A DNA stretch of 61,185 nt, taken from NCBI GenBank assembly GCA_016872645.1, contig VGZH01000027.1, positions 1 through 61,185 of the forward strand. The letters are read 5' to 3'. Below, in pieces: positions 1 through 61,185 of this stretch (within the stretch, counting starts at the first letter, position 1; each line of letters starts with the position of its first letter). A program made the translations under genes and the position numbers. Under the pieces are notes generated by a model, which was given only the letters and a program-made list of their open reading frames with translations, ran no database searches and was not told where the DNA came from. This DNA comes from Planctomycetota bacterium. Lineage in GTDB: Bacteria; Planctomycetota; Planctomycetia; Planctomycetales; Planctomycetaceae.

Positions 1-576
1 CTCGCCATCGAAGCCAGCGGAGTCCGCAAACCCTACGTCATCCCCGAACTCCCGAAATCGAAAGGCCCCGGCAAGGAATACAGCGTGGACGAAGTCCTCG
101 CGCTGGCCGGCGGCGACGGCCTCAAAGCCCGCGACTTCAAGAACGGCGAGAAGATGTACAAGGCCGCCCGCTGCGTGATCTGCCACCGCTTCGGCGGCGA
201 CGGCGGAGCCACCGGCCCCGATCTCACCCAACTCGCCGGCCGCTTCAACCTGAAAGACCTCACCGACGCCATCGTCGATCCCAGCAAAGTCATCTCCGAC
301 CAATACAAAGCCTCCACCATCGAAACCAAAGAGGGCAAAGTCATCACCGGCCGCATCGTGAGCGAATCGAAAGAGACGATCACCGTCGTCACCGACCCAG
401 AAAACGCCACCAAGGTCGCCGTCATCAAGAAGAGCGACATCGAAAGCAACGAACCGTCAAAGGTCTCATTGATGCCGAAAGACTTGCTGAAGACGCTCAA
501 CGAAAACGAAGTCCGCGACCTGCTGGCCTACTTGCTGTCGCGGGGCAACCCGAACGACGCGATGTTTCGGAAATAA
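1..576 (+). CDS. C-terminal part of a planctomycete c-type haem-binding domain protein
   Basis: The reading frame is open from base 1, so the gene starts upstream of the window and only its last 191 residues are seen. A c-type haem attachment motif CVICH lies at bases 172-186, followed by GGDGGATGPDLT, a layout typical of the putative haem-binding domain found at the C terminus of large secreted planctomycete proteins, often after a beta-propeller or membrane-bound dehydrogenase domain. The segment IVDPSKVISDQY followed by a lysine-rich stretch and a final helix (NENEVRDLLAYLLSRG) fits that domain. The likely site is the periplasm, with haem bound covalently and the Met axial ligand probably in the distal part (SLMPKDLL). 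The upstream domain, and so the substrate, cannot be seen. Confidence 0.85.
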   Translation, partial: LAIEASGVRKPYVIPELPKSKGPGKEYSVDEVLALAGGDGLKARDFKNGEKMYKAARCVICHRFGGDGGATGPDLTQLAGRFNLKDLTDAIVDPSKVISDQYKASTIETKEGKVITGRIVSESKETITVVTDPENATKVAVIKKSDIESNEPSKVSLMPKDLLKTLNENEVRDLLAYLLSRGNPNDAMFRK

Positions 577-780
577 CTTCTGTGATTTGTGGTCAATTGT
601 TCGGCACGCTGAGACTGCCGCCGAATCGCCAGTTCGTACCAAATCAGTACTCGCCTGCAAGATGCGCCCGTTGGTCTTGTGAAATGCAAAGCGAACTGGG
701 CGAAGCGCCGTTCGCATCCCTTCGATGCAAGTCTCAGCAAGTCAAGCAATTTTCTGTCAGTGGCAGCCGGATGTCGTTCG

Positions 781-2259
781 ATGTCAAAGACGCGCTATCC
801 GTCCCTGTATCAGATCAACACCCGAGTGTGGCTGACCGACCTGTCGCATTCGCGCGACCGCCGAGCGACGTTGGATGATATTTCGGATGCCGCATTAGAT
901 GATTTCGCGCGGCAAGGCTTCGACTGGATTTGGCTGCTGAGCGTCTGGCAGGCCGGTCCGGCTGCGCAGGGAATCTCGCGTGCGAATCCTGATTGGCGGC
1001 GCGAGTTCGAAGAGACGCTTTCGGACCTCTCCGACGACGACATCGGCGGTTCGGGTTTCGCCATTCAGAGCTACACGGTCCATCGCGATCTGGGAGGTGC
1101 TCCGGCGCTTGCGCGGTTGCGACAACGAATGCAGCAGCGCGGGCTGAAGCTGATGCTCGACTTCGTTCCGAACCACATGGCACCGGATCATCCGTGGGTC
1201 AACGAGCATCCGGACTACTTCGTGTCTGGCAGCGAAGTGGATTTGGCTCGTGCACCTCAGAACTTTTACCGACTGCCAACACAGAACGGATCAATGTTGC
1301 TGGCGCACGGCCGCGACCCGTACTTTGACGGCTGGCCTGACACAATTCAGCTCAACTACGGCAACCCTGATTTGCAAGAGGCGATGATCGGTGAGCTGAA
1401 ACGCATCGCCGGGCAATGCGACGGCGTCCGTTGCGACATGGCGATGCTCGTCTTGCCCAGCGTGTTCGAGCGGACATGGGGAATCCGAGCGGAACCCTTC
1501 TGGCCTAAGGCAACCGAGTCCGTGCGGCACGAGCATCCGCAATTCCTGTTCATGGCCGAGGTCTATTGGGATCTCGAGTGGGAGTTGCAGCATCAGGGCT
1601 TCGACTTTTGCTACGACAAGCGACTGTACGATCGGTTGCGTGAGCAGCACGCACGCCCAGTCCGCGAGCATTTCTGGGCCGGACTGGATTACCAGGACAA
1701 GCTGGCTCGCTTCCTGGAGAATCATGACGAACCGCGAGCAGCCGCTACGTTCTCGCGAGCCGTTCACGAAGCGGCCGCAGTCATCACGTTTCTGTCGCCC
1801 GGCCTGCGGTTCTTCCATCAGGGTCAGTTCGAGGGCCGACGAAAACGCATCTCGCCGCATCTGGTTCGCGCACCCGCGGAAGCCGAGGACGAACACTTGC
1901 AACTGTTTTATCAACGCATGCTGGCCGTACTGCGAAAGGACTCTGTTCGCAATGGATCCTGGCGACCGCTCGAACGCGTTCCGGCCTGGGACGGCAACAC
2001 CTCCTGCGACAACTTCGTCATCTGCGAATGGCACGGTGCCGGTGGCGAACGATTGCTCGTCGCCGTGAACTACGCGCCGAGCCAGAGTCAGTGCTTTGTC
2101 CGCTGGCCCGAGGCCGACGTTGGTCATGGAATTTGGCGCCTGCACGACTGCCTGAGCGACGCAGTTTACGATCGGGACGGAGCAGATTTGGTCGCGCGAG
2201 GGCTGTTCTTGGATCTGCCGGCGTGGGGCTATCACGTCTTTGACCTGAAACTGCCGTGA
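781..2259 (+). CDS. Alpha-amylase family (GH13-like) glycoside hydrolase
   Basis: This 492-residue protein has the signature of the GH13 alpha-amylase superfamily. It begins with a (beta/alpha)8 barrel (SLYQINTRVWL) and has LMLDFVPNHMAPDHPW as region I. The catalytic aspartate is in GVRCDMAM (D219), the acid/base glutamate in FMAEVYWD (E260) and the second aspartate in ENHDEPR (D316), so all three catalytic carboxylates are present. A C-terminal beta-sandwich domain follows (GERLLVAVNYAP). The start at 781 was chosen because residues before it do not resemble the family; an in-frame ATG at 679 would add 34 unlikely residues. No signal peptide is seen, so a cytoplasmic role in alpha-glucan or trehalose-type sugar metabolism is inferred. 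The exact specificity cannot be told. Confidence 0.9.
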   Translation: MSKTRYPSLYQINTRVWLTDLSHSRDRRATLDDISDAALDDFARQGFDWIWLLSVWQAGPAAQGISRANPDWRREFEETLSDLSDDDIGGSGFAIQSYTVHRDLGGAPALARLRQRMQQRGLKLMLDFVPNHMAPDHPWVNEHPDYFVSGSEVDLARAPQNFYRLPTQNGSMLLAHGRDPYFDGWPDTIQLNYGNPDLQEAMIGELKRIAGQCDGVRCDMAMLVLPSVFERTWGIRAEPFWPKATESVRHEHPQFLFMAEVYWDLEWELQHQGFDFCYDKRLYDRLREQHARPVREHFWAGLDYQDKLARFLENHDEPRAAATFSRAVHEAAAVITFLSPGLRFFHQGQFEGRRKRISPHLVRAPAEAEDEHLQLFYQRMLAVLRKDSVRNGSWRPLERVPAWDGNTSCDNFVICEWHGAGGERLLVAVNYAPSQSQCFVRWPEADVGHGIWRLHDCLSDAVYDRDGADLVARGLFLDLPAWGYHVFDLKLP

Positions 2260-2369
2260 CTCGTGGCTCTCGTGAACTCGTACTTCGCTTGTTGCGGCTC
2301 AGTCCAGCCGACAGCGTTGGACACAAGCCGCACGAGCCACTCCAAATCGACCACAAATTACCTTCCGCG

Positions 2370-3010
2370 CTGACTTGAGTTCTGTCGACGACTGTGCAGG
2401 ATTGTTGAGGGACTCCTGTGGATTGCGGTTGCGTTTCGTCGATCACAGCCGCACTGTCGAAGCAACTCAATCGCAAAAAGCTCTACAGCTTCTCGGTCGA
2501 GTTCACGATTCCGGAATTCGATGAGAACGCCTTCCAGCAAGAGGTCGTGCGACGACTAGGAACCGAGCATCACACGGGGCGTTGTTCGCACCACGACATC
2601 GGCCGAATCTTCTCGTAAGTTATCCGACACACCGAGACTCCGATCCTGCGAACGGCTCCGGCTCAGATGTTTCTGTCATCACAACTGGCGTGGGAGTCAG
2701 GTATCAAGATCGTGCTGACCGGTGAACGGGCGGACGAGGTATTTGGCGGCTACGGCATCTTCAAAGAGGCGACTCTGAGGCGGTTCTGGTCACGACGGCC
2801 GGATTGGTTGCGTATGGCCGATGTTACTCCAGCGGCTGTACCCGTACATGAAAAACATTCAATCGCAGCCCACCGCAGAGCTGCCAGCGTTCTTTGGAGT
2901 GAACCCGCAGACGGTCGGCCATCCATTCTTCTCGCATCTGCTACGGTTTGAGTTGACCAGAAAATTGAAAAAGTTTTTTCACGCCAGAGGTGCTGGTCTC
3001 TCGACAACGG
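2370..3010 (+). pseudogene. Decayed asparagine synthetase (AsnB-like, exopolysaccharide type)
   Basis: Recognisable asparagine-synthase pieces occur in order but in broken frames. LLRDSCGLRLR (near 2398) runs into a deletion that removes the SGGxDS ATP-pyrophosphatase loop. AALSKQLNRKKLYSFSVEF, FDENAFQQEVVRRLGTEHH and DIGRIF then lead to an in-frame TAA at 2616-2618. The same frame continues with VIRHTETPILRTAPAQMFL and VLTGERADEVFGGY, where the family has GEGADE. A frameshift near 2815 moves homology to another frame with LLQRLYPYMKNIQSQPTA and HPFFSHL. The glutaminase domain is missing. Loss of the ATP loop, a nonsense codon and a frameshift make this a pseudogene. Similar synthetases occur in exosortase-associated exopolysaccharide clusters. 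Confidence 0.75.
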
Positions 3011-3175
3011 TATCGAGGGGCGTTGGGCGTCTAGAGGGTGCTCAGGGCCGGGGCGGTGTTCGTCATGGCGAACCCGACTACGAAGCCAGACAAACGAACT
3101 TATCGGCTCAACAACTCGCGAGCGTCGTGCCTCATCGCGCAGAGCAAGTGGCTGAGAGGTTACGAAGCGATGTAG

Positions 3176-3376
3176 GCGGAGATTCCACATCTGCGAAACG
3201 TCATTGCCGTTGGCGTGATCGACGAGGTCACCGGCTTCGGAATCGTACCGACGGTCATGGCGATCCTGCTGCAAACGGATTTGACAAAATACGAACTGTC
3301 ACAGTTGCGTTACTTCAGCAATACCGGAGCCGCATTCCCGATCGAATCCGTTCTGAAACTGCGAAAAGCGATTTGA
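3176..3376 (+). pseudogene. Remnant of an AMP-binding acyl-CoA ligase
   Basis: A 66-codon fragment reads EVTGFGIVPTVMAILLQTDL and then LSQLRYFSNTGAAFPIE, the stretch of acyl-adenylate-forming ligases that precedes the MYGLTE motif. The match is to the ligase type found in exosortase/PEP-CTERM exopolysaccharide clusters (family knowledge, not searched). An in-frame TAG stands at 3173-3175 and a TGA at 3374-3376. The N-terminal ATP-binding motif and the C-terminal domain are absent. It follows the asparagine synthetase remnant and precedes two further remnants on the same strand, so it is read as part of one decayed cluster. Confidence 0.6.
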
Positions 3377-3416
3377 TCAGCTCTCGAACAGTGCGGCGAA
3401 TCGACTCCGGGTGCTT

Positions 3417-3695
3417 GGCGAGCGAACGGCAGACAATCTGACATGGTGGTTCTCGTAGTACCCGGACCTCAAACACGAAATCTTCGCACTCGGTCGGAAC
3501 GGGTGCTGTTGGGGTACGCGGTGTCGTATCGCGCCGCGAATTCCGTTCACATCACCAACATGCTTGCCCAGCCAGCCTTCAACGAATTACTGCTGTCAAA
3601 GTTCACAAGGCTATCCCGTCAATTGCAGGCGGATGCGATTCGAATGTCGTGCTTTGGGCCGCGAGAATTTCCAAGCGTGAACTGCGGGCTCGCAC
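3417..3695 (+). pseudogene. Probable remnant of a GNAT-like acetyltransferase
   Basis: One frame reads ERTADNLTWWFS, a stop (TAG, 3456-3458), then YPDLKHEIFALGRNG. After a frameshift near 3500 the neighbouring frame reads VLLGYAVSYRA, VHITNMLAQPAFNELLL and ADAIRMSCFGPREF. The order (ADxLxWxF, then a YPxxxxEIFAL strand, then LLGYAV and a C-terminal helix) resembles GNAT-type proteins from polysaccharide gene clusters. The resemblance is from memory and moderate. The stop and shift show that the gene, whatever it was, is broken. Confidence 0.35.
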
Positions 3696-3759
3696 GTTGG
3701 ACGTGACTGGCGAAGTTCGCATGCTGCGGAGCATGTGAACTTGAAGCTCTGCGTCGACC

Positions 3760-4098
3760 TTGAATTATCACCGAATTGGCAATTTCGGCGATTCGCCGTA
3801 CGACCACGAGTTGTGGAGCGCGTCGCTTGCGGACTTCGAAAAGCAAGTCGCGTTGGTGACGAACAACTTTGACGTGAACAGTCTGTCCGATTGGGAACAC
3901 GCATTGGGTCAACATCGCGGCCGATTTGTGATGCTGGCCTTTGATGATGGATACCTTGACAACGATTCCGAGGCGTTTCCGATCCTGAAAGTGTACGACG
4001 TTTCGGCGACGTTCTTTATTGCCATTGGATTCATTGACCGCCTGCGTGTGACGAGATCTCGTGTATATTGCGGACCACGACGGCAGAATCGATCATGA
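3760..4098 (+). pseudogene. Truncated polysaccharide deacetylase (NodB-type) fragment
   Basis: The fragment starts NYHRIGNFGDSPYDHELWS, like the MYHRI start of polysaccharide deacetylases, and carries RFVMLAFDDGYLDN, which corresponds to the metal-binding TFDDGY motif of the NodB homology domain. VYDVSATFFIAIGFID, normally followed by the HxxxH motif and the rest of the barrel, instead runs into unrelated sequence and stops. Only about 100 of the usual 230-300 residues remain. It closes a run of four remnants with functions typical of exopolysaccharide export or modification. Confidence 0.7.
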
Positions 4099-4211
4099 TG
4101 AATGAGTGGCTGCCAACGTCCGCGAGCTTGGCCGAGTCGGATCGCTCGCGGTCGTTCCGGCGATTGCTGACGGCCTACAAGTCGCTTGCAGTTGATCTGT
4201 CGGAGGCGTAA
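4095..4211 (+). other. Short open frame, probable gene remnant
   Basis: A 38-residue frame (starts MMNEWLPTSA, ends SLAVDLSEA) lies between the deacetylase fragment and the dehydrogenase. It has no clear ribosome binding site and no recognised family. Its position suggests the tail of one of the decayed polysaccharide genes. Confidence 0.25.
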
Positions 4212-4241
4212 CTCGATTTTCTTTTACCCGGAGTTCATCGC

Positions 4242-5183
4242 ATGAGTCGCACGCCTGTCATGGCTGACAAACTTCCGCCGTTGTTCCTCGAATTGTTGGG
4301 TGATGACTTTGAGATTCTGCCGTGGGAGACATCGGCCGAATCGGATTCATTGCGACGCGCCGAGGCGTTCATCACTTACGGGCATCCGGGCGTGGATGGG
4401 CCGTTGCTCGATCTCGCTCCGAAATTAAAGATTGTCAGTAATCACGGAGTTGGCGTTGATCACATCGATCTTAAGGCGGCGGCAGATCGAAACATTCCTG
4501 TCGGCAACACTCCCGGATGTTTGGATGGATCAACTGCGGACATGACATTCGCCTTGATTCTGGCGACCGCGCGAAACGTTGTGATCGGAGACCGATACGC
4601 CCGCAGTGCGGCATTCACCGTCTACGAGCCGTCACTGCTGATCGGCAAAGAAGTTCACGGAGCTACGCTAGGGATCGTGGGACTCGGCCGGATCGGCAAG
4701 CAGGTGGCTCGGCGAGCAAAGGCGTTCGACATGCATGTCCTGTATCACAATCGCCGCCGCGATCCGATTGCGGAAGCCGAATTTTCCGCCGAGTACCGCA
4801 CACTCGAGGATCTGCTGGCCGAGAGCGATTTCGTCGCGCTGAACTGCCCGCTGACAGCAGAAACCAACAATCTGATCTCGACGGCGCAGTTCGCGTTGAT
4901 GAAGCCGTCCGCCATGCTCATCAACATGTCTCGCGGAGCAGTCGTCGATACCGACGCCTTGTACGCGGCCCTCAGAACTGGCCGCATCGCCGGAGCGGGT
5001 ATCGACGTCACGCAGCCGGAACCACTGCCGCGCGATCATCCATTGCTCACACTGCAAAACTTGGTACTCACGCCGCATCTGGGAAGCGCGTCGGATCGGA
5101 CTCGGCGTCGCATGATCGAGATGACGATCGAGAATCTTCGAGCCGGAATAGCTGGGGAGCCGCTGCCGTACCGTGTCGGCTGA
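4242..5183 (+). CDS. D-isomer specific 2-hydroxyacid dehydrogenase
   Basis: This 313-residue protein has the two-domain layout of NAD(P)-dependent D-2-hydroxyacid dehydrogenases (glyoxylate/hydroxypyruvate reductase and phosphoglycerate dehydrogenase branch). The nucleotide-binding loop is GLGRIGKQ near residue 147. The catalytic residues are visible: Arg in MSRGAVVD (R231), Glu in QPEPLP (E260) and His in LTPHLG (H279). NHGVGVDHIDL in the catalytic domain is also typical. A Shine-Dalgarno GGAG lies 8 bases before the ATG. It would reduce a 2-keto acid or oxidise the hydroxyacid in the cytoplasm; the substrate cannot be told. It directly follows the decayed cluster but is itself intact. Confidence 0.92.
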   Translation: MSRTPVMADKLPPLFLELLGDDFEILPWETSAESDSLRRAEAFITYGHPGVDGPLLDLAPKLKIVSNHGVGVDHIDLKAAADRNIPVGNTPGCLDGSTADMTFALILATARNVVIGDRYARSAAFTVYEPSLLIGKEVHGATLGIVGLGRIGKQVARRAKAFDMHVLYHNRRRDPIAEAEFSAEYRTLEDLLAESDFVALNCPLTAETNNLISTAQFALMKPSAMLINMSRGAVVDTDALYAALRTGRIAGAGIDVTQPEPLPRDHPLLTLQNLVLTPHLGSASDRTRRRMIEMTIENLRAGIAGEPLPYRVG

Positions 5184-5416
5184 CGTGGCATTTTCGCCAC
5201 AGGTCGGTGTGATCGTCATATTCGAAGCAACGACTGCCGGCCGGTGAATTCCTTGGCAGAACAACCGTCACCTGAGCCCGGTTCCTGCGGGCTGTGTGTT
5301 GACTCCGCCAGGCCAACGCCATGGTCAGAAGCCACCCACGTGCCAAACGGATGACCATCAACACTCTCTTGAGATCGTTGAATTCGCATTTGATTTGAAC
5401 TCAGAAATCGACGTCC

Positions 5417-5539
5417 ATGACCGAGTCTCTGTGGATCATCATTGGGTTACTCGGCACAGGCCGGTTTTTTCGACGTTGCGTCGCGCTTGAGAATCGCCCG
5501 ACCGCTTGCGAGAGTACGCCCCACGAGGAGTACTCATGA
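5417..5539 (+). CDS. Possible 40-residue peptide coupled to the next gene
   Basis: A short frame (MTESLWIIIGLLGTGRFF, then charged residues) ends in TGA that overlaps the start of the next gene in an ATGA junction (5536-5539). The N terminus is hydrophobic and faintly recalls the GLLGQxLFxxRF pattern of LpxB N-terminal-like membrane domains, but it is too short to assign. No clear ribosome binding site precedes it. It may be a chance frame. Confidence 0.25.
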   Translation: MTESLWIIIGLLGTGRFFRRCVALENRPTACESTPHEEYS

Positions 5540-6054
5540 AAGGTCCGGGATTACGAATCGACGTCGACGTGCGCCGTGCGTGGAGCTGCCCTGTGTGTGG
5601 ATTGGGTGCGCGGCTAACGATGGACATCACCGCTCCGCGCTGCTCTTGCGTGCGCGGCGGCGTGCCGATGAAACTGGCTGAGGGGCAGCGTCCCGGACGG
5701 CTCGACTTGCGGCCGGAGTTGCGGTCCATGCTCGATCGCATCCAAGCGGGTGAAGAATTTGCCCGGATGACTTCGCCGTTGATGGAGGATGCGGAAAGTG
5801 GACCGGGTGGCTACGGCAGCTCGAAGTCTCGAAATCGTCCGCCGCGCACAGAACGATCGGGCGACTACGCGGATCGACGACCTCGCGAATCCCATCCAAC
5901 GTCGGAGTGGCAAAATGCGGCGACCACTGAGCCGCTGACCTCGCCGGAGTCGACTCCGTTGGCTGTTGAACCGCCGCGACAATCTCCAGCTCCGCCAGAC
6001 GAGGACGATTTCGGCGCGGGTTTGGGTGTCGGCGAGACGTCCACACCACAATAG
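5536..6054 (+). CDS. Hypothetical protein with an N-terminal zinc-ribbon-like motif
   Basis: The protein has 172 residues. The start at 5536 is preceded by GAGGAG with good spacing. CPVCG (C18, C21) and CSC (C36, C38) near the N terminus could bind one metal ion as a short zinc ribbon. The remainder is proline-, serine- and arginine-rich, ends in an acidic stretch ([14 protein letters not shown]) and looks disordered. It lies 47 bases before uvrA on the same strand and could be co-transcribed with it. No family is recognised. Confidence 0.65.
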
Positions 6055-6101
6055 CCGACGGCTTTGAGTTTCATTCGCCGCGCGACAATGGTTGTTCCCC
6101 T

Positions 6102-9945
<3,844 letters not shown>

Positions 9946-9953
<8 letters not shown>

Positions 9954-12900
9954 GCGGTTGTGGGAGTCGTTGCGGACTCGTGGTTTCGCTCGTGTGCGGA
10001 TCAACGGCAAGACTTTCCGGCTGGAGGACGTGCCAAAGATTGATCGCAAGAGCAAGCATCTCATCGAAGTGGTCGTGGATCGGGTCACGGCCAGTCATTC
10101 GCGCAGCCGCCTGGCGAGTTCCGTGGAGCAGGCCTTCGATCTCGGCCGTGGATTCATCCGAGTCGCGCACGTCGACGAGAATGTTTCGGAAGTACACTGG
10201 CGAGTCGACAACTACTCGCTGCACTTTGCCTGTCAGCAGTGTGGTCGTGGTTTTGAACAACTGACGCCGCACAACTTCAGTTTCAACAGCCCGCTCGGTT
10301 GGTGCCCAAGTTGCGAGGGACTCGGAGTCCAACAAGGGACTGACCTCGCCTCGCTCATCAACGAGCCGAAAAAGTCGCTGGCCGACGGCGCGGTCACCGC
10401 TTGGCCGGAGGTTGCAAGCAGCCCGCTGTTCCGAGCCATGCTGACGGCACTGGCGCAGCAATTTGGAATCCCGCTGGATGTGCCCTTCGAGCGGCTCGAC
10501 CCGCGTCATAAGCGGCTAGTGCTGCACGGGACGGGAGAGCGGTGGGTGGAGATGACGGGATTGCAAACTCCCAATTTCAGCTTCCAGTACAAGGGGCTTT
10601 ATCCGGCGATCGAAGAGGCCGGTCGCGCGTCGCACTCTTACCGGCATCGGCTGTTCGGCATGACGGGGGAAGTGGCGTGCTCGGTGTGTGACGGGAGCCG
10701 GCTGCGTGATGATTCGGCGAACGTGCGGCTGCGCGGGTTCACGTTGCCGCAGCTTTGCGAATTGCCGCTCGATGAGGCGTTGAAATTTTTGAAGACGCTC
10801 CAGCTGACCGGCAGCGACAAGAAAATCGCCGGGGACTTGCTGACCGAGGCGACACATCGATTATCGTTCTTGGTCGATGTTGGCTTGAATTATCTGAGTC
10901 TCGCCCGAACGTTGCCGACGCTCTCCGGCGGCGAGTGCCAGCGCATCCGGCTGGCGGGGCAGATCGGCCGAGCCTTGACCGGCGTGATGTATGTCCTCGA
11001 CGAACCGACGATTGGGCTGCATCCACGCGACAATGGACGCTTGCTGACGGCCCTGAAGAAACTGCGAGACCTTGGCAACACGCTGATCTTGGTCGAGCAC
11101 GATCGTGAAGTGCTCGGCGCGGCGGATCGCCTGTACGACTTCGGACCGGGAGCGGGCCGGCTCGGCGGCACCGTGACGGCCGAGGGATCACCGAAGCAGC
11201 TCGGCCGCGAGGAGAATTCGCTGACCGGGCAGTTCTTGTCGGGACGGAGGGAGATTCCGATTCCGATGACACGGCGGATGCAGCGTGATGGAGGAAGAAA
11301 GAGTCAGAGAAAAGAAGAGCAATCGCGGATACGCAAACGCTCCAAGTCAGCATCACCCTCGGACTCTCACGCTCTCACACCTTCACACACCAAAGGCTGG
11401 CTTGAAGTCGTCGGCGCGCGGCATCGCAACTTGCGAAACGTGCATCTGCGTATCCCGCTCGGCACGCTGACGGTTGTCACCGGCGTCAGCGGATCGGGGA
11501 AGAGTTCGTTGATTCAAGAGACGCTCGCAAAGGCGGTCGCGCGGAAGCTGCATCGGTTGAACGAGACACCTGGCCCGCACGATGAACTGCGCGGGTTGCA
11601 GCACATCGACAAGTTGATCCTGGTCGATCAGCAACCGATCGGGAACACGCCGAAGTCGAACCCCGGCACGTTCACCGGCGTATTTGACGAGATTCGTGAG
11701 CTGTTCGCACAGTTGCCCGAATCAAAAGTGCGCGGCTGGCGAGCGGGCCGCTTCAGCTTCAATCGCGCCGGCGGACGCTGCGAACTCTGCGAAGGAAACG
11801 GACAGAAGCTGATCGAGATGCACTTCCTGCCCGACGTCTGGATCGAATGCGATCAGTGTCGTGGCAAGCGGTACAACGCCGAGACTCTGACGGCGAGGTA
11901 TCGAGGTCAGTCGATCGCCGACGTGCTCGAGATGCCAATTGGTCAGGCACTCGAACTGTTCGAGAACATCCCGCGCATTCGCGGGCCGCTGGCAACGCTG
12001 TGTGCGGTCGGACTGGATTACCTGACGCTCGGCCAATCCGCACCGACGTTGTCGGGCGGCGAGGCACAGCGAGTGAAGCTGGCGGCGGAACTCGCTCGGC
12101 CGCAGACCGGCAAAACGTTGTACATCCTCGATGAGCCGACCACCGGTCTGCACTTCGACGACATCGACAAACTGCTGAAAGTGCTCAACAGCCTGGTTGA
12201 GAAGGGGAACACCGTCGTCGTTATCGAACACAATCTCGACGTCATCAAGACGGCCGACTGGCTGATCGACCTTGGCCCGGAAGCGGGAGACGGTGGCGGT
12301 TGGATCATCGCGGAGGGAACACCGGAAGATGTGGTTGCGCAATTCTCGGGACAAAGATCGACCGCCGATGGCCGAGAGACGTTGTCCCAAAATTCGCACA
12401 CAGCCGCGGCACTCGCCCCGATCCTCGCCACGGGTACACGTGGTGAGCGAGCCGTCTTCGATGCCGATGGCGTGCGCAAGAAAAGAGCGGGAGACGTCAC
12501 GCTCGCAGAACTCGGCCGGGACGCGAAGATGCCCTGGCAAGTCAACGGCCGCAAATGGCATCTCGTGGAGCGTGTCGCGCTCAACAATAAGCCTTGCCGT
12601 TGGGAAAGTGCCGCCCTGGAACGAGTCATTGAATTCTTGGAGTCTGTTCCAGAAGCGACGCCCGCACGCAAGGTTGCAACGGCACCCGACTCGAAGCTCG
12701 CATTTCTGCCGAGCAAACTGCGAGGAAAGGTTACGACTGGCGCGGCTTTGAAACTGCAACAGGACGATCGAGGCCCGGCAGCGTTGCTCGATCCGAATGC
12801 GCGGCTGTCGACGATTTGGGAGGAACGCAGCGTCGTTGAGGTTGTCGGCCCGGATGCTTCGCGCGGGTGGTTTTTGCACGCCATGACCGGTGACGAATGG

Positions 12901-13179
12901 CTGCTGACATTGAAATTCCGTGTGCCGGAGAACACGTTTCAACAGAAGTCGTTGGTTGCGGCATTGCAGCTCAAACCGGTCGACGACATTCGCGAGATTG
13001 AAGCCTACGGCCGAGCCGATCGTGTTCGTGTCAAAGATGCTAGCGGTTCTTGGCAAGAGGTGACGATCACCGTGCATCGGCTGCGTGAGATCGACTCGCC
13101 GGCATTTTGGAAGTTCTTGGATGATGCCAAGCGAGCATTTTTGGTGAAAGCGGCGCGTAAGCGAAAGCTGCCTCGTTGA
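9946..13179 (+). CDS. uvrA: Double-length UvrA, C-terminal part (after the frameshift)
   Basis: This frame carries the rest of half 3, half 4 and a C-terminal extension. UvrA homology starts exactly at the second copy of the 55-bp unit (KHERLWESL). The frame stays open back to 9802 but that stretch is not UvrA-like. Half 3 ends with [14 protein letters not shown] and [14 protein letters not shown]. Half 4 has [13 protein letters not shown], the zinc motif [14 protein letters not shown]...CDQC and [12 protein letters not shown] with [10 protein letters not shown]. All Walker and signature motifs of both halves are intact. After about base 12340 come roughly 280 residues not found in standard UvrA ([45 protein letters not shown]), a separate domain of unknown role. 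Joined to the upstream part it gives about 2340 residues against about 950 for ordinary UvrA. Confidence 0.92.
11270..11392. repeat. Degenerate repeat-derived linker between uvrA halves 3 and 4 (element 6)
   Basis: A very basic, serine-rich linker ([19 protein letters not shown], later [12 protein letters not shown]) sits before [14 protein letters not shown] of half 4. AGCGTGA on the left and TCACGCT on the right pair weakly. The composition and the TPSH ending match the linkers of elements 3 and 4, so a decayed copy of the same element type is inferred. Confidence 0.4.
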
Positions 13180-13415
13180 AAACCGAAGACATCTCAACTC
13201 AGAGACTGCGGTCGGTTTGACGGCAAAATCATCAGAATGATGTCAGCTGCAGTTCGCACCGCTCAACCCAATTGGTGTGCGGGCATGGCCTAGTCGCACT
13301 GTTGCCCCTTCCAGAAGAGCAGCGATGAGATTGGCACGACGTTCGCCAATGCAAGGTTCTTGTCGCTCAATTCGCGCGATGCCGTCATGACTTTAGAACG
13401 TGGAAGGTATCGAAC

Positions 13416-15095
13416 ATGTCCAAAGCTTGGTTCATTGCTGCGCTGCTGGGGCTGACTGGAGGAGTCGTATTTGCCAAAGACAAAGGGCCCGCTTCGGACA
13501 AGGGACACAATTTACCCAGTCGTTCCTCCGGCACACCGCATCACGCACCGGCGCACGCTCACTCGACACCCGCCACAACCAGGCCTTCTCCTTCGGCAGT
13601 TCCTGTCCAGCGATCGACACCGGCTCCCGCGATCAATGTGAGTCCGTCGTCACGGCGTTCCTCGCAATCCTCCGCACGAATTGAGCATGCACCGCATCGA
13701 GCCGAGCAGCCATCGCATCGAACACAAGTGCGTCCAAGCCAACCCGCACTGCCGACGCCGGCGGCCACAGCACCAAAGACAACGAAGAATCCTCCGCCCA
13801 ATCTCAGAGGTTCGGCGACGTCGGTCCCTAGCGGAAAAGTCGGACAGGCGATTGGACCGCTACCTGCGCCGCACAACGGCAAGATTGAACCAGGAAAGCC
13901 GTTGGTCTCAGCGGCACAGAAACAGTCCGGGCACAAGCACACTTCTGGCAAACCCGCGTCGCCGGGTTCGAACGGGATTTCGCCGCTGCCTAAGGCTCCC
14001 AAATTCGAAACGAACGGCAAGATTCCTCCAATAGGATCGTCACTCGCGGGCTCCTCGACGCCTGCGCCCCCCGTTTCCAATCACAATCACAAGGCGGAGG
14101 CAAGTCCGCGTCCTCCGAGTGGCTTGCTGCCGGCGACTCAACATTCAAGCCACAGTCACACCGGTCATCACCACTCCACACATCAGCATGGAGCGTCGGA
14201 CCATTCGAGACATCGTCATTCCCGTGGATTGTCTTGGCTGATCGTGGGTAATTCGCTTCTCGGACCGAGTTCCTATGGATATGGATACGGATCGGATTAC
14301 TGCGGTCCCGTTGATTATGGCCCTACCTACGTCTATGTGCCGACTCCTGTCATCACTCCCAACGTGAACATCGATTCGTATTCCGCCGGTACAATCGCTC
14401 CGCCGCCACAACAACAATTGACTCCTGACGAGTTCGCGGCGTTGCCGCTCGATCGTCAAAGAGAACTGTTGCTGCAAGCGCTGAATGCCCTGGAAGAAGA
14501 TTTCGCGAGCTTACCGAATGGCGAGACTTGGTCGCGACATTTGCAACTGGCGACAATCGCCAAGCTGGTCACGGATGGAGAAGATCGCCCCACTGCGACG
14601 CTGCGAGTACGATTGCGAAGTGTCGTGCGACTCTTCGACGAAGTCGCCGCCAGCGTTAACTACAAAGCGGTTTCGGAGCTGGCGAGCTTCCGCGTCCTGC
14701 ATGTGGGCTTGCACGAGTTCGCTGCCGAAGACATTGACCGCTCGCGCCGGCAGCTTTCAAACGCCGCCAGCAATTTGTCCAAAAGTCTCGAAGCGTGGTC
14801 GAGCGGCCCGCGTTGGCGGGACTACCTGCAAGTCGCCTGGATGATCGGCACCGACGAGGAGTCGCAGATCGACTTGGAAGCTCGGTTAGTGCGCTTCGAG
14901 AAACTGCTTGAGAAGTTTGATCGCGTAAAGTCGGACGACCAATTTGAAATCGTCACTCAGTCGCGAGAGTTTCAATTGGTTCACGCGGCATTACGTCGAT
15001 TCATCGGCGATCTGCAACGGCTGATCAACGAAGTCCGCGAGTCGAAGCCGCAAGTACCGGAGGCTGAACTCAATCTACCCGCTTCGCCAAGCTGA
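13416..15095 (+). CDS. Secreted low-complexity protein with a conserved helical C-terminal domain
   Basis: The protein has 559 residues. GGAAGG precedes the ATG by 8 bases. The N terminus (MSKAWFIAALLGLTGGVVFA) is a signal peptide. Residues 25 to about 270 are Ser/Pro/Thr/His-rich with several His clusters (HSSHSHTGHHHSTHQHG) that could bind metal or be disordered. A short glycine/tyrosine segment (SSYGYGYGSDYCG) follows. From about 325 to the end the sequence is ordered and helical (LTPDEFAALPLDRQRELLLQ, then two related-looking repeats containing WSRHLQLATI and WRDYLQVAWM). No known family is recognised. It is likely an envelope or exported structural protein. Confidence 0.75.
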   Translation: MSKAWFIAALLGLTGGVVFAKDKGPASDKGHNLPSRSSGTPHHAPAHAHSTPATTRPSPSAVPVQRSTPAPAINVSPSSRRSSQSSARIEHAPHRAEQPSHRTQVRPSQPALPTPAATAPKTTKNPPPNLRGSATSVPSGKVGQAIGPLPAPHNGKIEPGKPLVSAAQKQSGHKHTSGKPASPGSNGISPLPKAPKFETNGKIPPIGSSLAGSSTPAPPVSNHNHKAEASPRPPSGLLPATQHSSHSHTGHHHSTHQHGASDHSRHRHSRGLSWLIVGNSLLGPSSYGYGYGSDYCGPVDYGPTYVYVPTPVITPNVNIDSYSAGTIAPPPQQQLTPDEFAALPLDRQRELLLQALNALEEDFASLPNGETWSRHLQLATIAKLVTDGEDRPTATLRVRLRSVVRLFDEVAASVNYKAVSELASFRVLHVGLHEFAAEDIDRSRRQLSNAASNLSKSLEAWSSGPRWRDYLQVAWMIGTDEESQIDLEARLVRFEKLLEKFDRVKSDDQFEIVTQSREFQLVHAALRRFIGDLQRLINEVRESKPQVPEAELNLPASPS

Positions 15096-15113
15096 GAGGC
15101 AGAGACCGTGGTC

Positions 15114-16502
15114 TCACCCTTGTGCGAGGGACTCCATCCGCTTGAGCGCGTCTTTATATTCGTAGTCAACGGCGAGAACTTCTCCGTAATGCTCTTCGGC
15201 TTTGTCAGGCTCTTTGGCTTCTTCACACAAGCGGCCAAGATAGTAGTGGCATTCAAGAAATAATTCGCGGTGTTCTTGAGAATTGAGCTTCGGGACCGCT
15301 TTCTCCAACTGCTTGCGGGCCAGAATCCCCTTCTTCTCATTTATGAAGCACTTCGCCAGCAGCAGCAAAGCGGCCCCTTCGATGCGGGTGTCCTGGACCG
15401 AGGCTTGGAACATCGGGATCGCCTGCGAGTACATCTTCAGTTTGTAGAACCGCTCGCCAAGCGTGAATTTGAGCTTGAGGTCGTGCGGATGCCGTTCGAC
15501 TCGGGTGCGATAGCTCTCGATTTCGCGTTTTAGAAGCTCGGTCTCTTGAGCCTTCGCCATCGCGACGGCCTCTTTATCATCCGGCATCTTGGCGGCATTG
15601 GACTTGGCAATGTCGACACTCTTTCGCATCAAGTCGATCTCAACGTCTTCGAGTTGTTCCCGAATATTCGGATCGCCGCCAGAAAGTTCCAGCGCCTTTT
15701 TTAACATCGCAGCGGCGTCTTCAATTTTTCCGGCTCGGCGATAGAAGTCGGCTAGTTTGAGGTAGACGTGCTTGTTGTCCGGATCTTTGCGGATGGCTCG
15801 TTGCAGGTCGGCTTCTTCAGATTGCCCCGGTCCGTCGGCAGCGGCGGACGCGGAAGCCTGCTTGCCGATCGCCTTGCGGATCGCCTCGATCGAGCGTTCC
15901 TTCTTGTCGCCTCCTTCCTCTTCGAATTCACCTTTGTCGATCACCGAACTGGCGTTGAGTTGAGTGATCTTCGAGCGAGCTTCCATATCGAGCGGGTCGA
16001 GCTTGAAAACGCGTTCCCAGTATTTAATCGCCTCGAGGAACTCCCCCTTCTGTTCGAGGAGCGCTCCCAATGCCTTGAGGGTCACTTTGTTATTTGGATC
16101 AGTCTCGACAGCCCATTTGTAGCCTTGGACCGCGACGTCGTTGAACCCTTGGTTGGAAGTGGCCTCGGCCATGTCGGCGTTGAGTTCGGCATCCCAGGGC
16201 AAAAGCGTCAAACCCTCTTCGGCAGACTGATCAAGAGTCGCCCAGTTCTTGGTCATACGAGCCTTCTTGATGCTCGCTTTTACCCCCATTAGTCTCATGC
16301 CGGCCATTTTGGCCCCGGTTCCCTTGGGAAACTTTCGGCGTTCGACGCCGCGGAGAGTCTGACGGAACATCAAGTTGTCTGGCGCGAACTTCACGGACTG
16401 CCCGAACATCTCGATGGCATAGTCCCAGTTCTGCTTAACCATCGCCTCGGTCCCTTTTTTGAAGCAGTCCTGGGCAATTTTTTTCTTCGGATCTTCAGCC
16501 AT
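15114..16502 (-). CDS. Tetratricopeptide repeat protein
   Basis: The protein has 462 residues, starting MAEDPKKKIAQDC. Repeated 34-residue helical units are visible: DYAIEMFGQSVKFAPDN, GYKWAVETDPNNKVTLKALG, EAIKYWERVFKLDPLDM, KHVYLKLADFYRRAGKIEDA and EEHYGEVLAVDYEYKDA. The middle contains a Lys/Glu-rich segment and coiled coil around ELLKREIESYRTRVE. No signal peptide is present, so it is likely a cytoplasmic protein-interaction scaffold. It lies 152 bases downstream of the ferredoxin oxidoreductase genes on the same strand. An in-frame start at 16580 was rejected because the 26 extra residues look unlike a TPR protein. Confidence 0.85.
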   Translation of the reverse strand: MAEDPKKKIAQDCFKKGTEAMVKQNWDYAIEMFGQSVKFAPDNLMFRQTLRGVERRKFPKGTGAKMAGMRLMGVKASIKKARMTKNWATLDQSAEEGLTLLPWDAELNADMAEATSNQGFNDVAVQGYKWAVETDPNNKVTLKALGALLEQKGEFLEAIKYWERVFKLDPLDMEARSKITQLNASSVIDKGEFEEEGGDKKERSIEAIRKAIGKQASASAAADGPGQSEEADLQRAIRKDPDNKHVYLKLADFYRRAGKIEDAAAMLKKALELSGGDPNIREQLEDVEIDLMRKSVDIAKSNAAKMPDDKEAVAMAKAQETELLKREIESYRTRVERHPHDLKLKFTLGERFYKLKMYSQAIPMFQASVQDTRIEGAALLLLAKCFINEKKGILARKQLEKAVPKLNSQEHRELFLECHYYLGRLCEEAKEPDKAEEHYGEVLAVDYEYKDALKRMESLAQG

Positions 16503-16654
16503 GTGGTCTTCGTTGGTGAAAATTGAATTCGTCGTGCAAACTTGATTCGCCGATCCGCTCGGATCAAAAGATCGCCCCAAGCCGCCAGTATCACTCTATG
16601 CGGCGGCGAGACAATTCGGAAGTGGCCGTCACCAACGAACAAGTCGACTTTGAG

Positions 16655-18310
16655 TCACCGCAGGCCCGCGAGATCCTGCAACGTGTGCCAATTCGCGAGT
16701 CGGTCGGCCTTCGCGTGCAGCAACGTCTCAGACGGATTGCCGTCTTTGTCAAAGTGCTTGGCGAACCGTCCTTCGCTGCGGGCAAAGTCGATGAAGTCCA
16801 CGATGGCTCCCGTCTTGGGGTTCTTGAACCAGTCCTCTTTAATCGCGGGATTCCCCTGCAGCGACATGCACTTTTTGATGGAGTCCCCTTGCCGCGGATC
16901 GTAGATCACCAGCGGAAAGGCCCGCGTATCGACGGCCAAACGGGCTTGGTCCGAGGCCATGTTGTCGGCGACGCCGTGCTCTGGCTGACAGGTCGTGTAG
17001 CAGTTGATGATGGCCGGCCCATCAAATTCCAGCGCGCCCAGCACCGACTTGTAGAAGTGGTTGGTGTGGGCGCACGTCGTTTGAGCGACGTACGTCCGTG
17101 GGTGCATCATGGCAATCTGCACGATCTCTTTCCGGCGTTCTTGTTTGCCGTCGTATTTCTTGCCGTGCAGGCTCATCTTCGTGTTCTGCCCGGTGTAAGT
17201 GGCGGTTGAAGCTTGGCCGCCTGTGTTGGAATAAACCTGCGTGTCGAGCACGAACACCTTGATCGGCATGCCCGAAGCGAACATGCGCGACAGAGATTGG
17301 AAGCCGATGTCGAACATGGCTCCATCACCACCGATGCACCACAGCGGCTTGTCGGCCCAGCCCATTTGATCCCAACGGCTGCGTACGCCCATCGCGTCTG
17401 CGGGAGCGTTCTCGAACAGCGAGTTTGTCCACGGCACAAGATACGGGTTGTACGGGTACGTCGAAGTGTAAACCGTATTGCAGCCGGTCGCAGCGACGAT
17501 GCCCCATTGATCACCGTACTTCGCTCCCGTCGCCGCACACAGCATTCGCAGCGCGGTCCCCTCGCCGCAGCCGGCGCACGAGCCGGCACCACCGACGTAG
17601 ATGTGCGTCTTCTCTTTGAGCATCATGTCGATCAGCAGGTTCTCATTGATGTACCGCTCATCGGAAGGGCCGAACTGTTTGAAAAGTCGGTGACTCTTGC
17701 GGATGTCTTTCATGATCGGATCGGTCTTGGCGATCATTTTCAGCGCGTCGTCATCGCAGACGGTGACGCACTCCGCGCAGCCTTTGCACTTGCTGGGGTC
17801 GATGATGATCGCAAAGCGGCCACCCTCTTGGCCCTTCTTCTGCGGGCCTTCGTAGTACTTGCGTGTCTTCGACCATTGATGCTCGAACTTGGCGCGTTCT
17901 TCGGGATCGGTGATGGTGAGCAGACGCTCGTTGAGCGTCGATTCGGCCAGCACTTTGCCGAGGATCGCGGTGTCTGGGCACTCGGTGACGCAGTCCATGC
18001 AGCCGGTGCAGTTCTCCGGGATGTACTCCGGGATTTCAGGAGCGACGTAGCTGAAGTCGCGGAGCGTCGCGCTGCCGGCGGCGATCAGCGACCGAGCAAT
18101 TGGCAAGTCGGCCGGGAGGTCTTTCTCGCCGTAGCCCTCTTCGTAGCCGCGGATGACTCGTTCGTTGAAGTCCTCGACATCCAGGATCGGCAGGCTGCAC
18201 AGCTTGTAGGGCGAATCCACGAGCGTCCCGTAGCTGTTGTTGTTGTACGGATCACGCGGATTCGCTTCGTTCATCGACGGGAGTTTGGCGGGGATTTCGG
18301 CAACGGACAT
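16655..18310 (-). CDS. 2-oxoacid:ferredoxin oxidoreductase, TPP-binding beta subunit with ferredoxin domain
   Basis: The protein has 551 residues. It resembles the C-terminal half of pyruvate:ferredoxin oxidoreductase. An N-terminal ferredoxin domain binds two [4Fe-4S] clusters (CTGCMDCVTEC at 101-111, CKGCAECVTVC at 175-185). The beta domain has CAGCGEG (245-251), part of the proximal cluster, the TPP motif GDGAMFDIGFQSL (328 on) and NTGGQ (362-366). The enzyme would oxidise pyruvate (or a related 2-oxoacid) with CoA to acetyl-CoA, CO2 and reduced ferredoxin in the cytoplasm. The partner subunit is encoded 154 bases upstream. In the gap an 8-bp inverted repeat (GATTGGTC 18389-18396, GACCAATC 18433-18440) is seen. 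The substrate is inferred from family resemblance. Confidence 0.93.
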   Translation of the reverse strand: MSVAEIPAKLPSMNEANPRDPYNNNSYGTLVDSPYKLCSLPILDVEDFNERVIRGYEEGYGEKDLPADLPIARSLIAAGSATLRDFSYVAPEIPEYIPENCTGCMDCVTECPDTAILGKVLAESTLNERLLTITDPEERAKFEHQWSKTRKYYEGPQKKGQEGGRFAIIIDPSKCKGCAECVTVCDDDALKMIAKTDPIMKDIRKSHRLFKQFGPSDERYINENLLIDMMLKEKTHIYVGGAGSCAGCGEGTALRMLCAATGAKYGDQWGIVAATGCNTVYTSTYPYNPYLVPWTNSLFENAPADAMGVRSRWDQMGWADKPLWCIGGDGAMFDIGFQSLSRMFASGMPIKVFVLDTQVYSNTGGQASTATYTGQNTKMSLHGKKYDGKQERRKEIVQIAMMHPRTYVAQTTCAHTNHFYKSVLGALEFDGPAIINCYTTCQPEHGVADNMASDQARLAVDTRAFPLVIYDPRQGDSIKKCMSLQGNPAIKEDWFKNPKTGAIVDFIDFARSEGRFAKHFDKDGNPSETLLHAKADRLANWHTLQDLAGLR

Positions 18311-18464
18311 GATGGTGAGTCCTTATTTCGTGGCGACGGGCGGTTCGCCTGTCGCAGGTTTGAATGTCGGACGGTACTGATCGTCGATGATTGGTCGTTG
18401 GGATTGATTATTTGGTCGAGGAAATGATCAAAGACCAATCACCCATGACTCGTTTCTTCCTGTC

Positions 18465-20447
18465 TTAAGCATTGATGATCTCGGCAGGGATTTCCTGCAT
18501 GTCGCTGTAGCCTTGTCGGACGCAGTTGAGGTTGTCCTGAACGACTTGGTCGCCGCGCTTGCCGAAGTATTTTCGCAGAGCCTTCTCGACACCGGCATAA
18601 ACTTCGGTGTCCGTCATGCCGCTCTCTTTCGCGTATGGCGTGAGCTTCAAGAAGCCGCCCAGCAGTACAATGCCCTGCATGCGCATTTCGAGGTCCGCTT
18701 CGGACGCGACGCTGCGGGCGATTTTGACCATGTCGATGAAGAAGACTCGCAATTGCTTGTCCCGGATGACCTTCTTCTGGTGCTCCGGGATGCGTTGCCA
18801 GACGTCAGCAGGAGTTGTGTAGGGACTCTGCATGAAGATCGCCCCACCTTTGACAACGCCGGTCAGCGGGTCGCCGCTGAAGAGCGCGTTCGTGTCGTTG
18901 AGCACGACGAGATCGACGTGTTCGAGTTCGCTGTGCGTGTAGATGTGCGAGTCGGCAATCGTCAGGTAATACGTTGTCGGGAGACCTTTTTTCTCCGAAC
19001 CATACTTGGGATACGCCTGCACGTCCTTGCCAAAGACTTGTCCGCCGATGGTGGCGATGACCTTGTTGGTCGTCACTGACCCGAATCCGCCGACCGAGTG
19101 ACCGCGCATCGAGAATCCGCCGCGCGGCCGCAGGTCTGGATCTTCCTTGATGTTCAGATTGAGCGGGTGATTGATGCCGACACAAAAGAAGTCGGGGCCG
19201 TTATCGACCATGTTGTCGTAGACGGCGATTAAGTCGCCAGGGCGAACGTCGCGGCTGCCGAGTCCCGCCGCTCCATGGAAGATGCGTGGGATTCGGTTGA
19301 TCTTCTCAATCCCGTTCTGGGCCGTGATTCCATCGCAGAACGCGGCCTTGATCTCGCGTGTCAGATGGTTACCGGTGGTCGAAAGCGGATCGTCCATCCG
19401 TTCGAGAACCGTGAACGCTTTGCAGTCTTTGAGTGCGTCGATAATCGCCTGCGAAGGGAACGGCCGGAAGCAGGTGACGTTCAAGCAGCCGACTGCCATA
19501 CCACGCTTCTCGCGAAGGTAATCGACGGTCGCTTGGGCCGTCTCCATGTACGATCCCATTCCGACGATGATGTATTCGGCATCGTCACAGCGATACGGAG
19601 TCACAAAGTCATACCGCCTGCCAGTCTTCAGATAGAACTCCTCAAAGGCATCACGGAGCGCGGGTTCGCACTGCTCGTAGTACCAACGCTGAGCGATCTT
19701 GCCCTTCATGTACGAGTCCTGATTCTGCACCACTCCTGACATGACAGGGTTGGCCGGGTCCATGAAGTTGATCAGTTTCTCTTCGGGCTTGCCGACAAAC
19801 TGTTTCATGAATTCCGGTTCGAGCAATCGGACGCTTTCGACCGTGTGCGTCGTGAGAAATCCGTCCTGGATGTTCATAAACGGTGTCTTGGAGGCTTCGG
19901 CCGCACGGCGCGCAATCAAGCAGAGATCGCCCGCTTCCTGCGCGTTGCGAGCGAAGACCATGCCCCATCCGCAATCGGCGACGCCGCAGACATCGTCGTG
20001 TCCCGCGTGGACATTGAGCCCCTGGCTGGTCAACGCTCGCGCGCCGATGTTGAAGACCATGCCCAATCGCTTGCCGGAGATCGTGTAGAGCACCTCCTTC
20101 ATCAAGATCAGACCTTGCCCCGACGTGAAGTTGGTGACTCGCCCGCCGGCCAATGCGAAACCTTCACAGAAGGTCGCGGCGGAGTGTTCGCTTTCTGGTT
20201 CGACGAACACCAGTTGGTCGCCCCAGAGGTTGGGAACACCGTTCATCATGGCCGCATTGAAGCCGCCCCCCATCGTGGTGGAACTGGTAATCGGGAACGC
20301 CCCCGAACCCTGACTGATGCGAGATTCCACCCAGACGACCGCTTCCGCGCCGTCGCAGGTGGTGGGAACACCGGGGTATTCGAACTTCGGTTCGGCTTCG
20401 TCGTCGCTGGGCTGACGAGCGACCCGTTCGGTCATCATCGTGGTCAT
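18465..20447 (-). CDS. 2-oxoacid:ferredoxin oxidoreductase, fused alpha and gamma subunits
   Basis: The protein has 660 residues. The N-terminal part (TTCDGAEAVVWVESRISQGS, FPITSSTTMG) is the pyrimidine-binding alpha domain of pyruvate:ferredoxin oxidoreductase, followed by the second alpha domain (ILMKEVLYTISGKRLGMVFN) and a transketolase-C-like segment (EYIIVGMGSYMETAQ). The last about 200 residues (GHSVGGFGSVTTNKVIATIGG, then GLPTTYYLTIAD) are the gamma domain. With the downstream beta subunit it forms a two-gene version of an enzyme that is one polypeptide in many bacteria. GGAG lies 8 bases before the ATG. The gene is divergent from a small HTH gene, with 134 bases between them where both promoters should lie. 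Confidence 0.92.
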   Translation of the reverse strand: MTTMMTERVARQPSDDEAEPKFEYPGVPTTCDGAEAVVWVESRISQGSGAFPITSSTTMGGGFNAAMMNGVPNLWGDQLVFVEPESEHSAATFCEGFALAGGRVTNFTSGQGLILMKEVLYTISGKRLGMVFNIGARALTSQGLNVHAGHDDVCGVADCGWGMVFARNAQEAGDLCLIARRAAEASKTPFMNIQDGFLTTHTVESVRLLEPEFMKQFVGKPEEKLINFMDPANPVMSGVVQNQDSYMKGKIAQRWYYEQCEPALRDAFEEFYLKTGRRYDFVTPYRCDDAEYIIVGMGSYMETAQATVDYLREKRGMAVGCLNVTCFRPFPSQAIIDALKDCKAFTVLERMDDPLSTTGNHLTREIKAAFCDGITAQNGIEKINRIPRIFHGAAGLGSRDVRPGDLIAVYDNMVDNGPDFFCVGINHPLNLNIKEDPDLRPRGGFSMRGHSVGGFGSVTTNKVIATIGGQVFGKDVQAYPKYGSEKKGLPTTYYLTIADSHIYTHSELEHVDLVVLNDTNALFSGDPLTGVVKGGAIFMQSPYTTPADVWQRIPEHQKKVIRDKQLRVFFIDMVKIARSVASEADLEMRMQGIVLLGGFLKLTPYAKESGMTDTEVYAGVEKALRKYFGKRGDQVVQDNLNCVRQGYSDMQEIPAEIINA

Positions 20448-20581
20448 GCGCGGTACTCCGTGTTGATGGAATCGGACGATTTCGAGAGAGGTCAGAATTG
20501 AAGCGGCAGACTTGCCACATCACGGAACAGGGTTGAATAATCGCGACGCTACAAATCGGGGCGTCCCAAAGGGAGATCATC

Positions 20582-20830
20582 TTGCCGATCCGCACTATCG
20601 ATTTGCTGTTTGAGGAAACCGGTCTGTCGATCGAAGAAATTGCCGAGCGATCGAAGTTGGATTGCGATCGGATCGAGGCGATCATGGTGGGCCGTTGGAC
20701 TCCAAGTCCCGACGAACGTCAGCGATTGGCGACGGCTTTTGGCGTGACGGTCGAGGACATCAGTTGGGGGCACTCGATGGCACCGCGCGTGATTCGGTAT
20801 CACCGCTTCGGGCTGCGTGACGGGTTTTAG
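20582..20830 (+). CDS. Small helix-turn-helix protein (TTG start)
   Basis: The protein has 82 residues. The start codon is TTG, with GGGAG 6 bases upstream. LLFEETGLSIEEIAERSKLD and ATAFGVTVEDISWG form a helix-turn-helix of the XRE/Cro type (LSIEEIAERSKLDCDRIEAIMVG is the recognition pair). The C terminus (HSMAPRVIRYHRFGLRDGF) extends past the usual domain. It is transcribed away from the ferredoxin oxidoreductase genes, so control of that operon is a reasonable guess but is not shown. Confidence 0.7.
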   Translation: MPIRTIDLLFEETGLSIEEIAERSKLDCDRIEAIMVGRWTPSPDERQRLATAFGVTVEDISWGHSMAPRVIRYHRFGLRDGF

Positions 20831-20857
20831 AACACAAGCCATAGTGCCTCCCGCCGT

Positions 20858-21205
20858 TTAGGCGTCCCCCAAGATGGCCGCCGGAGTGAGTGAGATCACG
20901 GAGTCGTGATGGTGCTCGTGAGCATACGGGGACCATTTCAGCGGGGAGCATCCCCGAATATGAGCTCGCAGTTGGCGCTGGCCGGGAATGCATTCGATCT
21001 GCGTGACTTCGATCTGGCCGGCGCGCTCGTCGTCCAATTCCAGACGATAGGGCCGGCCGACCTGCAGAGATTCCTGCTGGGGCGGGTCGATCAACAAACT
21101 CCCCGTCCACCCGGACTCTGAATCGTGGGCCCCATGATCGAGGCTCGCCTCCAGATTCCTGAGCACCATCCCGCCGATGAGTAACCGTCCCCGAATCTCA
21201 CCCAT
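20858..21205 (-). CDS. Small hypothetical protein, beta-rich
   Basis: The protein has 115 residues, starting MGEIRGRLLIGGMVL. A strong AGGAGG lies just upstream of the ATG, which supports a real gene. The sequence alternates hydrophobic and charged residues (SLQVGRPYRLELDDERAGQI), fitting a small beta-barrel. The C-terminal part is His-rich (YAHEHHHD). It is convergent with the HTH gene (27 bases apart). No family is recognised. Confidence 0.6.
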   Translation of the reverse strand: MGEIRGRLLIGGMVLRNLEASLDHGAHDSESGWTGSLLIDPPQQESLQVGRPYRLELDDERAGQIEVTQIECIPGQRQLRAHIRGCSPLKWSPYAHEHHHDSVISLTPAAILGDA

Positions 21206-21995
21206 GATGCCTCCTGAGAGTGCAATCGCCGGTTTGAGAAGCTGACGAAACCAAAACTGCGGATCAGGTGATCATTATGGGGGCGGTCCTCCCGAAAAAG
21301 AAAGCGTTCGCGACAAACCGCCTCACAACCTCGTCGCGATGACTGCTTGCGGGAAAGACACTGAGTAAGAATTGCAAATAGGCGAACTGCCCGTCTGTCG
21401 TTCTTACAAAAAGGATTCAACTCCTTGGTTGACCGCGTTCGCACTCCGTCGGGCGATGAAAAACCTAAGCCTCAATCAATCAGCAACTTAATCGAGTTAG
21501 CCAAGCATCGGCGGTCGTTCGCCACTGCTACTGGCACGCCGGGTGCAATTGATTTCTCGAGTCGCCGCCACTCGGCGATCGCAGCCAGACAACAATCCGG
21601 GCTGCCCGACTGCGAGAGAGGTCGGAGATTCTGAGGAACCGCCGCAAGGCGAAGAGGGAGCGGTGAGGAGACAGGTTGGCCGCTTGGAGAGAGGCGACCG
21701 ACCCGGCGAAACCGAATCGAAAACGAAGCCGAGCGGTCTGGAGAGCCCGCTCGGCTTCGTCCTTTCTTGGCATGGCCAATCAGTCGCGTGCGGTTCGGAT
21801 GCCAGCCACATCCACTTCGAGACTGGCAAAACTCGAAAGCTGCGAAAGCTGTGCGTGCTGCAACAATCCAGCTCATGTCAGCCGCGCCGATGTTAGCGAC
21901 TAGGCTCAACATGTGGATCGTTCTGCCCGATATGGTCAGATAAGCCCTAAGGTGTCGGCATCAGGTCCGAGCCGAGGCTTGTCGGAGGATTTTCC
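21206..21995. other. 790-base region without a convincing gene
   Basis: Open frames on both strands here are short, mutually overlapping and rich in Arg/Ser, and none has a plausible start with a ribosome binding site. The only clear structure is the strong hairpin at 21724-21761, listed separately. Nothing matching RNase P, tmRNA or SRP RNA was recognised. Confidence 0.5.
21724..21769. terminator. Orphan, possibly bidirectional intrinsic terminator
   Basis: A perfect 14-bp stem (21724-21737 with 21748-21761, core ACGAAGCCGAGCGG) has a 10-base loop. On the plus strand it is followed by TCCTTTCTT and on the minus strand by TTTTCGATT. No coding gene ends close by on either strand, so it may end an unannotated transcript. 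Confidence 0.65.
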
Positions 21996-22757
21996 ATGCG
22001 GATGATCGCTTGGTGCGTGTTGACGTTGAGCTTGGTGGGTTGTCACAGCGGACCGCGTTGGTGCATGCGAGACTCCGACACAAGCGGTCCGGCTCAATTC
22101 GACAACCAGCCAGCGATTGAATCGGCTCCCCAACCGGCTGCACCGCCGCCGGCTCAGCCTTCCAAAGAAGGGCAAAAACCGACCGTCCTGCAACCGACTC
22201 AGAAAGAACGCACGCCGTACGAGTCGTCTTCTCGGACGCGACCGTTGCTCCGAGGCCGTCAAACCAGTCGGGCCAGCAAATCGAAATCGACCAGCCGCAC
22301 GACTCAGACGGCTCGGCGATCTGCAGCTCCCGCTGCGACGACGAAGGCCGCCGTCCAAGACAACTCGGTCAAACAATTGCAGGCAGACTTGGAAAAAACA
22401 AAACGAGAGAAAGCGGAGCTCGAAACGAAGCTCTCTGAAGAATCGGCCAAACAAACGCAACAGCGGCTGGAACTGGAAGCAAGGCTCGCACTGATTCAAG
22501 AGCAGATGCGGCAACAGTCCGTTCTGCAACAAGCTGCCTATCAGCAGCAGTCGGCCACGTCGCGACCGAGGCCGAGCTATGCCGGACCAACGATTACTTC
22601 CGGAAGTCCCAGCCCGTCACTGCAGATGCCGCCCTCGTCCTCCGCGCCGCAATCGCAGGGCATTCCGGCTTCGGACAACTCGGTTCCGGCCTGCAACATT
22701 CCGTCGGTGCCGCAACAACAAGTCGAGCAGTGGCCGTACAGCCCGCAACACCGGTAG
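21996..22757 (+). CDS. Putative lipoprotein with coiled coil
   Basis: The protein has 253 residues. GGAGG lies 7 bases before the ATG. The N terminus MRMIAWCVLTLSLVGC has a lipobox (LVGC), so the mature protein would be lipid-anchored at Cys16. Residues 30-115 are Pro/Ser/Arg-rich. Residues 123-170 (VKQLQADLEKTKREKAELET and what follows) form a coiled coil. The tail is Gln/Pro/Ser-rich (QAAYQQQSATSRPRPSYAG). No enzyme motif is seen; a structural envelope role is inferred. Confidence 0.75.
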   Translation: MRMIAWCVLTLSLVGCHSGPRWCMRDSDTSGPAQFDNQPAIESAPQPAAPPPAQPSKEGQKPTVLQPTQKERTPYESSSRTRPLLRGRQTSRASKSKSTSRTTQTARRSAAPAATTKAAVQDNSVKQLQADLEKTKREKAELETKLSEESAKQTQQRLELEARLALIQEQMRQQSVLQQAAYQQQSATSRPRPSYAGPTITSGSPSPSLQMPPSSSAPQSQGIPASDNSVPACNIPSVPQQQVEQWPYSPQHR

Positions 22758-22763
22758 TTCGGC

Positions 22764-23240
22764 TTACGAGAACGCGAACACACAGCTCGGCTTCGCGACG
22801 GCGAGATAATCTGACATCGCCAGGATGACCGAATCGGTCAGCGAGCCGGCGTTGAAAGCAATGCGCGGATTCTGGGTCACGGCCTGATCGAGACAGAGGT
22901 CGAACGGCAAGATCGGTGACCCGAATGGTGGCACACTGCCAGGAACCAGGCCGGTCAGTTCGCTCAGCTCTTCCGGCGTGGCGAACCGCATTTTCTTCCA
23001 TCCGAACTCACGCCGGATCGCTCCTGAATCGAGTTTGCGGTCGGCCGGCAACACGAACAGCCGGAAGCCGTCGTCCCCTTTCATCAGCAGGGCTTTGCCG
23101 CCGATCCGCAACTCCTCTCCGCGAGCCTTTGCCGATTCTTCCGAGGTCCGTGTCGGTTCGTGATGCACCTCGCGAAACGTGACACCCGCTTCGGTCAACA
23201 AGCAGCGAATCGCGGGCAGAATTTCCGATCCGACAGGCAC
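22764..23240 (-). CDS. YbaK/ProX-type aminoacyl-tRNA deacylase domain protein
   Basis: The protein has 158 residues. The sequence (FREVHHEPTRTSEESAKARG, GGKALLMKGDDGFRLFVLP, EELSELTGLVPGSVPPFG, then RIAFNAGSLTDSVILAMSDY) matches the YbaK/EbsC/ProX editing domain, which hydrolyses mischarged aminoacyl-tRNA. The conserved lysine of KALLMK and the G-x-VPPFG loop are present. A GTG start at 23240 was chosen: AAGGAG is placed 8 bases before it and overlaps the stop codon of the preceding gene, which shows tight coupling to that gene. An in-frame ATG at 23303 would lie inside the upstream gene. Confidence 0.85.
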   Translation of the reverse strand: MPVGSEILPAIRCLLTEAGVTFREVHHEPTRTSEESAKARGEELRIGGKALLMKGDDGFRLFVLPADRKLDSGAIRREFGWKKMRFATPEELSELTGLVPGSVPPFGSPILPFDLCLDQAVTQNPRIAFNAGSLTDSVILAMSDYLAVAKPSCVFAFS

Positions 23241-23253
23241 GACGATCACTCCT

Positions 23254-24669
23254 TCAGTCCAACACGTTTTCGGACACGCGTATTCCCAGACGCATCGTGC
23301 CATTCAGATTTCCACGACTGCCGGTGCCGATGCGGCAGCCATGAACCATGTTTCCGGCGGCGGACTTTGCCGTGCCGCGCCAGTCGATTGCGTGCTCCAT
23401 CAGTTTCGGTGAACGGCGGTCGAGGATGGTGCAGCCGGAAATCAGCGTATCGTGGCAATCTTCGACCACGACGCCATTCGGCGTCCCTTCGAGAATTTGG
23501 CAACCGGTCAAGTTCATGCGCCGGCAACGAAGAAGTTCAATGAGGCCGTCCTTCTTGTTCGCGACCGCTCCCGTGACCGTGTTCTGCCCGGCGAGAGCGT
23601 CTTGGATAATCAGGCCCGTGACCGTGCAGTCTTCGCAATCGACGAAGCGGATGCCGGTCGAGAGTTCCTTGTCGCCGTAGTCAGGATTGTGGCCGAGCGT
23701 GTTGGCTCCGATGGCGATGCTGCGTGAGCCTTCGATGACGATGTTGCGCACGTGTCCGCTGTAGATGTAGTTGCCGGAGATCGCGAACCCCAACGCCGAC
23801 GTCAGATGAATATTGGTCGCCTGGCTGCCGATCAAGTTGCCGGCGATGGTCCACATGCCGGCTCGATGATTGCCCTTCGAGCCGCTGCCGATGAAGCGAA
23901 TGTTCGCGCCGTTGGGGCTGTAGGTCGCTTGGATCGTATTGCTGCAAATCGTCCCTTCGCGGACAGTACCATCCTCGACGTCGATGTAAATCTCGGCGGT
24001 CGGTTCACCGTCGGCATCCGGGACTCCGAACGCGGCGTTGTTGTTGTATTCAATGTCGTTGCCGGTAACTTGGAAGTTGCGGATCTCGCCCCCTTGAACG
24101 CGGATGCCTCCCAGCCGGCAATAGCTGATGTGACTGCCGGTGATGATTGTCTGGTGCAGATTGCAGTGGTCGAGGAAGACTCCGATGCCGGAGTTCTGGT
24201 AGATGTGGCAATGGCTGATGAGCACGTTGCGCGAACGCCTCGTGACGTGAACCGCGTTCCGCACCTTGCGGATCAGGACGCCCGTCAACGTCGGCTGCAT
24301 GACCCCTTCCAGGCGGATGCCGTCCGCCTCCGGATGGTCGCCGGTAATTTCGATGTCGCTGAGCAACGGCATCCGCTCACGCTGCCAGGTCTCTGGTTTG
24401 AAGCCTTTGGGGTCGGCGGTTTTGTCGTGAGTCCCGGCAAAGAAGAACGCTGGTCCCTTGCCAGCCATGATGACCTTTGCCGTTCCGCCACTTCCTCGCA
24501 GCGCAGTCCGGTTGAACTTGGCTAAATCGACGACGATCGGCTTCGTGACGCGATAGTCGCCACGCGGGAATTCGATCAGCCCCTCGCCGTCGGCCAGTGC
24601 GTGCTGAATTGCCCCGGTGTCATCGGTTTGGCCGTCGCCAGCCGCTCCGTAGTCGCGAACATTGCTCAT
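23254..24669 (-). CDS. Right-handed beta-helix protein (pectate lyase superfamily fold)
   Basis: The protein has 471 residues. It begins SNVRDYGAAGDGQTDDTGAI and GLIEFPRGDYRVTKPIVV, the typical opening of the pectate_lyase_3/phage-tailspike-like domain. Many parallel beta-helix coils follow (NVLISHCHIYQNSGIGVFLD, NFQVTGNDIEYNNNAAFG, DTLISGCTILDRRSP). No N-terminal signal peptide is evident. Beta-helix proteins of this class bind or cleave polysaccharides; catalytic residues cannot be picked out, so enzymatic activity is open. GAAAGG lies 9 bases before the ATG. It is the first gene of a pair with the tRNA deacylase gene. Confidence 0.85.
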   Translation of the reverse strand: MSNVRDYGAAGDGQTDDTGAIQHALADGEGLIEFPRGDYRVTKPIVVDLAKFNRTALRGSGGTAKVIMAGKGPAFFFAGTHDKTADPKGFKPETWQRERMPLLSDIEITGDHPEADGIRLEGVMQPTLTGVLIRKVRNAVHVTRRSRNVLISHCHIYQNSGIGVFLDHCNLHQTIITGSHISYCRLGGIRVQGGEIRNFQVTGNDIEYNNNAAFGVPDADGEPTAEIYIDVEDGTVREGTICSNTIQATYSPNGANIRFIGSGSKGNHRAGMWTIAGNLIGSQATNIHLTSALGFAISGNYIYSGHVRNIVIEGSRSIAIGANTLGHNPDYGDKELSTGIRFVDCEDCTVTGLIIQDALAGQNTVTGAVANKKDGLIELLRCRRMNLTGCQILEGTPNGVVVEDCHDTLISGCTILDRRSPKLMEHAIDWRGTAKSAAGNMVHGCRIGTGSRGNLNGTMRLGIRVSENVLD

Positions 24670-25037
24670 GGAAAAGTACCTTTCAGTGTGCAGAAGAGCA
24701 CTCTATCCGCCGTTTCGACTGGTTCAACGCGCAGCGTCCGCGCGATCGTCAGGAGTCGCACGCGAGACAGGATCGTGCGCGGCGGCAGTCACCGGTGGAC
24801 TCTGCCTGGATTCGCTCGGCGGAGTCTGCGGATGCCGAGGGGCTCGGTTCGATGTTCAGAGGAGCCGTTTTCGGCAACTTGGTCCGTTTCCGGCACGATC
24901 GTCAAAATCAGTTTGACACGTTTTTTTGAGCACTCGTATACTCGCGCCGGATTGGTGGCAGTCGCTGCGGTTTCTCGACGAGACGTTTCGTTCGTCGGAC
25001 GTGGCGACGCAAGGATGCTGCCACAAAGGGCGTCACG
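24670..25037. other. 368-base divergent intergenic region
   Basis: It lies between the beta-helix gene (minus) and the coiled-coil operon (plus). The right part holds a near-consensus promoter at 24913-24942, listed separately. Nothing else is recognised. Confidence 0.5.
24913..24942 (+). promoter_or_regulatory. Near-consensus sigma-70 promoter for the coiled-coil membrane operon
   Basis: TTGACA (24913-24918), an 18-base spacer and TATACT (24937-24942) form an almost perfect primary-sigma promoter. Transcription would start near 24949, giving a leader of about 90 bases before the ATG at 25038. It is the best promoter match in the window. Confidence 0.75.
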
Positions 25038-25706
25038 ATGAAAAACAATATGGGCAAAGTGTTGGTGGTATTGACCACGTTTCTAAGCGTCGCGTTTCTC
25101 GGCTTCTCGTTCGCTGCCAAGATCGCCGGCACGAACTGGGAAGGCGAAGCCGCGGCCTTGGAAAAGTACACCATCGAAAAGAGCGTCAGCGAAAAGGAGA
25201 CGACCTACACCGTCAAGAATAACATCGAGCACGCCAAGCAAGAGCCGCTCAGTAAGACCTCAAAGGTTTTGCCCGAGGTGATTGTGGCCGCGTACAGCCA
25301 CGAAGAAAAAGCACTTCGAGACAAGATTGAAGCGCTCGAGCCGGAACCGGCAAAGCTCAAGAAAATTCAAGACGAATTCATCGCTCAGCAAAAGTTGGAC
25401 CTCAAGGCGATGGAAGGACGGGAGGCGGACTTGCAGAAGATTTTCTCAACGCAGGTCAAGACGATCCAGGAGTTGTCCGTCGAAGGTGACAAAATAGCTC
25501 AAGAGGCGTTGACGGTTTGGAAGGAAGGGGAGTTGCGTCGCGAAGACGTCGCTCGCCTGCGAAATCACTTGGAGGAACTGGAAGTCGATCAATTCCAGTC
25601 CCTCGAACAGAAGAAACGACTGCAAGACGAGCTCAGCCGTATGCGCGGAGTGCTCGCTCGCTTGCAGCGACGAAACGTTCAATTGAAGTCGTCCTACGAA
25701 GAATGA
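25038..25706 (+). CDS. Membrane-anchored coiled-coil protein
   Basis: The protein has 222 residues. The N terminus has one hydrophobic segment (VLVVLTTFLSVAFLGFSFAA, residues 8-27) that anchors the protein in the membrane or acts as an uncleaved signal. The rest is highly charged, and residues from about 95 to 222 (LRDKIEALEPEPAKLKKIQD and later VARLRNHLEELEVDQF) are predicted long helices and coiled coil. No known domain is recognised. It is the first gene of a three-gene operon with a similarly built second protein. Confidence 0.8.
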   Translation: MKNNMGKVLVVLTTFLSVAFLGFSFAAKIAGTNWEGEAAALEKYTIEKSVSEKETTYTVKNNIEHAKQEPLSKTSKVLPEVIVAAYSHEEKALRDKIEALEPEPAKLKKIQDEFIAQQKLDLKAMEGREADLQKIFSTQVKTIQELSVEGDKIAQEALTVWKEGELRREDVARLRNHLEELEVDQFQSLEQKKRLQDELSRMRGVLARLQRRNVQLKSSYEE

Positions 25707-25740
25707 TCGCGGGACGCGAAAACGACTGGGGGGGCGTGAC

Positions 25741-26613
25741 ATGTCATTTCTTGGAAAACTACTCGTTGGTTTGCAGCTCTTCTTGAGCATCATGTTCCTG
25801 ATCTTCGCCGGAGCTGTCTTTTCGACACAGAAGAATTGGAAGGCGGCCAAAGAGACGGGAGACGCCAACTACGCGAAGCTCGATGCGGACAAGAGGCAGG
25901 TCGAGGAGGCGTTTGCCGCCTACAAGACTCGCCTCGAGATCGATCTCAAGAATGAGCAAGCACGAGCCGCGAACGCCGAGGGACAAGCCAAGCTTTACAA
26001 AGACCAGGTCGATGCCGCCGACAAGGAATTGGTCGCCGCCAAAACCGAGCGGGATGAACAACGCGAACTGGCGAAGGTCTCCGTTGAAGAAGCTCGCCAG
26101 CGCCGCGAAGAATCATTGCTGCAACGCGGAATCAACAACGATTTGCAAAAACTGCTGAATGAGAAACAAGACCGAGTGAAGGCCTTGGAAGATGTCAAAT
26201 TTAACTTGCAAGTCGCCGAAAAGGCGATGCTGGACAAGCACACGAAGTTGTTGAACGATTTTGCGATTCGAGAGAAGATCATTGCGGCGAATGGTCTTTC
26301 GACCGATCCACAATCGGTCGCCGGCTTGCAGACGCCGCCTCCGGCTGTCGATGGCGAAGTGCTGGAAACGAAGCGAGCTGGCCGCAGCGGTTCGGACTTG
26401 ATCGAGATTTCGATTGGCAGCGACGATGGTCTCGCCGAAGGGCACAAGCTCTCAGTCTATCGCTCGCAACAGAGTGATCGGGCGGCGAAGTTTTTGGGAG
26501 ACATCAAGCTGGTGTACGTGACTCCCGACCGAGCGGTCGGTGTGGTCATTTTGCGAGCGAAAAACGGAGTCATCGAAAGGGGCGACAATGTCACGTCGAA
26601 ACTCGGACAGTAA
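25741..26613 (+). CDS. Membrane-anchored coiled-coil protein with a small C-terminal beta domain
   Basis: The protein has 290 residues. An N-terminal hydrophobic anchor (LLVGLQLFLSIMFLIFAGAV, about residues 7-26) is followed by a long coiled coil to about residue 185, a proline-containing linker (LQTPPPAVDG) and a compact C-terminal domain. SDLIEISIGSDDGLAEGHKLSVYR and ADRAVGVVILRAKNGVIERG resemble the G-D-G-L-x-x-G beta-barrel turn seen in MreC-like and flagellar FlgT-like modules; this is a structural guess. The architecture is shared with the previous gene (34 bases upstream), so the two may associate through their coils. Confidence 0.8.
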   Translation: MSFLGKLLVGLQLFLSIMFLIFAGAVFSTQKNWKAAKETGDANYAKLDADKRQVEEAFAAYKTRLEIDLKNEQARAANAEGQAKLYKDQVDAADKELVAAKTERDEQRELAKVSVEEARQRREESLLQRGINNDLQKLLNEKQDRVKALEDVKFNLQVAEKAMLDKHTKLLNDFAIREKIIAANGLSTDPQSVAGLQTPPPAVDGEVLETKRAGRSGSDLIEISIGSDDGLAEGHKLSVYRSQQSDRAAKFLGDIKLVYVTPDRAVGVVILRAKNGVIERGDNVTSKLGQ

Positions 26614-26734
26614 AGCAGCCAAGGCCACGCCGGACGTTTTCGTCGGCCTGTTGTTTGTTTCCGTCGCGTCGCTGATCACCGGCATCATCCTGCTGGTGCT
26701 GGAGTTGAACCGCTACAACTGGCAACTGGGCTGA
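26588..26734 (+). CDS. 48-residue single-pass membrane protein
   Basis: The start ATG lies inside the end of the previous gene (26-base overlap), which suggests translational coupling. The protein has a basic N terminus (MSRRNSDSKAAKATPD), one membrane helix (VFVGLLFVSVASLITGIILLV) and a short polar tail. It is the third member of the coiled-coil operon. No family is recognised. Confidence 0.65.
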   Translation: MSRRNSDSKAAKATPDVFVGLLFVSVASLITGIILLVLELNRYNWQLG

Positions 26735-26740
26735 AAAGTC

Positions 26741-27790
26741 TTAGCCGCCGACGTATCGCGCGTAAAACGCTCGTGCAGCAGCGATCTCCTGGGTACCGCG
26801 GATGATGGCGCGGCCGTCGCGAAACACGGTCAACTCGAACTCTCCGCCGGTCAGCGACAGGCGGGCAAGATACGGATTGCGAGTGATCGTCCCGTGGCCG
26901 TGCCACTTTAAGGCGAGATCATCCAGGGACAATGTCGTTGGCGAACTGGGAACGATTTGCACCGAGTTTCGCCCGCAGAGAACCGTTGAGCGTGAACCGC
27001 TCTGCCCCGACAGCCACAACCGCTCGCCGTGCTTGCAGGCCGGGCAATTCCCACTGGCGAGCAAGTTGCCAACGTCGAGCGTTCGAAATGTATGATCCCA
27101 CAGGTCGATCACGGTCAGCACTCGCGGAACCTCATCGAGATGACCACTGAGAATCTTCATCGCCAGCATCGCTTGCCATGATGCAATCACATTGACCGTT
27201 GGGCCGAGGATGCCAGCTGTCTCGCAGGTCTCCATTGTTCCCGCTTCGGGTGGCGACTCAATCACGCAGCGCAAGCACGCCGACTGGCCCGGCAACACCG
27301 CCATCACTTGACCGTGACTCCCGATGCATCCGCCGTACACCCAGGGGATACCGGTTTCCAGCGAAAGATCGTTAACGAGAAATCGCGTTTCGAAGTTGTC
27401 GGTTCCGTCGAGAATCAGGTTCGCGCCGCGAGCCAACTCGCGGATGTTGCGGCAGTCGACATCGGCCACGACCGCTTCCAGTTCGATCGTGCTGTTGATG
27501 CGTCGCAGCTTGTTGACGGCGGCGACGGACTTCGGCATCTGGGACGCGACATCGTCTTCGTCGAACAGCACTTGTCGTTGCAGATTTGTCGTCTCGACAA
27601 AATCTCGATCGACAATTCGCAGGGATCCGACACCAGCCCGAGTCAGGGTCTCGGCCAGAACCGTCCCCAAGGCACCGCAACCGACCAGCAACACGCGACT
27701 GGATAGCAACTGCTGCTGCCCGGCTTCTCCGAGCGGAGCAAACCGCGTCTGTCGGCTGTAGCGAGCCAGAATATCAACTGCCTCAGTCAT
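26741..27790 (-). CDS. ThiF/MoeB/HesA-type E1-like adenylyltransferase
   Basis: The protein has 349 residues. RYSRQTRFAPLGEAGQQQL and VLLVGCGALGTVLAETLTR (ATP-binding GxGxxG) are the standard start of ThiF/MoeB enzymes. VDRDFVETTNLQRQ contains the catalytic-site Arg/Gln block and ILDGTDNFETRFLVND the second conserved motif. CLRC and CPAC supply the four zinc-ligand cysteines. The protein activates the C terminus of a ubiquitin-like sulfur carrier (ThiS or MoaD) in thiamine or molybdopterin synthesis. About 90 C-terminal residues (VQIVPSSPTTLSLDDL onward) form an extra domain that may itself have a ThiS-like or rhodanese-replacing role; this is uncertain. No carrier gene lies next to it. Confidence 0.9.
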   Translation of the reverse strand: MTEAVDILARYSRQTRFAPLGEAGQQQLLSSRVLLVGCGALGTVLAETLTRAGVGSLRIVDRDFVETTNLQRQVLFDEDDVASQMPKSVAAVNKLRRINSTIELEAVVADVDCRNIRELARGANLILDGTDNFETRFLVNDLSLETGIPWVYGGCIGSHGQVMAVLPGQSACLRCVIESPPEAGTMETCETAGILGPTVNVIASWQAMLAMKILSGHLDEVPRVLTVIDLWDHTFRTLDVGNLLASGNCPACKHGERLWLSGQSGSRSTVLCGRNSVQIVPSSPTTLSLDDLALKWHGHGTITRNPYLARLSLTGGEFELTVFRDGRAIIRGTQEIAAARAFYARYVGG

Positions 27791-27867
27791 GCGTCGTTCC
27801 TTGAATTCAGTCGCCAGAGTATAAAGCCGACTCGATTTAGCCCCAACGAAGATGGACGGAACTTTTC

Positions 27868-28032
27868 ATGCGGCAACACTTGGGAATCCTGTTGCAAGTA
27901 ATGGCTCTTGCGTGGCTTCCGTTGTTGATTGTGTACCAACTGAATTTTGGCTTTCGGTTGCTCGTGATGCCGACTTGCACGTTGATTGGGATTGTCATCT
28001 TCTGGATTGGGACAAGGCTCCGCGAGACATGA
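27868..28032 (+). CDS. 54-residue membrane protein, coupled to the next gene
   Basis: The frame reads MRQHLGILLQVMALAWLPLL and continues through a second hydrophobic segment (LVMPTCTLIGIVIFWIGTRL), so two membrane helices are likely. Its stop overlaps the start of the downstream gene in an ATGA junction (28029-28032), typical of translationally coupled bacterial genes. The hydrophobic pattern and coupling support a real gene even though it is very short. The function is unknown. Confidence 0.65.
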   Translation: MRQHLGILLQVMALAWLPLLIVYQLNFGFRLLVMPTCTLIGIVIFWIGTRLRET

Positions 28033-30062
28033 AGCCAATTCCTTTATTGCTGATTGTCTTGGTGCTGGTTGCGCCCGCGTCGGCGCAACTTGTCGTACCG
28101 GATATTAGCCAGGAAGCGATGACGCTGGATCTGGACAGCGCCGCGACAAAGCGGCTCGCCAGCATCGAGGACTTCGTCGCCGAAAAGCAATGGGATGCCG
28201 TTGCGACGTTGCTGCGCCAGACACAGTCGGAAAAGGCCGACAAGCTGGTCGCGATTGCCCCAGGGTGGTATGTGAGCGTTGCTCGATTCTGCCAGTCTCA
28301 AGCCACGTTGTTGCCGAAGCCCGGATTGATCGCGTACCGGCGCCAAGTGGATGCCACGGCGAAGAAATGGTTTGATGACATTCAAGACCAGCGAGGACTC
28401 GAGCCGTCGCGTCAGCGAGCCGCTTGGCTCCGCATCGTTCGACAAGCATTCGCGAGCTCGTCTGCGGACGAAGCACTCGCTCGACTCGCCGAGCAATCGT
28501 TTGAACGTGCGGATTATGCGGCGGCTCGAACGTATTGGGAGATGCTGCTGCCGGCCTCTGGTCCGCTGCGCTCTGCTGCTGGCTTGGGTCTTCTGCGACA
28601 TCCTGATCCGAACAGCGATGCCGCGCAAATTCGTGCTCAACTCATTTTGTGCAGTCTATTTGAGAAAGATCCTGAGCGAGTAAGTCAAGAAATCGCCGCA
28701 TTTCGCCGGCTGCACGGCAACTCGGCAGGTCGCATTGCCGGTCGAGACGGAATTCTGGTCGATCTGCTTTCTTCAATGATTGCCGATCAGGAGGCCGGCG
28801 TTTCGAAAGCCAACGAAATGACTTCGTTGGACCGCCACATATGGACCGTCGAATTGCCTAATGGTTCGGAGACAGGATTCGCTGAGATGATTCCCGTTGT
28901 CGCTGGAGAAACACTCTTCGTGTCGAACGGAGAATCGGTGTTCGCATTTACTGCCTCCTCTGGCCAACCAAAGTGGTCGGAGACAGCAGAACCAGCACGC
29001 GATCCACAAGCATCCGTCATTCATGCACTTGCCGATCCGGTTGCTCCCAAGCGGCCCATCGACGGACATGCTCGACATTCCTTGTCGGTGTACGGGGATC
29101 GGCTCTACGCACGATTGGGGACTTCGATCACTGGCAAAGCCAAGCAGGAAACGAATGCGCACAGTGAATTAGTCGGGTTGGATGTTGGCGATGGCGAAGG
29201 CAAACTTGTTTGGCGAATCGACGCCAAGGAGATCGATCCGCAAGACCCGCTGAGTGTGGCCTCGCCGTGGTGTTTCGAAGGTCCTCCTGCAGCTGATTCA
29301 CAACGCGTCTTGGTTGTGTTGCGACGCAGCCTGCCTCAGGAGCAGCTCAATGTGGCTTGCTTTGATGCCGACACGGCGCGGCTGATTTGGAATCGCAAAG
29401 TGGGCATCACCGTGGCCTCGACTGAAGAAGCCGTGAATTCCACCAGCCACCTGGAGCTCACCGTGGCCGAGGACACCGCTTTCGTCTCGACCGATGCGGG
29501 GACGATTGTCGCCATCGACGTGCACGACGGAGCGATTCGCTGGGCACGGACGTATGTTTCGGATGCGGTCAATTCTTCTCGAGATGGCAGGCGCGAAGGA
29601 CACACTCCACCGATTTATCACGACGGCGTGCTGTATGTCGCGCCGCTTGATACAGACTTGCTGATGGCGATTCATGCCGAAAGCGGATTGCTGTTGTGGC
29701 AGCATCAGTGGCCCGATCCAATTCGCTATGTTTTGGGTGTTGCCAAAAATACGTTGATCGTGCAGGGCCGCTCGCTGTGGGGAGTCACCCTGACGAGCGG
29801 CAAGTCTGCCTGGCCCCATCGACGAGTCGGCAACGAGGATCCCGAAGGATTCTCAGCCGGCCGAGGAGTGTTGATTCACGGTGATGTTTGCTGGCCAAAT
29901 CGGGACGAGTTGGTCATGGTCGCCAGTGATTCGGGGCAGATCCTGAGACGCATCGCGGTGCGCGAGTCGCTGGGATTATCGGGCGGACATCTCACCAATA
30001 GCGGAGCGTCGCTTACCATCAGTCGTGGTGCCCAGCTGTCAGTTTTCGGATTGCATCATTGA
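28029..30062 (+). CDS. Secreted PQQ-like beta-propeller protein
   Basis: The protein has 677 residues. The signal peptide is MKPIPLLLIVLVLVAPASAQ. Residues 25-250 are helical, TPR-like (KQWDAVATLLRQTQSEKAD, ALARLAEQSFERADYAAART). The remainder has PQQ-enzyme-type beta-propeller blades: NGESVFAFTASSGQPKWSE, NVACFDADTARLIWNRKVG, TIVAIDVHDGAIRWARTY and LLMAIHAESGLLLWQHQW. No PQQ-ligand residues are evident, so a binding or scaffold role is likelier than dehydrogenase activity. An earlier in-frame start at 27852 was rejected because it would cover the coupled small gene and hide the signal peptide. Confidence 0.88.
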   Translation: MKPIPLLLIVLVLVAPASAQLVVPDISQEAMTLDLDSAATKRLASIEDFVAEKQWDAVATLLRQTQSEKADKLVAIAPGWYVSVARFCQSQATLLPKPGLIAYRRQVDATAKKWFDDIQDQRGLEPSRQRAAWLRIVRQAFASSSADEALARLAEQSFERADYAAARTYWEMLLPASGPLRSAAGLGLLRHPDPNSDAAQIRAQLILCSLFEKDPERVSQEIAAFRRLHGNSAGRIAGRDGILVDLLSSMIADQEAGVSKANEMTSLDRHIWTVELPNGSETGFAEMIPVVAGETLFVSNGESVFAFTASSGQPKWSETAEPARDPQASVIHALADPVAPKRPIDGHARHSLSVYGDRLYARLGTSITGKAKQETNAHSELVGLDVGDGEGKLVWRIDAKEIDPQDPLSVASPWCFEGPPAADSQRVLVVLRRSLPQEQLNVACFDADTARLIWNRKVGITVASTEEAVNSTSHLELTVAEDTAFVSTDAGTIVAIDVHDGAIRWARTYVSDAVNSSRDGRREGHTPPIYHDGVLYVAPLDTDLLMAIHAESGLLLWQHQWPDPIRYVLGVAKNTLIVQGRSLWGVTLTSGKSAWPHRRVGNEDPEGFSAGRGVLIHGDVCWPNRDELVMVASDSGQILRRIAVRESLGLSGGHLTNSGASLTISRGAQLSVFGLHH

Positions 30063-31171
30063 AATTCGCATTGCCAAACAACGGCTTTGGTCAAAATGAC
30101 TTTTGACCGCGATTTTGAGGATTTTCTAGAGACGACCTGTTACCCAAGCTGGCGCAGCCAACGGCGAAATGGAGCTGAGTCGAAAATCTGCCGCTGATCG
30201 ATGGATTGCGGCTGAGAATTGCGATTCTCTGGTTTGGGAACCGAGATTCGCAATCGCTTCCTCGGGCGCAAGTCCGCAACTCCGCGAATTCCTGCCTTCG
30301 GGTTTGTTATCAGGCAAGCTCGGCCAGCTATCAGCAGGATCAAATTGGTCGTTCGCAATGTAGCGTTGGATGTGTGAGTGCTTCAGGTACGCAGGCGAAG
30401 CGTCGATTTCTCTTGTCCCCGGTTGACGAACCGTGTCCTCCGCCGAAGAATGACAAAGGTTCTGAAAAACCTGAGCCTCTTGCCAGTTCCGGGAAATTAC
30501 TCGCACCAAGTTTTTTTTGCTGGATATGGGAAAGTCCCCTGATAGGATGTCGTCTTCGTTTCTGGTTGCAGTGGGTAAACTGACGAGCGCCTCACTGAAA
30601 CTGGCTAAAAGGATCGAAGTCGAACGCTCCTGTCGGCAGCTTTGCCGATTCGATCGATGGGTTGGATTGGTTCTCACATTGAAAGAAAGGAATCTATCAA
30701 AGAGAGCCCCCTTGTCGGAATCTGCTTGGGGAATTGTTGAAGAATGTGCGAGTCTTGGTGCAAACGAATCGAATTGGCTGGATTCGATTTCCTCTTTATG
30801 GGTCGAAGTCGCGAGCGGACGGCGCAAGCGGACAACGAGGCCCGCACCAAGTTCGGCTCTGGGACCAGGTGCCGAACCGCGTGAGATCGTGTAAACCCCA
30901 AGTTGCTCAGCAACGGTCGTTGTCAGACTCAATCACGACGAACGATTGCGAAAGTCTCCCGGTCGCGGGGCGACGATTTTCCGAAACCTCGGCATTGATT
31001 ATTCGTCTTCGGTTGATTGTTGGCTGAAATTTGATTGTGCTGGTTGTGGAAACCAGACTTTGCCCACGGGAGCTGTGCTCCCCAGAAAGACACTGGTATT
31101 TTTGATCTTGAGTTGATCGGGATCGCAAACGGACGTGCGTTCATTTCGATTTCAACCCAAAGGAGTTTGCC
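30063..31171. other. 1.1-kb region upstream of the sigma factor gene, no convincing gene
   Basis: It holds a perfect 8-bp hairpin just after the propeller gene (GGTCAAAA 30089-30096 with TTTTGACC 30101-30108), which may act as a weak terminator, and an imperfect hairpin with ATTGCGATTCTC and GAGATTCGCAAT arms at about 30217-30253. Frames on both strands are Ser/Arg-rich and lack ribosome binding sites. The length suggests a long leader or an unrecognised RNA before the sigma factor gene. Confidence 0.4.
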
Positions 31172-32917
31172 GTGCATCGCTTGTGTAACAGGTTCAACGC
31201 GCTGATCGAAGAAGTCAAAAACAATCAAGGCGTGATGACCTTTCAAATGGTGGATCGTTACCTGCCTGACGAAGGCGGCGACCCCAAGATGGTCGACGAG
31301 TTGCTGATTTGGCTCGACGAAAACGCCGTGGAGTTGATCCACGATGTGGATACACCTATTGATGATCCCGACTACGTCCCTGAAAAGGCACACCCGGTTG
31401 AGACGGTGCCGCAGCCGAAACTGACAGCACAGGAAGAGCGAGCACTCCTCTCGCGAGATCCCATTCGGATGTATCTCAGCCAGATGGGAAATATTCCGCT
31501 GCTGACTCGGCGCATGGAGATTTATCTCGCGAAACAGATTGAGATCACTCGCAAGCGATTTCGCCGCGGAATCATGGAATCGGACTTTGCGTTGGAGATG
31601 GGTATCGAGACGCTCGAGAAGGTGAACTCGAAAGAACTGCCGTTTGAACGTACCCTGCGCACTTCGGAGACTGAGAACACACGCAAGGAACAAATCGAAG
31701 GCCGCATGCCCAAAAATCTGCCGCTGCTCAAGAAGTTGTACGAGCAGCATCGGGCTGACCAACTCGTCACGATCGATCCGGAAGCATCGGCTGTCGACAA
31801 AAAAGCTGCCAAGCGCCGTCGCGTCGTGCGCCGCCGCAAGATGTGTACGTTGATCGAGGAACTTTCGATCCGGACCCAGCGATTGCAGCCTGTCATGAAG
31901 CGCATGCATCAGATTGCCGAGCGCATGGAACAGCTTCTCAAGATGATCGAGGAGGCCAAGAGTCCGCGTGCACATCATCGCCACAATTACGGCAAAAATT
32001 TGATGGATGGCCGCACCGTTGTCACCAAGGACGCCTCGGTGTTGCAAAAAGAACTGGATGATCTTGTCGCGATGGTTCGAGAGCCGGCTCAAGAGTTCAT
32101 CCAGCGGTCAAAGACGATCAAGCGGCGGTTCGCACAGTGGACCGAGGCCAAGCAGAAGTTGTCTGGCGGCAACTTGCGACTCGTGGTTTCGATCGCCAAG
32201 AAGTACCGAAATCGAGGACTGAGCTTTCTGGATCTCATTCAGGAAGGAAACGCTGGCCTTATGCGGGGTGTCGAAAAATACGAATACCGCCGAGGCTACA
32301 AGTTTTCTACCTATGCGACATGGTGGATTCGCCAAGCCATCACGCGAGCCGTTGCCGATCATGCTCGCACGATTCGCATTCCGGTTCACATGTTTCAAAG
32401 CATTTCCCAGTTGAAAGCCAAGAGCGAGCAGATCCGCCAAGAAACTGGCCGTGAACCCAGCATGGATGAGTTGGCTCACGCCGTTGGCCTCTCGGTTGAG
32501 GAAACCGAGCGAATCATGAAGACCTGGAAGCACCCCATCAGCCTTGATACCCCGGTGGGTGAAAGTGAGGACAGCGCCTTCGGCGATTTCCTCGAAGACC
32601 AACATCATGGCAGCCCGGCCGAAGCCGCGATGCACGAGATGCTTAAGGACAAGATCGACGTCGTGCTTCGCAGTCTGACGTACCGTGAGCGAGAGATCAT
32701 TCGACTACGCTACGGTCTCGGTGATGGCTACAGCTACACACTCGAGGAAACGGGCCGCATTTTCAAAGTGACTCGCGAGCGCATCCGCCAAATTGAGTCG
32801 AAAGCTTTGAAGAAGCTCCAGCAATCGAACCGTGCTCAGCACCTCAAAGGCTTCGTCGAAGAACTTCTCCCCAACGAAGCTTCCATGTCCGAAGAGTTGG
32901 TGGGAACAAGCGCATAA
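31172..32917 (+). CDS. rpoD: Principal RNA polymerase sigma factor (sigma-70, RpoD/SigA type)
   Basis: The protein has 581 residues. The GTG start is preceded by a perfect AAAGGAG. Region 1.1 ([20 protein letters not shown]), region 1.2 ([22 protein letters not shown]), region 2 ([55 protein letters not shown]), region 3 ([13 protein letters not shown]) and region 4 ([38 protein letters not shown]) are all present. A basic, poorly conserved segment of about 180 residues lies between regions 1.2 and 2. It directs RNA polymerase to promoters of the TTGACA/TATAAT type, such as the one at 24913-24942. An intrinsic terminator follows the gene. Confidence 0.95.
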
Positions 32918-32985
32918 TCAATGCCATCGGGTCACATAGCGGTCGGAATGATCCGGTCGCGATGTTGACCATGTCGACAGAAAAC

Positions 32986-33028
32986 AAAAAAAGGCACCTC
33001 AAAGCGTCAACTTTGAGGTGCCTTTTTG
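32986..33028. terminator. Bidirectional intrinsic terminator between the sigma factor gene and a convergent small gene
   Basis: A 17-bp stem (32988-33004 with 33011-33027, core GGCACCTCAAAG) has a 6-base loop, a T run on the plus strand side and an A run on the other. It can end both the sigma factor transcript and that of the convergent gene at 33044-33322. Confidence 0.9.
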
Positions 33029-33043
33029 ATTAACGAGTGATGA

Positions 33044-33322
33044 CTAGATGTCGATGCGATGATCGCGTGCCGGTCCATGATCCGTGCAGTCGTCGTTGTG
33101 CCAGAGCGGCATTCCAGCGGCATAACGAGCGGCGAGCATCAGCACCTTCTCCTCGGAGCCTGGTTTGGCCTTCGTAGGTTCGCCGGGGTCGACTCCCATC
33201 GCCTCAAAGTCAACGTCTTCGTACTCGTCGCTAAAGTCATCTGACTCACCGACCAGGAAGCCGTCTTCATGAAAGCCAGCGTCATCATCGAGGTCCGAAT
33301 CTGCCTCGAGCGGATAAGACAT
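33044..33322 (-). CDS. Small acidic hypothetical protein
   Basis: The protein has 92 residues, starting MSYPLEADSDLDDDAGFHED. GGAG lies 6 bases before this ATG, which was preferred over an in-frame ATG four codons upstream. The first 60 residues are strongly acidic; the second part (EEKVLMLAARYAAGMPLWHN) is a likely helix. The cysteine/histidine tail (CTDHGPARDHRIDI) is short. It has no recognised domain. It is convergent with the sigma factor gene and shares its terminator. Confidence 0.65.
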   Translation of the reverse strand: MSYPLEADSDLDDDAGFHEDGFLVGESDDFSDEYEDVDFEAMGVDPGEPTKAKPGSEEKVLMLAARYAAGMPLWHNDDCTDHGPARDHRIDI

Positions 33323-33652
33323 GCCCAACTCCAATCTCTAACGGGGTTTCAGAGACAAACAATTTGGGATGGAACAACACAACATTGATCACATCCACAT
33401 ATCACTCACGGGAGGCTCGCGAATCATTGAGCGACGTCACGACAACAAGAAACGATTCCCAAATGACGTCCAAACTCACACGACCCAACACAGCAAAACA
33501 GGCGGGAACGCATGCTGAACTGGGCGGATTGTCCGCGGAATTCGCAGAATGTCAACAACTTTTTCGGAAATCTGAAACGATCAAAAACAGCGTGATTCTT
33601 CGGGGAAAATCAACCTGATCCGCAATCTCCGGGATTGTTCGCGTATTCGTTC
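33323..33652. other. 330-base intergenic region
   Basis: It lies between the small acidic gene's start and the end of the FHA-sigma54 activator gene. It should hold the promoter of the acidic gene, but no clear match is seen. It contains no convincing gene. Confidence 0.4.
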
Positions 33653-35746
33653 TTAGTCAGGGCGATTGACGCCATAGCGTTTGAGTTTGCGGTCCAGTGT
33701 CGAGCGTTCAATCCCCAAAATTGCCGCCGTCTGTGATTTATTCCAATTGGTCTTTTCGAGAGTCGCCAAGATGTGATGTTGTTCGAGTTCGTCCAGCGAT
33801 TTTTCCGATTTAACGGTCTCGCCCAGAGCGATCGAGGGATTCGGGGCACTGACCTTTGTGGACACCAGCACTGTCGGCGTCGGTATAGTCGCGGGTGAAA
33901 CACGAAGACCGGACAGCTTAATCTCCGATGCGGAAACCATGTCGCGAGTGCTGAGTACGACAGCCCGTTCGACGCAGTTCTGAAGCTCACGCACGTTTCC
34001 AGGCCAATTGAACTGACAAAGCAGCTCTATTGCCTCATCGGTGAATCCGCGCAATGTTCGACTTGTCTTCTTTGCGAAGCGATGCAGAAAGTAATTCGCC
34101 AACACCGGAATGTCCGACGGATGTTCACGGAGTGGCAGTGGAGTGATCTCCACAACGAACAGCCGGAAGTAAAGATCTTTCCGAAACAGTTTCTCCTGGA
34201 CAGCGTGTTCGAGGTCGCGATTGGTTGCAGCCACAACGCGCACGTCCACGTGGATTGATTCGTGTCCGCCGACACGCTCAAAAGGATGCCCTTCGAGGAC
34301 TCGCAGAAATTTGGCCTGGATCGACAGGCTCATTTCGCCGACTTCGTCCAGAAACAGCGTGCCGCGATGTGCTTGTTCGAACTTGCCTGGCTTGCGGCCG
34401 GTCGCTCCGGTGAAGGAACCTTTTTCGTGGCCGAACAATTCGCTTTCGAGCAAAGTTTCACTCAGTGCTGCACAATTCAAGCAGACGAATGGGCCATTGC
34501 GGCGGTCGCTTCCAAAGTGGACAGCCCGAGCGACCAGCTCTTTGCCAACACCACTTTCGCCGCGGATCAGCACGGTTGCATCGGTCGGAGCAATCCGGCT
34601 GATTTGCTGTTTTAGTTGTTGCATCTCTGGGCTGTTACCAACCAATTCCGTATCGATTGCCAATTGGTTGCGCAGCGACTCGTTTTCGTTTCGTACCCGC
34701 GCTAAACCCTCAGCAAGCGATTGTTTCTCGCGCACGTTTTCAAACGCGAGTGCCATTTGATCGGCGACTGCCAGCGTGAATTCCAGATGCTCTGGTGCCA
34801 GCGATTCCTCGCTGAGCGTCGAATACAAGTGGATCAGGCCGTAAATGAGTTCGCCGTTGCGGATCGGGGCACAGATCACGCTTCGGGCTTCAATTTCGTC
34901 GAGGCTGTCGCGATCGGAGAGCTTGCTGTCATCGGCGACATTTTTGGCGAGCACTGCCTCGCGATCTTCCAGCACCATGTGCGATAGTGCTTTCGAGATG
35001 GTTTGATACGATCGATCCCCTTGAGATTTGTACGCAACGACGCGGAGTTGATTTGGCTTCGCTCCAGCGGACATCGGCTTGGGAAGTACGAGAATGGCAC
35101 CGATGTCGGCACCGATTGCGGCGAGCAATCCGTCCAGAACAACATCGGCAAGTTTTTTCTCGTCCTTTGCGGAACCCATCTCAACGGCCAACTTCCAAAG
35201 CTGAGCCAGGTCTTGGCTGAAGCGGTCACCGCCGGCGTGCTGGGCAGTGCTGGTTGGGGAATACCGGGTGCGTTTCCGACGAGAGATGATTTCGGGCTCG
35301 CTGGATTTTCCATCTTTCTCTGGAATCGGAATCACGTCCTGAGTTTGTGTCGGCGATTCGATATCGAAGTCTTCGTCGTCGCCTGGCTGCGTGTTTTTGG
35401 CAAGCTCGTGAGTGAACACGATATTGCACGTTCCGAGTTGAATCGTCTGCCCTTCTTCCAGCTCCCAATCGCCGGAGATGCGGCGTCCGTCGACGGTCGT
35501 GCCGTTGCGGCTACCGAGATCGCGAAGGATCCACATCAGCCCAGCTTGGAAAATCTCGCAGTGATTGCGGCTGCTCATTTCGCTGCGAATCACGATGCGA
35601 TTGGTCGGTGCACGGCCGATGGTCATGACTTTTCCCGGAGTCAGCCGGAACACGTCTTTCCATTTATCGCCATCGCGCACGACCAAATACGCCGCCTTGG
35701 CGGGGCGGTCGGAGAACGAAACGGGCGAATCAGATTGGCGCGGCAT
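33653..35746 (-). CDS. FHA-GAF-AAA+ sigma-54-dependent transcriptional activator
   Basis: The protein has 697 residues. Residues 20-115 form an FHA domain ([35 protein letters not shown]) that would read phosphothreonine. Residues 185-340 form a GAF domain ([20 protein letters not shown]). The AAA+ domain has Walker A GESGVGKE (396-403), the sigma-54 contact loop GSFTGA (443-448) and Walker [10 protein letters not shown] (463-471). The C terminus carries a Fis-type HTH ([20 protein letters not shown]). The GSFTGA form in place of GAFTGA is a common variant. It would activate sigma-54 promoters in response to a kinase signal and a GAF ligand. No target promoter is seen beside it. Confidence 0.95.
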
Positions 35747-35844
35747 GACGTTGCTTGCAAAAGCGAAGAGAGGTCGAAGTTGAGATTAAGCCGACCCTCG
35801 CGGTTATTCAACACGCCACGGCGGCTGTTGGAAGCTTCTTGCCA

Positions 35845-36705
35845 TCAAGAATTTTCGACCCCGTAGCCGAAGGGCTCCGGCGCGTCGGTGATGGCGACAG
35901 CGCATACCTCTGTGTCGGCGGATTCCGAGGAGTGAATGTTCTCTGGGTTGGCAGTTGCGGTATCGCCGACGATCGAGGCTGGCTGACCTTCGGCTGCGTC
36001 TTCACCGAGCAATTCTTCCAGCGCGTGTTGAGCGGCGGTTTGTTCCGCCTCCTTTTTGTTGGACCCCCACGCGGCGGGAAAGACTCGACCGGCCACGACC
36101 GCGCTGATGTGAAACACTTTTGAATGATCTGGGCCGCGCTCGTCAAGCACTCGATACATCGGCGTCGACCCGAGTTTCTTCTGAGCGATGTGTTGCAACA
36201 GGCTCTTGAAATTTTGCGTATGCAGCGTCCCGGCAGAGCTTTCGATTTCGGGATTCAATAGTGGCATCAGGAACGATCGAGCGGCTTCCAGGCCACCGTC
36301 GAGATAAATGCCAGCGATCAGCCCTTCGAACGTCCCGGCCAAAATCGACGAGGGAATGTGACCACCGTGATCCAGGCCCTTGCCGACGAGGACAAATTCT
36401 TCCAAGCGAACTCGGCTGGCCATTGTCGCACAGGTCGCGCGGCTGACGACGATGGACTTGATGCGGGTCAGCTCTCCTTCTGCCGCTTCGGGGAAGCGTT
36501 GATAGAGTGCCTCGCACACCACCAATCCCAGCACGGCATCACCGAAGAACTCCAAGCGTTCATTCGAGTGCAATCGCGTGCGGGCCGACGAGGCATGAGT
36601 CAAGCACATTGCCAGCAGCTCGATGTCGCGAAAGCGGTAGTTCAATGCCGCCTGGCACTTGTCGAGTAGCACTTCCAGCTCGGCGAAATTATTGACTTCC
36701 GGCAT
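35845..36705 (-). CDS. rnc: Ribonuclease III
   Basis: The protein has 286 residues. The signature NERLEFFGDAVLG spans 48-60 and holds the metal-binding acidic residues; the second catalytic Glu lies in GTFEGLIAGIYLD (about E127). A double-stranded RNA-binding domain follows (NFKSLLQHIAQKKLGSTPMY, later SNKKEAEQTAAQHALEELLG). The last about 55 residues are an acidic low-complexity tail not found in the standard 226-residue enzyme. It cleaves double-stranded RNA in rRNA and mRNA processing. Confidence 0.95.
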   Translation of the reverse strand: MPEVNNFAELEVLLDKCQAALNYRFRDIELLAMCLTHASSARTRLHSNERLEFFGDAVLGLVVCEALYQRFPEAAEGELTRIKSIVVSRATCATMASRVRLEEFVLVGKGLDHGGHIPSSILAGTFEGLIAGIYLDGGLEAARSFLMPLLNPEIESSAGTLHTQNFKSLLQHIAQKKLGSTPMYRVLDERGPDHSKVFHISAVVAGRVFPAAWGSNKKEAEQTAAQHALEELLGEDAAEGQPASIVGDTATANPENIHSSESADTEVCAVAITDAPEPFGYGVENS

Positions 36706-37005
36706 GTCTTAAGTTTTCCCGCTCTGGGCGAATTCGGCGTAAGCGCAGGCTACGACTGCAAAAAAAGCCTGTCAACAAGCGGCATCTTGGCGAGTGGCGA
36801 ATTGCCCCCGTATCATCCTTCATCCAACGGTTGTGAAATTGGCCGCGTATTTACGGTCATCGAACGGTGATGCCGACTTAGCTGGATTGTCTGACAGGCT
36901 TTGAATAAATAAATCGCCGTGCAACGATGACCGCCTGTGAAAATCCGGACCAGGTGGATTGAGCCTCGAAAATGGCATGTGGTTCTCAGAAAGGAAAGGT
37001 GTGCG
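36706..37005. other. 300-base divergent region between rnc and the HtrA gene
   Basis: Promoters of both genes should lie here, but no good -35/-10 pair was found. No gene is seen. GGAAAGG just upstream of 37006 serves the HtrA gene. Confidence 0.4.
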
Positions 37006-38529
37006 ATGCGACGAGTCAGCCAAAGCGTGGGATGGATTCTGGGGATCAGCGGGTTCGTCTGTTTGACGATCAGTCTATTGGACGTTCTGCCCAGGCGAGT
37101 CGTCACCGCCGCCCCGACAGCTGCTGACGCGAAGCAATTGTCGGCAATCTTCCGCGACATCTCGCACCAGGCACTGCCAAGCATCGTGGCCATAGAAACA
37201 AAGGGAAAGGCCGCGGCGATGAGCGGCCTCGACTTCGATGACGAAGACAATCCGCTCAACGACCTGTTTCGACAGAATCCGCAGTTTCGCGAGTTTTTCC
37301 GCGAGCGTCCTCGGCAGCGTGAGGCTCCTCGCTCGCGCGGCATGGGATCAGGATTCGTCATCGACGATGCCGGAGTCATTTTGACGAACAGCCACGTGGT
37401 GCGCGGCGCGGACGAAGTCAAAGTTCGCACGCATGATGGACGCGACTATGTCGTTTCGGAAATCAAGATGGACGAGAATTCGGATATCGCGGTTCTGCAG
37501 ATTAAAGATCCGAAAGGGCTGAAGTCCCTTCGCTTCGGCGACAGCGACACAGCCGAGATCGGAGATTGGGTGCTGGCCGTCGGCAATCCGTTTGATGTCG
37601 GCATGACCGTGACGGCGGGCATCATCAGCGCCAAGAGCCGTGGTCTTGGTATCGCTCGCCGCGAGGATTTTTTGCAGACCGACGCCGCAATCAACCCCGG
37701 CAACAGCGGCGGCCCGTTGTTGAATCTCAACGGCGAGGTTATCGGCATCAACACCGCCATCAGCAGTCGCAGCGGCGGCTCCGAAGGGATTGGCTTTGCG
37801 ATTCCGGTCAACATGGTCAAATGGATCAGCCAGCAGTTGATGACTCATGGCAAAGTCCGCCGAGCGTACCTTGGCATCGGAATCAAGCCGTTGACTTCGG
37901 ACCTTGCGAAATCGTTTCAGTTGGAAGGGGTCGAAGGGGCTGAGATTGTGAAAGTGTCGAAGGACTCTCCGGCTGCTGCCGCGAAGTTGCAGGAGGAAGA
38001 CGTCATTTTGGAACTCAACGGCCAAAAAGTTTCCACGACACAGTCCTTGCAACTGATCGTCGAACGGTTGGAGATTGGCAAGGTCTGTAAAGCGTTGATC
38101 GTTCGCGACGGCAAACGTATGGAAGTTCCGATCACGGTCCAAGAGATGCCGGAAGGCTTTCTGGCCGGAGCCGATCGACCCACTCTCAACGGTCGAAGTG
38201 GCCGTGGTCAGAAGCAGCAACCCAAGGAAGAGTCGTTCAATCAGATCGGTTTACAAGTGAAGGAGCTGACTCCGGAAATCGCCAAGGAATTGGGTTACAG
38301 CGATTCGCCATCCGGCGTCGTCGTGACACGTGTCGATCCGAACGGTCACGCGTCTGAAGCAGGAATTCCCGTCGGAGCTGTCATCGAACGGGTCGGTGGT
38401 AAACGAGTCAGTTCACTCAAGGAATTCGAGGACGCACTCAAGGCCGAGTCACTCAAAGAGGGAATCCGGTTGCTCATCAGCACGCCCAACGGCAAAGACT
38501 CGGTGATTGTCAAAGGGGACGCCAAATAA
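37006..38529 (+). CDS. Do/DegQ-type periplasmic serine protease (HtrA family)
   Basis: The protein has 507 residues. The N terminus (VGWILGISGFVCLTISLL) is a signal or anchor segment. The chymotrypsin-like domain has the full triad: H130 (TNSHVV), D160 (ENSDIAVL) and S234 (GNSGGP). Two PDZ domains follow: IGIKPLTSDLAKSF to SLQLIVERLEIGK, and LTPEIAKELGYSDSPSGVVV to the end. It has the usual LA-loop (LNDLFRQNPQFREFF). It degrades or refolds damaged envelope proteins. The start at 37006 was chosen for its GGAAAGG and signal segment. A weak hairpin (CGCTGG/CCAGCG, 38530-38555) follows the stop. Confidence 0.95.
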   Translation: MRRVSQSVGWILGISGFVCLTISLLDVLPRRVVTAAPTAADAKQLSAIFRDISHQALPSIVAIETKGKAAAMSGLDFDDEDNPLNDLFRQNPQFREFFRERPRQREAPRSRGMGSGFVIDDAGVILTNSHVVRGADEVKVRTHDGRDYVVSEIKMDENSDIAVLQIKDPKGLKSLRFGDSDTAEIGDWVLAVGNPFDVGMTVTAGIISAKSRGLGIARREDFLQTDAAINPGNSGGPLLNLNGEVIGINTAISSRSGGSEGIGFAIPVNMVKWISQQLMTHGKVRRAYLGIGIKPLTSDLAKSFQLEGVEGAEIVKVSKDSPAAAAKLQEEDVILELNGQKVSTTQSLQLIVERLEIGKVCKALIVRDGKRMEVPITVQEMPEGFLAGADRPTLNGRSGRGQKQQPKEESFNQIGLQVKELTPEIAKELGYSDSPSGVVVTRVDPNGHASEAGIPVGAVIERVGGKRVSSLKEFEDALKAESLKEGIRLLISTPNGKDSVIVKGDAK

Positions 38530-38627
38530 CGCTGGAAGAATCGCTAATGCCAGCGGTCAATCTTCGCAGGTCCAAGCAGGTCTTGGCCATGAATCGCGCG
38601 GGGCAGGCCTGAAAACCGTCCCGCGAC

Positions 38628-40055
38628 TCACATCAGCCCTGGAATGGGCTGAGCCTGTTCGACCAGCGACAACAACTCGCGAGGCACTCCGCGAGCCAAT
38701 CGCAACGCGGCGACGTCAAACAAGGTGTGGATCACTGAACCGAGCAAGTGCGTGGTGGTGAGCGGAGTACTGAGCGGCACGTCGTTTTTGCGCGACGCTT
38801 GCCCGATCACTTGACCCATCTTCAGTCCGCCGCCAGCGAAAGCCAGCGTGCTGAGGTTCGACCAGTGATCTCGGCCTCCGTTCTTGTTGATCTTCGGGGT
38901 GCGGCCGAAATCTCCCGTGATGATCAGCAGTACGTTGTCGCTCATCCCGCGAGCAGCCACGTCTTCCAAAAACGCTGAGACTGCTTGATCGACTGCCCGT
39001 CCGAGCATCTCCATTCCGGCGACGATCCCCGGATTGTTCCCATCCGCGTGCATGTCCCAGCCCGCCGAATGCACCGTCACGAATTGGCAACCCGCCTCTA
39101 CCAGCCGCCGCGCGGTCAGCATGTGTTGACCGAGCAATGACGAGCGAAACAACTTTTTGCCCACTGGAATGTGACTCGTATCGTATCGCTCGATCAAACG
39201 GCGATTCTCTTTCGACAAATCGAAGGCTTCGGCCGCGCTCCCCAGGATCACGTCAAACGCCTGCTGCGTGAACCGGTCGGCGCTGTCGAGCACTTGCAAC
39301 TCGTCCGTCTCGGCCTTCAGTTGGTCGAGCGACGCCAGCAACTCACGGCGATTATCCAGCCGACCGCGCGGGATGTTGAGGGTCATATTGCGAACCGCGT
39401 CGCTCTTGCCGCTCGGATTGAACGGCCCGAACGCCGCACCCAACGAATTCGGCTCGGAACCATTTTCGACGCGAGTCCGCTCGTTGCGATACTGCGGATC
39501 GACCTCGTCTGTGTTGAGCAGTGTGAAGCTCGGCATCCCGGTGCGCGGATGATTCGCTCCCGCCAATCGCGAGCAAACCGAACCCATGCTGAACCCGGCC
39601 TTCCGCTTGCCGACGGGGTCGGTCCCGCCGGTCAGCATGTGAACGATCGCCTCAACGTGCCCCGTAATCGGATGCTGCAAGCTCCGCACCACCGCCATCT
39701 CGTGAGCGTGCCTCGCAAGCTGCGGAAACGTCCCGCCAAACGTCACTCCCGGGAGCGAACTCGTCACTTCACCGGTCATGCTGCTATACGGGGCCGGCGC
39801 GTCCATGTTTGGATTGAACGTCTCGATGTGCGATGCACCACCGGACAGAAACAACAGCACGATTGACTTGTCACGCACGAAGCTCGGCCGCCCAGAACTG
39901 CTCGTACCGGCAGCCGTTTCCGCCATCGCCGACTGTTGCCGCAACCACCACGGCAACGACAGTCCGCCGACAGCCAACGCACCAGCCTGCACGAAGTCCC
40001 GGCGCGAAAGACCGTCGCACGATGGCTGGCCGTGACGATCAAGCAGAGTCAGCAT
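38628..40055 (-). CDS. DUF1501 protein (Tat-exported, sulfatase-like fold)
   Basis: The protein has 475 residues. An N-terminal twin-arginine-type signal (LSRRDFVQAGALAVGGLSLP) is seen. IVLLFLSGGASHIETFNPN, TGHVEAIVHMLTGGTD, QFVTVHSAGWDMHADG and LLIITGDFGRTPKINKNGGRDHW are the standard DUF1501 blocks, related to alkaline phosphatase/sulfatase folds and abundant in planctomycetes. GGAGG precedes the ATG. It lies downstream of another DUF1501 gene and a DUF1549/DUF1553 gene, the usual planctomycete pairing. The substrate is unknown. Confidence 0.93.
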   Translation of the reverse strand: MLTLLDRHGQPSCDGLSRRDFVQAGALAVGGLSLPWWLRQQSAMAETAAGTSSSGRPSFVRDKSIVLLFLSGGASHIETFNPNMDAPAPYSSMTGEVTSSLPGVTFGGTFPQLARHAHEMAVVRSLQHPITGHVEAIVHMLTGGTDPVGKRKAGFSMGSVCSRLAGANHPRTGMPSFTLLNTDEVDPQYRNERTRVENGSEPNSLGAAFGPFNPSGKSDAVRNMTLNIPRGRLDNRRELLASLDQLKAETDELQVLDSADRFTQQAFDVILGSAAEAFDLSKENRRLIERYDTSHIPVGKKLFRSSLLGQHMLTARRLVEAGCQFVTVHSAGWDMHADGNNPGIVAGMEMLGRAVDQAVSAFLEDVAARGMSDNVLLIITGDFGRTPKINKNGGRDHWSNLSTLAFAGGGLKMGQVIGQASRKNDVPLSTPLTTTHLLGSVIHTLFDVAALRLARGVPRELLSLVEQAQPIPGLM

Positions 40056-40163
40056 TCGGAGGCTCCTCCGTTCGTAGTTTCGCCTTCAGGCGTACATCAT
40101 TGTGCGGTCGATCGGCCTTGCCCGTCCAGTAGGAAGCGTCTGAAGACGCAAGTACGAACCATG

Positions 40164-41642
40164 TCACGCCAACACGTCATGCAGCACTTGAGCCTTTTCG
40201 ACGCCCGTCAGCCGCGCATCCAAGCCCTGATATTTGACGCTGAAGCGTTCGTGGTCGATGCCGAGTTGATGCAAAATCGTGGCGTGCAAATCGCGGACGT
40301 GGACGACGTTCTCGACCGAGTTGTAGCCGAACTCGTCGGTCGCTCCGTAAGTCAGCCCGCTGCGCACGCCGCCTCCAGCCATCCACATCGAGAAGGCTTT
40401 GATGTGATGATCGCGACCGGGCCCTCCTTTGCCTTGGAACATCGGCGTGCGGCCGAACTCCCCTCCCCAGATGATCAACGTTTCGTCGAGCATCCCCCGC
40501 TGCTTGAGATCCGTCAACAATGCCCACGCCGGCTGGTCGGTCAGCCCGCAGCAGATATTCATGTAACGGACCAAGTCGCCGTGATGGTCCCAGCCCCGGT
40601 GATAGAGCTGAATGAACCGCACACCCCGCTCGGCCATGCGTCGCGCGAGCAAACAGTTCGACGCGAACGAACCGTCCCCCGGCTTCGCGCCGTACATATC
40701 GAGCGTCCCCTGAGTCTCGCCAGAGAGGTCCATCAACCCCGGCACCGAACTTTGCATCTTGAAAGCCAACTCATAGGCCGCGATCCGCGCTGCGACTTCC
40801 GGATCGTTGTAGGTTGGGACTCCGTCCCGACCACTTGCGCCGTTGCCATGGCCGGTCGGGACAGAGTCCCAACCTACGGCGCGATGCTCATCCAATTTCC
40901 GAATCGCATCGACCAACCGTCGCTGCTGAGCCATCGACACTCCCGCCGGGTTACCAACGTAATGCACCGGATCGCCGGTCGATTCAAACGGCACCCCTTG
41001 AAATTGGCTCGGCAGGAATCCCGCCGACCACATGCGCGACGAGATCGGCTGCGGGTTGCGGCCTCCCTCGCTGGTGAGCACCACAAAGCCGGGCAGGTCA
41101 TCCGCCTCGCTACCGAGTCCGTAGTTGATCCACGAGCCCATCGACGGCCGGCCGTTGATCGCCGTCCCCGTGTTCATGAACGTGTGAGCCGGATCGTGAT
41201 TGATTTGCTCGGTGACCATCGAGCGAATGATGCAGAGGTCGTCCGCCATCTTGCCGTGCCACGGCAGAAAATCGCTGATGACCTGCCCGCTCTCGCCGTA
41301 TTTGCGGAACCCGATCAGCGGCCCCTGACACGTCAGCTTCTGCCCCTGCAACTGAGCAATCGGCTGCCCCTTCGTGAACGACTCCGGCATCGCCTCCCCG
41401 TGCATCTTCGCCAGCACCGGCTTCTCGTCGAACGTCTCCAAATGCGATGGACCACCGGACATGTAGAGGTAAATCACCCGCTTCACGCGAGGCCGATGAT
41501 GCGGCAATGGTCGATACTCGTCCATCGCTTGCGCGTCGCGAGCCATCAACGCCGACAACGCGGCCGAACCGAGACTGACTCCGGTGGCATTGAGAAACGT
41601 CCGACGATGAATTTGATTCGTGATGGCGTTGAGATTGGACAT
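40164..41642 (-). CDS. DUF1501 protein carrying an in-frame palindromic insert
   Basis: The protein has 492 residues, starting MSNLNAITNQIHRRTFLNAT, a twin-arginine-type signal. GAGGAA lies 6 bases before the ATG. DUF1501 blocks are present: VKRVIYLYMSGGPSHLETFD, GTAINGRPSMGSWINYGLG, RFIQLYHRGWDHHGDL and [21 protein letters not shown]. About 23 residues (starting VGWDSVPTGHGNGAS) between EHRA and NDPEVAARIAAYE are encoded by a perfect-looking inverted repeat and are absent from the paralogue at 57354-58820 ([20 protein letters not shown]). It follows the DUF1553 gene with only a few bases between. Confidence 0.93.
   Translation of the reverse strand: MSNLNAITNQIHRRTFLNATGVSLGSAALSALMARDAQAMDEYRPLPHHRPRVKRVIYLYMSGGPSHLETFDEKPVLAKMHGEAMPESFTKGQPIAQLQGQKLTCQGPLIGFRKYGESGQVISDFLPWHGKMADDLCIIRSMVTEQINHDPAHTFMNTGTAINGRPSMGSWINYGLGSEADDLPGFVVLTSEGGRNPQPISSRMWSAGFLPSQFQGVPFESTGDPVHYVGNPAGVSMAQQRRLVDAIRKLDEHRAVGWDSVPTGHGNGASGRDGVPTYNDPEVAARIAAYELAFKMQSSVPGLMDLSGETQGTLDMYGAKPGDGSFASNCLLARRMAERGVRFIQLYHRGWDHHGDLVRYMNICCGLTDQPAWALLTDLKQRGMLDETLIIWGGEFGRTPMFQGKGGPGRDHHIKAFSMWMAGGGVRSGLTYGATDEFGYNSVENVVHVRDLHATILHQLGIDHERFSVKYQGLDARLTGVEKAQVLHDVLA
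40809..40877. repeat. 24-bp-arm inverted repeat inside a DUF1501 gene
   Basis: Arms 40809-40832 and 40854-40877 are complementary at 23 of 24 positions, with a 21-base loop (arm core GGTTGGGACT...GTCCCGACC). The segment is in frame and encodes a peptide with GWDSVPT and GRDGVPTY. The paralogue elsewhere in the window lacks it. Confidence 0.9.
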
Positions 41643-41644
41643 CG

Positions 41645-42228
41645 TCAATTCCTCGTCGTCGTCTCGTTCAGATTCAAAAGTGCTCGCGCGATCGTCGTCC
41701 AGGCGGCGAATTCGTTGTGCGAAATCTCGTTCCGCGTTGGCACGAGGCCAGTGGCCAGTAGTTTCTTGGCCGCGGTTTCGTCCAACGAGAAGTCTTTCCG
41801 AGCATCGAGGAGCAAGTTGAGCAGAACGGACTGTTCAGTGACGTCGAGGGTTCGCGAGGTGGCGAGACGGAAGGCGAAGGCGATGCGGGATTCGTCGGTG
41901 TCGCCACCCTCTTTCAGGATGCGGGCGGCGAAGGCTCGCGCGGCTTCGACGAATGTGGGGTCGTTGAGCAACGCCAGCGCGGCCAGCGGCGTGTTCGAGC
42001 GTGGTCGCTGGGCCGTGCATTCCTCGCGACGCGGGGCATCGAACGCCTTGAACATCGGATGCAGGTATTGCCGCTGCCAATGCACGTACACGCCGCGACG
42101 CCACTGCTTCGAGTCCTTGTCGGCGACGTAATCCCGCTTCGGAAAATTGAGGTACTTGTAATATCCCGCTGGCTGATACGGCCGTACGCTCAGGCCGCCA
42201 ACTTCGTGGACTAACAGCCCGCTGATCG
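41645..42228 (-). CDS. DUF1549/DUF1553 cytochrome-domain protein, C-terminal part (after the frameshift)
   Basis: This frame carries the C-terminal DUF1553 part: GYYKYLNFPKRDYVADKDSK, RRGVYVHWQRQYLHPMFKAF, NTPLAALALLNDPTFVEAA and the closing RALLNLNE. It is the proper continuation of the frame at 41835-44036; the two are separated by a 112-bp tandem duplication. The frame is open back to 42313 but the sequence before the duplicated unit is not family-like. The stop overlaps the region just before the following DUF1501 start. Confidence 0.85.
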
Positions 42229-44036
42229 TTGTCGGCGACGTAATCCCGCTTCGGAAAATTGAGGTACTTGTAATATCCCGCTGGCTGATACGGCCGTACG
42301 CTCGGGCCGCCAACTTCGTGGACTAACAGCCCGCTGATCGCCAGCGCATTGTCGCGAATGAATTCGGCTGGAAGGCGGAAACGGGATTGGCGGAGAGATT
42401 TCGGAATGCGGAATTCGGAATGCGGAACAGAAGACCGGATTTCCGAATTCCGCCCTCCGAATTCCGAATTCGATGACGCCTGCCTATACGTCCGGCTCAT
42501 TGCGATCAGTTTCAGGATGTGTCTCACGTTCCAGCCGGAATCGACGAACTCGTGCGTGAGGCGGTCGAGCAGTTCGGAATGATCCGGCGGCTGGCCTTGC
42601 GCGCCGAAGTCTTCCAGCGATCGACACAAGCCTTCGCCAAACATCAGTGCCCAGAAGCGATTGACCATGATTCGTGCGGTCAGCAAACCGACTCCATTCT
42701 TCGAATCCGTCAACCAGCGTGCGAGATCCAGACGATTCGCTCGGCGGTCGCCGGTATCAAGCCGGCCAAGAAACTCTGGCACGGCCGGAGTCACGATCGG
42801 GCCGCTGTCATCCAGCCAGTTGCCTCGCGGCAGAATCCGCATCTCTCGCGGTTCGATCGCGGACGAGATCATCGTCAGCCGAGCGGACTTCTCGAATGCC
42901 GCACGTTCTTCGGCGGACATTTTCTCCGCGCGAACCCGCTCGCGTTTTGTGAGGACTCGTAGCTCAGGAGCACGCACGGTTGGCGACGCATCGCTCCCCT
43001 TCTTGAGATGCGCGGCTTCATCGAGGTCCGCGAAGAACGCGGCCAACGAATAAAAATCCTTCGCCGTGTACGGGTCGAATTTGTGATTGTGGCATTGAGC
43101 ACAGCCGACCGTCCCGCCAAACCAAACACCCGACAGATTGCGAACGCGGTCGGCCGCATACATCGCCAGATACTCCTTGGCCTGCACCCCACCCTCGTGA
43201 GACGTTTGCAGCAACCGGTTGTACCCCGACGCGATTTTGTCATCAGTGCTCGATTCCGGCAGCAAGTCACCGGCCAACTGCGCCTGCGTGAATTGATCGA
43301 ACGGCAGGTTGTCGATGAAGGCGTCGATGACCCAATCGCGGTACGGCGAGATGTGATGCTCCTGATCGCCGTGATACCCGACCGTGTCGGCATAACGGAC
43401 GAGGTCCAACCACCAGACCGCCATTCGCTCGCCAAACGCATCACTGGCAAGGAATTGGTCGACGAATTGCTCAAGATCTGTCGATTCGACTTCCTGCAGC
43501 GACGGCGGCAATCCGCGCAGATCGAAACTCAAGCGACGGATCAGCGTGATGCGATCGGCGTCCGGAGCGGGTTTCACTCCGTCGCGTTCCAGCCGAGCGA
43601 GAACAAAGCGATCGATCCAATTCGCCGGCCAACTTGTGTCAGCCACCTTCGGCAGATCGTGCTTCAACGGAGCGACATAGGCCCAATGGGTCGCCCATTT
43701 TGCCCCTTGTTCAATCCAACGCTGCAACGTCGAGATTTCAGCGACCGCCAGATGCTTGCCGGACTTTGGTGGGGGCATCTGCTCGTCAGGATTGGTGGAG
43801 GTCACGCGCCGCAGCAGATCGGCAATCTTGGTTCGATCCTGCACCGCCTGATCCAAACGGAAGTTGGACTCACGCTGCTTGTCATCCGGGCCGTGACAGA
43901 AGAAGCACTTGTCCGAAAGAATCGGACGCACGTCCCGATTGAAGTCAATCTGATCGCTTGCTGCAGCATTTCTGGCAGTGAGCGTCAGCAGCACCAAGAG
44001 CAGGAAAAAGCCACGAACAGCCATCAGGAATTTCAT
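41835..44036 (-). CDS. DUF1549/DUF1553 protein with cytochrome c-like domain, N-terminal part (frame broken)
   Basis: A signal peptide (MKFLMAVRGFFLLLVLLTL) precedes a planctomycete cytochrome c domain with CFFCHGPDDKQRESNFRLD. The DUF1549 part follows (WIDRFVLARLERDGVKPAPD, MAVWWLDLVRYADTVGYHGD, TVGCAQCHNHKFDPYT, the second CxxCH). DUF1553 starts near NRLDLARWLTDSKNGVGLLT. At about base 42228 the frame leaves the family sequence because a 112-bp unit is duplicated, and the last residues (down to 41835) are out of frame. Collapsing one unit gives a full-length protein of about 760 residues. The family is a secreted planctomycete protein found with DUF1501 proteins; the substrate is unknown. 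The start overlaps the preceding stop (ATGA). Confidence 0.9.
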   Translation of the reverse strand: MKFLMAVRGFFLLLVLLTLTARNAAASDQIDFNRDVRPILSDKCFFCHGPDDKQRESNFRLDQAVQDRTKIADLLRRVTSTNPDEQMPPPKSGKHLAVAEISTLQRWIEQGAKWATHWAYVAPLKHDLPKVADTSWPANWIDRFVLARLERDGVKPAPDADRITLIRRLSFDLRGLPPSLQEVESTDLEQFVDQFLASDAFGERMAVWWLDLVRYADTVGYHGDQEHHISPYRDWVIDAFIDNLPFDQFTQAQLAGDLLPESSTDDKIASGYNRLLQTSHEGGVQAKEYLAMYAADRVRNLSGVWFGGTVGCAQCHNHKFDPYTAKDFYSLAAFFADLDEAAHLKKGSDASPTVRAPELRVLTKRERVRAEKMSAEERAAFEKSARLTMISSAIEPREMRILPRGNWLDDSGPIVTPAVPEFLGRLDTGDRRANRLDLARWLTDSKNGVGLLTARIMVNRFWALMFGEGLCRSLEDFGAQGQPPDHSELLDRLTHEFVDSGWNVRHILKLIAMSRTYRQASSNSEFGGRNSEIRSSVPHSEFRIPKSLRQSRFRLPAEFIRDNALAISGLLVHEVGGPSVRPYQPAGYYKYLNFPKRDYVADNDQRAVSPRSWRPERTAVSASGILQVPQFSEAGLRRRQGLEAVASRRVRALAAAIPASDVQGVRCPASRGMHGPATTLEHAAGRAGVAQRPHIRRSRASLRRPHPERGWRHRRIPHRLRLPSRHLANPRRH
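42117..42340. repeat. 112-bp tandem duplication that frameshifts the DUF1553 gene
   Basis: Bases 42117-42228 and 42229-42340 are adjacent copies of one unit starting TTGTCGGCGACG. One mismatch is seen (A at 42192, G at 42304). Because 112 is not a multiple of three, the minus-strand gene changes frame here. Both copies encode LLVHEVGG, VRPYQPAGYYKYLNFPKRDY. Confidence 0.97.
42400..42472. repeat. GAATTC-rich inverted repeat inserted in frame in the DUF1553 gene
   Basis: GCGGAATTCGGAA (42408-42420) and TTCCGAATTCCGC (42441-42453) are perfectly complementary over 13 bases, and further TCGGAATG and CCGAATTCGA units flank them. On the minus strand it encodes NSEFGGRNSEIRSSVPHSEF between RTYRQASS and RFRLPAEFIRDNALAIS. 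The family normally runs from RTYRQSS almost directly into the second block, so this is read as an in-frame insert. Confidence 0.75.
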
Positions 44037-45475
44037 GGAGGATCGAGTTTTAAGAGCTTCCGCACTCGCTGCAGCCGCGAGCGGCCTGACTTGTCGAGTT
44101 CTTCGCTTTCGGCATACGCGTCGAGCGGCTTCAGTGTACCAGTTCGCGCCGCCTCGCGCACGGCGGTCGCAAGCTTCTCGTCGGTGGACAGCTCACGCAC
44201 AAAGTTGCGTCGCGCGGCAAGTGACTCCAGCGGGTTGCCGTTAAGCACTTTCCTGACCCGGTCGTCCGCGACATCCAGCGAGCGGCACGTCATCTCCAAT
44301 CCCCATGGAAAAGCCTCGCCGGATTCAAAGTTCCAGGTAGTCTGATTCGCGGCAACGAGTTCACCAGATGTTTTGACGATCAGTCCCGGCATTGTCAGCG
44401 AGTAGTGGAAATGTTCTGGATTTTTGATGCCACCGAAGGCTCCTTGGATTCGCCGTGCGAGCTTTGCCACCCGTTCCTCGAAGGCTGCTTTGCCGCCGTA
44501 ACGCTGTTCCTGGAGGCGGTGGGTCAGCACGTCGAGCGGAGGTTCTTTGTCGGGATCGCGGTCCGCTGGTTGATCGGCCAAGCCGATACAGATCAGGATC
44601 TCGAGGGTCTTGGCTTGGTCGAGCGGTTCGCCGTCGAGCCGCCGAATCAATTCCGGCAATTTCTCGGCCACGAATTTACGGATCGCATTACCGACACGCT
44701 CGTCGTCGAAGAAATTCTCGGATGGTTCTGGCAGTTTCAGACCGCGCCGAGCACATAGCTCAACGAGCCGCTGTTGCGTTTTGCGTTCGTATTGTTTGGC
44801 CTCTCCGCGATGCGCGGAGCGCTGACCAGCCCACTCGTACCACAGATCGATCAGATCCTCGAACAACGGAAACCCGTCGTCATGCAGCCACGTTTTCAGA
44901 CGCGACAGGTCGTGCGTTGTCTTGAACCGCTCTGCCAAGACTTCCACCGCGAGCCCGGTCGTCAGATCAAACAGCTCGCGCCGTGCTCGACGCATGTCGT
45001 CCAACTGCACGATGTCGTTGAGCCGTTCGCTCCAGCGATGTTCGATCACAAACCCGTAATCAATTCGCTCGCAGTGGCGAGCGAGCGTCACGGCCCGTTT
45101 CTCGCCGACGTCGATCACACGTGCGAAATGCTCTGGCAGGTCCGAGACGCTATCGAACCGTTTCCACGCCGCGAAATATACCGGCGTCTTCCACGTGCCA
45201 TCCGCGTTCTTTTCCGGCTCCTCGCGAATCGCCAGATCTCGGATCGAGCCTGTCCACTTGTCAGCGTGAATCTCACCGGCCCACGTTGTCTGTTGCCAGG
45301 ACTCGCTCGAACGCGCTTCGTCCGGCGTCTCTTCCTTCGGCTGATAGATTGCCCGCTCGACGCTGCCGTCCGAATGCAACGTTGTCTCGCTGCGAAATTC
45401 ATGAGCGCCGCAACCGGCGAGCAGCAGGCAGGTGAAGTACACAGCCAAACATTCGAATCGAGATCGAGTCAGCAC
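44033..45475 (-). CDS. Putative lipoprotein of unknown function
   Basis: The protein has 480 residues. The GTG start is preceded by AAGGA. The N terminus ends in a lipobox (YFTCLLLAGC), so it should be anchored at Cys22. The body is rich in charged helices (LFEDLIDLWYEWAGQRSAHR, KTLEILICIGLADQPADRDP) with a beta-rich part near the end (FHYSLTMPGLIVKTSGELVA, NQTTWNFESGEAFPWGLEM). No family is recognised. The 3' end overlaps the start of the DUF1549/DUF1553 gene by ATGA, so the two are probably co-translated. Confidence 0.8.
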   Translation of the reverse strand: MLTRSRFECLAVYFTCLLLAGCGAHEFRSETTLHSDGSVERAIYQPKEETPDEARSSESWQQTTWAGEIHADKWTGSIRDLAIREEPEKNADGTWKTPVYFAAWKRFDSVSDLPEHFARVIDVGEKRAVTLARHCERIDYGFVIEHRWSERLNDIVQLDDMRRARRELFDLTTGLAVEVLAERFKTTHDLSRLKTWLHDDGFPLFEDLIDLWYEWAGQRSAHRGEAKQYERKTQQRLVELCARRGLKLPEPSENFFDDERVGNAIRKFVAEKLPELIRRLDGEPLDQAKTLEILICIGLADQPADRDPDKEPPLDVLTHRLQEQRYGGKAAFEERVAKLARRIQGAFGGIKNPEHFHYSLTMPGLIVKTSGELVAANQTTWNFESGEAFPWGLEMTCRSLDVADDRVRKVLNGNPLESLAARRNFVRELSTDEKLATAVREAARTGTLKPLDAYAESEELDKSGRSRLQRVRKLLKLDPP

Positions 45476-45567
45476 GGCTTATTCCTTGCACTGGGCACAT
45501 CGATCTGAGGAGCCAAACTTGGTCGCACAAATTCCCGCGATGGGAACTCCCGCAACCAACACTCCAA

Positions 45568-47148
45568 TCAACGACCTTTGGGTTTGAGATGCTTGTCAAA
45601 GAACGACAGAACCAGCGGACGCAAGTCTTGTTGCTTTGGCTGCAGGTTAAACGTGTGCGGAGCATCGGGAACGAGCACAAGTTCGTGTTCGATGCCGGCC
45701 TTCTTCAGCGCGGCGGCGAGGATCTCGGATTGCTCGACCGGAACTGTCTTGTCGGCCGTACCGTGCAGGATCAGGAACGGCGGGTCTTTCGCGTCGGCAT
45801 GAGTGATCGGCGACGCGAGCTTGTAGAGATCCGGAGCCTCGTCGCGTGACTTGCCGAGCATCGCCAGCGCATTCTTGCTGTCGCGGACCTCGCCGGCCCC
45901 GTACATCGGGACGGCACATTGCACGGCACACGAGAACTCGCCCCACGGTTCCTTCGGGTCGAGTCCATCGGCAGGACCGGTCAGCGCCAGCAATGAGGTC
46001 AGATGCCCTCCCGCCGAACCGCCGATGACTCCGATGTGATCGGGATCGACTTGCAGCCGAGCGGCATTCTTTCGCAGCCAACGTACTGCCGTCTTGCAGT
46101 CGTGGATGTTCGTCGGCCACGACGATGCCCTGTCGGTTGCCAGCAAGTAGTCGATACTCATACCGACGTAGCCGTTGAGGGCCAGCGTCGTGCCGATGTT
46201 CAATTCACGATCAGCGTCGCGCTTGCCGCCGGTCCAACCACCGCCGTGAATGATCACGACCGCCGGCGAGCGAACATCAGCGGCTCGATTCAGCGGAACG
46301 TAGAGGTCCGCTTTCTCATCACGGCCGTCGGCTAAATATCGGACCCCACGTTCAATCAAGACCTTGTTGGCGAGTGTTGTCTTCAACTTTTCGTCCGCTT
46401 CGGCCAGCGACTTTGCCGCTTCGTCCGTTCCGATGTCGCGCACGAAAATGTTTCGCCAACGAATCTCGCCACCGTGTGTCTGCAGGTGAATCGGACCTTT
46501 CGCCGGCAGCGGCTTGTCGCGAGCCGCGTAGTTCTGCATCGCCGCATCATCGACGACGAGCTTTTCGTTGAGCCAGACCCAGGTCCGCGCTCCAATTTGG
46601 CGAATACGGAAAGCGTTCCATTCTCCGAACGGCTTGTCGGCGACAACCAGCGGATCGCGGCCGGGCGTTCGCGGCAGATTATTGAACAGCCCGCCGGAAC
46701 CGCGATTTGGATTGCGGTCGGGAGCGCTGTGCAAGCTCGGCTGATTGTTGTCCCAAATCTGCACCTGCGGCAGCCCGCGCAGATAAATCCCGCTGTCGGC
46801 TTTCGCGACCGTCTTGTATTCGATCAGAAATTCGATATCGCCGTATTCGGCATCCGTCGTCGCGTATGGCCCGTGCCCATCGTTGACCAGCTCGCCATTC
46901 TCGACGCGCCAGTTCGTCGGGAACTCCTCTCGCATCTTCTGCAGCACGGCGTCGAGTTGCTCCACCGTAAGCTTGTTCTTGTCCACCGAGTGCGGATTCA
47001 ACCCGTACCAACCACTCAAATCTTTGCCGTTGAAGATTGCTCGGAAGCCGGCTGGAGGTTCCGCCGAGAACGCCGATTCGCACCACGGCAATGTCGAAAA
47101 CAATCCCAGAGCCACGACGGACATCAACATTCGCGAGAGTCGCACCAT
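45568..47148 (-). CDS. Secreted DUF1080 domain fused to an alpha/beta-hydrolase
   Basis: The protein has 526 residues. The signal peptide is in MVRLSRMLMSVVALGLFSTL and what follows. Residues 30-215 are a DUF1080 domain (3-keto-disaccharide hydrolase/concanavalin-like: GFRAIFNGKDLSGWYGLNP, EFLIEYKTVAKADSGIYLRG, WRNIFVRDIG). Residues 250-526 are an alpha/beta-hydrolase (VVIIHGGGWTGGKRDAD with the oxyanion HGGGW, GVIGGSAGGH with nucleophile Ser, FLILHGTADKTVPVEQSE, PDAPHTFNL with the His). The catalytic residues look intact, so it may deacetylate or de-esterify a polysaccharide bound by the first domain. The start at 47148 was chosen over 47178 because it starts the signal peptide directly. Confidence 0.88.
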   Translation of the reverse strand: MVRLSRMLMSVVALGLFSTLPWCESAFSAEPPAGFRAIFNGKDLSGWYGLNPHSVDKNKLTVEQLDAVLQKMREEFPTNWRVENGELVNDGHGPYATTDAEYGDIEFLIEYKTVAKADSGIYLRGLPQVQIWDNNQPSLHSAPDRNPNRGSGGLFNNLPRTPGRDPLVVADKPFGEWNAFRIRQIGARTWVWLNEKLVVDDAAMQNYAARDKPLPAKGPIHLQTHGGEIRWRNIFVRDIGTDEAAKSLAEADEKLKTTLANKVLIERGVRYLADGRDEKADLYVPLNRAADVRSPAVVIIHGGGWTGGKRDADRELNIGTTLALNGYVGMSIDYLLATDRASSWPTNIHDCKTAVRWLRKNAARLQVDPDHIGVIGGSAGGHLTSLLALTGPADGLDPKEPWGEFSCAVQCAVPMYGAGEVRDSKNALAMLGKSRDEAPDLYKLASPITHADAKDPPFLILHGTADKTVPVEQSEILAAALKKAGIEHELVLVPDAPHTFNLQPKQQDLRPLVLSFFDKHLKPKGR

Positions 47149-47238
47149 GTTTGTTGACCTTAATTCTTGTGCCTTCATTCCTCTGCTCCGAGTGGCGGGC
47201 AGAGACTTTTTTGGTCAAAGGGATGAAGGGGGGCAAAT

Positions 47239-47820
47239 TCAGGGATTTGGACTTCGATTCTTCCCAGGGATCCAGAGCACGTTGTCGGCTCCGTAGTTGT
47301 TGCAGACTTGAGCGAGTACGAACAGCAGATCGGAAAGCCGGTTGAGATAGATCGCGACTTGCAAGTTGATCGTTTCCTTCTCGGCCAGCGAGAGCACTCC
47401 AATTTCGACGCGGCGGCAGACGGTTCTCGCAACGTGCAACTGCGCGGCAGCGGGAGATCCTCCTGGCAAAATGAAACTGGTCAGCGGTTGCAGCTTCTCG
47501 TTATGTCCGTCGATCCAATGCTCAAGTTGCTCGACTTGCGCTGCGGTGACTCGCAATGGTTCGTAGCCGAGCGGCTTGTCGGATTCCGGCACGCACAGGT
47601 CGGCTCCCAGATCGAACAAGTCGTTTTGAATCAGCGTCAGTTGCCGCCGCACATCATCTGGCAACTCGGTGGTCAGCACGACGCCGATCACCGAGTTGAG
47701 TTCATCGGTCCCCCCGTAGGCCGCGATCCGCACATGCGTCTTCGGCACACGAGTTCCGTCACCGAGACCTGTTTGGCCTCCGTCACCAGACTTCGTGTAG
47801 ATGCGATTGAGATAAACCAT
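47239..47820 (-). CDS. PduO-type cob(I)alamin adenosyltransferase
   Basis: The protein has 193 residues. IYTKSGDGGQTGLGDGTRVP is the ATP-binding start of PduO-type ATP:cobalamin adenosyltransferases. YGGTDELNSVIGV, LIQNDLFDLGADLCVPE, FILPGGSPAAAQLHVARTVCRR and AIYLNRLSDLLFVLAQVCN are the further family blocks. It adds the adenosyl group of ATP to cob(I)alamin, giving coenzyme B12. A strong hairpin lies 12 bases before its start codon. No B12-dependent enzyme is encoded nearby. Confidence 0.95.
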   Translation of the reverse strand: MVYLNRIYTKSGDGGQTGLGDGTRVPKTHVRIAAYGGTDELNSVIGVVLTTELPDDVRRQLTLIQNDLFDLGADLCVPESDKPLGYEPLRVTAAQVEQLEHWIDGHNEKLQPLTSFILPGGSPAAAQLHVARTVCRRVEIGVLSLAEKETINLQVAIYLNRLSDLLFVLAQVCNNYGADNVLWIPGKNRSPNP

Positions 47821-47831
47821 ACTTCGGAGTA

Positions 47832-47900
47832 CGGGGTGTCAGGCCCGCTTTGTTTTTTTAAGAATCAATCCACGGCATCCAAAGCGGGGCCGACACCCCG
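47832..47900. repeat. 20-bp-arm inverted repeat between a DUF1080 gene and the adenosyltransferase gene
   Basis: Arms 47832-47851 and 47881-47900 are complementary at 18 of 20 positions (core CGGGGTGTC and GACACCCCG), with a 29-base loop. It ends 12 bases before the adenosyltransferase start codon and has no T run, so it is not a standard terminator. It may regulate the next gene or be a mobile palindromic element. Confidence 0.8.
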
Positions 47901-47910
47901 CACCCCAAAA

Positions 47911-48885
47911 CTATTTCTTCTCGACGATCCAAACGTTGCGAAAATGAACTGGGTTGCCGTGGTCCTGGAAGTACAGCGCGCCGGGCTTCTCTTCGTTCTG
48001 TCCGCCGCCGGGGGTGGCTTTCAATTTGAGTTTATCGTGGATCACAAAGCCGTTGTGCTTGATGGTGGTGACCGCGTCTTCAGTTTTCTTCCCTTCGGCA
48101 TCGAAGCGAGCGCACCGGAAATCGACGTCGTAGGTTTGCCAGCTCAACGGCGGAAAGCACATGTTGACCGCCGGTTTCGCGACTGTGTAGATGCCACCGC
48201 ATTCGTTGTTCTCGCCGGAGAGGCCGAATGAGTCGAGGATTTGGCACTCGTATTGATCGACGAGGTACATGCCGCTGTTGCCACGACCCTGGCCGCGAGC
48301 CTTGGGCATGAAGGGCGTGCGGAATTCAATGTGCAGCGTGAAGTCCTGGAACTTCTGCTTGGTCCGCGTGCCGACTCCCAAGAGGTTACCTTCTTGGATC
48401 TTGCCGTTCTGCCAAGCATCCACGTTGGTGCCATCGAAGAGCACGATTGCCCCTTCGGGTGGCTTGGCTCCGAGCGTTTCGGATTTCCGTTCGACCTTCT
48501 TTCCTTCGTACTTCACGTTCTCTTCGGCCGTACCGCTGAGCACTCCGTCTTTGATCGTCCCTTTGAAGTTCGTACCGGACAACTCGACGACACCAGCCTC
48601 TGTCTTACCCTTGAGCATCACCTTCGTCTTGCCGTCCCAAGCTGCGTCTTTGGGACCGCCGGGCAAACCCTTTTGAAGCAACACCACATCGAACTTGCCT
48701 TCGCCCAGTGCGATGACGTGAGCACCGAACTTTGTCTTGTTGCCGATCGTCCCTTCGTATTCGCCTTGAACCTTGAAGTCCGGACCAGCTTGCTCCGGAT
48801 CAATGAAGGCTTCTCCGGGCGCGGCGAACGCCGAAACGCCGAAGGCAATAATCGCTGACGCCACAATCGCTGATAGTCTTCGCAT
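47911..48885 (-). CDS. Secreted DUF1080 (3-keto-disaccharide hydrolase-like) protein
   Basis: The protein has 324 residues. The signal peptide is MRRLSAIVASAIIAFGVSAF. The first 115 mature residues form a small beta-rich domain (DFKVQGEYEGTIGNKTKFG). The DUF1080 domain follows (AIVLFDGTNVDAWQNGKIQE, FTLHIEFRTPFMPKARGQGR, GNSGMYLVDQYECQILDSFG, YFQDHGNPVHFRNVWIVEKK). The family cleaves or binds sugars in planctomycetes and Bacteroidetes. AGGAG precedes the ATG. Confidence 0.92.
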   Translation of the reverse strand: MRRLSAIVASAIIAFGVSAFAAPGEAFIDPEQAGPDFKVQGEYEGTIGNKTKFGAHVIALGEGKFDVVLLQKGLPGGPKDAAWDGKTKVMLKGKTEAGVVELSGTNFKGTIKDGVLSGTAEENVKYEGKKVERKSETLGAKPPEGAIVLFDGTNVDAWQNGKIQEGNLLGVGTRTKQKFQDFTLHIEFRTPFMPKARGQGRGNSGMYLVDQYECQILDSFGLSGENNECGGIYTVAKPAVNMCFPPLSWQTYDVDFRCARFDAEGKKTEDAVTTIKHNGFVIHDKLKLKATPGGGQNEEKPGALYFQDHGNPVHFRNVWIVEKK

Positions 48886-48978
48886 CGCTGAAATCTCCTG
48901 ATCGAAAAGAGTTGCCCGCCCAAAAGCGCGGGACGATAGATTAGCTACTCGCAGTGGATGCGTCTCGCATCCGGCTGT

Positions 48979-50400
48979 TTACATATTTGACACCACGCAA
49001 CGCACCGCCAACGCGAGCCGCGAATCGTCTTCCGGCAGCACACTTCGCAAATCGAGCAACACGTAATCCTGCTGAATTCGCCCAAACACGCGGATCGAAC
49101 CCAACCGCAGTCGACGCGAGAGTTCGTCGGCTGACATCGACCGCGATCGTATTTGCAGCACAACAGTTGGCAGATCGACACCTGGCAACGAACCACCACC
49201 CACGGTCGCCGTTTCATTCGCGATTTCGACTTCGCAACCTGGCAATTCGCCGATCTCGACTGCGAGTTGCCGAGCACGCATTCGCAACGAATCGACCGAC
49301 GCCGACAACATCGCCAACGTCGGAATCTCGGCGACAGCGGTTCCTCGTAGATAGGCATCGAACGTGGCTTGCAACGCAGCCAGCGTCAGCTTGCCGACTC
49401 GAACGGCGCGCGCGAGAGGATGCTGACGGATTCGCTCCACCAACTTGTGCTTTCCGAGAATGATCCCGCATTGCGGCCCACCCAGCAGCTTGTCGCCGCT
49501 TCCGAGCACGACATCCGCTCCGGCCGAGAGGCTTTGCTGAAATGTCGGTTCGGCAGGGAGTCCGAATTCCGCGACATCGATTAAGGCGCCGCTGCCGATG
49601 TCGTCAATCGCGGTCACGCCATGTTTCCGCGCAATTGGCACGATATCTTCGATCGGCGGCGTCTCGCTGAACCCGATCACACGGTAGTTCGACGGATGTA
49701 CGTGCATGATCGCCGCCGTGCTGGCGGTGATCGCTGCTTGATAGTCGACAACATGTGTGCGATTCGTCGTCCCGATTTCTCGCAGCACCGCGCCACTGAG
49801 CGAGAAGATGTCCGGCAATCGAAACGAACCACCGATCTCGATCAACTGTCCGCGCGAGATGACCACTTCTCGTCCGGCACAGAGCGCTTGCAGTGTCAAC
49901 AAAGTCGCCGCCGCGTTGTTGTTGACGATCAGCACATCTTCGCAACCGGTCAGCGCGCGGAATGTCGCTTCCAACTGATGCCCCCGATAACGCCGCTCGG
50001 CCGTTTCGAGATCGACTTCGACGTTGCAGTGACCGCCGAGTTCGCTCAGCGCCTGCCGCGCGGCGCCCGATAACGGTGCGCGACCCAATCCAGTGTGCAG
50101 CACAACGCCAGTCGCGTTGATGACTCGGCTGAGTTGTTGTTGGCTCGCGTTCCGAGCTTGTCGTTGCACTTGCTCTGCCAGCAACTCTGTCCAAGCAGTC
50201 CGGTCGAGCGATACTGATTGAGATCGATCGTGGATGCACTCGCCGTTCGACGAATTGATCCGCCGTCGTGCCTGACCGAGAACTTGGCGCACCCATCCAA
50301 GCACCACGTCGCGACCGTGCTCCGCGATGAGCGGTTCAACGGCCAGATGACTCAATAGGTCTTGAACGGGTGGCAGGCGAGACAAAGTGTCGGACGACAT
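48979..50400 (-). CDS. selA: L-seryl-tRNA(Sec) selenium transferase
   Basis: The protein has 473 residues. SRVINATGVVLHTGLGRAPL, VEVDLETAERRYRGHQLEAT and NNNAAATLLTLQALCAGREV are SelA blocks. The PLP-binding lysine lies in LGSGDKLLGGPQCG (K304), and RPDIFSLSGAVLREIGTTNR-type sequence is present at about 195-214. It converts Ser-tRNA(Sec) to selenocysteinyl-tRNA(Sec) using selenophosphate. SelB, SelD and tRNA-Sec are not in the window. The start at 50400 has AGAGGGG just upstream; in-frame ATGs at 50436 and 50511 would add residues not seen in the family. It is divergent from mraZ. Confidence 0.95.
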   Translation of the reverse strand: MSSDTLSRLPPVQDLLSHLAVEPLIAEHGRDVVLGWVRQVLGQARRRINSSNGECIHDRSQSVSLDRTAWTELLAEQVQRQARNASQQQLSRVINATGVVLHTGLGRAPLSGAARQALSELGGHCNVEVDLETAERRYRGHQLEATFRALTGCEDVLIVNNNAAATLLTLQALCAGREVVISRGQLIEIGGSFRLPDIFSLSGAVLREIGTTNRTHVVDYQAAITASTAAIMHVHPSNYRVIGFSETPPIEDIVPIARKHGVTAIDDIGSGALIDVAEFGLPAEPTFQQSLSAGADVVLGSGDKLLGGPQCGIILGKHKLVERIRQHPLARAVRVGKLTLAALQATFDAYLRGTAVAEIPTLAMLSASVDSLRMRARQLAVEIGELPGCEVEIANETATVGGGSLPGVDLPTVVLQIRSRSMSADELSRRLRLGSIRVFGRIQQDYVLLDLRSVLPEDDSRLALAVRCVVSNM

Positions 50401-50651
50401 TCGGACCCCTCTGACAATTGGAAAACGCTCGCTCATTGTCCGAGGATTTAGATTGCTCGCCAGTGACTGGGCTCCGGGTAAGAAATCGCCCCAAGACCGG
50501 TCCAGGTGCAATCGCGCGAATTTTTCCGATTGGGGAGGTTTTTTGTTTGCGGAAGACTGGCGAGGCCGGTATTGTCTCCGCCCTGCAGGGTGGAAAACTC
50601 GCCCAAATGATCTTTGAAAATTGATTGAATGTGGGTTTTAAGCCCAATAGC

Positions 50652-51143
50652 ATGAAACACATGGCCGTGGACACCTTCATCTTTGGCGAGTCGAAACGGA
50701 CGATTGACGATCGATTCCGCATCAGTCTGCCACCCGAAATGGCAGAGCTGGTGGCGGATTCCGACGGCAACTGCATCTTGGCGAAGGAGCGAACTGGCTG
50801 CCTGAGTCTCTGGAAGGGGGACGATTGGCGGAAGCGAATCGATGAGGGAGTCGCGATTCTCAAACTGCGGATGCACGCGGGAAAGATGGAATCGCGTTGG
50901 AGCGAAGTTCAGCGGCTTGGTCGATTACTTTCGACGCGATCCAAGGTAGTGACGCTGGCGAACCGTTCGCGACTGCTGATTCCGGAAGGGTTTCGCGAGT
51001 TCCTCGACGTTCCGGTCAATCACGACGTGATGATCGTCGGCGCGGCGATCTGCGTGGAGATTTGGAATCCCGGCGCGTGGCTGGAAACACTGCGTCAGGA
51101 CATGCCGGAGTTTGGGCCGCTGTTCACAGACTTGTCGGCGTAG
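50652..51143 (+). CDS. mraZ: MraZ-like transcriptional regulator, orphan
   Basis: The protein has 163 residues. Two SpoVT-AbrB-like MraZ repeats are seen: [20 protein letters not shown] in the first half, and [20 protein letters not shown] followed by [18 protein letters not shown] in the second. MraZ normally controls the division and cell-wall gene cluster and lies at its head. Here no rsmH, ftsL, ftsI or mur gene follows; the next gene is an SDR on the other strand. No repeated TGGG-type MraZ box was identified upstream. Confidence 0.85.
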
Positions 51144-51156
51144 CGGAAATTAATCG

Positions 51157-51228
51157 GGGTCCGTGTTCCGCTCGCGAGATGTGGTCAGGGAGGACAACTT
51201 TTATTTCGCGAGTGGAACACGCATCCCG
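51157..51228. repeat. 22-bp-arm inverted repeat downstream of mraZ
   Basis: Arms 51157-51178 and 51207-51228 pair with about 3 mismatches; the inner 16 bases (core CGTGTTCC and CTCGCGA) pair with 1 mismatch. The 28-base loop contains GTCAGGGAGGACAACTT. No T run follows. Confidence 0.75.
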
Positions 51229-51274
51229 ACGAACGATGTTCCCAACCAAGAAACCCACATGGGCAGCCACCTCG

Positions 51275-51405
51275 CATGCCCGGTTCGAGAATGAGACGCG
51301 AAGACTCACTCAGAGTTTTCAATCCCGCTCACCCCGATTGAGCTCCTCCACGGCACCACGGCGGACTCAGTAGGCAGGGATGCCGCAACTCGCTCGACCG
51401 GGCAT
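51275..51405. repeat. Long-range inverted repeat around an uncharacterised structured segment
   Basis: CATGCCCGGTTCGAG (51275-51289) pairs with CTCGACCGGGCATG (51392-51405) over 14 bases with a one-base bulge. The enclosed 102 bases hold shorter self-complementary stretches, such as CAATC with GATTG and CGGCA with TGCCG. A T-rich stretch follows the right arm. Confidence 0.55.
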
Positions 51406-51425
51406 GTGCTTTTTCCACGTCCGGT

Positions 51426-52247
51426 TCATACAAAGAAGTCAGGCAGCAATTCCGCTGTCGGATCGACCGCGTAGCTCGACAGGTCGCTGATGCCGCAATC
51501 GCGCAGCACATCCTCGTCGAGAAAGAAATTGCCCGTGCATTCGCGACAGGGGTGCGTGAGGATCGCGTAAGCCGCATCGGCAACAATCTCTGGCTGGCGA
51601 CACCGGCGCGCGGCCTCATCACCACCCAACAGGTTTCGAACGGCAGCGGTGGCGATGGCAGTCCGCGGCCACAACGCATTGACTGCGATGCCAGATCGAC
51701 GAAATTCTTCAGCCATGCCAAGCACACACAAGCTCATGCCGAACTTCGACAAACTGTAGGCTAAATGCGGGGCAAACCAGCGAGCCTCGAGATTCAGTGG
51801 TGGAGCAAGGTTGAGAATATGCGGGTTTGTGGCTTTCGAGAGATGCGGCAGACATGCCTGTGATGTCAGAAAAGTCCCACGGACGTTGATGGCGTGAATG
51901 AGATCAAATCGCTTCGCGGGAGTGTCGAGAGTCCTTGCCAGAAACAGCGCGCTGGCGTTGTTGACCAGAATGTCGATGCCGCCAAACGTCTCGACGGTCC
52001 GTTGCACGGCCGACCGAATCTGCTCTTCAAATCGCACGTCGCAGACGCAGGCCAATCCACGTCCGCCAGCCAGATTGACTTGTTCGACGGCTGTGTGAAT
52101 CGTTCCCGGCAAGCGAGGATCTGGCTCGACTGTCTTTGCCGCGACGACGACGTTCGCTCCGTCGCGAGCGGCCCGAAGCGCGATCGCCAAGCCAATTCCG
52201 CGACTGGCTCCCGTGATGAACAGCGTCTTGCCGGCCAAGGTGGGCAT
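51426..52247 (-). CDS. Short-chain dehydrogenase/reductase (HSDL2-like)
   Basis: The protein has 273 residues. LFITGASRGIGLAIALRAA is the NAD(P)-binding GxxxGIG motif, DILVNNASAL the NNAG equivalent, and YSLSK (in HLAYSLSKFGMSLC) the catalytic Tyr/Lys pair. The serine usually found about 13 residues earlier is replaced by a LAPPLNL stretch, so the catalytic Ser is not obvious. The sequence (PDPRLPGTIHTAVEQV, CRECTGNFFLDEDVLRDCGI) matches the hydroxysteroid-dehydrogenase-like-2 group. AGGAAAG precedes the ATG at 52247. The substrate is unknown. Confidence 0.9.
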   Translation of the reverse strand: MPTLAGKTLFITGASRGIGLAIALRAARDGANVVVAAKTVEPDPRLPGTIHTAVEQVNLAGGRGLACVCDVRFEEQIRSAVQRTVETFGGIDILVNNASALFLARTLDTPAKRFDLIHAINVRGTFLTSQACLPHLSKATNPHILNLAPPLNLEARWFAPHLAYSLSKFGMSLCVLGMAEEFRRSGIAVNALWPRTAIATAAVRNLLGGDEAARRCRQPEIVADAAYAILTHPCRECTGNFFLDEDVLRDCGISDLSSYAVDPTAELLPDFFV

Positions 52248-52291
52248 CGACGTGCTCTTTCCTCGCCTGAGAATCACTGACCGCCAGCGGA

Positions 52292-53878
52292 CTAATCGCC
52301 GGACTTCAACGCCTGCTTCTTGTTGTCCAGCTGGTACAGCGGCAAATAGCGGTAGTAGACCTCAAGAGTCAGTGCATGGATGCTGGTCGACATGACCGGT
52401 CCGGCGGAGTGCCCAGTCGGAGCCCAACTGCCAGCAGCGCATCCTTCTTTGATCTGAGTCGAAATCAGGTGTCGACGGGCATTTCGATTCCATGTGTCCC
52501 ACTCCGGTCCTGGTAAGTTGTGCATTACCTGCGTGGCGTAATAGAGAAAATACGAGTCCGATTTCGCGCCAGCCAGATTCGCCATGACGTAGTTCATGCC
52601 TTCGACCATCGCGGGGTCGTTGCGCTCCATCCCGGAATACTGGTTACAAAGCAGACCGACGGCGGACATCGCCGGGGTCGGCCCGCTTCCCGGCATATAC
52701 GAGAAAAGCCCACCGTTTTTCCCTTTGGCAACGCTGGCCAAAAAACTCTTGGACTTGATGAGCGTCTGCGGGTTTACCGGAAGGCCAGCCATTTGAGCAC
52801 TTTTCAACCCCATCAATTGCCAGCCGACCACTGATGTATCACCAACGGTGGGTGGATTGGCCGAGTAGTGCCAGCCGCCCGATTCGTCATTTTGTGCGTC
52901 CTCAATGAATCGGACGGCCGCCTGCGCCAAGTTCTTCAGTTTTGGATCTTTGCTGAGGCCGTACGCTTCGCAAATTGCGATGGTCGCCAATCCATGTTCG
53001 TACATGCTGCCGCTGCCCAATCGACCGTTCTTATCTTGATGCGATGCCATCCAAAGCAGGCCTTTGCGAATGACCGCTTGGTACGGACCTCTGGTTTCGT
53101 GCGTCTGACCGGCGGCAAAGAACGGCAGCAGGCCGAACGCTGTGGCGGCCATCGGATGATCAGCGGACTTGTGTGCGTGCACCGAGCACGTGGGATCCTT
53201 GCACTGCTTCGTAAATGACGCGCACCCCCAGCCTCCATCGGCTGCTTGATGTCGAGCCAACCAATTGGTTGCCGCGGCGACTGCCCGTTCCGAATCCGCC
53301 GTGCCACCACCGCTCGCCAGCATCGCTTGTCGAGATCCTGAGCCACGGCCACCAAAGCCCTCACCGGCACCGCCACTACCACCCTTGTCGCTGTTGCCGA
53401 CTCCGGTTCCGACGCCACCGGGGCCGCGCACGGCAGGTCCAGCGCCAAACGCCGAGACATCAAAACCACCCAAGCCACCGAATGAGGGGCCGGACGCCGC
53501 AGTGCCACCACCCGCTTCTTCAAAGACCGCCGAGTTGTCATTGAATTGTGCGTCTTGTTCGATCGTCGCGGCGGGTGGTTCGGTCAGCGATTCGGTGTTG
53601 AGCACCGTTGGCTCAATCGGTGTTTCGCCGACATCGAAGTGCGTGATCGGCGTTTCTTCGACAGCTTGGTCCACTTCAGTGTCGAAAAACACGACCTCTT
53701 GCAAAAGCTTCTTGGCATGAGGAGCACCGATCGCCACACCCAGGATCACGAAAATCAGCAAGTGCATGAAGACGCTGATCCCCCAAAACTTGGCATTGGC
53801 TTGGAACCAGTTTCTGACGTTGGTTTTGAGTTCTTCTGACGTCGGAATCGCGGATTTCAAAACTTCCAGAATCTGCAT
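52292..53878 (-). CDS. TonB-like membrane anchor fused to a squalene-cyclase/prenyltransferase-like repeat domain
   Basis: The protein has 528 residues. A 30-residue cytoplasmic start is followed by one membrane helix (FWGISVFMHLLIFVILGVAI, 31-50). That helix has Ser35 and His39 in the S-x3-H spacing of the essential TonB helix (SVCIH in E. coli). Then come an acidic linker with several Pro residues, a long glycine-rich linker (about 125-200), and alpha-alpha repeats of the terpene-cyclase/prenyltransferase fold: AATNWLARHQAADGGWG, RKGLLWMASHQDKNGRLG, AVRFIEDAQNDESGGWHY. The lysosomal-type DxDD catalytic motif of cyclases is not seen. It is the last gene of the ExbB-ExbD-ExbD operon. GAGGTG precedes the ATG at 53878. 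Confidence 0.8.
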   Translation of the reverse strand: MQILEVLKSAIPTSEELKTNVRNWFQANAKFWGISVFMHLLIFVILGVAIGAPHAKKLLQEVVFFDTEVDQAVEETPITHFDVGETPIEPTVLNTESLTEPPAATIEQDAQFNDNSAVFEEAGGGTAASGPSFGGLGGFDVSAFGAGPAVRGPGGVGTGVGNSDKGGSGGAGEGFGGRGSGSRQAMLASGGGTADSERAVAAATNWLARHQAADGGWGCASFTKQCKDPTCSVHAHKSADHPMAATAFGLLPFFAAGQTHETRGPYQAVIRKGLLWMASHQDKNGRLGSGSMYEHGLATIAICEAYGLSKDPKLKNLAQAAVRFIEDAQNDESGGWHYSANPPTVGDTSVVGWQLMGLKSAQMAGLPVNPQTLIKSKSFLASVAKGKNGGLFSYMPGSGPTPAMSAVGLLCNQYSGMERNDPAMVEGMNYVMANLAGAKSDSYFLYYATQVMHNLPGPEWDTWNRNARRHLISTQIKEGCAAGSWAPTGHSAGPVMSTSIHALTLEVYYRYLPLYQLDNKKQALKSGD

Positions 53879-53983
53879 GACGCACCTCAAAAATGGAATT
53901 CCCGTCGGGCGGAATTGTTACTCGCAGCAATTGATCATAAGTCTTGTGGCCATAAAACCCAACTGCAGAGAAGTTGGAACATC

Positions 53984-55057
53984 TTACGTATGGCGGTCAT
54001 TCGGAACATCCCCGAATGGCGAATTTGCTGGTTGCTTGGGAAATGTTGCCAGCCGGGGTTCAGACTCTGAATTCGCGGTTTCGTCCCATTCCGCGAGTGC
54101 CTCTGCGGTGGTCGAAGTTGAACCTTCCGGTTCCGGGGCTCCGTTTTCCAGCCAACGTTCGATCGCGGCGTGATCGGGTGGTGCCATTGCATCCAGGTTT
54201 TGGTTGCCAGAAGGTCGAGTCCGTTTCCAGGCGACTCCGAGCACGACGACCGCTCCAGCCACGATCAGCCATTGCCAAAGATAGCCATCATTTCGTTGCC
54301 GGCGCAATGCCGACCTCGTCACGTTTTCTCGCCAGTGCAATCGGCCGATCAGCAGCGGAGCCCAACGATTCTTGCCCATCGCGTCTTCGTAGGTGAACTG
54401 CTTCAAAAAGTATCCCACGAAAGTAGCTTCTTCGTGGATGCTGGGCTGAATCGCCAGTTCGGGGGGCTTGTCGTAAAAGACCAAGCAATACAACCCGGAG
54501 CGGGATTCGTTGGTGACACCCCATGCCTCATAAACTTGCTTGGCTCCCGCTGAGTTTTCTTCGGCTTCGTGAGCGAGCGCTCGTCGCAGGCTGACTTTCA
54601 GGCCGATCAACTCACCCCGGTACTTCTCAGGCGCTTCGGCCAAATGCGTGAAATAAATGTCTTTGCGAGACCGCTCCCACAAATCATCGAACGATTCCGT
54701 CATGCTCCAACGCATGAGTTTCCAGTAGGCCGGCATCTCCTCTCGTGCGAGAGGTTCTTTGTCGGTGACCGCCTGAAAGAGGTATTCGGCCTGCGAATGC
54801 TCGAGTGGCTGCTGATCATTCGGGCCGCTCACAAGAGTTTCAGCGAGATTCCCATCTGGAGATACGGTGTCCCCGTTGGGCTTCGCGGTTACGGCGGCGT
54901 TTTCTTGGACATCGTCCGCGAGCCATTTCCACATCGCCGGATCGCGTGACCAGAAAATGAGCATCGTGACGACGCCCAACAGCATCACGGTTCTCACCAA
55001 CCGGGACATTTCGCGGCGAGGAAATGAAGTCGATGATCGTGAAGAACGAATGGACAT
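53984..55057 (-). CDS. Two-pass membrane protein of unknown function in the Exb operon
   Basis: The protein has 357 residues. One hydrophobic helix lies near the N terminus (LVRTVMLLGVVTMLIFWS, about 20-37) and another near 270-285 (WLIVAGAVVVLGVAWKR). The loop between them, about 230 residues, would be periplasmic (PAYWKLMRWSMTESFDDLWE, IGLKVSLRRALAHEAEENSA, PSIHEEATFVGYFLKQF). The C-terminal tail is acidic and likely cytoplasmic. No family is recognised. It lies between exbD and the TonB-like gene, with 5 bases to the former. Confidence 0.8.
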   Translation of the reverse strand: MSIRSSRSSTSFPRREMSRLVRTVMLLGVVTMLIFWSRDPAMWKWLADDVQENAAVTAKPNGDTVSPDGNLAETLVSGPNDQQPLEHSQAEYLFQAVTDKEPLAREEMPAYWKLMRWSMTESFDDLWERSRKDIYFTHLAEAPEKYRGELIGLKVSLRRALAHEAEENSAGAKQVYEAWGVTNESRSGLYCLVFYDKPPELAIQPSIHEEATFVGYFLKQFTYEDAMGKNRWAPLLIGRLHWRENVTRSALRRQRNDGYLWQWLIVAGAVVVLGVAWKRTRPSGNQNLDAMAPPDHAAIERWLENGAPEPEGSTSTTAEALAEWDETANSESEPRLATFPKQPANSPFGDVPNDRHT

Positions 55058-55062
55058 GATGG

Positions 55063-55575
55063 CTACGGCTGCGTGTCCGCGGGAAGCTCGACGAAACTGA
55101 GTTTGGTCAGCTTTTCGCCGTTGGGCAATGTCTGTTTCGTGCAGACATCGACGATCTTCATCAGCTCCTCGTAGCGTAGTTTGGAACCGATTTGAACGAT
55201 GACCTGATCGAAAGGGCTGTTCGCATCGCTGAGCACAGCCTTCAATCGGCCATCTAGAGCGGAGACACCCGCGACATTCCCTTCGCCAATGGCGAGAGTT
55301 TGAATTCGGCCACCGGGGGTCGAAAAGGCGGAAATGACCAGCGTGTTGATCGCCTCGACCGCGCTTTTGTTCTTGTCATCATCTCCGGCCTGCTCTCCAC
55401 CCTTCACTCCGGCGACCGGTTTCGGGGGCGGCAGCTTCAGGTTGATCTGCCCTTCGATCGGAGCTGGCTTGAACGTCATGATGAAGAACGCCAGCAATTG
55501 GAACGCCATGTCCAGCATGGCAGCCAGATTCAGCTCGACGCCACTGTCATTGTGTTTCTTTTTTCGACGACTCAC
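55063..55575 (-). CDS. exbD: ExbD/TolR-family protein (first downstream copy)
   Basis: The protein has 170 residues, with a GTG start. A short basic N terminus (MSRRKKKHND) precedes the single membrane helix with the conserved aspartate (LAAMLDMAFQLLAFFIM). The periplasmic part contains VIVQIGSKLRYEELMKIVDV, the ExbD C-terminal helix-strand. It should couple proton flow to a TonB-like partner together with ExbB. A Lys/Asp-rich insert (GEQAGDDDKNKSAVEA) lies after the membrane segment. Confidence 0.9.
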   Translation of the reverse strand: MSRRKKKHNDSGVELNLAAMLDMAFQLLAFFIMTFKPAPIEGQINLKLPPPKPVAGVKGGEQAGDDDKNKSAVEAINTLVISAFSTPGGRIQTLAIGEGNVAGVSALDGRLKAVLSDANSPFDQVIVQIGSKLRYEELMKIVDVCTKQTLPNGEKLTKLSFVELPADTQP

Positions 55576-55599
55576 ACCACACCTGCCCTGTCACTCGGC

Positions 55600-56052
55600 T
55601 TACGAACCGGCTCTGTCGGTTGCCTTGAGTGCAAACTTCCGAAAGCCATTTTCCTGACATGTCTTGATGACGAGATTGAGCAAACCAAACGGAGTGTCCT
55701 TATCAGCCCGCACCACGACCGTTGTGGGAAGATCATCCGTGTCTTTGAATCTTGGATTCTTTTCCTTGGCCTCGCGGCGCGCCATTTTCGCTTCGGCCTT
55801 GAGGTACGGGACGATGTCTTGTGGCAACGAATAGACTATCAATTGCCCGTCTTTGTTCACGTTGAGGACCAGCAAGCTTTCCTCGCCCTGCGTTTCGACA
55901 GGGCGTGCTGAACCGACCACTGGCAGCCGCAGCGACAAATCCAACGAGGCGGCTTTGAAGCTGGTCACCAGCATGAAAAACGTGATCAACTGAAACACCA
56001 TGTCGAGCATGGGTGTCAGATCAGCTTCGCCTTCACTTTTTGAGCCGGACAT
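55600..56052 (-). CDS. exbD: ExbD/TolR-family protein (second copy)
   Basis: The protein has 150 residues. The membrane helix again has the essential Asp (LTPMLDMVFQLITFFMLV). The periplasmic domain has LLVLNVNKDGQLIVYS and TTVVVRADKDTPFGLLNLVI, the classical ExbD pattern. It lies 40 bases downstream of the exbB gene. Two ExbD paralogues in one operon suggest a heteromeric stator, as in some other bacteria. Confidence 0.92.
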   Translation of the reverse strand: MSGSKSEGEADLTPMLDMVFQLITFFMLVTSFKAASLDLSLRLPVVGSARPVETQGEESLLVLNVNKDGQLIVYSLPQDIVPYLKAEAKMARREAKEKNPRFKDTDDLPTTVVVRADKDTPFGLLNLVIKTCQENGFRKFALKATDRAGS

Positions 56053-56092
56053 GGGTGCTCAGACATAAGAGGTCAGAAGTCAGAGGTCAGAC

Positions 56093-56980
56093 TTACGCTG
56101 GCTTGGGAGCCGGGGATGGCGCCGGAGCGGCTGCGGGCGCTGGAGCTTTCGCTGCGGCCTTGGCGGCACTCGCCAACTTCCGAACGAATTCATCCGCGGC
56201 ATACATGGTCGTCGAGCTGATTTGTGCCACTCGGTTTTTGAAGATGGCAAAGAAGAATATCGCCGGAACCGAGAGAGCGACTCCCATGAACGTGACGACG
56301 AGAGCTTCGGAAATCGCTTCGGCCACCTCGTTGGCTTTGATACCCGCGTCGGATCGGGCGATGACCATGAAGCTGGCAATCATCCCCTTCAGCGTGCCGA
56401 GCAAACCGATCATCGGTCCCAGCGATCCGAGAACGGCCAACATGCTGATCTTTTTCTCCATCTCGACGACTTGCACCTCAGCCGTTCGCTCCATCGCATC
56501 GCGAGCTTCCGCCAATCCGGCCGACAATTCACCCAGCCCCGACGAAGCATATCGGCTGAACAGGCAATCCTTTTCCTTGATGCCCTGGTAAACACCCTTG
56601 TAGTCCTTCTTTTCCATCTTCTGTTTGAGGTCATCCATCAATTCAGGGGGCATGGCCACGATAGGCCGGATGTCGATGAACAATCGGCTGACCAATTGAA
56701 TGAAGTAACACGACAGCCCGATGATAAAAATGCCGATGAGTCCCGAAATTCGGAGAACCCAAATGACAACATTCTCTTCGGAACGTCCTTCGGCCGCCGG
56801 CTCCTTAGCCTCTTTCTTCGCTTTTTTTGGAGCGGGCTCTTCGGCCGCCTCTTCAGCGGCCTCTTCCTGAGCCAAGGCTGCGGGAGGGGACAGCCACAGC
56901 GTCTCCAGCGAGCCGACAGACAAAACACACAACAACACCATCCAAGCCAGCCACTTTGAGCGGTCAGGTGAGCCAATCAT
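56093..56980 (-). CDS. exbB: ExbB/TolQ/MotA-family proton channel protein
   Basis: The protein has 295 residues. It has a cleavable-looking signal sequence (AWMVLLCVLSVGSLETLWL) then an Ala/Glu/Lys-rich stretch and a first membrane helix (ISGLIGIFIIGLSCYFIQLV). The conserved MotA/TolQ/ExbB block AVLGSLGPMIGLLGTLKGMI and the third helix (ISEALVVTFMGVALSVPAIF) are present. The extra N-terminal periplasmic part is common in planctomycete ExbB proteins. GAGG lies 8 bases before the ATG. It heads the operon that continues with two exbD genes, a membrane protein and a TonB-like protein. Confidence 0.93.
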   Translation of the reverse strand: MIGSPDRSKWLAWMVLLCVLSVGSLETLWLSPPAALAQEEAAEEAAEEPAPKKAKKEAKEPAAEGRSEENVVIWVLRISGLIGIFIIGLSCYFIQLVSRLFIDIRPIVAMPPELMDDLKQKMEKKDYKGVYQGIKEKDCLFSRYASSGLGELSAGLAEARDAMERTAEVQVVEMEKKISMLAVLGSLGPMIGLLGTLKGMIASFMVIARSDAGIKANEVAEAISEALVVTFMGVALSVPAIFFFAIFKNRVAQISSTTMYAADEFVRKLASAAKAAAKAPAPAAAPAPSPAPKPA

Positions 56981-57353
56981 TACGCAGACCTCGTTAGAAA
57001 ATCGTCAGTGAGGAATCTGAGAAATCGCAGCCGCAACGTCCTTTGCGACCGCCGCCGAAGGAAGACAGACTTGCAAACCCGCAGTCACCGCAAAACATTC
57101 GCCGCGATTTGGCAAGTACAATTTGCCGCTTCACAGCTCGCAATGACTTGCATTTCCGACCGGGGACCACCTGTCAAACCGACCGGAAACCTCAGGACAT
57201 GCTACAGAGCCACCTGATCACAAGAAAGTCTGCGGACAGAGACGACTGACGTTTGCGGTTCGGGCTCCTTGACGTACGGCCACCTCCCCGATTCTGCTAC
57301 GGGAAGCGGCGATCGCCTCCGCGGTCACAATGAGAAAATCACTGGACGAAACC
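56981..57353. other. 373-base divergent region between exbB and a DUF1501 gene
   Basis: No gene or clear hairpin is seen. A TTGACA occurs on the minus strand (about 57171-57176), but no matching -10 element is at the right distance, so the operon promoter is unresolved. Confidence 0.35.
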
Positions 57354-58820
57354 ATGAATCTGCTGCCTGACTACCAACGGCTGCTGACCCGACGACATTT
57401 TTTCGGTCGCTCGGCGACCGGCCTTGGGGCGATGGCACTGGCGTCGGTGTTGAATCCGAAGCTGTTCGCGGCCGACGTGGCCAAGCCGGTTGGCGTCCCG
57501 GGCGTGTTGCCGACGTTGCACATTTCGCCGAAGGTCAAGCGAGTCATTTATCTCTTTATGTCGGGTGGGCCGTCGCACATCGACTTGTTCGACCACAAGC
57601 CGAAAATGAAGGACTTTCACGGTCAAGAATTGCCCGCCTCGATCCGCATGGGGCAGCGGATCACCGGGATGACGTCGGGGCAGAAGTCGCTGCCGGTCGC
57701 GTCGTCGTTATTCAAGTTCGCTCAACACGGCGATTGCGGAGCCTCGGTCAGCGAACTACTGCCGCGCATCGCGACGATCACCGACGATATCGCGATCGTG
57801 AAGACGCTCAACACCGAGGCGGTCAATCACGATCCGGCAATCACGTTCATTCAAACCGGTTCGCAGCAACCGGGTCGGCCGAGCCTCGGAGCCTGGCTGA
57901 GCTACGGCATCGGCACAGAAAGCTCGAACCTGCCGGCGTTCATCGTGATGATCTCGCAGGGGAGCGGAAACAAAACCGATCAGCCGATTTTCTCGCGACT
58001 GTGGGGGAGCGGCTTTCTGCCGTCGAAGCATCAGGGAGTTCGCTTTCGCAGTGGCGACGATCCGGTGCTGTACTTGTCGAACCCGCCGGGAATCGACGGC
58101 GGCTCGCGGCGGCAGATGCTCGACGGTCTCGCGGAGTTGAACCAGATCACCGCTGAGTCGATCGGCGATCCGGAGATCAACACCCGCATCGCGCAATACG
58201 AGATGGCGTTTCGGATGCAGTCGTCCGTGCCAGAACTGACTGACTTGTCGTCCGAGCCGAAACATGTGCTGGACAGCTACGGAATCAAAGACGACGGCGT
58301 CGATGGCGGCTTCGCTCGAAACTGTTTGCTCGCGAGACGGATGGTTGAGCGGGGCGTCCGTTTCGTGCAGCTCATGCACCGCGGCTGGGACCAGCACGGG
58401 CAGTTGCCGACTCAGATTCGTGGCCAATGCAAAGACGTCGATCAGCCGAGCGCGGCGCTGGTTCGCGACCTCAAAGAGCGTGGGCTGCTCGAAGACACGC
58501 TGGTTATCTGGGGTGGCGAGTTCGGCCGCACGGTTTACAGCCAGGGAGCACTTACGCCGACCAACTACGGCCGCGACCATCACGGTCGCTGCTTCACCAT
58601 GTGGCTGGCCGGCGGTGGCGTGAAGCCTGGAATCACCTACGGCGAGACGGACGACTACTGCTACAACATTGTCCGCGACCCGGTCCCGATTCACGATTGG
58701 AACGCGACGATCCTGCATTTGCTCGGCATCGACCACGCGAAACTGACGTTCCGCTTCCAAGGTCGCGATTTCCGCCTGACCGATGTCGAAGGTAACGTCG
58801 TCAAAGGCCTTTTAGCGTAG
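57354..58820 (+). CDS. DUF1501 protein (Tat-exported, sulfatase-like fold)
   Basis: The protein has 488 residues. [20 protein letters not shown] is a twin-arginine signal. [56 protein letters not shown] and [16 protein letters not shown] are the DUF1501 blocks. It ends [20 protein letters not shown], as in the copy at 40164-41642. It lacks the palindrome-derived insert of that copy. An in-frame ATG at 57330 is possible, but the later start gives the usual N terminus. No DUF1549/DUF1553 partner is next to it. Confidence 0.93.
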
Positions 58821-58847
58821 TCGCTCACTGCGGCACATTCGCATGGG

Positions 58848-58875
58848 TTGACGTTCTCGCGAACCGCTCGATACT
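58848..58875 (+). promoter_or_regulatory. Candidate promoter giving a near-leaderless transcript
   Basis: TTGACG (58848-58853), a 16-base spacer and GATACT (58870-58875) each match the consensus at 5 of 6 positions. Transcription would start near 58882, just before the ATG at 58884, which has no ribosome binding site. Confidence 0.4.
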
Positions 58876-58883
58876 GCCCCGCC

Positions 58884-59843
58884 ATGCCAAAAACCTTGAT
58901 GGAATATGCCGAGTGGCTTGCCCACCGAGACGAATTGATATGGCCGACCGCGCCCCCGAGTGTCCCTTGCAAGGCGATTCCGTCGATCAAGCCGCTGCCG
59001 GGCATTAAGGCGGTGACCTGGAACGTCTATGGCACGTTGCTGCGGATCACCGACGGCGATTTGCTGCTGCTCCCGGCTCAGCAGATGCGGATGCAGGTGG
59101 CGCTCGAAAAGACGATCCAAGAATTCAACATGTGGCAATGCATGACCCGCAAATCGGGCGCTCCGTGGGAGCATCTCTTCACTCAATACAAGGACTTGGT
59201 CGCGGAGATACAATTGACCGTCCCGGCGAAAAAGGGGGACGTCGGACAAGTCAGCTCGACGAAACTGTGGCGCAAGTTGATCTCGCGGTTGGAGCAGAAG
59301 GCGTACGTCTACGATGTCGACTTCTACGGCGATCCCGAAGAGTACGCCGAGAAAGTTGCCTTCTTTTTCCATTCGTGCCTGCAAGGGGTCGCCGAGATGG
59401 ATCACGCGGCGACGGCTGTAAAAGCGGTGGCCGAAGCCGGGCTCATTCAAGGACTGCTGGCGGACGCTCAATCATTCACTCGAACGCAGTTGTTGCGAGC
59501 GCTTCGGGTGGCCACTAAATTGCCGCCGTTCGGTCGGCTGTTCGTAGCCGGATGCGTGGTGTTGTCGTGCGACATCGGAGTGAAGAAGCCGTCACGCACA
59601 CTGTTCGCGGCCGCTGCCGAGGCGTTCGCGCAACATGGTCTCGAACCTTCGGAAGTCCTCTACGTCAGCAATCGCTGGCCGGAGGATTTGATGGTCGCTA
59701 AACAAACGGGATTCCGTACCGCGTTGTTTGCTGGCGACAAGAACAGTGTCCAAGCGTCTGCCGAAGAACTTCTGATCTCCGAACTGCGACCCGACCGACT
59801 CTTGACCGAACTGACCCAAATTCGCAACCTGCTCCAAGCCTGA
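58884..59843 (+). CDS. HAD-superfamily-like protein lacking the catalytic aspartate
   Basis: The protein has 319 residues. The HAD start AVTWNVYGTLL (43-53) corresponds to the DxYGTL of haloacid-dehalogenase-type phosphatases, but the nucleophile Asp is Asn47. KKPSRTLFAAAAEAF (motif III lysine) is kept, and VLYVSNRWPEDLMVAKQTGF stands where motif IV normally has VGD. A long helical cap (QEFNMWQCMTRKSGAPWEHL onward) separates the two. Loss of the nucleophile suggests a non-catalytic or binding role; another catalytic mode is possible. It lies upstream of the fabZ-like gene. Confidence 0.75.
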   Translation: MPKTLMEYAEWLAHRDELIWPTAPPSVPCKAIPSIKPLPGIKAVTWNVYGTLLRITDGDLLLLPAQQMRMQVALEKTIQEFNMWQCMTRKSGAPWEHLFTQYKDLVAEIQLTVPAKKGDVGQVSSTKLWRKLISRLEQKAYVYDVDFYGDPEEYAEKVAFFFHSCLQGVAEMDHAATAVKAVAEAGLIQGLLADAQSFTRTQLLRALRVATKLPPFGRLFVAGCVVLSCDIGVKKPSRTLFAAAAEAFAQHGLEPSEVLYVSNRWPEDLMVAKQTGFRTALFAGDKNSVQASAEELLISELRPDRLLTELTQIRNLLQA

Positions 59844-59888
59844 TTTCACTTCTGACGATTCCCTCAATCTCCTGCCGTTCGAATACAC

Positions 59889-60395
59889 ATGGCCCAGCCA
59901 CTCGTCGATTACTTGCAATTCGATTTCGATCATCCGCTGTTCGATCTGGAAGCGATTCGGGCTGTCAACCCGCAGCGATTCGAGATGGAACAGCTCACAG
60001 CGATCGTGCATGTCGACACCGAAAAACATTTGGTGGTCGGCTACAAGGACGTCACCGATCGGGAATTCTGGATTCGGGGTCACATGCCCGATTACGCGCT
60101 AATGCCGGGCGTCATTCTGTGTGAAGCCGCCGCGCAGCTTGGCGGGTTTTACGCACGCAAGTACAAGATTCTTGGGGGCGACTATCTCGGCTTCGGCGGC
60201 ATAAATGAGGTCCGCTTCCGAGCACCCGTCTACCCCAATTGCCGATTGGTGCTCGTTGTGCATGTCACCAAGATCCGGCCTAATCGGCTGGTCGAGTACG
60301 ACTTTCAAGGCTTCGTCAACGACAAGCTGATGTTCAACGGCAACATGATCGGCGTCCCGATTTCTCGCGACATGGCCAGCCGGGAGCCAGGTTGA
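59889..60395 (+). CDS. FabZ-like hotdog-fold dehydratase
   Basis: The protein has 168 residues. FWIRGHMPDYALMPGVILCE holds the catalytic His (H65) and Glu (E79) of (3R)-hydroxyacyl-ACP dehydratases. The rest (VRFRAPVYPNCRLVLVVHVT, VEYDFQGFVNDKLMFNGNM) fits the hotdog beta-sheet. The N-terminal 40 residues are longer than in housekeeping FabZ. It may act in fatty acid or polyketide-like synthesis. It is followed after 6 bases by trmB, which suggests co-transcription. Confidence 0.88.
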   Translation: MAQPLVDYLQFDFDHPLFDLEAIRAVNPQRFEMEQLTAIVHVDTEKHLVVGYKDVTDREFWIRGHMPDYALMPGVILCEAAAQLGGFYARKYKILGGDYLGFGGINEVRFRAPVYPNCRLVLVVHVTKIRPNRLVEYDFQGFVNDKLMFNGNMIGVPISRDMASREPG

Positions 60396-60401
60396 TTCCC
60401 G

Positions 60402-61055
60402 ATGCCCGAAGTGGTTGATCTGCGTCCGAGCTTTCTCTGTTTCGATGATCTCACGCCGTATCTCGCGGAGGACGGTCGACTGGATTGGTCGAAGCTGTTT
60501 GGCAACACGAATCCCGTCGAACTCGACGTCGGTTGTGGCAGAGGCATGTTCCTGTTCAATGCCAGCACGACACAGCCGAAGCGAAACTTCCTGGGTGTGG
60601 AACTCGACTTCACGGAAGGTCGACGTGGTGCCAAACGACTGTTTAAGCGGCAGCAGCTCAACGCTCGCGTGATCGGTGGCGATGCAAATTTTCTGCTAGA
60701 CCACCTGATCCGGCCAACCTCGCTAGCGGCGGTTCACGTCTACTTTCCCGACCCCTGGTGGAAGCGCAAGCATCGCCGTCGGAGACTCTTCACTGACCTG
60801 TTCGCCGAGCGTGTCGCACGTGCATTGCAACCCGGTGGCTTGCTCCACATGTGGACCGACGTGGTCGACTACTTCGAGATTGTCAAAGCCTTGCTCAACC
60901 ACCACGTGCTTTTCTCGCCGCTTCCGCAACCGGACGAGCGTCCGGCTGCCCACCACCTGGATTATCAAACCAGCTTTGAGCGAACTCGCCGACAAGCGGG
61001 TCTACCGATTCATCGTGGTCTGTGGCAGCGCATCAGCCATCCGATCGTCCAGTGA
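60402..61055 (+). CDS. trmB: tRNA (guanine-N7-)-methyltransferase
   Basis: The protein has 217 residues. LDVGCGRGMFL (41-51) is the SAM-binding motif, FLGVELDF motif II, and VYFPDPWWKRKHRRRR (113-128) the TrmB signature. FLQPGGLLHMWTD-like sequence (ALQPGGLLHMWTDVVDYF) and the C-terminal FERTRRQAGLPIHRG complete the family pattern. It methylates G46 of the tRNA variable loop using S-adenosylmethionine. Confidence 0.95.
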   Translation: MPEVVDLRPSFLCFDDLTPYLAEDGRLDWSKLFGNTNPVELDVGCGRGMFLFNASTTQPKRNFLGVELDFTEGRRGAKRLFKRQQLNARVIGGDANFLLDHLIRPTSLAAVHVYFPDPWWKRKHRRRRLFTDLFAERVARALQPGGLLHMWTDVVDYFEIVKALLNHHVLFSPLPQPDERPAAHHLDYQTSFERTRRQAGLPIHRGLWQRISHPIVQ

Positions 61056-61111
61056 ACGGAGACTGCTTGACGAAGCGCTGAGTGACTTTTACTCTTCGAC
61101 CCCCTTATTCG

Positions 61112-61185
61112 GGACGATTAGCTCAGTTGGTTAGAGCGCCACGTTGACATCGTGGAGGTCACTGGTTCGAGTCCAGTATCGTCCA
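61112..61185 (+). tRNA. tRNA-Val (anticodon GAC)
   Basis: A 74-base cloverleaf runs to the window edge: acceptor stem GGACGAT with ATCGTCC, D stem GCTC/GAGC, anticodon stem CCACG/CGTGG with loop TTGACAT, variable loop AGGTC, T stem ACTGG/CCAGT with loop TTCGAGT, and discriminator A at 61185. The anticodon GAC reads valine codons GTC and GTT. Whether CCA is encoded cannot be seen. Confidence 0.95.

Follow-up and report, generated by a model that had tools for sequence, protein, structure and literature searches.

The minus-strand operon described here probably specifies an envelope transducer of the TonB/TolA kind, powered by the proton motive force and fitted with a new effector domain. It lies in a 61,185-nucleotide stretch of a Planctomycetota bacterium (contig VGZH01000027.1), here called the window. 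Our computations established the architecture of the last protein of the operon, its toroid fold, the conservation of an S-x3-H pair in its membrane helix, the residues kept in the motor genes, a recurrent linkage to exbB/exbD and the absence of canonical Ton matches in the genome of the window. The proposal that energy from ExbB/ExbD would be passed to the toroid in place of the TonB domain is supported because the S-x3-H pair is conserved over deep divergence, the motor residues are kept, the linkage recurs, and Ton components go unmatched in this genome.

Gene order and protein architecture

The five genes run exbB, a pair of unlike exbD genes, the gene of a two-pass membrane protein and that of a 528-residue protein (Table 1), the order given in a preliminary description of this DNA. 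An ORF check recovered all five, and the Pfam matches of the motor and toroid genes lay above curated cut-offs. Both exbD genes match PF02472; subunit 2 is divergent, with 18% identity to subunit 1 and no match in a sequence search of the PDB.

Table 1. Features of the operon, in window positions
Feature	Position	Strand	Basis
ExbB/TolQ-like proton-motor subunit, 295 aa	56093..56980	-	Pfam MotA_ExbB, E 1.3e-24
ExbD/TolR-like subunit 1, 150 aa	55600..56052	-	Pfam ExbD, 1e-21
ExbD/TolR-like subunit 2, 170 aa	55063..55575	-	Pfam ExbD, 2.3e-11
Two-pass membrane protein, 357 aa	53984..55057	-	homologues, alignment, model
TonB-like toroid transducer (putative), 528 aa	52292..53878, stop codon included	-	ORF, Pfam, model
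Transducer membrane helix, about residues 30-52, with Ser35 and His39	53723..53791	-	conservation
Disordered linker, residues 63-181, acidic/Pro then Gly-rich	53336..53692	-	pLDDT and composition
(alpha/alpha)6 toroid domain, about residues 189-515, squalene-cyclase-like	52334..53314	-	predicted structure

Judged by alignment, the proton-path residues are retained in the motor genes. In ExbB, T196, E225 and T230 align with T148, E176 and T181 of the solved E. coli protein (positions counted off the alignment), and the pore threonines T196 and T230 (window numbering) are each Thr in 47 of 48 aligned ExbBs, while the E225 column holds Glu in only 21 of the 48. D17 of ExbD subunit 1 aligns with D25 of the solved ExbD, and the proton-carrying pore Asp column of the ExbD helix is invariant (14/14 aligned ExbDs). 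By an eye reading of the ExbB alignment, no Trp stands opposite Trp38, the TonB-contacting residue in TM1 of E. coli ExbB, and the Ser is mostly kept.

The last gene gives 528 residues from an ATG and would give 532 from an upstream TTG. Four features attributed to its product from the sequence were borne out, the first being a single N-terminal helix with S35-VFM-H39. The second, a linker with an acidic, Pro-containing stretch followed by a Gly-rich one, is seen in the composition of residues 63-185 (27 Gly in 123) and in the pLDDT, which is below 50 over residues 63-181. The third, alpha-alpha repeats of the squalene-cyclase type, was recovered as a confident (alpha/alpha)6 toroid in the predicted structure of the protein, with pLDDT of 90 or more for 260 residues, mostly in the toroid; the model aligns with squalene-hopene cyclase 2sqc_A at a VIA-align Z of 27.1 (rmsd 2.7, 281 residues aligned), and Pfam matched SQHop_cyclase_C at 2.9e-8. 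PF13243 matched all 42 family members at E 0.001. The fourth was a missing TonB C-terminal domain: PF03544 matched none of the 42 at the same threshold and was not found in the window protein at E 1. The Pfam scan of the 42 found no VWA family.

Such a fold raises the possibility, which we consider quite improbable, of a toroid with enzyme activity (terpenoid, glycan or pectate-lyase-like), tied to a motor that would position it or supply its substrate. The nearest folds include squalene-hopene cyclase, epimerases and GH76 mannanases, Pec_lyase matches 20 of the 42 members, and several polar residues are conserved (H295 and E304 in 41/42; D347, Y443, Y446 and Y447 in 42/42). The toroids share with squalene-hopene and other terpene cyclases the fold, Q-x-G-W repeats and SQHop_cyclase_C, but differ in having a helix and linker in front, a linkage to exbB/exbD and no conserved DxDD, the catalytic motif of squalene-hopene cyclase. 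The 212 toroid sequences, all distinct (199 clusters at 90% identity), include just 21 with any DxDD string, and scores against TIGR01787 (40.1 bits, cut-off 322.7) and TIGR01507 (26.7, cut-off 431.1) argue against an enzyme as well. Secreted toroid enzymes were rejected as the whole story, motif-less toroids existing as separate paralogues.

Within the module, the two-pass protein too is a conserved component. Its model (mean pLDDT 61.5) places a predicted beta, OB-like domain between the two helices, and a fold search returned weak OB/SSB matches. Against Pfam it gave a sub-threshold match only, as did its homologue in locus L101; the homologues in L161 and L035 had no Pfam match. Homologues were found in 10 of 80 named loci, where the toroid gene adjoins in all ten, and sequence matches in 100/100 genomes of the window's family.

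The S-x3-H helix and linkage to motor genes

Ser35 (39/42) and His39 (36/42) are the two most conserved helix columns among 42 aligned proteins, which were chosen by length and helix presence with the motif not a criterion, and which span 32-85% identity to the window protein; both residues are thus largely kept across homologues. Of the 127 toroid ORFs with a helix predicted by a simple hydropathy script, which also takes in some signal peptides, 97 carried S-x3-H. Other S-to-H spacings, from 0 to 8, were found in 0-14 of the 127, and just 13 of 577 other transmembrane ORFs of the same DNA carried S-x3-H. A second set, drawn from the named loci, had it in 64/76. Because of the spacing specificity and the low background, we rejected a chance origin of the motif.

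The full SHLS motif is not present in the window protein, which has Leu46 at H+7 but Ile50 at H+11. Leu occupies the Leu46 column in 29 of the 42 aligned members, and Ser is found at H+11 in just 5 of the 97 S-x3-H toroids. The accessible text of PMC12215075 describes the Ser-His pair as the most conserved part of SHLS, with the Leu and Ser less conserved in Ton, and reports that Ser16 and His20 of TonB touch ExbB TM1 in cryo-EM structures. The N-terminal side of the helix has a median net charge of 0 over 161 proteins, which is no help with topology; an N-in/C-out orientation would follow from the analogy with TonB.

Linkage was examined in two sets, which may share species. The first comprised 100 toroid stretches of 3.5 to 19.7 kb, hand-picked rather than random from about 150 matches listed (60 genomes each gave their top listed match, and 40 further matches were added), and the second the 80 named loci, the best 80 of at least 587. 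ExbD was encoded within the same stretch in 16 of the 100, compared with 1.5 expected by density; in one of the 16, L117, the toroid ORF itself bears an ExbD-like tail, leaving 15 with a separate exbD gene. The exact exbB-exbD-exbD-two-pass-toroid order was found in 8 of the 80 named loci in addition to the window, and in one more it is interrupted by the contig end. A TPR-exbB-exbD-toroid order occurs in L073 and L131, and TPR genes adjoin the toroid and exbB/exbD/exbD in L090, L101, L105 and L161. In a second arrangement, which takes in L073 and L131, order was read directly in L025, L073, L076, L078 and L131, and in its other loci it was taken from distances and ExbB coordinates. Toroid-motor linkage is found again in families that are not related to each other, and also at loci whose titles name other phyla. 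The toroid tree shows 14 changes of linkage, against a mean of 43.9 over 200 shuffles, so linkage tracks descent, yet arises in several separate places.

The linkage is far from universal. By motor linkage the S-x3-H toroids divided into 36 linked, 80 unlinked and 44 undeterminable, counts that leave out toroid matches shorter than 250 residues and loci L041-L069, duplicates of L070 onward. The 80 unlinked toroids rule out a general rule of always adjoining exbB/exbD, and the coupling put forward in the preliminary description is to that extent weakened, the gene being found, among the toroids that could be judged, more often apart from the motor genes than beside them. According to the accessible text of PMC12204202, tonB likewise seldom adjoins its motor genes.

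The motif also varies among motor-linked toroids, some of which lack the His, so that its expected presence in all homologues stood only in part. The toroids of L187-L189 have S-x3-N, that of L177 has lost the motif, neither is seen in L101, in the second toroid of L076 or in the first of L233, and a predicted helix is missing altogether from those of L213 and L246; in seven motor-linked toroids the Ser is replaced by A, G or T. In the genome of the window, 6 of the 10 toroid ORFs read there are without S-x3-H.

These exceptions, together with motif-less toroids elsewhere and the unlinked majority of judgeable family members, are what would be expected if the toroid protein were a plain scaffold or binder anchored in the membrane, its helix packing on another partner and exbB/exbD lying adjacent for regulation. 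We regard this explanation as unlikely: the exact TonB spacing and the helix position are kept over 32-85% identity, linkage is repeated at separate places of the tree, and there are genomes with ExbD that have no TonB_C or Plug match.

Eighteen of the 21 neighbour clusters listed were other than toroid, ExbB or ExbD. Gene labels, in these clusters and in the gene orders given above, were assigned with a greedy ORF caller, which yields some spurious or over-long ORFs and can hide real genes; a dehydrogenase gene downstream of L171, overlooked by the caller, was found by tblastn. The largest neighbour cluster, whose 33 ORFs come from 22 loci and lie mostly on the opposite strand, has a sigma-54 response regulator as its example. 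In L142, a penicillin-binding-protein gene adjoins exbD-toroid.

Distribution of toroid, ExbD and Ton components

Toroid matches at a threshold of 1e-20, which alone do not establish S-x3-H, were found in 87 of 98 Planctomycetota genomes and in 100/100 genomes of the window's family. Across the phylum set ExbD was found in 98/98 and TonB_C in 74/98. Within the family, TonB_C matched in 19/100 genomes, leaving 81 with no match, and Plug in 0/6. Toroid matches are present in all 20 of the 98 genomes that have neither TonB_C nor Plug, and each of the 11 genomes that lack a toroid match has TonB_C or Plug, a presence/absence contrast that, as raw counts, is suggestive. The genome of the window gave no match for TonB_C, Plug, TonB_dep_Rec or TolB_N.

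Proposed mechanism and relation to known systems

In the mechanism we propose, ExbB and the pair of non-identical ExbD subunits would form a proton motor on which the 528-residue protein would dock through its Ser35/His39 helix. The disordered linker, acidic and proline-containing and then glycine-rich, would extend into the periplasm, where the (alpha/alpha)6 toroid may bind an envelope partner as TonB does with its beta C-terminal domain. Force would then pass from motor to toroid, with the two-pass protein as a conserved accessory subunit, probably touching the motor.

The resemblance to the Ton system covers the ExbB/ExbD proton-path residues, the single S-x3-H helix, the acidic, proline-containing disordered linker, a globular C-terminal domain and a gene often away from its motor genes. 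In contrast to Ton, the C-terminal domain here is a toroid and not PF03544, there are two unlike exbD genes and additional two-pass and TPR partners, and the genome of the window has no TonB-receptor match. Tol-Pal (TolQ-TolR-TolA) has a homologous motor and an S-x3-H helix in TolA, but the C-terminal domain here is a toroid, and TolB_N is unmatched in this genome.

It is possible, if on balance doubtful, that the motor is coupled as proposed while the job is Tol-Pal-like tethering or cell division and not uptake, which is compatible with our main reading. The unmatched TolB_N and the penicillin-binding-protein gene of L142 are consistent with such a role, and the accessible text of PMC12204202 states that domain III sets function in TonB/TolA chimeras. 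Against it, no division gene was found among the 10 of 18 neighbour clusters annotated, a partial look at one example each.

In our best reading, toroid transducers of the proposed type parallel the vWA force transducers described in 2025. As set out in the accessible text of Williams-Jones et al. 2025 (PMC12204202), those proteins share with ours an SHLS-type helix, a disordered linker and a globular domain other than that of TonB, but their effector is a vWA domain where ours is a toroid, and the conserved two-pass OB-like subunit is a feature of the loci described here. The TPR-tolQ-tolR-tolR-vWA loci of that paper resemble the toroid loci with TPR genes. Its main text contains no words beginning with squalene, terpen, toroid or cyclase, and we found no description of a toroid-TonB or toroid-ExbBD protein in the open PMC literature, among the matches listed. 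The suggestion that this may be an undescribed machine fits the toroid type as far as that literature goes, whereas a sister class, the vWA transducers, is already in print.

The accessible text of Speth et al. 2012 (PMC3422733) reports TonB and TonB-dependent receptors in only four searched planctomycete genomes, and most planctomycetes as having no TonB bridge across the periplasm. One of our named loci, L228, comes from Singulisphaera acidiphila DSM 18658, which has no TonB in that study, and its toroid carries S-x3-H (SILLH). In the text of Boedeker et al. 2017 (PMC5394234), CCCP stops cells from taking up GFP and dextran, the uptake system is still to be characterised, and genetic tools exist for Planctopirus limnophila DSM 3776. 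Many planctomycetes have no visible TonB, and therefore toroid proteins may be their means of delivering energy across the envelope. A bolder proposal, and a long shot, is that many TonB-less Planctomycetota rely on toroid transducers as their chief proton-driven connection to the outer membrane. These would power the CCCP-sensitive uptake of whole proteins and dextran into the periplasm, and the toroid would grip outer-membrane partners of a new class.

In this large planctomycete family, a TonB-type anchor end, which in TonB draws energy from the ExbB/ExbD proton motor, is joined to a terpene-cyclase-like ring. The toroid case widens the idea that ExbBD-type motors drive effector domains beyond those of TonB and TolA. 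If true, a toroid transducer would offer single genes for deletion in a tractable planctomycete, and a phylum-wide, ExbBD-linked transducer would explain several exbD copies without TonB.

The operon and its last protein

The preliminary description had claimed an order of exbB, two exbD genes, a two-pass membrane protein gene, and a gene for a 528-residue protein, and this was borne out by the ORFs and by Pfam, which assigned the first three products to ExbB and (twice) ExbD and gave the 528-residue protein a domain of the squalene-hopene-cyclase type. Intergenic gaps calculated from the ORF coordinates are, in operon order, 40, 24, 5, and 105 bases. As described, the last protein carries S35-VFM-H39 inside an N-terminal membrane helix, followed by a linker (residues 63-185) that is acidic and proline-containing and later glycine-rich (27 Gly, 11 Glu, 7 Asp, and 8 Pro of 123), and then by the repeat domain. 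The claimed absence of the TonB C-terminal domain held in Pfam scans of the window protein and of 42 family members.

Coordinates of the features discussed (L numbers denote other stretches of DNA with toroid or motor genes)
Feature	Location	Strand	Remarks
exbB, exbD, exbD (unlike each other), two-pass gene, 528-aa protein gene	window 56980-52292	minus	ORF reading
Short-chain dehydrogenase gene	window 51426-52277	minus	14 bases downstream of toroid gene
SelA (selenocysteine synthase)	window 48979-50511	minus	close to operon
Two adjoining UvrA-like genes	window 6102-13179	plus	
Signal-peptide toroid ORF	L117:1545-3509	minus	tail ~534-645 resembles ExbD periplasmic domain
Tandem toroids (ALGMH, SVGMH)	L172:7746-11006		behind one exbB-exbD-exbD-two-pass set
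Second exbB-exbD-exbD-two-pass set, no toroid gene	L035 (own genome, contig C13) 5511-8472		
exbB/exbD pair adjoining that set	L035 9255-10612	opposite to that set	
Penicillin-binding transpeptidase gene, exbD, S-x3-H toroid gene	L142:3698-8972		behind a separate exbB-exbD-exbD set

An AlphaFold2 model built from the window protein aligned with 41 relatives predicted a single extended helix at the N-terminus (residues 14-67), a disordered segment (63-181), and a toroid in which pLDDT is >=90 for most residues; with VIA-align, it agrees with the anticipated squalene-cyclase-type repeats behind a helix and linkers. The toroid grouped with (alpha/alpha)6 barrels in Foldseek and VIA-align, the highest VIA-align Z being to squalene-hopene cyclase (2sqc_A; Z 27.1, rmsd 2.7, 281 residues) and the top Foldseek row by E-value being AprG. 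Because the toroid shares this fold with epimerases, GH76 mannanases, terpene cyclases, and the complement C5 TE domain, the fold is uninformative on specific function. The protein scored far under the cut-off of curated cyclase models, and a DxDD string occurred in only 21 of 212 toroids; any cyclase activity would be hypothetical.

Between its two helices the two-pass protein is predicted to have a beta domain resembling an OB fold (mean pLDDT 61.5; fold matches weak), and its alignment had matches in 100/100 genomes of the window's family. Related proteins were recognisable in L161 (E 4e-6 to the window's) and L105 (E 0.02).

A homologue of the dehydrogenase (84-87% identity) closely follows the toroid gene in L170, L171, and L177 and was not found at E 1e-5 in L172, L174, L176, or L187-L189. 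An ORF with a SelA-similar start was seen by eye near the L177 operon, and tRNA-Sec was not found in the window.

The S-x3-H motif and the motor residues

Ten regions of the window's own genome resemble the 528-aa protein, and in four of the ten toroid ORFs read the last helix before the linker contains S-x3-H (SVFMH in the window, SLLLH on contig C133, SLLIH on C31, and SVGLH on C14); the other six lack the motif, with one hydrophobic stretch ahead of the toroid in five of them and none in the sixth. Across the window, 16 own-genome stretches, and 100 hand-picked stretches of other genomes (133 toroid ORFs), a helix was predicted before the toroid in 127, 97 of them with S-x3-H, whereas other spacings between S and H (0 to 8) occurred in 0 to 14 of the 127 and S-x3-H in 13/577 other helix-containing ORFs of the same DNA. 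Among 80 named loci, the best 80 of at least 587, there were 85 toroid ORFs. A helix was predicted in 76: S-x3-H stood in 64, a different small residue took the Ser position in 3, and 9 showed neither form. The other 9 ORFs had no helix, and 6 of these run off a contig end.

In an alignment of 42 proteins picked by length and helix presence, S35 (39/42) and H39 (36/42) were the two most conserved helix columns, followed by W32 (34/42); the exceptions at position 39 were four Asn, one Leu, and one Phe. In TonB and TolA, according to passages of PMC12215075, the Ser and His of the motif touch TM1 of ExbB/TolQ and the His is essential. The later Leu of the motif was frequent in toroid proteins (29/42) and its last Ser rare (5/97).

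On the motor side, T196, E225, and T230 of the window ExbB align with T148, E176, and T181 of the solved E. coli ExbB, and the first ExbD has D17 at the aligned position of D25 in the solved ExbD; the pore Asp column was invariant in 14/14 aligned ExbDs, including the window's second. In a set of 48 ExbBs from toroid neighbourhoods or the own genome, each Thr was kept in 47, and Glu stood at 225 in only 21. By eye, the TM1 Ser of ExbB is usually kept and the adjoining E. coli Trp is not.

Linkage of toroid genes to exbB and exbD

ExbD was present in 16/100 toroid stretches against 1.5 expected by density. The signal in L117 is the tail of the toroid ORF itself (E 6e-15 with a profile built here; hhalign probability 82 over 50 columns; no Pfam call), a possible toroid-ExbD fusion judging from sequence, which leaves 15 stretches with a separate exbD gene. 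The window's gene order recurred in L171, L172, L174, L176, L177, and L187-L189, and imperfectly in L170 (cut by a contig end) and L181 (rearranged). In distant families its parts occur in other orders with TPR genes added: toroid-TPR-TPR-exbB-exbD-exbD in L090, L101, and L105 (of the two TPR proteins, one is under the Pfam cut-offs), followed by a two-pass gene in L101 and L105, and TPR-toroid-exbB-exbD-exbD in L161. A second arrangement, exbB-exbD-toroid, in which additional helices precede the one with S-x3-H, was found in L025 and L131 and, by distances, in L183, L193, L201, L204, L205, L208, L210, and others. Two of its loci have titles of Sumerlaeota/Sumerlaeia and two of Kiritimatiellia; nearly all titles of named loci are Planctomycetota groups. 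L170, L178, L217, and L218 are titled Candidatus Kuenenia stuttgartiensis, with toroids 84% identical to the window's in L170 and only 39% in L217/L218, and these bin labels may be wrong.

Linkage changed 14 times on a tree of 212 toroids compared with a mean of 43.9 in 200 shuffles; on this phylogeny it is structured by descent, yet in several separate places. Of the suggested co-occurrence, recurrent linkage stood and constant adjacency did not: 36 S-x3-H toroids lay within 5 kb of exbB/exbD, 80 did not, and 44 were not judgeable. The 80 unlinked toroids limit the linkage argument, but since tonB too seldom adjoins its motor genes, according to parts of PMC12204202, they are compatible with coupling in trans. 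Most homologues carry S-x3-H, but some linked ones lack the His (L177; L187-L189, with Asn; L101; the second toroid of L076; the first of L233), two lack a predicted helix (L213, L246), and in seven a small residue replaces Ser.

Orphan toroids elsewhere in the own genome could serve the toroid-less motor set of L035. A SurA-like PPIase gene lies directly upstream of the toroid gene in L088, L096, L099, and L102 (one example annotated), which hints at outer-membrane protein work; mfd and RNase III genes occur in the same neighbourhoods, Mfd-type genes clustering in 9 toroid loci and RNase III-type in 7, some of them shared.

A putative force transducer and its genomic background

The simplest account is a putative TonB/TolA-type force transducer with the toroid substituted for the effector domain. 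The vWA transducers, as portrayed in passages of Williams-Jones et al. 2025 (PMC12204202), have the same architecture of SHLS helix, disordered linker, and foreign globular domain. Their frequent neighbours in PVC bacteria are a TPR gene, a tolQ-like gene, and two tolR-like genes that differ from each other; the toroid protein differs in its effector. Squalene, terpen, toroid, and cyclase do not occur at a word start in the main text of that paper, and no publication on a toroid transducer of this kind was among the matches listed from open PMC papers.

Unlike TonB, the toroid protein lacks the TonB C-terminal domain and its genome lacks a receptor match: TonB_C, Plug, TonB_dep_Rec, and TolB_N were all without match there, alongside 14 ExbD and 11 MotA_ExbB matches. 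In a phylum sample of 98 genomes, ExbD was found in 98, TonB_C in 74, the TonB-receptor Plug in 77, and a toroid match at 1e-20 in 87. By raw counts, all 20 genomes lacking TonB_C as well as Plug had toroid matches, and all 11 without a toroid match had TonB_C or Plug. Within the window's family, TonB_C was found in 19/100 genomes and toroid matches in 100/100. This distribution fits passages of Speth et al. 2012 (PMC3422733) reporting TonB in only four planctomycetes and none in Gemmata obscuriglobus, Planctomyces limnophilus, and Singulisphaera acidiphila, among others; S. acidiphila carries an S-x3-H toroid (L228).

Planctomycetes take up GFP and dextran in a CCCP-sensitive way, described as an open problem in PMC5394234, and this uptake is the main reason for proposing that toroids power it; that a proton-driven envelope transducer of this kind might lie behind it is speculation.
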